From: a virus
IMG/VR virus record: IMGVR_UViG_3300030098_003959
Span: 1 to 26,881 of that record
Strand: one strand, 5' to 3'
Length of the DNA: 26,881 nucleotides
Within the stretch, counting starts at the first letter, position 1, and every line of letters starts with the position of its first letter. Of the stretch, positions 1-26,881 are shown one piece after another. The translations under genes were made by a program, and so were the position numbers. The notes below the pieces were generated by a model that was given only the letters and a program-made list of their open reading frames with translations, was not told where the DNA came from and searched no databases.

Positions 1-8
1 ATTAACTA

Positions 9-45
9 ATGGATAGGTTTTATGATTTTTATACCCCCTACCCAT
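9..45 (-). repeat. Inverted repeat after the last gene of the left unit
   Basis: On the minus strand ATGGGTAGG (45-37) can pair with CCTATCCAT (17-9) through nine base pairs including one G-U, leaving a 19-base loop. It lies just after the stop codon at 47-49, where a transcript could end. No run of T follows the 3' arm, so it does not meet the usual form of an intrinsic terminator. It could be a processing hairpin or chance. Confidence 0.3.
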
Positions 46-46
46 T

Positions 47-304
47 CTAATATTTTTTTATACGATTCAATTCAAATTCTAAATGTGCTATTGCTTTATT
101 TATATCACTTATTCCTTTATCATTATGTTTTTTCTTTGCTCTTAATATATATGTTAATGCAGTAGCTAAATGATATGGTAGTTCAAATTCATCACATATA
201 TCCTTCGCCATTAATCCTTTTTTTCCTATATAATAAAAAGGCACTTTGTTTTGAATAGGCAAATTCCTATCAGTATCATAATAATATTTACTTTTTTCTT
301 TCAT
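47..304 (-). CDS. DUF3310-like small phage protein
   Basis: This 85-residue protein matches the general pattern of DUF3310, a small helical domain common in phages and sometimes labelled nucleotide-kinase-like, for which I know no proven activity. The C-terminal half shows the family pattern: a segment equivalent to GNAIKYILRA (here ATALTYILRA, about residues 48-57), then a lysine-rich stretch and a DINKAIAHLEFE helix (about 67-78). It is the last gene of the left unit and starts inside the 3' end of the HNH gene (17-base overlap), so the two are probably translationally coupled. No catalytic motif is evident. Confidence 0.6.
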   Translation of the reverse strand: MKEKSKYYYDTDRNLPIQNKVPFYYIGKKGLMAKDICDEFELPYHLATALTYILRAKKKHNDKGISDINKAIAHLEFELNRIKKY

Positions 305-629
305 AATCTTTTATTCCTTTTCTATATTCAACACCCTCATAACTAGATTTTTTTGCGTGACATTTGTTACATAACGACTGTAAGTTTTTAGTATTTAATG
401 CGACAGCCATTCCACCAATACTTATTGGAGTTATATGATCAACCATTTGAGCAGCAGTTGTTTTTCCTTTACGTTTACACATTTCACACAATGGATTGTC
501 TTTTATATAAAACTTTCTAGTCATTCGCCATGCTTTACTTTGATAAAATTTTGTGTTATCATGTTGCCTTGTATGCTTAGGCATTGTCTTAATCCAGCTT
601 CTTTTTCTTGGCTTAGGTAGCTTCGGCAT
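288..629 (-). CDS. HNH endonuclease (phage packaging-associated type)
   Basis: This 113-residue protein has a basic N-terminus, then FYQSKAWRMTR, a first cysteine pair CEMC, the HNH core beginning VDHITPISIGG (about residues 63-73), an asparagine in the NLQSLC segment and a second zinc pair CNKCH. This is the classical small HNH arrangement in which a beta-beta-alpha metal site cuts DNA. In many HK97-like phages such a gene sits immediately before the terminase genes and is needed for efficient DNA packaging. Here the terminase genes are at the opposite end of the window, so that neighbourhood would be restored only if the genome is circular or permuted. It overlaps the genes on both sides by 17 bases. 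Confidence 0.85.
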   Translation of the reverse strand: MPKLPKPRKRSWIKTMPKHTRQHDNTKFYQSKAWRMTRKFYIKDNPLCEMCKRKGKTTAAQMVDHITPISIGGMAVALNTKNLQSLCNKCHAKKSSYEGVEYRKGIKDYERKK

Positions 630-879
630 AGTATTTAGCTTCTTTTATTATTTGTTCGCTTTCTTTTAATTTCTTTCCAAGTATTTTAAAAAACATTACC
701 ATCTCTTCTTTATATTCATCATTGCTTAAAACATATCCTAATGTTGATAACATGTATATTGTTCTTATATATTCTTGCTCATTTTCCCATTCATAATCTT
801 TACTAATTTCTTTTAATATCTTAATAGTTTGTTGCAAACACTCAGTAGTGCAATAAGTTATTTCATATTCTTTAGACAT
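613..879 (-). CDS. Small acidic helical protein, unknown function
   Basis: This 88-residue protein is rich in Glu, Lys and Tyr and is predicted by eye to be mostly helical, with segments around residues 12-30, 35-52 and 57-85. I recognise no domain. It overlaps the preceding gene by 8 bases and the following HNH gene by 17, as expected for a coupled, genuinely translated gene in a dense operon. Its position between two HNH-type genes suggests a recombination or packaging accessory role, but nothing in its sequence shows it. Confidence 0.65.
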   Translation of the reverse strand: MSKEYEITYCTTECLQQTIKILKEISKDYEWENEQEYIRTIYMLSTLGYVLSNDEYKEEMVMFFKILGKKLKESEQIIKEAKYYAEAT

Positions 880-1219
880 TTAGTTCTGTTATTATATAAT
901 AATATTCTTCATCAACTTCTTTAATATATGCTAAGTTAATAAAATAATCTAACAATTTATATCTTTCTCTTGATTCCCAAATCTCATGACATCCTTTTCT
1001 ACTATTACCATTGCTATCTACAAAGGTTAAGCAATGCAATGTGATGTTCTTTCTATCAGTAATTAAATCACCTCGTCTTGATCTTGGAATTATGTGAGAA
1101 AAACTAAGAGGCACAGTATTACCATGTTTACCACATCCAGAACAAGTATTACGTTCTAATAATATCTCATGATATATTTTATTTAGTTGCCTTTTTATTT
1201 TATCTTGTTTCTTGCTCAC
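872..1219 (-). CDS. HNH-type zinc-binding nuclease-like protein
   Basis: This 115-residue protein begins with a basic helix, then CSGCG (about residues 26-30), SHIIPRSRRGDL (about 41-52), an asparagine within DRKNITLHC, and GCHEIWE near residue 77. The order of cysteine pair, His-Ile-Ile-Pro-Arg, Asn and Cys-His is that of HNH/treble-clef nucleases. In this position, next to NinB and a VRR-NUC protein, it may act in recombination or junction processing like the ninR-region genes of lambdoid phages. It is a different lineage from the HNH gene at 288-629. The start is supported by a 4-base overlap with the upstream gene. Confidence 0.6.
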   Translation of the reverse strand: MSKKQDKIKRQLNKIYHEILLERNTCSGCGKHGNTVPLSFSHIIPRSRRGDLITDRKNITLHCLTFVDSNGNSRKGCHEIWESRERYKLLDYFINLAYIKEVDEEYYYIITELNV

Positions 1220-1551
1220 CTTAAATACTTATCTATTTCTTTTTTACATTCTTCAAATCCTTTACATATTACAGCCTTATATCCTCTTTCATTTAATGCT
1301 TTAATCCATTCCTTTTGTGATTTAGTAACTCTTCCTTTCTCTGTTTTAATCTCAATAAATAAACCATGATATAAATGATTTGGCTCAGTGATCTGGAGGT
1401 CTGGGAATCCAGCCCAATAGCCAGTTTTCTTTGCCTTTCTTGCTTGACTTATAGATGTTCTAATTCCACCTAAACTTGCACAAAACCTAGACTTTGGATA
1501 TTGCATCCTTATGTAATTAACAACATGAGTTTGTAAATCAGTTTCATTCAT
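1216..1551 (-). CDS. VRR-NUC domain nuclease
   Basis: This 111-residue protein spans a complete minimal VRR-NUC (PD-(D/E)XK superfamily) fold. An N-terminal acidic helix (E3) is followed by GFPDL (residues 48-52, catalytic Asp 51), FIEIKTEKGR (65-74, catalytic Glu 67 and Lys 69) and Q79 in the SQKEW helix. Stand-alone VRR-NUC proteins in phages are known or proposed structure-selective nucleases, including Holliday junction cleavage. Here it follows NinB directly (8-base overlap), so a recombination or branch-resolution role is likely. All key residues appear intact. Confidence 0.88.
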   Translation of the reverse strand: MNETDLQTHVVNYIRMQYPKSRFCASLGGIRTSISQARKAKKTGYWAGFPDLQITEPNHLYHGLFIEIKTEKGRVTKSQKEWIKALNERGYKAVICKGFEECKKEIDKYLR

Positions 1552-1927
1552 AAGTTGGAAGTGTTAAGTCTAATGTTGTTGAACTCCAATAACTGATATT
1601 ATTCATTAAATCATTAAACTCTTTTTTTGTTAGTGTCGATGTGCCTTTTAAATATACCTCAGTAAAGCCCTCTTCATTTTGTCTTTCTCTTCTTAAAAAC
1701 TTGTAAGATATAAGCTCTTTTGTTTCCTCTTTAGTATATCCAGTTTCTTTGCTAATAATATCGATCCATTTCCAAAATAAACTATTTTGATCTTTAGTTC
1801 TATTATTATTTCTTTCAACTATTTTTATTACAACCTCTTTACCTTCATATTGTTGCAACTGATCATTAAACAACTGTTTGTTATTCAATGTCAATTTCCC
1901 CTTTTTTACTGTTCCAAAGTGTTTCAT
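1544..1927 (-). CDS. ninB: NinB-like recombination protein
   Basis: This 127-residue protein resembles lambda NinB (Orf), a recombination mediator that binds single-stranded DNA and SSB and can substitute for RecFOR. The start MKHFGTVKKGKLTLNN, the KEVVIKIVE strand and the RTKDQNSLFWKW helix (about residues 43-54, with the R-x-x-QN pattern) fit the family. The length is a little under the 146 residues of lambda NinB. It is followed by a VRR-NUC nuclease and an HNH protein, which together make a small recombination module. A second reading frame overlaps its first 47 bases (the small membrane protein at 1881-2015). Confidence 0.78.
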   Translation of the reverse strand: MKHFGTVKKGKLTLNNKQLFNDQLQQYEGKEVVIKIVERNNNRTKDQNSLFWKWIDIISKETGYTKEETKELISYKFLRRERQNEEGFTEVYLKGTSTLTKKEFNDLMNNISYWSSTTLDLTLPTYE

Positions 1928-2015
1928 GTATTGCTATTGTTATTGCTCCAATTAACAAAATAATCATTAAAGGAGTTATTATTATTGATGTTAAAATTTT
2001 TAAAAATATTTTCAT
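1881..2015 (-). CDS. Small membrane protein (44 residues), unknown
   Basis: This short frame starts at an ATG overlapping the stop codon of the upstream gene (TAATG at 2017-2013) and runs 44 codons to a TAA at 1883-1881. Residues 3-29 are almost entirely hydrophobic, with one continuous segment (FLKILTSIIITPLM onwards), followed by a short charged tail containing NSKKGEIDIE. It looks like a single-pass membrane peptide with the tail exposed. Its last 47 bases overlap the beginning of ninB in another frame. Stop-start coupling and the clean hydrophobic profile argue for a real gene. The AT-rich composition, which gives Ile-rich frames by chance, argues against. Confidence 0.45.
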   Translation of the reverse strand: MKIFLKILTSIIITPLMIILLIGAITIAIHETLWNSKKGEIDIE

Positions 2016-2302
2016 TATACTAATCTTATTACTACAAGTTTATTGCAGTTCCTTTTATATAATTTTTTATGTTCTTCTGTTAATTCAGTGTCCCAAATAT
2101 CTTTAACTTCTACTCCTGTTTCTTTTCTCCATTTATTTATTTGATTTTTTGTACCCACTAAACGTATATCAAGACCAATACTTTTATAGTCAGCTATATA
2201 TCCTCCATTTGTTCCTTTGTCATAACTCCAAACTCTTGTAGGCAATAAAGAAGGTTTTAACCACCAATCTTCAGCTATTAATATATCATCTTGCTCATTC
2301 AT
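2015..2302 (-). CDS. Unknown small protein
   Basis: This 95-residue protein has no recognised domain. It contains an aromatic, proline-containing N-terminal part (EDWWLKPSLLPTRVWS, about residues 11-26), a beta-like middle (GLDIRLVGT) and a basic C-terminus ending KLVVIRLV. It overlaps the previous gene by 8 bases and is coupled by TAATG to the small membrane protein after it. The composition is that of a soluble alpha/beta protein. Confidence 0.6.
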   Translation of the reverse strand: MNEQDDILIAEDWWLKPSLLPTRVWSYDKGTNGGYIADYKSIGLDIRLVGTKNQINKWRKETGVEVKDIWDTELTEEHKKLYKRNCNKLVVIRLV

Positions 2303-2537
2303 TTTCTTTTATTTCAGAAAGTTCACCATTATCAATGTTAATACTCACTTTCCCATACTTATCCTCTAATTCTTTTTGTAATTCATCAAAGTTCTTTTCT
2401 GTTTCATTCATTTGATGCAAAATTTTATGTTTTTGATTTTCTAACCTACCAAGCTCAATGTGTACTTGATTTAGTTTGTTTACGTTTTCTTGTAAAGATT
2501 TTAATTCATCTTCTGTTAATTTAGTTGGTTTAGACAT
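2295..2537 (-). CDS. Coiled-coil small protein
   Basis: This 80-residue protein is dominated by heptad-like helices from about residue 8 to 62, rich in Leu, Glu, Lys, Asn and Gln, followed by an acidic tail (DNGELSEIKENE). It is probably a dimeric coiled coil. I recognise no family. It lies two bases after the 118-residue gene and overlaps the next by 8, so it is part of the same operon. A partner or adaptor role is plausible but not shown. Confidence 0.6.
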   Translation of the reverse strand: MSKPTKLTEDELKSLQENVNKLNQVHIELGRLENQKHKILHQMNETEKNFDELQKELEDKYGKVSINIDNGELSEIKENE

Positions 2538-2539
2538 TT

Positions 2540-2896
2540 TTATTTTTTATTAGTTATTAATTTAGTTTCTGTTCTATATGCAAGACGTTTATCTTTTTGC
2601 TGGTCTGCAACACCTTCATTGTTCCAAATTATGTTACGCCATAGTTTTAGCCATTTATAATAAGTTTTTGCGTTTATACTAAAATCTTCTGTATTGCGAA
2701 CTCCATTCCAAAAGCTCATTTCTACATCTCTCCATAATAATGAAGAAAATGATTTCTTTAAATCTGATGCTAAACTTTGAGCCATTAAAACTTTTGTTTT
2801 TGCATCTACATTATGCTGACCAAGATCAAGATATGTTTTTGAGAGTAATTCAACACACATTTTAGTTAATTCAGCTTCACTAATTTTTTTTATCAT
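2540..2896 (-). CDS. Unknown helical protein next to the replication gene
   Basis: This 118-residue, mostly helical protein contains a notable aromatic stretch around residues 62-94 (SFWNGVRNTEDF, then YYKWLKLWRNIIWNN). It overlaps the 3' end of the helix-turn-helix replication protein by 17 bases, so the two are coupled. By position it could be a helicase loader or other replisome accessory, since phage replication initiators are often followed by such genes. I see no Walker or loader motif, so this is inference from position only. Confidence 0.6.
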   Translation of the reverse strand: MIKKISEAELTKMCVELLSKTYLDLGQHNVDAKTKVLMAQSLASDLKKSFSSLLWRDVEMSFWNGVRNTEDFSINAKTYYKWLKLWRNIIWNNEGVADQQKDKRLAYRTETKLITNKK

Positions 2897-3533
2897 TATC
2901 TTGTATTTGTTTTAATATTTGCATTGCTTCATTATGAGTTTGCAAATGCTTATCTACTTTACTGATCCCAACACTATTTAATGCCCATTTAGATTCATTT
3001 TTAGCCCATGTTTTGATCCTCCTTGACGTTGACCAAGTTTTCATTGTATCTTTTTTTAAAATACCTTTTTTTGTTGGCTCAGACCAATATTCAAAAAAAT
3101 CAGTAAGCATTTCTTTTGAGTAATTATCAAAAGCCATAACCTCATTATAAAATTGATTTTTACTTTTATCTTTATTTAATTGATTATTTATTATATTATT
3201 ATTTAATTGTGTTTTGTTTTCCATATTTAGGTTTTCTAACTTTGGGGATTCAAAAACTACATAATTGATTCCTATGTAAACACCTTTATTATCTTTAACC
3301 CTTTCTCTTTCAACATATCCACATTTTATAAGCTCATTCATTGTTGATCTAATTGACACTTTTCCCTCTTTCAAAATAGCATATAAACCGCTAATTGATA
3401 ATTTCCATGAATCACTAAAGCTAAGTAACATAGCTAATAATCCCTTTGCCTTTAAAGACAACCTTCTATCCTTAAAAATACGATTACAAATTGTAGTGTA
3501 ATCTTTGCTTTTTATTACTCTAACTATGTCCAT
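2880..3533 (-). CDS. Helix-turn-helix phage replication protein
   Basis: This 217-residue protein has an N-terminal winged-helix region of the type found in many phage replication initiators (DnaD-like or RepA-like N-termini). YTTICNRIFKDRRLSLKAKG, then LLSFSDSWKLSISGL, ILKEGKVSIRSTMNEL and GYVERERV cover residues 12-79. An Asn/Lys-rich linker (about 105-125) separates it from a C-terminal helical block with FFEYWSEP and MKTWSTSRRIKTWAKNE, which I have seen in Bacteroidota phage replication proteins. It probably binds the phage origin and recruits the host replisome. It sits 21 bases after the ParB-like gene. The window carries no DNA polymerase or replicative helicase, so host enzymes would be needed. 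Confidence 0.75.
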   Translation of the reverse strand: MDIVRVIKSKDYTTICNRIFKDRRLSLKAKGLLAMLLSFSDSWKLSISGLYAILKEGKVSIRSTMNELIKCGYVERERVKDNKGVYIGINYVVFESPKLENLNMENKTQLNNNIINNQLNKDKSKNQFYNEVMAFDNYSKEMLTDFFEYWSEPTKKGILKKDTMKTWSTSRRIKTWAKNESKWALNSVGISKVDKHLQTHNEAMQILKQIQDNDKKN

Positions 3534-3554
3534 AATAAGGTTTATAAATTTGTT

Positions 3555-4076
3555 TCATTGCTCTACCTCCCAACTATCTGAAAATTCTTTATCCTTAAAT
3601 AATGATGCTAATCCAGTAATCTGTTTCATTCTTAATAATTCATCTTTACTCATACCAATATGTTTACATATCCAAGCATCCCCTTTCCCCATTTCAACTA
3701 ATTCAGATACTATTGTACTCATTAAATCAATATTATGAGAACCTCTTGCTCTATTATGTCTAATAGTAGAAGCCATTCTATCAGATATGTCTTTGTTTAA
3801 AACAGTAATTGGTAAATGATAATCCTCTCTCTCTCTTATTCTTTTACTATTTAACATTGTAGAATATCTATGAAAACCATCAACAACAATATATAAATCT
3901 TCATCTGAATCATAAACTGTAACAATAGGCATTGTATATCCATCCTCCCAAATAGATGTTTCTAATAACTCCATTTCTGGTGGTGCAACTGCATTTGGAT
4001 TGTAATCATTTGCTTTTACTTTATCCATATGCACTCTCAATACATTGTAAACTGGTGATTTAAATTTTTTGTTCAT
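3555..4076 (-). CDS. IbrB/YbdM-like ParB-domain protein
   Basis: This 173-residue protein is one ParB/Srx-type N-terminal domain followed by a helix-turn-helix-like region. Key segments are NDYNPNAVAPPEMELL (residues 23-38), EDGYTMPIV (44-52), IVVDGFHRYSTM (63-74), IRHNRARG (105-112) and the helical part at 115-160 ending in a KQITGLASLF segment. This matches IbrB of E. coli (paralogue YbdM) almost motif for motif, not chromosomal ParB. IbrB pairs with IbrA and was described as a regulator of immunoglobulin-binding protein genes; its biochemistry is not established. ParB-fold relatives bind or hydrolyse nucleotides, and DGFHR occupies the equivalent phosphate-binding position. It is shorter than YbdM, lacking part of the C-terminus. 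It follows the EctC-like gene by 23 bases. Confidence 0.85.
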   Translation of the reverse strand: MNKKFKSPVYNVLRVHMDKVKANDYNPNAVAPPEMELLETSIWEDGYTMPIVTVYDSDEDLYIVVDGFHRYSTMLNSKRIREREDYHLPITVLNKDISDRMASTIRHNRARGSHNIDLMSTIVSELVEMGKGDAWICKHIGMSKDELLRMKQITGLASLFKDKEFSDSWEVEQ

Positions 4077-4089
4077 TTTTTTTTTTTTT
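4077..4089 (-). other. A13 homopolymer leader of the ParB-like gene
   Basis: On the minus strand thirteen consecutive A bases lie immediately before the ATG at 4076-4074. A-rich leaders without Shine-Dalgarno sequence are typical for efficient translation in Bacteroidota. A run this long is also prone to length change by polymerase slippage during replication or transcription. Because it is untranslated, any length change would affect expression, not the protein. Confidence 0.5.
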
Positions 4090-4099
4090 ATTATTAATA

Positions 4100-4477
4100 T
4101 TATATTTTGTAAGAACCATCTTTTTGATGAATTTCATCACCTTTAACTGGAGGATTAAAAACTGAAATTAAAACAACATCTTCTAAGGCTTCAAAAGTAT
4201 GTTTATCGTTATTATCTAACAAATATATGTATCCCACATTTATATTAAAATTTTCTTTAGTTACCAAGTTTGTTAAAACACCCCTACCTTTAATACAGTA
4301 ACATGATTCTTTATGGTATTTGTAATGCCATAAACCCTTTTGGCCTTTAGGAATTATTGTTTTATGAAAAGAATATCCCATATTATCTCTTTCTAATATC
4401 ATTCTTACACTCCTTCCTTCTTTAAATTTTACATCTCTTTGTGTTCCTATTAAATCTTTTTCGTTTATAACTTTCAT
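4100..4477 (-). CDS. Ectoine synthase (EctC)-like cupin protein
   Basis: This 125-residue cupin aligns end to end with EctC, which closes N-gamma-acetyl-2,4-diaminobutyrate to the compatible solute ectoine by eliminating water. Matching segments are GTQRDV (11-16), NMGYSFHKT (32-40), HYKYHKESCYCIKGRG (51-66), YLLDNNDKH (85-93), SVFNPPVKG (105-113) and EIHQKDGSY (115-123). As I recall EctC numbering, the iron ligands are Glu57, Tyr85 and His93, and all three are present at those exact positions. Ser23, Arg25, Thr40, Tyr52, His55, Phe107, Glu115 and His117 are also kept. The conserved Trp21 is Gly here and Cys105 is Ser, so the substrate may differ. EctA and EctB are absent. The gene starts one base after the IbrA-like stop, so the two are coupled. 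Family membership is strong; ectoine production is unproven. Confidence 0.85.
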   Translation of the reverse strand: MKVINEKDLIGTQRDVKFKEGRSVRMILERDNMGYSFHKTIIPKGQKGLWHYKYHKESCYCIKGRGVLTNLVTKENFNINVGYIYLLDNNDKHTFEALEDVVLISVFNPPVKGDEIHQKDGSYKI

Positions 4478-4478
4478 T

Positions 4479-5774
4479 TTATAATTTTTTATATTTTAAC
4501 TGAATTTCTCTTTGTCTTTTGGCTTGTTCTTGTGTAGGCGCTAATCCTAAATATTTGCAAGTATGGTCATTCTTTAAAATAGTTATTACAAATCTTTTCC
4601 AACTAGTAACATCTGAATTATGACATCTTAGCATATCTAAATGATCTGGAGGAATCATTCTTACACAATCTTTGTCTTTATTTCCATGTCGAGTTTTTTC
4701 TCCTAATTTAAAATATATGTTATTGTTTTTTAAATCTTTTATAACTTCTTTTGGTAGCCCTCGCCCTATTCTCCACCAGTATTTTAAAGATTGAATAAAG
4801 CGATTCTTAAAATTTACACTTGATTGATTTGGAAGTGTTTTAAGTAAAAATTTAGTAAAACTTTTCCATGTATGATTTTTTGGTAAAGTAAAACTTCTAT
4901 ATGTTAATTGTTTTCCATATGTAGCAATAAAATTAGCACCAGAAACCCTTGCACATAATCTACTCCAAACATGACCATCAATTATTCTATATAAATTAAG
5001 GCTTGATTTGGATTCACTCATAAAAGGACTTGCTACTCGCATTTGAGCAACAGTTAGTCCAGCTTTCCAAAATATATCATAAAGTTCATTATATAACCAA
5101 TTAAATTTAGCATTAGCAACCCACACATCATCTGTTTTCCAGTCATATATTGGATAAACATTATATGTGTTTTTGGTGTTTTTTTTAGTCCAATAAAAAT
5201 TATTTATCATTTTTTTATTTTCATTCATAATTGCCCTATATCGATTTAAACTTTCATCAGTTCTAATTCCTATAAAATTTGCACACTTATTTCCATCTGC
5301 ATACCATTCACCAAAATTATCCCAAAATTCGTCATAATTCATATTTTCTTTAAAAAAACTAAATTTATGATTATTTATATTTATGATATAATCTTCTTTA
5401 GGCATTGGTCTAATCCATCTGTTTTTATCATTTACTCCCCAACATTGCCAATCAATTTCATAACTACTAACAGTACAAGGTAAGGTTATAGGTAAGCAAC
5501 ACCAATACACATCCAGAAAATTAATGTTCTCTTTTATAATTTTATGCATAAATTCTAAAGAATATTCATAATTAGCTTCATTATCTAAAATCATTAATCC
5601 TATTTTTTTCTTAATGTTATTGTTCTTCATATAATCCAGCACTAAATTTAACATCACTCCAGAATCTTTACCTCCACTAAAAGACATGTATATTTTAGTG
5701 AAATTATTAAAAATAAAATCAATTCTTTCATTAGCTGCTAGGTACACATTTTTCTTTTTATTATACTTTTTCAT
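4479..5774 (-). CDS. IbrA/YbdN-like PP-loop (PAPS reductase family, DUF3440) protein
   Basis: This 431-residue protein has an N-terminal adenine-nucleotide alpha-hydrolase/PAPS reductase domain. SFSGGKDSG with the PP-loop SGGKDS (residues 33-38), LDNEANY (about 63-69), FIGIRTDESLNRYRAI (the GIR...ES..R motif) and YPIYDWKTDDVW are all visible. The C-terminal half carries the DUF3440-type region seen in E. coli IbrA and YbdN, with AQMRVASPFMSE and HVWSRLCARVSGANF. PP-loop enzymes activate a substrate by adenylation with ATP or act on PAPS; IbrA has no established reaction. The protein is full length compared with YbdN (about 400 residues). The missing DndB, DndD and DndE neighbours and the DUF3440 part argue against a DndC phosphorothioation enzyme. 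It opens the three-gene cassette with the EctC-like and IbrB-like genes. Confidence 0.87.
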   Translation of the reverse strand: MKKYNKKKNVYLAANERIDFIFNNFTKIYMSFSGGKDSGVMLNLVLDYMKNNNIKKKIGLMILDNEANYEYSLEFMHKIIKENINFLDVYWCCLPITLPCTVSSYEIDWQCWGVNDKNRWIRPMPKEDYIININNHKFSFFKENMNYDEFWDNFGEWYADGNKCANFIGIRTDESLNRYRAIMNENKKMINNFYWTKKNTKNTYNVYPIYDWKTDDVWVANAKFNWLYNELYDIFWKAGLTVAQMRVASPFMSESKSSLNLYRIIDGHVWSRLCARVSGANFIATYGKQLTYRSFTLPKNHTWKSFTKFLLKTLPNQSSVNFKNRFIQSLKYWWRIGRGLPKEVIKDLKNNNIYFKLGEKTRHGNKDKDCVRMIPPDHLDMLRCHNSDVTSWKRFVITILKNDHTCKYLGLAPTQEQAKRQREIQLKYKKL

Positions 5775-5806
5775 AAAACATAATTTTTTTTTAAAATAAT
5801 TTTAAA

Positions 5807-6085
5807 TTAAGCCCAAATAATTTGTTGTTGTTCATAACATTTAGGATCTTCATATTCATATTTTGCTATTGTTGTTATATTTCCAAATCTATTTTCTGTT
5901 TTTATTAAATTTGTTTTAATATTGTAACCTTCATTTTTTAACTTATATATTATATCTGAAAGCCGAGTTGCTCCATATTCTTTTATTGCCTCCCAACTTG
6001 TTATATGTTTATAAGTTTTAAGATGAAACATTATAGCATCTCTTTGTGTTTTTACTTGTTCTTTTGTAATATTAATTGTTTTCAT
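5807..6085 (-). CDS. Winged helix-turn-helix protein (HTH_55-like)
   Basis: This 92-residue protein has a helix-turn-helix signature of the phage HTH_55 type: KHITSWEAIKEYGATRLSD (residues 26-44), then IIYKLKNEGYNIKTNLI and a beta hairpin ending in IAKYEYE. Proteins of this family are small phage DNA-binding proteins of unclear target, often next to replication genes. It overlaps the DnaA-like gene before it by 14 bases and lies 32 bases before the IbrA-like gene. It could regulate this unit or assist replication. Confidence 0.72.
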   Translation of the reverse strand: MKTINITKEQVKTQRDAIMFHLKTYKHITSWEAIKEYGATRLSDIIYKLKNEGYNIKTNLIKTENRFGNITTIAKYEYEDPKCYEQQQIIWA

Positions 6086-6464
6086 TTTTAATTTGATTTA
6101 ATTCATCTAATAAGCGTTTTATTTCTTTTCTTTTTTCATAAAAGCCCCCACCATAAACATTAAATTTTTTCATTTCAGTTAAAAAATTATCAAAATCTTT
6201 TTTTACATCTTGATATGTTTTTAATTCAAAAGCAAATTTATTAACATGATGAATGCTAGAAGCATGATTAATTGATTTAAAATATTTATTCATTCCATTA
6301 TGAGTAACCTCCATATATTTATATAGATAATAAATAAACATTCTTTTGGCTTTAATAGTTTCAGAACTTCTGTTTTTATTTCTTAAAACAACATCCCTTT
6401 TAGCATTAAAAATTTCACAAGATATGTTTAAAGCATGATTAATTATTTTATCTTTTACAGTCAT
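6072..6464 (-). CDS. DnaA domain IV-like DNA-binding protein
   Basis: The core of this 130-residue protein resembles the C-terminal DNA-binding domain of DnaA. A long helix (KAKRMFIYYLYKYMEVTH, 38-55) corresponds to the DnaA segment ARxIAMYL, and INHASSIHHVNKFAFEL (65-81) corresponds to the signature GGRDHSTVIHAVKKIEEL that reads the DnaA box. There is no AAA+ domain, so it cannot load helicase like DnaA itself. A stand-alone domain IV could recognise an origin, compete with host DnaA or anchor another phage protein. It lies one base after or overlapping the annealing-like gene and is followed by another HTH protein. Confidence 0.68.
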   Translation of the reverse strand: MTVKDKIINHALNISCEIFNAKRDVVLRNKNRSSETIKAKRMFIYYLYKYMEVTHNGMNKYFKSINHASSIHHVNKFAFELKTYQDVKKDFDNFLTEMKKFNVYGGGFYEKRKEIKRLLDELNQIKNENN

Positions 6465-6841
6465 TAGGGCTGGTGTTTTAATTCATCTTCTGAGTAAGCG
6501 TTTGTTAATCCAATAGTTTTTATAATTACTCTTGCTAACGCTCTTTTCTCTGCAATTTCAACTTTAAAATTCTGATTGCAATTTTTTATTGATGCGCTTC
6601 CAAATGTTTCCATTTGTCTTAACCATTCTCCATCTTGGCCTTGTAAATATGAAGTGGCTTTAATAACTACATTGTCAAGAGAGCAACATATGACCTCAAA
6701 TTCTACTTGTATGTTTTTATCTAATTGGATTTTTTCTATGCCTGATCGTGTTATAATTACAAAACCTCTTCTGTCTTGAAAAATATCTTCCTTAGTTAAA
6801 TTGTAATCTTTATAGATTTTAGTTAATTCTTTTTTTGTCAT
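6464..6841 (-). CDS. Possible single-strand annealing (Rad52-like) protein
   Basis: This 125-residue alpha/beta protein has FVIITRSGIEKIQ (about residues 27-39), a central set of strands (VEFEVICCS, NVVIKATSYL) and a C-terminal helix EIAEKRALARVIIKTIGL (about 95-112) followed by YSEDEL. A conserved helix of the form AEKRA..R...K..GL with a following acidic patch is common in small phage proteins of the Rad52/annealase type in recombination or replication modules, and close relatives occur in Bacteroidota phages. The assignment rests on this pattern and on context, so treat it as tentative. It sits between the primase-like and DnaA-like genes. Confidence 0.45.
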   Translation of the reverse strand: MTKKELTKIYKDYNLTKEDIFQDRRGFVIITRSGIEKIQLDKNIQVEFEVICCSLDNVVIKATSYLQGQDGEWLRQMETFGSASIKNCNQNFKVEIAEKRALARVIIKTIGLTNAYSEDELKHQP

Positions 6842-6842
6842 G

Positions 6843-7373
6843 TTAATTTATATAAGTTAAAAAAAATGGTTGTTTTATTCTGCCTTGCGCATAATCTAAA
6901 CTAATATTAAATTTTTGCTCATATTCTCTGCACAGGTTTTTATATTTTTCATAATATAAATAGGGATCGAGAGTATTAAATAATTTTTTAATAAAAAACT
7001 TTATACCTTTTCCACTTGGACTGTCAATAACATATACTGATTCCTTTTTTATTTTTTCTTTAAATATTTTAATTTGCTCTTCAGTATTATCGCTTAAATC
7101 TACATCAAAAGGTTTTATTATATTTTCTTTTATTATACCTTGATTCAGATTATATTCAAATTTGTTAAATAAAACAACTGGTAGACGTTTTTTGTAATAA
7201 TTATAATCATAACTTTTATATTCAAATTTTCTTAAATTATTTATTTGAATTTTTAAGTTATCAGATTTCATAATTTTTATTAAATCAGTAAAATCTATAT
7301 ATTTTTCAGGATAATTATTAATGCCTTTTTTAAGCATAATTCCTTCTGGATAGTAGCTAATTAACTTTTCCAT
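6843..7373 (-). CDS. VirE_N/BT4734-like primase-type domain protein, stand-alone
   Basis: This 176-residue protein matches the BT4734-like N-terminal domain (also VirE_N), a relative of archaeo-eukaryotic primase-polymerases found in Bacteroidota mobile elements and phages. The family pattern is visible: YYKKRLPVVLFNKFEY (about 60-75), an Asp-x-Asp strand in KPFDVDLSD (about 87-95, metal ligands), SPSGKGIKFFIK (about 118-129) and a C-terminal Arg-plus-aromatic segment RIKQPFFLTY. In most relatives this domain is fused to a helicase or VirE domain; here it ends after the core, so it is a minimal form. It probably makes primers or contributes to origin function. It overlaps the preceding gene by one base. 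Confidence 0.68.
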   Translation of the reverse strand: MEKLISYYPEGIMLKKGINNYPEKYIDFTDLIKIMKSDNLKIQINNLRKFEYKSYDYNYYKKRLPVVLFNKFEYNLNQGIIKENIIKPFDVDLSDNTEEQIKIFKEKIKKESVYVIDSPSGKGIKFFIKKLFNTLDPYLYYEKYKNLCREYEQKFNISLDYAQGRIKQPFFLTYIN

Positions 7374-7591
7374 TATAGTTTATCCATTATAGCTCCTAAC
7401 ATTAGTAAAGCAACCGAACCTATTGCAACTGTAATAAATGCAATAACATTGCCTAATATTTCTTGAGCTGTTAATTTGTCTTTAATAGTATAATCAGTAA
7501 TATCTTGTTTTTTAAAAAACATGTCTAATTCTATTGTATTTAATAAATATTGTTTTTTGTTTTGTTTATTTGTTACTATATGTTGTTTCAT
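7373..7591 (-). CDS. Small single-pass membrane protein
   Basis: This 72-residue protein has a polar, lysine-rich N-terminal half and one clear C-terminal membrane segment (GNVIAFITVAIGSVALLMLGAI, broadly residues 47-68), ending MDKL. It probably sits in the inner membrane with the N-terminal half in the cytoplasm. No family recognised. As an early gene next to replication genes it could anchor replication at the membrane or block a competing phage, but nothing distinguishes these. Confidence 0.6.
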   Translation of the reverse strand: MKQHIVTNKQNKKQYLLNTIELDMFFKKQDITDYTIKDKLTAQEILGNVIAFITVAIGSVALLMLGAIMDKL

Positions 7592-7601
7592 AATTTTTTT
7601 A

Positions 7602-7796
7602 TTATTTGTCTTCTATATATTGTATTAATTTACTTTTTATTTCAATTATATCTACCCACTCTAAAAATTCATAAGCATCCATTGTTAGTCTAAATTCATT
7701 TCCAAATTCATCTAATCCTATATAGTTTATTTCATTTCCATCAATATAAAAAGTGTTCAAATCGTGTAATCTTTTATTTATTATTTCTTTTTTCAT
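7602..7796 (-). CDS. Small early protein, unknown
   Basis: This 64-residue protein contains a short beta-rich stretch (FYIDGNEINYIGLDEFGNEF, about 16-35) and an acidic helical end. The repeated strand-turn-strand pattern with Gly-Asn turns suggests a small beta-sheet domain. No family recognised. It lies in the promoter-proximal part of the left unit, where phages keep small host-directed proteins. Confidence 0.55.
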   Translation of the reverse strand: MKKEIINKRLHDLNTFYIDGNEINYIGLDEFGNEFRLTMDAYEFLEWVDIIEIKSKLIQYIEDK

Positions 7797-7829
7797 ATCT
7801 GTTTATTGTAGTTTTCATTGTTTTTGTTT

Positions 7830-7919
7830 TTATTTTACTATTGTGTAATGCATTGTCCAATTTGATACAGCATAGAACTCGTCTCCATTATCTAAAAGAA
7901 CTTTGTTTCCCATTATCAT
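7830..7919 (-). CDS. Tiny frame (29 residues), possibly a remnant
   Basis: A frame from ATG (7919) to TAA (7830) encodes 29 residues beginning MIMGNKVLLDNGDEFYAVSN. The same frame is open upstream without an ATG and reads ITAKV just before it, similar to IITAKA in the 66-residue protein at 7983-8183. The rest of 7797-7982 shows no better frame. It could be a short real gene using a GTG start near 7940, or a decayed relative of its neighbour. Confidence 0.3.
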   Translation of the reverse strand: MIMGNKVLLDNGDEFYAVSNWTMHYTIVK

Positions 7920-7982
7920 AACTACTTTTGCAGTTATCACTAAATTTTGGCTTATCTAAAATCATATCTTTTTATTTTTATA

Positions 7983-8183
7983 TTAATATATTGGTAGTTT
8001 ATAATATCCAAGCACTTCAACTTCAACTGGAAAAAATTCGTTTTTTCTAGTTCCCTTAGCTTTCGCAGTAATTATTGCACTTCTATTTTTTCCCCATTTT
8101 GCTTTTGATAATTCTGATAAAATTTCTTGTTGTACATATAAATCAAAAGTTTTCTTATCCATTTTATATTTTTGTATTTTCAT
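7983..8183 (-). CDS. First gene of the left unit, small basic protein
   Basis: This 66-residue protein begins about 20 bases after the predicted transcription start of the promoter at 8208-8238. It is basic, with a helical first half (FDLYVQQEILSELSKAKWG, about residues 13-31) and a beta-rich second half (SAIITAKAKG, then FPVEVEVLGYY). I recognise no family. Being the most promoter-proximal gene, it is probably the earliest and most strongly expressed product of this unit. Confidence 0.65.
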   Translation of the reverse strand: MKIQKYKMDKKTFDLYVQQEILSELSKAKWGKNRSAIITAKAKGTRKNEFFPVEVEVLGYYKLPIY

Positions 8184-8207
8184 TGTTTTAGTTTTTTAAT
8201 TATGGTA

Positions 8208-8238
8208 CAAATATACAATAATTTTTAACATAAACAAC
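8208..8238 (-). promoter_or_regulatory. Bacteroidota-type promoter of the left unit
   Basis: On the minus strand GTTG (8238-8235) is followed after exactly 19 bases by TATATTTG (8215-8208). The -7 element fits the Bacteroidota consensus TAnnTTTG at every fixed position, and the -33 element fits TTG at typical spacing. Initiation would fall near 8201, giving a leader of about 18 bases before the ATG at 8183. It lies just downstream of the terminator at 8291-8317, so it marks a clean boundary between transcription units. Confidence 0.8.
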
Positions 8239-8290
8239 ATAAATTGTAAAAAACTTTAGATTTATTTTGTTTTACTAGATATATATCAAT

Positions 8291-8317
8291 AAAAAAAAGC
8301 CCCTAAAATAGAGGCTT
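8291..8317 (-). terminator. Intrinsic terminator of the late unit
   Basis: The minus strand forms an 8-base-pair stem (AAGCCTCT with AGGGGCTT, one G-U) around a five-base ATTTT loop, followed by an uninterrupted run of T (six beyond the stem). It is 63 bases after the phosphoesterase stop codon. In the plus direction there is no T tract, so it acts one way only. Confidence 0.88.
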
Positions 8318-8380
8318 CTTCCAACAAATATTACGAAAATTGTACAAATAAACTTAAAAAACAGCCCAAATATATAAAAA

Positions 8381-9607
8381 TTATATTACAATTTTAAAAA
8401 CTGTTTGTTTTTTTAATGTTTTATCAAGGCTTTTAGCATTATAAGAAGATAACTCTTTGTTTATTGCATAGCCTTTAAATCCTTTTGTGTGCTGCAAATC
8501 TATCCTTATATCATGTCTTTCCTTATCTTTCATTATATATATGTTTTGTGCAGCCCTAGAGCTTAATAATAAAGCGTTTTCACTATAAGCATTTGCTCCC
8601 ACCAAACTAGAACTTCTTGCAAATAAATCAGTTATTTTTGTTTCATGTAAATGACCACAAATCATAAAATCAAGAATGATTCCATTTCTTGCATATTTAC
8701 TCATTACTTTAGCTATTTTGTCTGATTGCATATTACCAAGCTGATGACCATGAATAAGCAAAACATTATGCCCATTAACCTCAACAACCAATTCTAAACC
8801 TCCAGATGTAATAAAATTAATGTTAGGCAATAAAAGACGTAGCATTTCAAAGATAGTAAAATCGTAGTTATCACTAGCAACAATATCCACCCAGCCTAAT
8901 TCATATGCTCTTGATTCATTTCCAGAAACACAACCAACACTAACATTAGCAATGCTATTTAAATCTAAAATAAAATGTTTTAAAAGGTGAACACCTAAAA
9001 AAGTAGCTTTTGCTCTATTTGTACTCATTGCTAACTTTTCATCTAGCCTTCTATCTGAATTAAGTAAATCTCCAGTTATTGCAATAAAAATTTCTGTAAC
9101 ATTATAAAAACTAGAATATTGTTTTATGTAATGTGCAAACTTTTGTAACCTTTGAGATGCAACTTCAAAATCATATTTATTATTTTTTAAATCAACTAAC
9201 TCATTAAAGTGTGGATCTGCTATTTGAACTATAATAACTTGTTTATCTTTAGATTCATGCTGTTTTATTGTTGTTTTAAGGCTTTCTGTTTTAAGTAAAT
9301 CAATTAAAGCCTTATTATATTCAACTAAAGCATTTTCAAGCCTTACATGCTCTCTAAATGATTTATTCTTTATTCTATTAAGGTCGGCTTGTTTTTGGCT
9401 TCTTTTAGCCAATTTAAGGTTTTCTTCAATAACTTCTTTATCAGCTATCTCATATTGTATTATATCTTTTATCCTATGCCTTAGAGTTGTTTTCTTTACG
9501 TTTAAATGGTATTTCTCTATAAGATGTTGAGCTATGCTTTGATAGCCATTACCATTCCAAAAATGCTCTAATATTTCATCTAAATACTCTAAATATTTTG
9601 ATTCCAT
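8381..9607 (-). CDS. Calcineurin-like metallophosphoesterase with N-terminal HTH
   Basis: This 408-residue protein has a helix-turn-helix-like N-terminus (GYQSIAQHLIEKYHL, 21-35), a charged coiled region to about residue 120 and then a metallophosphoesterase domain. Metal-site motifs are ADPHF (Asp131, His133), TGDLLN (Asp180), SGNES (Asn230), IHGHQ (His286, His288) and CGHLH (His319, His321). Family members hydrolyse phosphoesters, including DNA and RNA ends (SbcD/Mre11) and nucleotides. The usual Gly-Asn-His motif, whose His acts as general acid, is Gly-Asn-Glu here. The HTH suggests it acts on DNA. It follows the endolysin with no gap and is the last gene before the late terminator. Confidence 0.8.
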   Translation of the reverse strand: MESKYLEYLDEILEHFWNGNGYQSIAQHLIEKYHLNVKKTTLRHRIKDIIQYEIADKEVIEENLKLAKRSQKQADLNRIKNKSFREHVRLENALVEYNKALIDLLKTESLKTTIKQHESKDKQVIIVQIADPHFNELVDLKNNKYDFEVASQRLQKFAHYIKQYSSFYNVTEIFIAITGDLLNSDRRLDEKLAMSTNRAKATFLGVHLLKHFILDLNSIANVSVGCVSGNESRAYELGWVDIVASDNYDFTIFEMLRLLLPNINFITSGGLELVVEVNGHNVLLIHGHQLGNMQSDKIAKVMSKYARNGIILDFMICGHLHETKITDLFARSSSLVGANAYSENALLLSSRAAQNIYIMKDKERHDIRIDLQHTKGFKGYAINKELSSYNAKSLDKTLKKQTVFKIVI

Positions 9608-9970
9608 TTAATATGTCCAAATTACACCTTGTATTTTATCTTCATCGAGGTCTACATGAATAAAATTGTGACCTATCCCAAATCTTGAAAAACCAGCATT
9701 CATTAATGCAGCTAAAATTACAGCTCTTTCCCTACTATTTTTTACTAATATATCAGCAGCTAATCCTTTTATATGTGAACTATTAGGATTCTTTTTACTT
9801 TCTGGATGATTTTCACACCTATATCCACTTGTAATAATAAAAGGAATGTCTGAACCGTCTTCATTTTTAGAATATCCTCTTGCAGCATCCAATACTTTTA
9901 CAAAAGTTCTATTTATTTTACTTTTACCACAACAAGTGCAAACAAATTCTCTTAGTTTAAAGTATTTCAT
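9608..9970 (-). CDS. Peptidase M15 endolysin (L-Ala-D-Glu or D-Ala-D-Ala type)
   Basis: This 120-residue protein is a complete Peptidase_M15_3 domain without signal peptide or cell-wall-binding domain. TSGYRCENH (48-55), SSHIKGLAAD (zinc ligands His66 and Asp73) and FIHVDLD (His105, with Asp107) give the full metal site. Such phage enzymes cut the peptide stem of peptidoglycan at lysis. A small globular endolysin without wall-binding module fits a Gram-negative host. It lies downstream of the small membrane proteins that would release it. Two N-terminal cysteine clusters (CTCC, 11-14) recur in this subfamily. Confidence 0.9.
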   Translation of the reverse strand: MKYFKLREFVCTCCGKSKINRTFVKVLDAARGYSKNEDGSDIPFIITSGYRCENHPESKKNPNSSHIKGLAADILVKNSRERAVILAALMNAGFSRFGIGHNFIHVDLDEDKIQGVIWTY

Positions 9971-10088
9971 AACACATATAAATTTTACAGCCTTTAATTT
10001 CTTTATAAAGCACTTTTTTATACTTAATTTTTTCTTCTGTTTTATTCCATTTTGGATTAGAACTGTTTAGTTTTCTTTTTTTAGCCAT
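9957..10088 (-). CDS. Very basic 43-residue protein
   Basis: I place the start at the ATG at 10088 (MAKKRKLNSSNPKWNK), which overlaps the preceding stop by 8 bases. A longer frame back to 10154 exists but would overlap the previous gene widely. The product is Lys-rich throughout and ends KIYMCYEIL, overlapping the endolysin start by 14 bases. No family recognised. The coupling at both ends suggests it is translated. Confidence 0.5.
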   Translation of the reverse strand: MAKKRKLNSSNPKWNKTEEKIKYKKVLYKEIKGCKIYMCYEIL

Positions 10089-10263
10089 TGTGTTTGTATT
10101 TTCCCATTTCACCATCATGTTTTCTTTGTTTACCATACTTTTTTGTTCTAACATCTATTCTATTTGGATAGTAATATTGCTTTTTTATTGGGGCAACTAA
10201 ATTTCCAAATTGCATAGTTAAAGCATTTGTTTTTTCTGGATCATATAATTTTTCTTTTTTCAT
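10081..10263 (-). CDS. Small basic protein in the lysis region
   Basis: This 60-residue hydrophilic protein (start MKKEKLYDPEKTNALT) is basic in its second half (VRTKKYGKQRKHDGEMGKYK). Its ATG overlaps the holin-like stop by four bases (ATGA), a strong sign of coupled translation. No domain recognised and no membrane segment. It might be a structural or DNA-binding peptide made with the late genes. Confidence 0.55.
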   Translation of the reverse strand: MKKEKLYDPEKTNALTMQFGNLVAPIKKQYYYPNRIDVRTKKYGKQRKHDGEMGKYKHNG

Positions 10264-10652
10264 TTTTTTGATTTTTCAAATGAACGTCCACCAAAATAAG
10301 CTCCAATGCAAGTCATTAACACCACTTTTAATAAATCTATCCATGATTGATCTACACTAAAAGTATAAAATCCAGCATCTATAAAAATTAACAAAACAGT
10401 AGAAACACATAAAAAAATTAAAACTAATGGCCTTATATTTTTACTAAGCCATGAATCGCTTTTCATATCATATTCCCAGCGTTTGCTAACTTCAATTTGC
10501 ATTGTTTTTTCATAATCTAAAACAACTTCTTTTATTTGTTTTTTTGCTTCTAAACGTTCTTGATCGGATGTTGAGATATTATCAATAACACCCCCAACAC
10601 CTTTAACAAGCTCAGTAGCTCCAGAAGAAAATATTTTACTTAGTATGCTCAT
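10260..10652 (-). CDS. Three-helix holin-like protein
   Basis: This 130-residue protein has an N-terminal amphipathic stretch, a charged helical middle (SDQERLEAKKQIKEVVLDYEK as two shorter segments, about 29-49) and two strong C-terminal membrane segments: PLVLIFLCVSTVLLIFID (about 73-92) and LLKVVLMTCIGAYFGGR (about 107-123), ending SFEKSKK. The ending and the helical lead region resemble the PF11351-type holins of gene transfer agents and siphophages. It would form the lesion that lets the M15 endolysin reach peptidoglycan. It overlaps both neighbours by four bases. Confidence 0.72.
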   Translation of the reverse strand: MSILSKIFSSGATELVKGVGGVIDNISTSDQERLEAKKQIKEVVLDYEKTMQIEVSKRWEYDMKSDSWLSKNIRPLVLIFLCVSTVLLIFIDAGFYTFSVDQSWIDLLKVVLMTCIGAYFGGRSFEKSKK

Positions 10653-10858
10653 GATTTTTTTCTTATATATTCTAAAATTATATCTATTTTATTTTTTATT
10701 TCTTCCATGTTTGAAGCATTTTTTTCATGATGTTTTGAAAAGGTATCTTTAACTTCTCTAATGCTAAAAAAAAAGAAATTATATAAAGCATATAAAGCTC
10801 CCAATAACAATACTAAAGGTAAGCCATACCCTTCTATTAATTGTAGTATTTCATTCAT
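10649..10858 (-). CDS. Small membrane protein with cytoplasmic helix
   Basis: This 69-residue protein has one N-terminal membrane segment (GLPLVLLLGALYALYNFFFF, about residues 12-31) and a charged coiled-coil tail of about 38 residues. The layout resembles small holin or pinholin accessory proteins. It overlaps the previous stop by one base (TAATG) and the next start by four. It may assist or time the holin. Confidence 0.62.
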   Translation of the reverse strand: MNEILQLIEGYGLPLVLLLGALYALYNFFFFSIREVKDTFSKHHEKNASNMEEIKNKIDIILEYIRKKS

Positions 10859-11145
10859 TATCTATATTTTAATCTTTCGTTTTCTCTTTTTATATATTCT
10901 ACCTCAACTTGTAAAGCAGCCAACTGTGTACTCATAATCATTAATTGTTCTTTACAATCTTCTTTTTCTTTTTCTAATTTTTCTACTCTAGCTTTTAAGT
11001 CATCCCTATATATTGTTTCTTCTTCTCTTTTATTTTTTTGTTTTTGTCTTTTATTTTTAATTAAATATTCATAAAATTTCCAAGCACCTCCACTAAATAA
11101 GAGAGTTATTATAGTTATTATAATACTAGTTAAATTTTCACTCAT
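10858..11145 (-). CDS. Single-pass membrane coiled-coil protein, spanin-like layout
   Basis: This 95-residue protein has an N-terminal membrane anchor (SIIITIITLLFSGGAWKFYEYL, roughly 7-28), a basic stop-transfer stretch (KNKRQKQKNKR) and then a coiled coil to the end (KARVEKLEKEKEDCKEQ and onwards). Inner-membrane spanins have this architecture but expose the coil outside the cytoplasm; the basic cluster after the segment instead favours a cytoplasmic coil by the positive-inside rule. It could therefore be a spanin-like or holin-control protein. I see no lipoprotein gene that would be an outer-membrane partner. Confidence 0.58.
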   Translation of the reverse strand: MSENLTSIIITIITLLFSGGAWKFYEYLIKNKRQKQKNKREEETIYRDDLKARVEKLEKEKEDCKEQLMIMSTQLAALQVEVEYIKRENERLKYR

Positions 11146-11522
11146 AAATTTTTAAATAATTTTTCTCTTTTCAATTTAAAAAATATCCAACTCCAAATGA
11201 AAAAATACCAGCCTGTTATAAATAATGCTCTAAAATCCTCTAATAAAAAACCATTTTTTTCAGTATAAATACTCACACAATAGCGAACAGTTGAAAAAAG
11301 GTATAAAATTAAATAAAAACCAACAGTATTAATTAACCATTCTAAATTATTTAAATTTAACAATATTAAAATAGAAGCTATAAAAAACACCATATAAAGC
11401 CAATAAGTGTTCGGCTGTCCAGCTTCTAACCAATAAGTGTAATTACTCCACAAAACTTGGTTATTAAAAATATCACTTACAACCCAAAAAAACAACAAAG
11501 GCTGGAAATCATAATAAAGCAA
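11142..11522 (-). CDS. Multi-pass membrane protein, aromatic-rich
   Basis: This 126-residue protein has about four hydrophobic segments, near residues 5-20, 40-60, 64-84 and 100-118, and is unusually rich in Trp, Tyr and Phe (for example WYFFIWSWIFF). The last segment is followed by a basic tail (KLKREKLFKN), suggesting a cytoplasmic C-terminus. No family recognised. In this position it could be a second holin, an antiholin or a superinfection-exclusion protein. It is coupled to the next gene by an ATGA overlap. Confidence 0.6.
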   Translation of the reverse strand: MLYYDFQPLLFFWVVSDIFNNQVLWSNYTYWLEAGQPNTYWLYMVFFIASILILLNLNNLEWLINTVGFYLILYLFSTVRYCVSIYTEKNGFLLEDFRALFITGWYFFIWSWIFFKLKREKLFKNL

Positions 11523-11546
11523 TATTTTTTTTAAACTTTTAATAAC

Positions 11547-11708
11547 TTACTTTTTAAAATTCCAATAGTATATCTTATAAATAGATAAACTTATGGCCAA
11601 AACAAGTGAAACAAAAGTCAATACTTCATTGCAATCTGTTATGCTAAAACCTATTGCTGTTCCATTTGCAGCTAAAATTTCTATTGTATCTTTAACCTCA
11701 CTTTTCAT
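11547..11708 (-). CDS. Small holin-like membrane protein (53 residues)
   Basis: The frame starts at an ATG overlapping the preceding stop (ATGA at 11708-11705) and runs 53 codons to TAA at 11549-11547. It begins MKSEVKDTIEILAANGTAIG, has one membrane segment around residues 27-46 (EVLTFVSLVLAISLSIYK) and a basic end WNFKK. The pattern of a soluble helix with a small-residue patch, one membrane helix and a short basic tail is typical of tiny phage proteins annotated as holins in marine phages. It is the first gene of the lysis region. Confidence 0.62.
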   Translation of the reverse strand: MKSEVKDTIEILAANGTAIGFSITDCNEVLTFVSLVLAISLSIYKIYYWNFKK

Positions 11709-12058
11709 GACTCATCCCAAGGCAAAGGTAGAGTTGCCTCTACTGGATTTTTTAATAAATTTATTGCTTCAGCTAATTGATCATCTATTTCAGATGCACT
11801 AGGATCAACTAAACCAGCTTCTAACCATGCCTCAACATTGTCTTTTGTCAATTCATTATAAGGTATGAAAGTAGAAGGATCAACAGGACCAACTATTAAA
11901 GCGCCATAAGCATCAACATAGTAGCCTGTACCTGCTTCAGGATCATAATCATCTGTTTGCGCTGAACGCCTCCAGTGAACTGTTATTACAACATCTTCCA
12001 AATCACCTTCATGTAACTTAGAATCCATTGCACTTATTATCCAATTATATGTTATCAT
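11705..12058 (-). CDS. Tail-fibre-associated small protein (DUF7936-like)
   Basis: This 117-residue protein begins MITYNWIISAMDSKLHEGD and has a beta strand VVITVHWRRSAQ, a Gly/Tyr-rich turn (GTGYYVDAYG) and a C-terminal helix ending ATLPLPWDES. This layout, with a Trp-containing strand at the start and the LPW ending, is that of a small protein common after tail-fibre genes in marine phages (DUF7936 type as I recall it). Its role is unknown; association with the fibre is inferred from position. It starts 15 bases after the fibre gene. Confidence 0.6.
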   Translation of the reverse strand: MITYNWIISAMDSKLHEGDLEDVVITVHWRRSAQTDDYDPEAGTGYYVDAYGALIVGPVDPSTFIPYNELTKDNVEAWLEAGLVDPSASEIDDQLAEAINLLKNPVEATLPLPWDES

Positions 12059-12073
12059 TTTTTTTATTTTTTA

Positions 12074-15000
12074 TTATTCAAAAGAGGCAATGGTTCTTGT
12101 AACTACTGTTCCTCCTACATTTATTTTAACTTTTATTGCTCCATCAGCAGAATCCATGTAAATTGAAGATTTGTTAGTAGCTGGATCAGATGGTGTAGAA
12201 ATTGCATTTAATGTTAATACATCATCAAGCTCAAGAACACTTTGAATCTGTGCTTTACCAGCAACATCAAGTTTATAAGCACTATCTGGGCTTGACGTTC
12301 CAATTCCAACATTTCCAGCAGAGGTTAATCTCAGACGTTCACCATAAGAACTTCCATTATAAGTTCTCCATACATGATTTGCGTAAGCACTATATACTAC
12401 ATTTGCAGAGCTATCTGATAGCTCTATATATTTATTTGAGTTTGCAGAATCTCTTAATTTTTTTTGTGCTGGAATTAAAAAATCAGTGTGAACAACAGTT
12501 TTCGCAGCACTACCATCTAAAGTAAGATAAGGTGTTAAACCCCCACTACCATTATCACAGTAAAACACCATATCACCATCGTTAGTATTTTGATAAAAAG
12601 CCATGCTACCCGTACTGTTTATCATAGTCATGTTACCACCATCATGTTTAATGCTCATATCGCCACTAGTTCCAAATATAGCTAAAACATCATCTACAAA
12701 TCTAATATCTTTGTAAGCGTAAGTATTACCAACGCTACCATCTAATGTTATATAAGCAGTAACACCTCCACTACCATCATCACTTTGGAATATTATATCC
12801 TTATCGTCAGCTAAATTTCTTATATATAAATCATTAGTAGCGTTATCTATATAACTATTAGTAGCATCATGATATATTTCTAAATCAGACGCAGCACCAA
12901 AGGTAATTTTATCATTATCATTAACACTTATATTAGTTCCACCAGTAGTATTACCTAAAACTAAAACTTCTGCGAGAGTATCGGCTGTTCCAACTTGAGC
13001 ATCAACGTAGGCTTTTACACTTTCGGCTGTTGGAACATTATTTGCAGTAGCTCCACTCATTGTATCACTATCAAGCCAACCAGTTATTTCTACACCACCT
13101 TTTGCAATACCATCAGCATCAATAGTAAATCCAGCAACTGTACCTTTTGTTTTGTTTTGGTATTGTGAAAATAAATCATCTTGATTTATTAATAAAACAG
13201 AATCAGCACCAATATCTTCAGTTAAAGGAGTTGCAGTAACGCTTATTGAAGTATCTGAAGCTCCTTGATCAGAGCTTACATTTAAAGTCATTATTTCACC
13301 ATCATTGGAATTAACTAAATTTAAAGTGTCATTTGTTTTAAAAACAGCACTTCCAAGAGCATTGATTGGAACACTACTTAAAGACTTTTGATCTCTTGCT
13401 GTAATATTAGTTATTGTTCCAGTAAATGTTGTTCCAGCTTGGAATTTTATAATATTTGAACCCTCACAATCTAAATAAATACTATAATTCCCACTCGCTG
13501 TAATTGTTTCTGTTGTTCCTGAACTTCCAGCTTTTACCAATAAACTTCCAGCAGTAACTACAACTGTAAAGTTAATCTGATATGTAAGTCCTTGAGTTAG
13601 AACCGATTGTGTTAAATCACTTGTTGATCCTGTTGCAGTAAAAGAAGCCTTTTTTGCAGTTGTATCTATTGTCCAACCAGAACCTAAAGTCCAACCAGTA
13701 GCTACGTTAAAATTACCATTAACAGCTACATTGCTTCCTGTTGCTGGAACAGTTGCTCTCATATAAGCAACTTGACTGTTCATCATTAAAGCTCTATTTA
13801 TATTAGGAATGACTTTTGCCGAATCAATAGGATTATCATTTTGAGAACCTCCTAAACCCCCAAGATCATCTGTATTTGTTGTTGCAGTTAAAGAATCTCT
13901 AAGAATTTGATATCCTTCATAATCCCATTCATCATATAAAGTATAAAAACTTCCTCTTCTAAAAAAGTATTCTGGATCAGTTTCATTGCTTCTAGATTCT
14001 CTTAATCTTCCAATAGGATTAACATATCTAGGTCTAGTTGCAGCACCACTACTACCAGTTGCAGTTTGGTTTTTATTTTCTACACCTACAACTAATCTCA
14101 TGGATGGTGAAATTACAATTTGGATTTGACCAGTTAAAAATTCATCAATTAATATTTGAGTGAAAGTTTTTTCACCTGTTAAAACACCTCTACCCCATTT
14201 TCCTGTTACATTTGTTTTAACATAAGCTGAACCATTATAAACATCTAAATTACCTCTAGATGTATCGTATAAAGAATCCCCCCATAATAAATTTCCAAAA
14301 TTATACATTTCAGTATTGGTGCTATTGCTTACAAAAGTATTATAACTTGTTCCAAAAGAAGTGTTTGCACTATTACTTAATGCTTGTAAAAACCCTTTCA
14401 AAGGTGATAGCCAACCATAAGATATATCAGAATGATGTGATCCTGTATTATTAGGGCTGGAAGAACTATTAATTATAGTTACAGACCCTATTCCATTATT
14501 AATCAATCCAACACTATTATCCTGTAAAGAATTTGACCAAGAAACAGTACCTGAAGAAGTTGATCCACTACCATAAGGAACATTTGGATATGTAGATGTT
14601 GGATTCCATTTTATATAATTAGATGGAGAGTAAGCACTAAATCTACATTTAAAAGAACCCTGATTGCTACTGCTTGAACCAAAATGATCCATTCCAATAT
14701 AAAAATCCCACTCACCAGTTAAAGAAATATTGCTCCCAGAAGAATCTACAAACTGTATTTGTTGAGAAAAACCCACATAATCAGTTTCAACTAAATTATG
14801 TGAGCTAATAATATATCTTGGTGCTTCATTTCCTAGTGGAGTCCAATTAGCAGAATCTACCCAATAAAATGAATTTGAACTAGATTGATATTGCAGATAG
14901 TAAGTTGTTATTGTTCCACCATTATTTTGTGTACAATACAGATTAAATTTTATTTGCGCCCACCAACCCCCTGTGTGACCTTGAGTTAAACTAGAGCCAC

Positions 15001-16222
15001 TCATGTTCCATTCCCAATTTAAAGGGATAGATACAAAAAGATAATCGGCTGAAGATGGATTTGATATAGTACCTTGAAAAATATCTGAAAATGATCCACT
15101 TTGGTCTTGAGTTGTTATATCTCTTAAAAATGGAAAACCCCCATAATGGTTTTCACCATTTAAACTTAAAAAATTTGCTGTTACACTATGAATACTTGGA
15201 AGATAATTATATTTAGTACCCACTAGTTTGCTTATTTGATTTCCAGCAATAGTTTGCTCATATCTACTAGAATAAGTATCACCTAAATGGTCTTGACTTC
15301 CTTGATAAGCTCCATTTTTATTGTATTGTCTAGAATTAATATTATCAGGATTATCAATTAATCCAGCTTCATCAACAATATATTCTGGTATTTGAACAAT
15401 CCAAAACTCATGTTTCCAATAAGTAATTCTTGCACCCCAGTGCCTTAACATTTCTTTTAAAGCATCATAAGAATTTGCTGGTGTAAATTTTTCATTTTCA
15501 TCTTTAGTGTGAAACATTGATGCCTTACACTTAGTGAGACTTAATGGATCACTACTTTGTGAAGTGCTAGTCATTGTTCCATTGTACCAATTAACTGCTG
15601 TTGTAAACCCATAATCAATAGATACTCCTTCATCAGTGGTAGCACATCCTGTTTTTAAAAGTATTTCTTTTATCCAATAAATATAACTTGCAGGACCCCA
15701 GTACATGTTTTGTGGAGCATAGTTCCCTAATGTTCTTTCATTTAAAGGGATAGTGCTTCCAGTTGGAGTAGATGTATCTGATAAATCAACAAAATCTATT
15801 TCTTTTAATAATGCTAAACCATCAACAAAAACTAATTCTTGTTCATAAGGAAAAGACACATCTTCCCCAGCACCCAAATCCATAGCTAAAAATCCAGACC
15901 AAATAGGTTTTGTAGATGAATAAGTAGATGAAGTTGCTTTATATAAATGTAAATAAACTTCTTTTTCTTGATAAGTTGTTCTTAGCTGACTTACAAAAGT
16001 TTGTAAAGCAGTATCAACAACCATTAAAGGAAGTTTGCAATTAGAACTTAGTATTGGAGAAAAGCGATCATCTTGTTCTGTTTCATAAGTTATCACTGGA
16101 CCTCCAGCTCCTAATGTTATTTCACTTGCACTACCTGAATAATCTTTAAGAAAAATTTCCAAATAGTAATCAATATCATTACCACTTTTATATGAAGAAA
16201 AATATTTTTTCCCAAACGCCAT
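12074..16222 (-). CDS. Large tail tip/fibre protein with carbohydrate-binding-like domain
   Basis: This 1382-residue protein is the probable host-recognition device. The N-terminal half looks like a tail-tip or baseplate hub region (for example PIWSGFLAMDLG and YDALKEMLRHWGARI). A jelly-roll domain resembling CBM_4_9 occupies about residues 835-945 (NGNFNVATGWTLGSGW, then FTGTITNITARD). From about 1050 the sequence is fibre-like: VPTAESVKAYVDAQVG, then two related beta units with DGSGGVTAYITLDGS and NGSGGLTPYLTLDGS, and GNVGIGTSSPDSAYKLDVAG near 1304. I see no intramolecular chaperone (peptidase S74) at the C-terminus. It follows the tape measure gene by three bases. With no separate distal tail or tail-lysin gene here, this polypeptide may combine several tail-tip roles. 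Confidence 0.8.
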   Translation of the reverse strand: MAFGKKYFSSYKSGNDIDYYLEIFLKDYSGSASEITLGAGGPVITYETEQDDRFSPILSSNCKLPLMVVDTALQTFVSQLRTTYQEKEVYLHLYKATSSTYSSTKPIWSGFLAMDLGAGEDVSFPYEQELVFVDGLALLKEIDFVDLSDTSTPTGSTIPLNERTLGNYAPQNMYWGPASYIYWIKEILLKTGCATTDEGVSIDYGFTTAVNWYNGTMTSTSQSSDPLSLTKCKASMFHTKDENEKFTPANSYDALKEMLRHWGARITYWKHEFWIVQIPEYIVDEAGLIDNPDNINSRQYNKNGAYQGSQDHLGDTYSSRYEQTIAGNQISKLVGTKYNYLPSIHSVTANFLSLNGENHYGGFPFLRDITTQDQSGSFSDIFQGTISNPSSADYLFVSIPLNWEWNMSGSSLTQGHTGGWWAQIKFNLYCTQNNGGTITTYYLQYQSSSNSFYWVDSANWTPLGNEAPRYIISSHNLVETDYVGFSQQIQFVDSSGSNISLTGEWDFYIGMDHFGSSSSNQGSFKCRFSAYSPSNYIKWNPTSTYPNVPYGSGSTSSGTVSWSNSLQDNSVGLINNGIGSVTIINSSSSPNNTGSHHSDISYGWLSPLKGFLQALSNSANTSFGTSYNTFVSNSTNTEMYNFGNLLWGDSLYDTSRGNLDVYNGSAYVKTNVTGKWGRGVLTGEKTFTQILIDEFLTGQIQIVISPSMRLVVGVENKNQTATGSSGAATRPRYVNPIGRLRESRSNETDPEYFFRRGSFYTLYDEWDYEGYQILRDSLTATTNTDDLGGLGGSQNDNPIDSAKVIPNINRALMMNSQVAYMRATVPATGSNVAVNGNFNVATGWTLGSGWTIDTTAKKASFTATGSTSDLTQSVLTQGLTYQINFTVVVTAGSLLVKAGSSGTTETITASGNYSIYLDCEGSNIIKFQAGTTFTGTITNITARDQKSLSSVPINALGSAVFKTNDTLNLVNSNDGEIMTLNVSSDQGASDTSISVTATPLTEDIGADSVLLINQDDLFSQYQNKTKGTVAGFTIDADGIAKGGVEITGWLDSDTMSGATANNVPTAESVKAYVDAQVGTADTLAEVLVLGNTTGGTNISVNDNDKITFGAASDLEIYHDATNSYIDNATNDLYIRNLADDKDIIFQSDDGSGGVTAYITLDGSVGNTYAYKDIRFVDDVLAIFGTSGDMSIKHDGGNMTMINSTGSMAFYQNTNDGDMVFYCDNGSGGLTPYLTLDGSAAKTVVHTDFLIPAQKKLRDSANSNKYIELSDSSANVVYSAYANHVWRTYNGSSYGERLRLTSAGNVGIGTSSPDSAYKLDVAGKAQIQSVLELDDVLTLNAISTPSDPATNKSSIYMDSADGAIKVKINVGGTVVTRTIASFE

Positions 16223-16225
16223 AAC

Positions 16226-18025
16226 TTAAACAGCTCTTTGTCTAGTTAAACCACCTCTTTGATTACTTATAAATATATCATTCCCACTTATACGTCCAAA
16301 CACCTCAACTTGTTGGCTTCCCCCATTAATCATTCCTTTTAATTTATCTAAAGGAGCAACAACCTCAGGATTTGAAGCACTTGTTCCAGCTCCCTCTCCA
16401 ACCAGAGCCATTGTTGGTCCTGTTACTAAGCCTCCATTTGCTAATCCTAAAACACCAGCTTTAGCAGCTTGGAAAGCTGTTTTGTATTTAGTAACATCAA
16501 AACCAAATAAAGATTTAATAACAAGAGAAACAGCTAATTGAACTAATAATTGTTTTATAGATTGTTTTATATTTTCAATAAATCCCTTAAAAAACCCATC
16601 TGTACTATAAGCAGCACTTGTCATAGCACTTGACATAATGTTTTCAAACATTGTCATTGCAGCATTAAATTCTTTTTGTTTTTGAGTTAATTCTTTTATT
16701 TTTCCACCAATTTGATTAAGAGGACCAATAAAAGCTTTTGGATTCATAGCACTTAAAAATGGTATTTTTCCAGTGTCAAAATTAAGTCCTCCTGTAAATA
16801 ATTTGGATGCTCCACTTAATTCTTTAAAATTAGTAGCTAACTCTTTTATTATATCACTAAATGATTTAAATTCTAATTCTGGTAAATCTTTTCCAGTAGC
16901 TACAATACCAGCCATTTGAGCACCAAATTTTATTAATGCATCACCTCCAGGCATTTTTATTGCTTTCATTGCAGCACCAAAAGCAGTAAAAAAAGAAGCA
17001 TCAAAATCATTTGCTACTAAATTTATAATTCTATTTATTATTTGGTTTAAATTATTATATAATAAAACAAAAGCTGAAGAGAGAGCCATAACTAAGCCAG
17101 CTGTACTAAATAAAAATGGAATTAAATTTAATGATACTAATCTAATAAATGTTCCAAATAAATTTAAAACAGGACCTAAAGCAAATGCTATAGCTCCCCA
17201 TTCTAAAGCATTTTGTTTTTGAGCTGCATTTAAATTAGTAAAATTTTTAACTACATTTCTACCCCAAGCTAATAATTTTTGAGCAAGTGGTAGTAAATGA
17301 GTTCCTAATTCTATTGCTAAATCATTTATTTCTCCTAATAAAATTCTAGTTTGATTTGCAAAACTACCAGATGTTCTTGAAAAATCACCTACTGCTTTTG
17401 AACTTTGTTTTAATGCTAATTGATATGTTAAAGTAGCTTTTGCAACTCTATCTAATTCTTTAAAAACTAAGCCTTGATCTTTTGCAAATTCTTTTAAATC
17501 AGCTTCTGTTATTGCAATTCCCAATGATTTTATAGACTCCCTTTCTCCTAATAAAGCTTTTGTTAAAGCTAAAGAAGCTCCTTCAGCACCACCAGAAAAA
17601 TTTGTAAATGAAGCTAAATCAACAGCTAATTCATTTACTTGTTTTGATAAATCTAAAGCTTCTTTTTCTGTAAAACCAAATCCAACTAATAAATCACCAG
17701 TGTCACTAAGTAATTGTTTAGCAGATTTACTTGATAATCCAAAAGATTGTTTAAATGTTCTTGCTGTTTGTTCTGCTTCATGTTGTATGCTACTAAATAC
17801 TGTTTTAAATTTTGAATTTGTTTCTTCAAAATCAGAAGCCATTTTTATAGCAGCAACGCCAAGTCCAGCTAAAGGCACTGTAACATTTCTGGTTAGTGTT
17901 TGTCCAGTGCGTTGCATAGAAGCACCAAATTTACCAATGCTTCTTTGTGCTTTTTTCATAGCTCGATCAAATCCTTTTAGATTTGCACCAAACATAATAG
18001 TCAAAAATCCTACTGATTTACCCAT
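16226..18025 (-). CDS. Tail tape measure protein
   Basis: This 599-residue protein has the TP901-type tape measure start: MGKSVGFLTIMFGANLKG, RAMKKAQRSIGKFG and IKMASDFEETNSKFKTVF (about residues 59-76), then a long Ala/Lys/Leu helical region with hydrophobic segments around 285-320 and 490-515. It sets tail length and helps DNA entry. At about 0.15 nm per residue it predicts a tail near 90 nm, so a siphovirus is likely. The C-terminal ANGGLVTGPTMALVGEG is a recurrent ending of tape measure proteins. It follows the tail-assembly chaperones, as in other siphophages. Confidence 0.93.
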   Translation of the reverse strand: MGKSVGFLTIMFGANLKGFDRAMKKAQRSIGKFGASMQRTGQTLTRNVTVPLAGLGVAAIKMASDFEETNSKFKTVFSSIQHEAEQTARTFKQSFGLSSKSAKQLLSDTGDLLVGFGFTEKEALDLSKQVNELAVDLASFTNFSGGAEGASLALTKALLGERESIKSLGIAITEADLKEFAKDQGLVFKELDRVAKATLTYQLALKQSSKAVGDFSRTSGSFANQTRILLGEINDLAIELGTHLLPLAQKLLAWGRNVVKNFTNLNAAQKQNALEWGAIAFALGPVLNLFGTFIRLVSLNLIPFLFSTAGLVMALSSAFVLLYNNLNQIINRIINLVANDFDASFFTAFGAAMKAIKMPGGDALIKFGAQMAGIVATGKDLPELEFKSFSDIIKELATNFKELSGASKLFTGGLNFDTGKIPFLSAMNPKAFIGPLNQIGGKIKELTQKQKEFNAAMTMFENIMSSAMTSAAYSTDGFFKGFIENIKQSIKQLLVQLAVSLVIKSLFGFDVTKYKTAFQAAKAGVLGLANGGLVTGPTMALVGEGAGTSASNPEVVAPLDKLKGMINGGSQQVEVFGRISGNDIFISNQRGGLTRQRAV

Positions 18026-18684
18026 TTATCTTTTTTTATGATTTGACATTTTTTTAATAAATTCAGCTTTTGCCTTCAATTTTTCGTAATCTATCTTTTT
18101 ATCATTTTTGTCCCATTCAAACTCTATCAAGTCAGTTGGCTTTAACTTTTTGCCTTTTGCTATTTGTATATTAAGCAATAAAGTTGTAGACCACCTTACT
18201 CTTTCCCACCTTCCTCTTTCTCTTATGTTTTCAAGCTCATAAAAGCCATCTAACTTGTTCCAAAAATGTTTAGGAAGGTAGTCATAAAACTCTTCAACTC
18301 CCATTCCTAAATAACCGAATGCAATTTTTTCTAAATCACGCCAAGAAAGTTTTTTATCTACTTCTTGGCTTTCGGCTTTTTTTCATTATTGCCTCCCATT
18401 TGTTCAGTTAAAATTTCCATAGCTCTTCCAATACTATCAAAATCTCCATCTATTAAATCAGCTAAGTCATCAACTGTTAATTCGCATTCTTGTTTTGCAG
18501 CTCTATAACCATCTTCAACACCACAATAGATTAAAGTTAAAGCATCATCTAAAGTCATATCAGTTCCAAGTTTATCCAAATCTTGTAAAGATGTTTTAGT
18601 TTTTGATGAGTATTTACGCAAAGCATTGAATCCAAATTTAATAGGTAGCTTTTTTTTATTTATTTCTATAAAAGTATAATTCAT
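18026..18684 (-). CDS. Tail-assembly chaperone, frameshifted long form (gpGT-like)
   Basis: This is the product of a -1 frameshift at A AAA AAG (18382-18376). The first 103 residues are those of the short form, followed by 116 residues from the -1 frame that begin AESQEVDKKLSWRDLEKIAF, for 219 in all. The -1 frame is open from the slip site to the stop at 18026. Its only ATG (18304) lies about 70 bases downstream, after sequence that already codes for LSWRDLEKIAFGYLG, a typical start of the T domain. In siphophages the long form brings tail tube subunits to the tape measure protein. If read alone from 18304 the second part would be a 92-residue protein, which I consider less likely. Confidence 0.85.
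18340..18397 (-). promoter_or_regulatory. Programmed -1 frameshift signal (SD-like, slippery site, hairpin)
   Basis: Three elements occur in order on the minus strand. GGGAGG (18397-18392) resembles a Shine-Dalgarno stimulator. After nine bases comes the heptamer A AAA AAG in the correct zero-frame phase (18382-18376). After six more bases an 8-base-pair perfect stem, GCCAAGAA (18369-18362) with TTCTTGGC (18347-18340), extended by a G-U, closes a loop that includes the zero-frame stop. This is the design of the E. coli dnaX frameshift site with nearly the same spacings. Confidence 0.88.
18358..18684 (-). CDS. Tail-assembly chaperone, short form (gpG-like)
   Basis: This 108-residue protein, encoded between the tail tube and tape measure genes, fits the G/GTA-TAC type of chaperone. 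NYTFIEINKKKLPIKFGFNA (2-21), then LRKYSSKTKTSLQDL, TLDDALTLIYCGVEDGYR (about 45-62) and LADLIDGDFDSIGRAMEIL give the helical TAC fold. The short form is normally made in excess over the frameshifted form. The zero-frame stop TAG (18360-18358) sits in the loop of the downstream hairpin. The start is right after a pair of alternative hairpins. Confidence 0.85.
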   Translation of the reverse strand: MNYTFIEINKKKLPIKFGFNALRKYSSKTKTSLQDLDKLGTDMTLDDALTLIYCGVEDGYRAAKQECELTVDDLADLIDGDFDSIGRAMEILTEQMGGNNEKKPKAKK

Positions 18685-18744
18685 TTTTGTTTAGTTTTTA
18701 AAAGGATCATAGCAAAGGCACTAAACAAAATAGCGCCAATGCTA
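18685..18744 (-). promoter_or_regulatory. Two mutually exclusive hairpins between tail tube and chaperone genes
   Basis: On the minus strand TAGCATTGGCGCTA (18744-18731) can pair with TAGTGCCTTTGCTA (18723-18710) as 7 plus 5 base pairs around a 2x2 internal loop. This is followed by only four T bases, a weak terminator form. An alternative perfect 11-base-pair stem joins TTTTGTTTAGT (18730-18720) with ACTAAACAAAA (18695-18685), the bases just before the ATG at 18684. The two structures share bases and cannot coexist. The layout fits attenuation after the highly expressed tail tube gene, with control of chaperone translation. Confidence 0.5.
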
Positions 18745-18756
18745 ATCACCTAAATT

Positions 18757-19194
18757 TTAGACTTCAGTTCTTGTTAATGGTCCTGTGCCCTCTATTGTGA
18801 AAGAATAAGTCGCAGTATCCTCAGTCCCACCAGTTAAACTCATTGATGTTATATATCCTTGACCTGTATAATAATTATCATCAGTTGCTTGGTTATCACC
18901 AAACATAAATGTAACTGATTGTCTTGCATTTAATACATTATCATAGATTAAATCATCAGCACCATCAGTAACATCAGTTCCACCACCAGTAGTCCAAGCA
19001 TAAGCTCCATCTACATCTAAAGAATAATCTCTAACTCCTTCTAAAACTTCCTTAAATCCAGCAGATTCTTTATTTGTAATCTCTCTAGTTGATTGATTTA
19101 TATTTAAAGTGCAATTTTGAGCATAAGCAACAAGATTAGTTTGTCCACTATTACCACTATACACTTTTAATTCTGTTCCATTTAAAATAGCCAT
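18757..19194 (-). CDS. Major tail tube protein
   Basis: This 145-residue protein resembles TP901-1/gp13-type tail tube proteins: MAILNGTELKVYSG, then NCTLNINQSTREITNKESAG (24-45, the strand and N-T-K-E-S-A-G pattern typical of the family), FKEVLEGVRDYSLDVDGAYAW and a C-terminal strand pair ending TATYSFTIEGTGPLT. It polymerises into the tube around the tape measure protein. Its codons look well used and it is followed by hairpins that could end or reduce transcription, as expected for one of the most abundant virion proteins. Confidence 0.88.
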   Translation of the reverse strand: MAILNGTELKVYSGNSGQTNLVAYAQNCTLNINQSTREITNKESAGFKEVLEGVRDYSLDVDGAYAWTTGGGTDVTDGADDLIYDNVLNARQSVTFMFGDNQATDDNYYTGQGYITSMSLTGGTEDTATYSFTIEGTGPLTRTEV

Positions 19195-19216
19195 TTTCTT
19201 TTATTTTTTTAATTAA

Positions 19217-19387
19217 TTAATTAGTTTCTTCGGCATCTTTTTCTTTTGCCTTTTTTTCTTTTTTTTCTTTTAAGTAACCATTCTCTTTTAAAAAAGCAAT
19301 AGTTTCTTCATTTTTTATTTCTATTTCTTCACCAGCCTTAATAATTCGTCCAGCAAATCTCCAGTTTTTATTTAATTTTATTTTCAT
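19217..19387 (-). CDS. Small basic/acidic tail-region protein
   Basis: I start this gene at the ATG at 19387, giving 56 residues beginning MKIKLNKNWRFAGRIIKAGE. An upstream ATG (19429) would overlap the previous gene by 32 bases and adds a poor leader. The first 35 residues form a compact strand-turn-strand unit (with EEIEIKNEET) and the end is a charged helix with many Lys and Glu. Similar short proteins of unknown function occur between tail completion and tail tube genes in other phages. It may be a minor head-tail joining component. Confidence 0.6.
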   Translation of the reverse strand: MKIKLNKNWRFAGRIIKAGEEIEIKNEETIAFLKENGYLKEKKEKKAKEKDAEETN

Positions 19388-19397
19388 ATCTTTTATT

Positions 19398-19814
19398 TTA
19401 AGTTGTAGGATTAATTTGTCTAATCTCAAAATCTAAGGCTTTTCTGTAAATACCAGCATCTCCACTGGTATCATCAAAAATATCATTATAACTTTGAAAT
19501 TGACTTGATTGTATTTGTTCACCCCCATAAGTTCCTTCATTAATTCTATCCATTGCAACTCTAACTTTTTGTGCTAAATCAGATGCTTGTGAATAAGTTT
19601 CACTATAACAACTTATCATCACATCATTTGTATCTAATGTTGAAACCCCATCTTTTGTGTCATTTGGACTTACACCAGTAACATCATAAATAATAAATGG
19701 AAATGTAGTTGTTTGAGGTGCTACATTAGGAAATATTCTTGCTCCTACTAAGTCAAAAACATCACCACTTCCTCCATTGTATAAAATATTATATATTGAT
19801 TTTCCTATTTGCAT
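19398..19814 (-). CDS. Tail completion protein (DUF3168-like)
   Basis: This 138-residue protein shows the DUF3168/gp17-like layout: MQIGKSIYNILYNG, VGARIFPNVAPQTTTFPFIIYDV (in two pieces around 23-45), then MISCYSETYSQASDLAQKV and FEIRQINPT at the end. These proteins cap the tail at the head-tail interface. It lies between the gp10-like gene and the tail tube gene, which is the usual order in HK97-like phages. Confidence 0.85.
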   Translation of the reverse strand: MQIGKSIYNILYNGGSGDVFDLVGARIFPNVAPQTTTFPFIIYDVTGVSPNDTKDGVSTLDTNDVMISCYSETYSQASDLAQKVRVAMDRINEGTYGGEQIQSSQFQSYNDIFDDTSGDAGIYRKALDFEIRQINPTT

Positions 19815-19817
19815 TTT

Positions 19818-20369
19818 TTAATATCCTAAAGTACCATATTTTTTTGTGCGCTTCATATGATTATTTATTAATCTTTCCATAACAGTATTTGCATCCTTTC
19901 TAGCATTTGCATTTACAATAGATTTTGTTGCTTCAAAAGCTGGAGCCATAAAAGGCTGATTTTCTCCAAAACCTTTTCCACCAAATTTCACTTCACTTCC
20001 AAATTCTACCCATGCACCATAAAACCCTGATTTGCTATACATTTTTTTCTTATTATCACCTTTGTAATTTTGATCCTTTTTTGCAAATCTTCCTCTAACT
20101 CTAGGACCAATATATCCACCCATTGCTTTTCTACTTGCTCTAGTGCTAAAAAAACCTATACTTCTAGATAATTGTCCTGTACCTTTTTTACTAGAATTTA
20201 TTGCATTTGCATTAATTTGTGCTTGTCTTTGCATTGGTTTACTTGTTTCTTTCCAAAATGCATTCCATGCTTTGCCTTCACCATTTTTTATTTGCTTTGG
20301 TAGTTTTTCAAACATTTTTTGAATTTCCTTAACACCAAAAACTTCTACACCTTGTCTAGTAATCGCCAT
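19818..20369 (-). CDS. HK97 gp10-like tail component
   Basis: This 183-residue protein begins MAITRQGVEVFGVKEIQK and carries AWNAFWKETSKPMQRQAQ, a basic middle with TGQLSRSIGF (a segment widely shared by gp10-like proteins), YGAWVEFGSE and FMAPAFEATK (about 147-156). The GAWVEFG and PF..PA segments are family hallmarks. It takes part in joining tail to head. The middle is unusually Lys/Arg/Gly-rich (about 90-125), which may be a loop insertion. The ATG overlaps the preceding stop by one base. Confidence 0.88.
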   Translation of the reverse strand: MAITRQGVEVFGVKEIQKMFEKLPKQIKNGEGKAWNAFWKETSKPMQRQAQINANAINSSKKGTGQLSRSIGFFSTRASRKAMGGYIGPRVRGRFAKKDQNYKGDNKKKMYSKSGFYGAWVEFGSEVKFGGKGFGENQPFMAPAFEATKSIVNANARKDANTVMERLINNHMKRTKKYGTLGY

Positions 20370-20695
20370 TAGTCTTTATTTTCACAAATTATTTCTAAAA
20401 ACGCTGTTCTTCCATCAATTTGATTTATAACTTTAGGAAAATAATCCTTGCTATCATAAACAAATTTTGATTGTAAAGATACGCTACTCACATCTAAATT
20501 TCTAATATATATATGTAATTTAGTCATTCCAGTTATTTTACTAGATTCATCCATTTTTTCTGTACCACCTTTCCATTCAATAGCAGCCCACACAGTCCTA
20601 AAAATTTCATAAGCTCTAACTAACTCTCCATAGCTATTTCTAGATGTTGTAACATTATAAATGCTAACTCTTCTATCTAACTCGCCTATTGTCAT
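20369..20695 (-). CDS. Head-closure/stopper protein (SPP1 gp16-like)
   Basis: This 108-residue beta-rich protein has the small barrel pattern MTIGELDRRVSIYN, TRNSYGELVRAYEIFRTVWA (21-40) and WKGGTEKMDESSKITG. The motif D-R-R-V-x-I, then S-Y-G-E-x-V and V-W-A, is characteristic of head-closure (Ad1/gp16-like) proteins that stop DNA leaking after packaging. It overlaps the gp6-like gene by four bases. Confidence 0.85.
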   Translation of the reverse strand: MTIGELDRRVSIYNVTTSRNSYGELVRAYEIFRTVWAAIEWKGGTEKMDESSKITGMTKLHIYIRNLDVSSVSLQSKFVYDSKDYFPKVINQIDGRTAFLEIICENKD

Positions 20696-21270
20696 CCTAC
20701 TATCTGAACTTTATATGTATCAAGTAACCATTTAACATTTTGAGGAAGCTCTGTTGCTATACGCCCTGTCACCACACTATTTCTGTTTTGGTAGAAATTA
20801 CCAATAGTTAATAGGATAGCTTGTTTTATAATTTCTGGAACATCACTTGCAGCACTTCCATAACCAACAGTATATCTACAAATAACAGCATCATTTCTTT
20901 TTGTTATACTAGGAAAACTTTGATTATCAGCTAATTGAATCTGCGCTGGTTCATAACTTAACATCTTATCATAAATACTTGCAGTTAATGTTTGTAAGCT
21001 GTTATCACTATCATAATACTTTACATATTGCACATCATTAACTTTACTTTTAAATAAAGTTTCTAATTCAGCAAAACTACTACAAGTTTGGTCTATTACT
21101 GTATTTATAAAAAACCTGTTAGTATATTCTTCACTAAGTTGCGTTGCAGCTTTGATAATAGATTCAATGTAAGTATCATCTGCGCTAGTATCAACCTTAA
21201 GATGACTCTTCGCTTCTGTTGTACTTACTGGATAAGTTGTTGCTGCTGTAATGACTTGATATGTTTTCAT
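20692..21270 (-). CDS. Head-tail connector (gp6-like)
   Basis: This 192-residue helical protein begins MKTYQVITAATTYPVSTTEA with KSHLKVDTSADDTYIESII (22-40), the classical gp6 start in which a short proline strand precedes helices that pack on the portal. The C-terminal part contains DVPEIIKQAILLTIGNFYQN and a tail with ATELPQNVKWLLDTYKV. It follows the capsid gene after a strong terminator, so its transcription must come from readthrough or an unseen promoter. Confidence 0.88.
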   Translation of the reverse strand: MKTYQVITAATTYPVSTTEAKSHLKVDTSADDTYIESIIKAATQLSEEYTNRFFINTVIDQTCSSFAELETLFKSKVNDVQYVKYYDSDNSLQTLTASIYDKMLSYEPAQIQLADNQSFPSITKRNDAVICRYTVGYGSAASDVPEIIKQAILLTIGNFYQNRNSVVTGRIATELPQNVKWLLDTYKVQIVG

Positions 21271-21283
21271 ATTATTTAGTTAT

Positions 21284-21318
21284 AAAAAAAGGGATGATGG
21301 TAAGTCCACCACCCCTTT
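21284..21318 (-). terminator. Strong terminator behind the major capsid gene
   Basis: On the minus strand AAAGGGGTGGTGG pairs with CCATCATCCCTTT (13 base pairs, two G-U) around a five-base loop ACTTA and is followed directly by a T run (21290-21284). It sits about 20 bases after the capsid stop and 14 before the next ATG. Terminators right behind the capsid gene are common in phages and reduce expression of the connector genes. Confidence 0.9.
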
Positions 21319-21337
21319 TCTGAATTAAGTATTAATA

Positions 21338-22555
21338 CTAAGCTTCCAAGTTTTTGTGGAATGTAGTAGCTTGAACAGCACCAGCATCTACTAGAGATGT
21401 TAGTACATATCTTGGCTCACCAGTTCCAGCATTAGTGTATACGTCATATATCACATCTAAACCACCAAACTGTGCGATGTGTACTTTAGAGAAATCTCCA
21501 AATAAAGCAGCAGTTTTAGCAGCAGTTCCACCAGAGTTTAGGTTAGAAGTAATAAATGAGAAATATCCATTTAATCTTTTATCAGCATGATCATATAATG
21601 CAGAAACAGAAGCAACTTGAGCTAAGTTTTTTACATCAGCATAAGCAGCAGGATTCATAATGTAAGCCATTCTTGATCCTTCTAAATTAACATCAGCAGC
21701 TAATGTATCAGTTTCCATTTTCTCAACGTTAGCAACAGAAATTGCAGATGTAGCAGAAGAAGTTGCATCTTTAAATAAAGATTCTGGTGCATTAGAAACG
21801 TCATCATTTGCTAAGAATGCAGATTCCATAGTTGCAGCAACTGATTGAGCCATGTTTCTTCTTAATGCAGCTTCAATAGATGCATTTTGAGTTACAGCTT
21901 CAGCAGATACATTTACAATAGAGATACATTTATTTGGACTTAAAGTTAAAGATGTTGCAGTTCCATTTGCAGCAGGAGCTGATCCACCAGTTTCAGCAAC
22001 GAATCCAGAATTTATGCTTGAAAATACTGGGAATTTCATGTTGTTTACTCCAGAGTAAAAGTTTGCTCCAGCACTTGCTAAAACTAAATTTGCCTCTAAT
22101 TGATCAGTCCACGCCATCACTTGAGTAGCATTTGCAGCAGAAGTTCCAACAGCAGCTCTTGTTAATATGCTTGAAGGAATACCAATTCCTTTATATGATT
22201 GACCAGTGTATCTTGACTCATTTCTAGCCTCTTGATCCATTTCTTTTACAAGACCTTCTATTCTACCAGTAGCAGCTTGTGCTAAAGCATCTTGAAAAGA
22301 ATAATCTCTTACTTCTTTTTCTACTTTGTTTGAAACAACTCCAGAAACAACAGCAGCATTACGCTTGATAGTTTCCATTTTTTCAGCTCTTTCTATTTTT
22401 GCATCAAGATTATCAACTTCTGTTAGAAGTCCATCTACTTGATCATTTTCTTCAGAAGTCAAATCTCTTTCCTCAGTTGTAGCAACATCTTTAATGTTTT
22501 CCAACTGAGAAATAATATCTGATCTTTCCTCTTTTAGTACGATTGATGTTTTCAT
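21338..22555 (-). CDS. Major capsid protein (HK97 fold)
   Basis: This 405-residue protein has an N-terminal coiled-coil scaffolding (delta) domain of about 75-100 residues (MKTSIVLKEERSDIISQL onwards), expected to be cut off by the prohead protease, and a HK97-fold body. Recognisable parts are the GIGIPSSILTRAAVG stretch (about 124-138), FPVFSSINSGFVAETGG, LSPNKCISIVNVSAEA (about 202-217), MESAFLAND and a C-terminal FGDFSKVHIAQFGGLDVIYD. Codons are cleaner and less AT-biased than elsewhere in the window, as for a highly expressed gene. It is preceded by the protease and portal genes and followed by a strong terminator. Confidence 0.95.
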   Translation of the reverse strand: MKTSIVLKEERSDIISQLENIKDVATTEERDLTSEENDQVDGLLTEVDNLDAKIERAEKMETIKRNAAVVSGVVSNKVEKEVRDYSFQDALAQAATGRIEGLVKEMDQEARNESRYTGQSYKGIGIPSSILTRAAVGTSAANATQVMAWTDQLEANLVLASAGANFYSGVNNMKFPVFSSINSGFVAETGGSAPAANGTATSLTLSPNKCISIVNVSAEAVTQNASIEAALRRNMAQSVAATMESAFLANDDVSNAPESLFKDATSSATSAISVANVEKMETDTLAADVNLEGSRMAYIMNPAAYADVKNLAQVASVSALYDHADKRLNGYFSFITSNLNSGGTAAKTAALFGDFSKVHIAQFGGLDVIYDVYTNAGTGEPRYVLTSLVDAGAVQATTFHKNLEA

Positions 22556-22572
22556 TTTATAATTTTTTTTAT

Positions 22573-23349
22573 TTATTTTCTCTTTTTTAATTCAATATTT
22601 AATGAGATAAGAGAATTTCTCACTAAATTGTTTTCTTTTTCCTCAATAATTTCTTCTTTAGTTTCTTCAACTAAACTATCTTGATATTCTTTTAATCCTC
22701 TCTTAGCAACTACTAAATCACTTTCAGCCATGTTATAAGCTGGATATGTTACTGGAGATACATCATAAAGCCTATCAATCTTTTTGATTGTTCTAATGTT
22801 ATTACCTTCATCATCAGTAGACCAATCATCTTCAGCCACAGTAAAAGCAAATGAACTTTGTGTAATATCTCCACGCTTCATTGATATTGCTAAATCTTTC
22901 CCGTAAGATGTTTCAGGCATTTCAAATTCATATCTTAATCCTTTTTCATCAGCACTAAGTTTTAATGTTCCAGATGTGTTTCTTGCAAGAATTAAATTAG
23001 GATCATGGTTAATTAAAGCCCTAACATCAGAAGAATTTATAAGTTCTTCAGTAAAAGCACCATTTTCTATAAACTCATAAAATCCTCCAAGATTATTAGA
23101 CCTTGAATCATAAACACTAGCATGACCTACAACCAAATCTCTACCATCTTCAGTTGAATCAACTCTTGTTTCTATGTTAAATATTCTTTTTTCCATGTTA
23201 TTATTATTTTTTTTATTTTCTAATTGAGTATTGCAAACAGCTAATCTTTGCTTTTCATCTTCAAAATCCTCAACCATGATTTCATCTGACATACATCTGT
23301 CCATAAAATCTTCATTCGTTTCATCTATATTAGGAGTTGGTATCGGCAT
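22573..23349 (-). CDS. Prohead protease (HK97 gp4-like, U35) with N-terminal extension
   Basis: The protease domain occupies residues 52-240, with DGRDLVVGHASVYDSRS (68-84), YEFIENGAFTEEL, VRALINHDP (catalytic His in NHDP) and GDITQSSFAFTV (Ser in the SSF motif). It matures the capsid by removing scaffolding domains. The first 51 residues form an extension with FMDRCMSDEIMVEDF and DEKQRLAVCNTQ, a short module seen at the start of many phage proteases and neighbouring proteins. It is joined by an Asn/Lys linker (ENKKNNNN). The second ATG (23196) has the A/T-rich leader typical of this phage, so two products may be made. The longer form overlaps the portal gene by 20 bases. Confidence 0.85.
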   Translation of the reverse strand: MPIPTPNIDETNEDFMDRCMSDEIMVEDFEDEKQRLAVCNTQLENKKNNNNMEKRIFNIETRVDSTEDGRDLVVGHASVYDSRSNNLGGFYEFIENGAFTEELINSSDVRALINHDPNLILARNTSGTLKLSADEKGLRYEFEMPETSYGKDLAISMKRGDITQSSFAFTVAEDDWSTDDEGNNIRTIKKIDRLYDVSPVTYPAYNMAESDLVVAKRGLKEYQDSLVEETKEEIIEEKENNLVRNSLISLNIELKKRK

Positions 23350-24520
23350 CTTCTCCTATTTTATCTATTGTGGTCATATTCATTTGCATGAAATGTTTAT
23401 CACCTCCATCAATAGAGTTCATGTTTTCTTTTTGTCTTACTTCATTTATTGACATATATCCATTAGTGATTGCTGTTTTATATGCCTCAGTTCTTGACTT
23501 AACATCACCTCTTAATAATCCATTTACATTAAATTCAACAAATGTTTTCCCTAACTCATTTGTTCTGAATAGTTTAAGATTCATTTCTTGTTCTATTCTT
23601 GTAATGTAAGGCATCAAAGTATAGGTGACAAACTCCTGAGATTGCATTTCAATATTATTAAAACTTGATTTGCTTAAATCCTTGAGCATGTGTGGTGGAA
23701 CATTAAAGATTCGAGCCACCTCTTCAATACTAAATTGCCTTGAACTTAAAAACTGAGCTTGTTCAGGACTTATAGAAATAGGTTTAAATGTTAATCCTTC
23801 TTCTAATACAATAGTTGAATTACTATTTTTTAATTTTGCATAGTTATTGTTAAAGCTACTTTTTAATCTTTGTAAAGCTGTATCACTTAATGCTCTATCT
23901 GTTTGTAAAATAGAACTTGGCTTTGCACCATTGGAAAAGAATGTTGAACCAAATTCTTCTAAACTAACACCCCAGTTTAATGCCTTAGCGCATTGGTCTA
24001 TTGGACTTAATCCAGTAACACCATCATCAGTTATTGTTTTAAAATGTAAAACATCAGATGAATCTAAAACAGCCCCACCATCTACTTGATAAAAAAGCTC
24101 ATTATTATTTACAACAACTGTAACATTGCTAGGATCTAAACATATTAATTGAGTAGGAGTTCCAGAATTGTTCCTTACTATTTGAACATAGCTATTACCT
24201 TCAGTACAAATACTGAGCATAATAAACTCAAAGAAAGTTATTTTATTTTGATAATAGTTAGGCTTATATTTTACAAGATTATAAATTGGACTTTTTAAAT
24301 CTTCTAATTTATCTCCATTAGCTTGTTTAGTGTAAACAGAAATTGGTAAAGAAGAAACAGATTCAGCTAATAATCTAATTGCACACCAAACAGCAGTTAG
24401 CGTTAAGGCTTTGTCGGTATCAAAAACATTAGCATCTGGAAAGATTGTGTTAAGAGATAAATCTCTTTTTTGAGTTTTGGCTGGGATGAATACGTTAGTA
24501 ATTCGTTCTAGTAAAGTCAA
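23330..24520 (-). CDS. Portal protein (HK97 gp3-like), TTG start
   Basis: This 396-residue HK97-type portal has TAVWCAIRLLAESVSSLP (about 42-59), FFEFIMLSICTEGNSYVQI (about 97-115) with a variant of the family L.G.AY motif, and SIEEVARIFNVPPHML followed by IEMQSQEFVTYTLMPYITRIEQEMN. It forms the dodecameric vertex for DNA passage. I see no ATG start: the frame opens at a TAG about 50 bases upstream of codon 1, and TTG at 24520-24518 is the first usual start codon. An inverted repeat lies directly before it. The C-terminus overlaps the protease start by 20 bases. Confidence 0.9.
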   Translation of the reverse strand: MTLLERITNVFIPAKTQKRDLSLNTIFPDANVFDTDKALTLTAVWCAIRLLAESVSSLPISVYTKQANGDKLEDLKSPIYNLVKYKPNYYQNKITFFEFIMLSICTEGNSYVQIVRNNSGTPTQLICLDPSNVTVVVNNNELFYQVDGGAVLDSSDVLHFKTITDDGVTGLSPIDQCAKALNWGVSLEEFGSTFFSNGAKPSSILQTDRALSDTALQRLKSSFNNNYAKLKNSNSTIVLEEGLTFKPISISPEQAQFLSSRQFSIEEVARIFNVPPHMLKDLSKSSFNNIEMQSQEFVTYTLMPYITRIEQEMNLKLFRTNELGKTFVEFNVNGLLRGDVKSRTEAYKTAITNGYMSINEVRQKENMNSIDGGDKHFMQMNMTTIDKIGEDADTNS

Positions 24521-24521
24521 T

Positions 24522-24540
24522 GTGAAATAATTATTTTCAC
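24522..24540. repeat. Inverted repeat before the portal start
   Basis: GTGAAATAATTATTTTCAC contains a perfect 6-base stem GTGAAA/TTTCAC flanking a TAATTAT centre that is itself nearly palindromic. It ends one base before the TTG start codon of the portal gene. It could be a protein-binding operator or an RNA hairpin that limits portal translation. The surrounding gap (24521-24598) is AT-rich and shows no promoter match. Confidence 0.45.
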
Positions 24541-24598
24541 AATAATACTACACAAAACTTTTTTAAAAAAATAAATTTACTATTATTTTTTAACAAGT

Positions 24599-26143
24599 TT
24601 ATAACACTAAGATATCTCTTTCATCATAAACGCTTTCACCACTTTCAGTTGTAAGATGACAACCTAAAGCCATGACTAATGCAACTACTGGATCTACTTT
24701 TTCCTTAGATTTATTCTTAGCTACCTTAATGTTACCAGCAGAATCTTCCTGAAGAGCCACATTACTCATACACCAATTCATGCATGGATTATTATTATGA
24801 ATAATATTTTTAGCAAGTATTTCAGCTTCTAAGGTTTTGGTAGGCATACTCATACTAACAAATCCTTGACCAAAAGGATCCATTGTAGCACCATCATTTT
24901 GTAAATCAACAATTAATTGTGAAGCTCCCCATCTATCATAACAAATAGATTGAATCCTATATTTTTTTGATAGCTCATTTATCTTTGCTCTTATAAAACT
25001 ATAATCAGCAACATCACCACTTGTTCCATAAACATGACCATCCCTTAGCCATGCAACATAATCAACCCCATCTCTCTCACTTCTTTTCTTTGCATTTTCT
25101 TCTGGTATAAATATGTATGGAATAAAAACAAATTTACCATCTACATTAAATAATAAAACAAAAGCAGTCAAGTCCCTTGTTGAGGCTAAGTCAAGCCCAC
25201 CCCAACATTCTTTTCCCTCTAAAATACTATAATCAAATTCTTGATGACAAGCATTCCATTCGCCAGATGTTAACCATGCTGAATGTGAATCAGTCCATTG
25301 ATTAAGCATCAGCCTTCTAAATGTATTTTGATATGAAGGCACATCAATAGCTCTTTGACTTTCCCTTTGCATATATTCTTTTTTTAAACTAACACCATAA
25401 TTTGGATTTGCTTTTTTCCATGTAGATTCTAAAGTAATATCATCATCAGAATCAGCTTCATATATAACAGAATAAAAACTTTCATCTTTTATAGTTCCTT
25501 CTAAAACTTTTTTTGCGTAGGTATATATTTCATAACATATTGATTGCTTATCATAGCCTGCTGTTGTAATTGCAATAGTCAAAGGCTGCCTCCTTGAGCC
25601 AGTTGATGTCGTTAAAGTGTCCCACAAATCACGATTAGGTTGTGTGTGCAATTCATCAAAAATTATGCAGTTAGCATTAAAACCATGTTTTGTTTTAGAA
25701 TCCGAACTTATGGCTTGATAATAATTTCCTTTTGATTCATTTACAATAGAGTTTCTATATGCTTTGCCTCTTTGTGAAAGTTCTGCATTTTGATGTAACA
25801 TACCTTTTGCTATTTCAAAAACTATACCAGCTTGACTTCTATCTCCAGCTGCACTATAAACCTCACTCCCTCTTTCCTCATCAGAAAATGTCATGTATAG
25901 TCCAATGGCTGCACACAAAGTTGATTTCCCATTCTTTCTAGGCACTTCAATAAATACAGTTCTATATTTTCTAAGATTTGTTTTTTTATTTTTCCATCCA
26001 AATATATCGCCAACAATTTTTTTTTGAAATGATTCAAGTAAAAAGGGCATACCTGTAAGTTCACCTTTTGTGTGTGTTATAAAAGTTTCTATAAAACCAA
26101 TCGCTTTATCAGCTGCCTTTTTATCAAAGTAATATTTACTCAA
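24599..26143 (-). CDS. terL: Terminase large subunit
   Basis: This 514-residue protein has an ATPase domain with Walker A VPRKNGKST (67-75), an adenine-binding lead region (FQKKIVGDIFGW) and Walker B NCIIFDELH (158-166, Asp163 and Glu164), then a SRRQPLTIAITTAG coupling motif (183-196). The nuclease domain starts at ECWGGLDLASTRD (311-323, metal Asp317). It is the HK97-like Terminase_1 family, at the usual length. It cuts and pumps DNA through the portal. The start overlaps the small subunit by 8 bases. The C-terminus ends VYDERDILVL and the stop is followed by an AT-rich gap. Confidence 0.95.
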   Translation of the reverse strand: MSKYYFDKKAADKAIGFIETFITHTKGELTGMPFLLESFQKKIVGDIFGWKNKKTNLRKYRTVFIEVPRKNGKSTLCAAIGLYMTFSDEERGSEVYSAAGDRSQAGIVFEIAKGMLHQNAELSQRGKAYRNSIVNESKGNYYQAISSDSKTKHGFNANCIIFDELHTQPNRDLWDTLTTSTGSRRQPLTIAITTAGYDKQSICYEIYTYAKKVLEGTIKDESFYSVIYEADSDDDITLESTWKKANPNYGVSLKKEYMQRESQRAIDVPSYQNTFRRLMLNQWTDSHSAWLTSGEWNACHQEFDYSILEGKECWGGLDLASTRDLTAFVLLFNVDGKFVFIPYIFIPEENAKKRSERDGVDYVAWLRDGHVYGTSGDVADYSFIRAKINELSKKYRIQSICYDRWGASQLIVDLQNDGATMDPFGQGFVSMSMPTKTLEAEILAKNIIHNNNPCMNWCMSNVALQEDSAGNIKVAKNKSKEKVDPVVALVMALGCHLTTESGESVYDERDILVL

Positions 26144-26612
26144 AGTAATTATTTATTTGTGTATTGTTATTAGTAACTGGAGCTGATATGTTGGCTCTAG
26201 CACTTGGTGTAATACCAAAGTTTGCCGCAAGTTTTAGCGCATTATTTAAAGCATCATTTTTCATTTTTACAAATGGCTTTGCTTGAGTTCTAATAATATC
26301 ACCATTAGTATTTTTAAAAGTATCAACCCTTCCAGATTTTTTTAATTCAGTTTCACATTCTATGTAAGTGGCCATCTCATTGCAATAGGCTAATATTAAA
26401 CTTAAGTCAACATGATGTAACATTTTTAAATTAAATAATTGACTTGTAATTTTATACCATTCAACAACACCAATTTCAGATAATAATTCTGGAGGCTCTG
26501 GTAGTTGCAAAACCAAATCTGCGGTCATTTCATTTACAACTAATCTATCAGCTCTAGCTGTTCCTTGCATTTCTTTTAATACTGTTGGAGTTTTTTTTCT
26601 TCCTCTAGCCAT
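26136..26612 (-). CDS. terS: Terminase small subunit (P27 family)
   Basis: This 158-residue protein has the P27-type start MARGRKKTPTVLKEMQGTAR, a proline-bearing linker (LPEPPELLSEIG, about 36-47), WYKITSQLF, then DLSLILAYCNEMATYIECE and a C-terminal FGITPSARANI (about 132-142) that is a family hallmark. It ends with an Asn-rich tail (TNNNTQINNYFE). It binds the packaging start site and feeds DNA to the large subunit. The start overlaps the zinc-ribbon gene by one base. Confidence 0.92.
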   Translation of the reverse strand: MARGRKKTPTVLKEMQGTARADRLVVNEMTADLVLQLPEPPELLSEIGVVEWYKITSQLFNLKMLHHVDLSLILAYCNEMATYIECETELKKSGRVDTFKNTNGDIIRTQAKPFVKMKNDALNNALKLAANFGITPSARANISAPVTNNNTQINNYFE

Positions 26613-26806
26613 TATTTCTTTTTTAATGTTGGTTCTGTTCTAATTAAATAAGGCACACCGAACTCTTTTTGCACCTCAATCATATAATCACCACACTTAT
26701 CACACTCACTATCTCTAGTAACAACTTTAGAATTTTCTACAATTTCTAAAATTGCTTTCTCTAATTTTTTTTCTGTTTTGCATTTTTTACAGTAAAATAT
26801 AAACAT
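26612..26806 (-). CDS. Zinc-ribbon protein next to the terminase genes
   Basis: This 64-residue protein has CKKC (residues 6-9) and CDKC (35-38), spaced as a zinc ribbon with a short beta loop between them, and ends YLIRTEPTLKKK. Small proteins with this two-CxxC pattern and an R-T-E-P ending are common before the terminase genes of Bacteroidota phages. The function is unknown; nucleic-acid binding during packaging is plausible. It is the first gene of the late unit visible here, one base from terS. Confidence 0.72.
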   Translation of the reverse strand: MFIFYCKKCKTEKKLEKAILEIVENSKVVTRDSECDKCGDYMIEVQKEFGVPYLIRTEPTLKKK

Positions 26807-26835
26807 AGTTTTTGGTTTTAGTTTGAACTTAAACT

Positions 26836-26874
26836 GATATCAATACCTAGATATCTAATTTTGACAACGATATC
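26836..26874. repeat. Three GATATC palindromes clustered before the first late gene
   Basis: GATATC occurs at 26836-26841, 26850-26855 and 26869-26874. The second is inside the 10-base palindrome TAGATATCTA and the third inside the 12-base palindrome AACGATATCGTT. Three copies in 39 bases in the gap before the late genes could be binding sites for a phage regulator or for the small terminase. The rest of 26807-26881 shows no gene or convincing promoter. Confidence 0.45.
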
Positions 26875-26881
26875 GTTTTTT

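Follow-up and report, generated by a model that had tools for sequence, protein, structure and literature searches.

The window analysed here is the whole stretch of 26,881 nucleotides covering positions 1 to 26,881 of the IMG/VR virus record IMGVR_UViG_3300030098_003959, and the cassette under study lies at 3555-5774. It consists of three open reading frames, all on the minus strand and separated by gaps of 1 and 23 bases, which encode an IbrA protein, an EctC-like cupin and an IbrB protein. These identities, order and gaps had been given in the original prediction and were borne out by the coordinates and the family matches. The features of the locus and its flanks are the following:

5774-4479, minus strand: IbrA (431 aa), a PP-loop ATPase (PAPS-reductase-like) with a C-terminal DUF3440
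5661..5678, minus strand: PP-loop motif S33-G-G-K-D-S38 of IbrA, with conservation taken from 90 aligned IbrA
4477-4100, minus strand: EctC-like cupin (125 aa), matching PF06339, PRK13290 and the PDB ectoine synthases 5bxx/5onm
4415..4417, minus strand: cupin position 21, Gly in the window versus Trp in true ectoine synthases
4307..4309, minus strand: cupin metal ligand Glu-57 (E in 116/116 phage cupins)
4223..4225, minus strand: cupin metal ligand Tyr-85 (Y in 116/116 phage cupins)
4199..4201, minus strand: cupin metal ligand His-93 (H in 115/116 phage cupins)
4076-3555, minus strand: IbrB (173 aa), with a ParB/Srx-like N-terminal part and an HTH-like C-terminal part
3867..3881, minus strand: DGFHR motif of IbrB, residues 66-70, conserved in 64 IbrB
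5807..6085, minus strand: flanking winged-helix gene (HTH_39; PF14090, 6.4e-12)
2880..3533, minus strand: flanking replication-initiator-like gene (phrog_4707 and phrog_186)

Both flanking genes are probably outside the cassette; relatives of the HTH_39 gene are neighbours in 6 of the loci only. Concerning the origin of the phage, its terminase shows 44% identity to phages of gut Firmicutes, and the A-rich leaders without Shine-Dalgarno sites, together with a GC content of 29%, would fit Bacteroidota.

IbrA of the window matched DUF3440 (PF11922) in Pfam with an E-value of 3.8e-55 and 186.9 bits (cut-off 25), PF01507 with 1.3e-11, and phrog_2302 in PHROGs with 1.8e-105. The top PDB folds for its AlphaFold model (pLDDT 88) were PAPS/APS reductases, CysD and FAD synthases, and the fold searches also placed the tRNA enzymes NcsA, TtuA and TilS among its PP-loop relatives. 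Residues S33, G35, K36, D37 and S38 of the PP-loop are invariant in the 90 aligned IbrA, and G34 is kept in at least 90%. In the IbrA tree, the EctC-bearing forms lie on one side of a branch with an SH-aLRT of 100. The EctC-bearing and EctC-less forms are separated by 31 positions in IbrA and 3 in IbrB, which would be expected if EctC shares the substrate or product of IbrA. A conserved cysteine cluster (iron-sulfur site) was sought in IbrA and none was found, Cys-93 and Cys-406 being the only cysteines common to both clades. The scores on the CysH models TIGR00434 (15.5 bits, cut-off 165.1) and TIGR02057 (17.0, cut-off 254.2) were low. The DndC model TIGR03183 gave 24.8 bits, far below its cut-off of 290.4, and membership of the Dnd family was rejected for this reason. 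PADLOC returned weak DndC-like matches and one chance-level match in the window, and no strong match to a defence model.

The cupin was assigned to Ectoine_synth (PF06339) with an E-value of 8.7e-42 and 142.8 bits (cut-off 27), and to PRK13290 in NCBIfam with 143.1 bits (cut-off 128). Across 116 phage cupins, S23, R25, T40, Y52, E57, G64, Y85, E115 and H117 are invariant, and H55, H93 and F107 are nearly so. The metal ligands E57, Y85 and H93 and the substrate contacts R25, T40 and Y52 are present in the window cupin as well as in 115-116 of the 116; Glu-57 has been described as a metal ligand in EctC (PMC6344544). Position 21 is different. Trp-21 is invariant among 437 cluster-encoded EctC and important for activity, the W21A variant retaining 9.7% (PMC6344544), and a Trp was found within positions 17-25 in 43 of 44 bacterial EctC. 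In the phage cupins this column holds G or F in 112/116 and W in 0/116, and Trp is lacking in 115/116. The phage cupins also form one side of a branch against bacterial EctC in the tree. As read from these alignments, the predicted catalytic and metal site of EctC is intact in the phage cupins and the substrate-contact position 21 is altered.

IbrB of the window matched phrog_2159 (ParB-like) with an E-value of 1.3e-75, and a Pfam search of the protein gave no ParB_N match. Its "ParB-domain" label therefore rests on PHROGs and on distant PDB matches to SbnI, SerK and Noc. Residues D66, G67, H69 and R70 are invariant across 64 IbrB, and the DGFHR motif aligns with DGVHR of SbnI, standing in place of the GERR-type motif of ParB. 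Plasmid partition (ParB/CTPase) was rejected as an identity. IbrB is the most conserved component of the cassette, and the window copy shares 75-77% identity with those of Pseudoalteromonas and Mycobacterium phages.

Regarding the distribution of the three genes, 111 distinct IbrA/EctC/IbrB cassettes were collected from many viruses with no close relationship to each other: phages of Mycobacterium, including soil phages of M. smegmatis, phages of Pseudoalteromonas, and environmental viruses. This decisively contradicts the refuting outcome named in the original prediction, that no other genome would carry the three genes together. The count of neighbours that it had proposed gave a clear answer: IbrA and IbrB were both present in 74 of 78 cupin-seeded IMG/VR loci, at a median distance of 7 bases (the remaining 4 are cut by the contig end), versus 0/43 bacterial EctC loci in a Pseudomonadota sample, with flanks of 1.5 kb for 30 loci and about 4-5 kb for 13. 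Seeding with IbrA instead, an EctC match was obtained in 80/80 viral loci, one of them weak (29 bits). In INPHARED, 4 real phage records, from two lineages, have an EctC-like gene, and in all 4 it adjoins IbrA and IbrB. A fifth INPHARED match to EctC, MT835761, was discarded; its EctC has an EctB-like neighbour, IbrA and IbrB are missing, and the record is probably a fragment of a bacterial ectoine operon.

Moreover, the cupin and IbrB are fused in one frame in 27 of the 111 cassettes. The fusion state has to change at least 4-6 times along the IbrA tree, and the gene order changes about 22 times. By gene content and proximity, IbrA, the EctC-like cupin and IbrB can be regarded as a conserved phage cassette with an association far beyond chance. 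The proposal that the cupin is a third component is upheld by the conserved proximity, the 27 fusions and the single EctC-bearing IbrA clade. The pair is more widespread without EctC than with it: 76 of the best 80 genomic IbrB loci hold IbrA and IbrB only. As IbrA-IbrB works widely without it, EctC would be an add-on.

Additional genes join many of these cassettes. G4, a helical protein of no recognised family, is found in most other cassettes, often together with G5, a small DUF3440-like protein. No family was found for G4 in Pfam or PHROGs, Foldseek gave nothing significant in the PDB (best E 1.9), and the BFVD search yielded one homologue with 58% identity and nothing else. G4 has no match anywhere in the window, where the replication-initiator-like gene occupies its expected place, and G5 is also absent.

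An EctD-like gene was found in 3 of 50 cassette records searched (L027, L099 and L103), in each case between IbrA and EctC. These three cassettes are divergent; an EctD-like profile scan of IMG/VR recovered the same three only, and a single-sequence scan recovered only the query's own contig. The best PDB match of these proteins is EctD (8e-90), the next family being at 3e-38, and their scores on TIGR02408 (188.2, 284.7 and 173.0 bits, respectively) are all below the cut-off of 336.5. Among the six hydroxyectoine-contact residues of EctD (PMC6890836), Q127, H144, T149, W150 and R280 are kept in all three and Leu-284 is replaced by Met or Val. Two of the three EctD-bearing cassettes also encode a MycE-like O-methyltransferase, a relative of sugar methyltransferases with a match to MycE at 3e-27; in L103 it is part of a fusion, with EctC on one side and IbrB on the other. 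EctB was found in 0/38 cassette phage records, in a search that detected related aminotransferases in 14/14 control genomes. Among the recurrent neighbours, which were clustered and not all annotated, no nucleobase-synthesis gene was recognised, nor were DndA, DndD or DndE. G4, G5, the EctD and methyltransferase variants and the wider spread of IbrA-IbrB without EctC did not figure in the original prediction.

Taken together, there is in our judgement an even chance that the cassette is the core of a phage-borne pathway that would form an ectoine-type ring on a substrate different from free acetyl-diaminobutyrate. IbrA would use ATP to activate a carbonyl or carboxyl group and couple it to a diamino acid, replacing the acetyl transfer of EctA, and the cupin would then close the ring with loss of water. 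Where present, the EctD-like enzyme would hydroxylate the product and the MycE-like enzyme would methylate it, whereas IbrB (nucleotide-binding, HTH-like), G4 and G5 could bring this chemistry to the target or regulate it. The originally predicted order of adenylation by the PP-loop enzyme and ring closure by the cupin is plausible: it fits the retained active site of EctC, the fold that IbrA has in common with PAPS reductase, CysD and FAD synthase, and the presence of EctD-like and O-methyltransferase genes in sister cassettes. Phage DNA would be the most likely target, given the analogous pairs DndC-DndB (PP-loop/ParB; PMC10853773) and DpdA-DpdB (TGT/ParB; PMC12839542), in both of which a ParB-fold protein partners a DNA-modifying enzyme; RNA, a protein or a small molecule could be the target instead. 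The complete proposal, a new phage nucleic-acid hypermodification in which the PP-loop enzyme would couple a diamino acid to a base, the EctC-type cupin would close the ectoine ring, some phages would hydroxylate or methylate it, and the ParB-HTH-like protein would direct the process, is put forward tentatively, at somewhat less than even probability. The rarity of EctD-like (3) and methyltransferase (2) genes among the cassettes counts against the pathway reading, as do the EctD-like scores under the family cut-off, the wide use of IbrA-IbrB without EctC, and the lack of a recognised nucleobase-synthesis gene among the recurrent neighbours. The annotation of IbrA and IbrB as co-activators of gene expression in prophages would agree better with regulation than with modification.

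A different product, to which we assign a minor but real share of the probability, would be a small molecule, such as an ectoine derivative or ectoine-like conjugate serving as protectant, signal or inhibitor in the infected cell, with IbrB only regulating genes. In cells, the substrates of EctC and EctD are free small molecules, the contact residues for free hydroxyectoine are kept in the phage EctD-like proteins (PMC6890836), MycE and TylE are natural-product methyltransferases, and IbrB has an HTH-like part. However, with no EctB in 38 phage records, diaminobutyrate would need a host source; the phage cupins have lost the Trp whose replacement in W21A leaves 9.7% of activity (PMC6344544), and EctC has repeatedly become fused to IbrB, the most conserved component, which suggests a role beyond regulation. 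Modification of RNA (e.g. tRNA) or of a host or phage protein seems unlikely, slightly more so than a small-molecule product. The tRNA enzymes NcsA, TtuA and TilS among the fold relatives of IbrA would agree with it, and the ability of EctC to cyclise glutamine too (PMC6344544) would make a protein glutamine a possible substrate, but the nearest IbrA folds are those of PAPS/APS reductases, CysD and FAD synthases, and the ParB/HTH-like architecture of IbrB is DNA-associated.

Two further explanations appear improbable. The cassette could be a regulatory device only, in which transcription of phage or host is under the control of IbrA and IbrB and the cupin serves as a non-catalytic ligand sensor, a role that is possible for cupins and in line with the co-activator annotation. 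This is hard to reconcile with a complete catalytic and metal site invariant in 116 cupins, a conserved PP-loop in IbrA, and hydroxylase and methyltransferase genes joining the cassette. Even less credible is an auxiliary metabolic set combining an ectoine synthase for host salt tolerance with sulfate assimilation (cysH), although viral ectoine synthase has been so read in virome papers (PMC13079714) and cysH is listed there as a core auxiliary gene. This osmolyte or sulfur gene set was rejected: EctB is missing as a partner, Trp-21 is lost, IbrA scores far under the cysH cut-offs, the cupin is fused to a ParB-like protein, and M. smegmatis phages from soil carry the cassette.

Prophages have long been known to carry IbrA and IbrB as a pair with no known reaction, and a fixed partner of known chemistry, namely ring closure by water loss at an iron-type cupin site, now opens direct tests. 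The hydroxylase and methyltransferase of sister cassettes add further known chemistry, and phages carrying the cassette can be propagated in the laboratory, Gaia and Nebkiss with M. smegmatis mc2 155 as host and XCL1123 with P. marina. Ectoine chemistry appears to serve viruses in a role other than coping with salt, possibly as a mark on their own DNA, and if the target is DNA, the modification of phage DNA would be of a new kind. The result is also a caution against taking "ectoine synthase" or "cysH" calls in viruses as safe evidence that a virus takes part in salt-stress or sulfur metabolism. Furthermore, the phage cupins reveal an EctC subfamily without Trp-21, a residue important for ectoine formation.

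Among known systems, the closest is IbrA-IbrB itself (YbdN-YbdM of E. coli and prophage copies), with the same two families, DUF3440 and ParB-like, in adjacent genes. The window agrees with it in a DUF3440 match far above the cut-off and an IbrB encoded on the same strand, separated from IbrA by one gene. The known pairs are without EctC, whereas EctC-bearing IbrA forms a clade of its own, told apart by 31 residues. Compared with ectABC(D), the phage cupin shares the fold, metal ligands and catalytic residues of EctC, and the EctD relative of some cassettes keeps 15-16 of 17 signature residues; the differences are the absence of EctB in the 38 phage records, the loss of Trp-21, the EctC-IbrB fusion and the EctD-like scores below the family cut-off. 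Solitary (orphan) bacterial EctC are likewise located outside an ect cluster. However, the Trp is retained in published orphans, sometimes displaced by two residues (PMC6344544), as opposed to 115/116 phage cupins without it, and eight sampled orphan-scoring loci (L272-L279) showed no IbrA/IbrB neighbour. The Dnd system also has a PAPS-reductase-like PP-loop enzyme beside a ParB-superfamily protein, DndC with DndB (PMC10853773), but IbrA lies far below the DndC cut-off, and no DndC-like cluster ligand set was recognised in it, with only Cys-93 and Cys-406 conserved. Finally, in the Dpd 7-deazaguanine system the ParB-like ATPase DpdB serves DNA base modification (PMC12839542); its partner DpdA is a TGT-type transglycosylase, whereas the phage cassette pairs its ParB-like protein with a PP-loop enzyme and an ectoine-type cyclase.

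The original prediction placed a cassette of three genes in the window, and this observation was confirmed: all of them lie on the minus strand (3555-5774), the coordinates agree and the gaps are 1 and 23 bases. The first gene encodes the expected PP-loop/DUF3440 protein, IbrA, with Pfam matches to DUF3440 and to the PAPS-reductase domain, and the middle one the EctC-like cupin (Pfam Ectoine_synth, 8.7e-42), which also scores above the NCBIfam ectoine synthase cut-off (143.1 vs 128 bits). Concerning the third gene, IbrB, described as a ParB-domain protein, its ParB-like character was upheld by phrog_2159 (1.3e-75), but it has no Pfam ParB_N match, and its DGFHR motif is closer to SbnI and the free serine kinase SerK than to the GERR-type motif of ParB CTPases. 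A metallophosphoesterase-like ORF was also recognized by eye at 8381-9607 of the window, with a relative near the cassette in locus L003 (374-1609); this is probably ordinary phage synteny.

The IbrA-IbrB pair is already known. In the literature searched, IbrA/IbrB appear as prophage gene-expression co-activators or in genome annotation, and a study of M. abscessus prophages described PAPS-reductase-like proteins, noting their likeness to DndC (PMC8092301). Viral ectoine synthase has been taken as salt adaptation in virome studies (PMC13079714). No paper on the cassette was found in the literature searched, in which subscription journals were mostly not included.

A tblastn search of 50,697 phage records with the cupin as query gave five matches. 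Four are phages (Mycobacterium phages Gaia, with two records, and Nebkiss, and Pseudoalteromonas phage XCL1123), all with the gene order IbrA, cupin, IbrB. The last two are fused into a single protein in Gaia and Nebkiss, and GenBank labels the Gaia fusion 'ectoine synthase/ParB multidomain protein'. The fifth, L009 (MT835761.1, INPHARED 'Bacteriophage sp.'), was rejected, as an EctB-like aminotransferase adjoins EctC and IbrA/IbrB are not near; it is probably a bacterial ectoine-operon fragment. In IMG/VR, an IbrA scan showed an EctC match in all of the 80 best loci (one weak, 29 bits). In a second, independent scan that used just the cupin as query, both IbrA and IbrB are present in 74 of 78 loci, the cassette adjoins a contig end in the remaining four, and the median gap from the cupin to the nearer of the two genes is 7 bases. 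As a control, IbrA/IbrB were near none of 43 bacterial EctC loci found in 398 sampled Pseudomonadota genomes (30 loci covered with flanks of 1.5 kb, the other 13 with about 4-5 kb), and no convincing EctC was found in 395 Bacteroidota genomes. Regarding the best 80 genomic IbrB loci, three carry EctC and 77 carry IbrA without it, one of these 77 with G4.

G4, a small protein of about 130-150 aa, emerged from the comparison of L001, L003 and L004 with XCL1123 and Gaia; it occurs in 77 of the 80 loci from the IbrA scan. Used as bait, it gave 75 further loci, all with IbrA. Since 59 of these lack EctC, G4 is a general partner in this IbrA-IbrB branch and EctC the clade-specific addition; G4 appears to be a component common to these systems that had gone unrecognised. 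Its AlphaFold model is all-helical and confident (pLDDT 94.8), with no significant fold match in PDB. In 41 loci G4 is followed by G5 (about 85 aa), whose match is to the C-terminus of DUF3440; a different IbrA branch seemingly has the IbrA end encoded as a small ORF of its own. The window has neither G4 (by search) nor G5 (by inspection of its ORFs). Examples are as follows; most cassette loci also carry G4.

L006, 6909-7325: G4
L007, 7254-7652: G4
L022, 2779-3042: G5
L024, 5789-6049: G5

The usual arrangement, IbrA-EctC-IbrB-G4, is present in 74 of 111 distinct cassettes, for which the IbrA tree shows about 22 order changes. In 27 of the 111, a single frame encodes both EctC and IbrB, requiring at least 4 to 6 changes on the tree. 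Genes kept together despite reshuffled order, and also fused, are expected to act together, and the cassette is almost certainly one functional unit. Similar small GIY-YIG-like ORFs were also seen inside four cassettes, in two different places (L036:1391-1666, L113:4509-4844, L139:4666-4983 and L007:6890-7264).

In a tree of 90 IbrA proteins the EctC-bearing members fall on one side of a single branch (support 100), and phage cupins separate from bacterial EctC with the same support on a short alignment; both trees are quick searches with uneven sampling, and a single origin is the simplest reading, not a proof. Positions at least 95% fixed in EctC-bearing proteins and at most 10% in the others number 31 in IbrA and 3 in IbrB, several of the former being clustered in the segment following the PP-loop (N65, N68, S72, M76, T97, P99, T101, Q110, C111). 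This pattern would be expected if EctC has its substrate or product in common with IbrA, although tree depth alone could contribute. The AlphaFold model of IbrA (pLDDT 88) matches PAPS and APS reductases, CysD and FAD synthases, and more weakly NcsA, GMP synthetase and TilS, all of which bind or form adenylates. IbrA was rejected as CysH or DndC, with scores far under both model cut-offs; the only cysteines conserved in both IbrA clades are Cys-93 and Cys-406.

In S. alaskensis EctC numbering, S23, R25, T40, Y52, E57, G64, Y85, E115 and H117 are identical in all 116 phage cupins, H55 and H93 are kept in 115 and F107 in 113. The EctC metal ligands are E57, Y84/85 and H92/93, and R25, T40 and Y52 contact the substrate (PMC6344544). 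According to the same paper, 437 cluster-encoded EctC all have Trp-21, 145 orphans conserve it, and W21A leaves 9.7% of activity (PMC6344544). At this position the phage cupins have Gly (61), Phe (51), Met (2) or Cys (2), and a Trp within positions 17-25 occurs in 1 of 116, vs 43 of the 44 bacterial EctC collected. By these residues, the phage cupins appear to retain EctC chemistry with a substrate contact altered, and the cupin is very probably an active cyclase.

Furthermore, three divergent cassettes (L027, L099 and L103) carry a dioxygenase gene between IbrA and EctC. In the PDB it is closest to two ectoine hydroxylases, 3emr (8e-90) and 4mhr (1.5e-76), the next family being at 3e-38. These proteins are termed EctD-like and not proven EctD because their TIGR02408 scores (173-285 bits) are under the cut-off of 336.5. 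Six residues contacting 5-hydroxyectoine have been defined in EctD (PMC6890836); five are kept in all three proteins, and Leu-284 is replaced by Met or Val. As the EctD-like enzyme keeps these contacts, the product probably still has an ectoine ring with its carboxylate. A search of 50 cassette records found the gene in exactly 3, always within the cassette, and an IMG/VR profile scan found none beyond these loci. Besides the EctD-like gene, L027 and L103 carry a METHYLTRANSFERASE, a methyltransferase gene (best PDB match MycE, 3e-27, then demethylmacrocin O-methyltransferase 8ia9), and in L103 one 499-aa protein comprises EctC, methyltransferase and IbrB, in that order. In Arthrobacter phage Edmundo (L367:3971-6178) and Bacillus phage 031MP002 (L368:3242-6532), distant homologues of IbrA and IbrB, two ParB-like proteins among them, are encoded together with a small, related methyltransferase. 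In Streptococcus, Flavobacterium and Pseudomonas phages, an SF2/SNF2-type helicase adjoins IbrA or IbrB (L371:2279-3514, L369:1699-2898 and L370:4709-6667, respectively), the first two helicases sharing 31% identity. These partners point to chemistry that may be modular in other IbrA systems too.

During ectoine synthesis, diaminobutyrate is first acetylated at its gamma-amine by EctA, after which EctC catalyses ring closure. With gene association, fusion, conserved active sites and folds observed directly, the reaction steps and target that we infer would begin with IbrA in the place of EctA, using ATP to join a diamino acid to the activated carbonyl or carboxyl of another molecule. The cupin would then close the ring, in some phages the product would be hydroxylated and methylated, and IbrB, G4 and G5 together would guide or regulate the chemistry. 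As a search of 38 phage records gave no EctB, diaminobutyrate, if used, must be host-derived. This could be a new chemistry. The target may be a nucleic acid, which we propose tentatively, with DNA as the favoured candidate, since a ParB-fold protein partners a PP-loop enzyme in one known DNA modification system, DndC-DndB (PMC10853773), and a base-exchange enzyme in another, DpdA-DpdB (PMC12839542).
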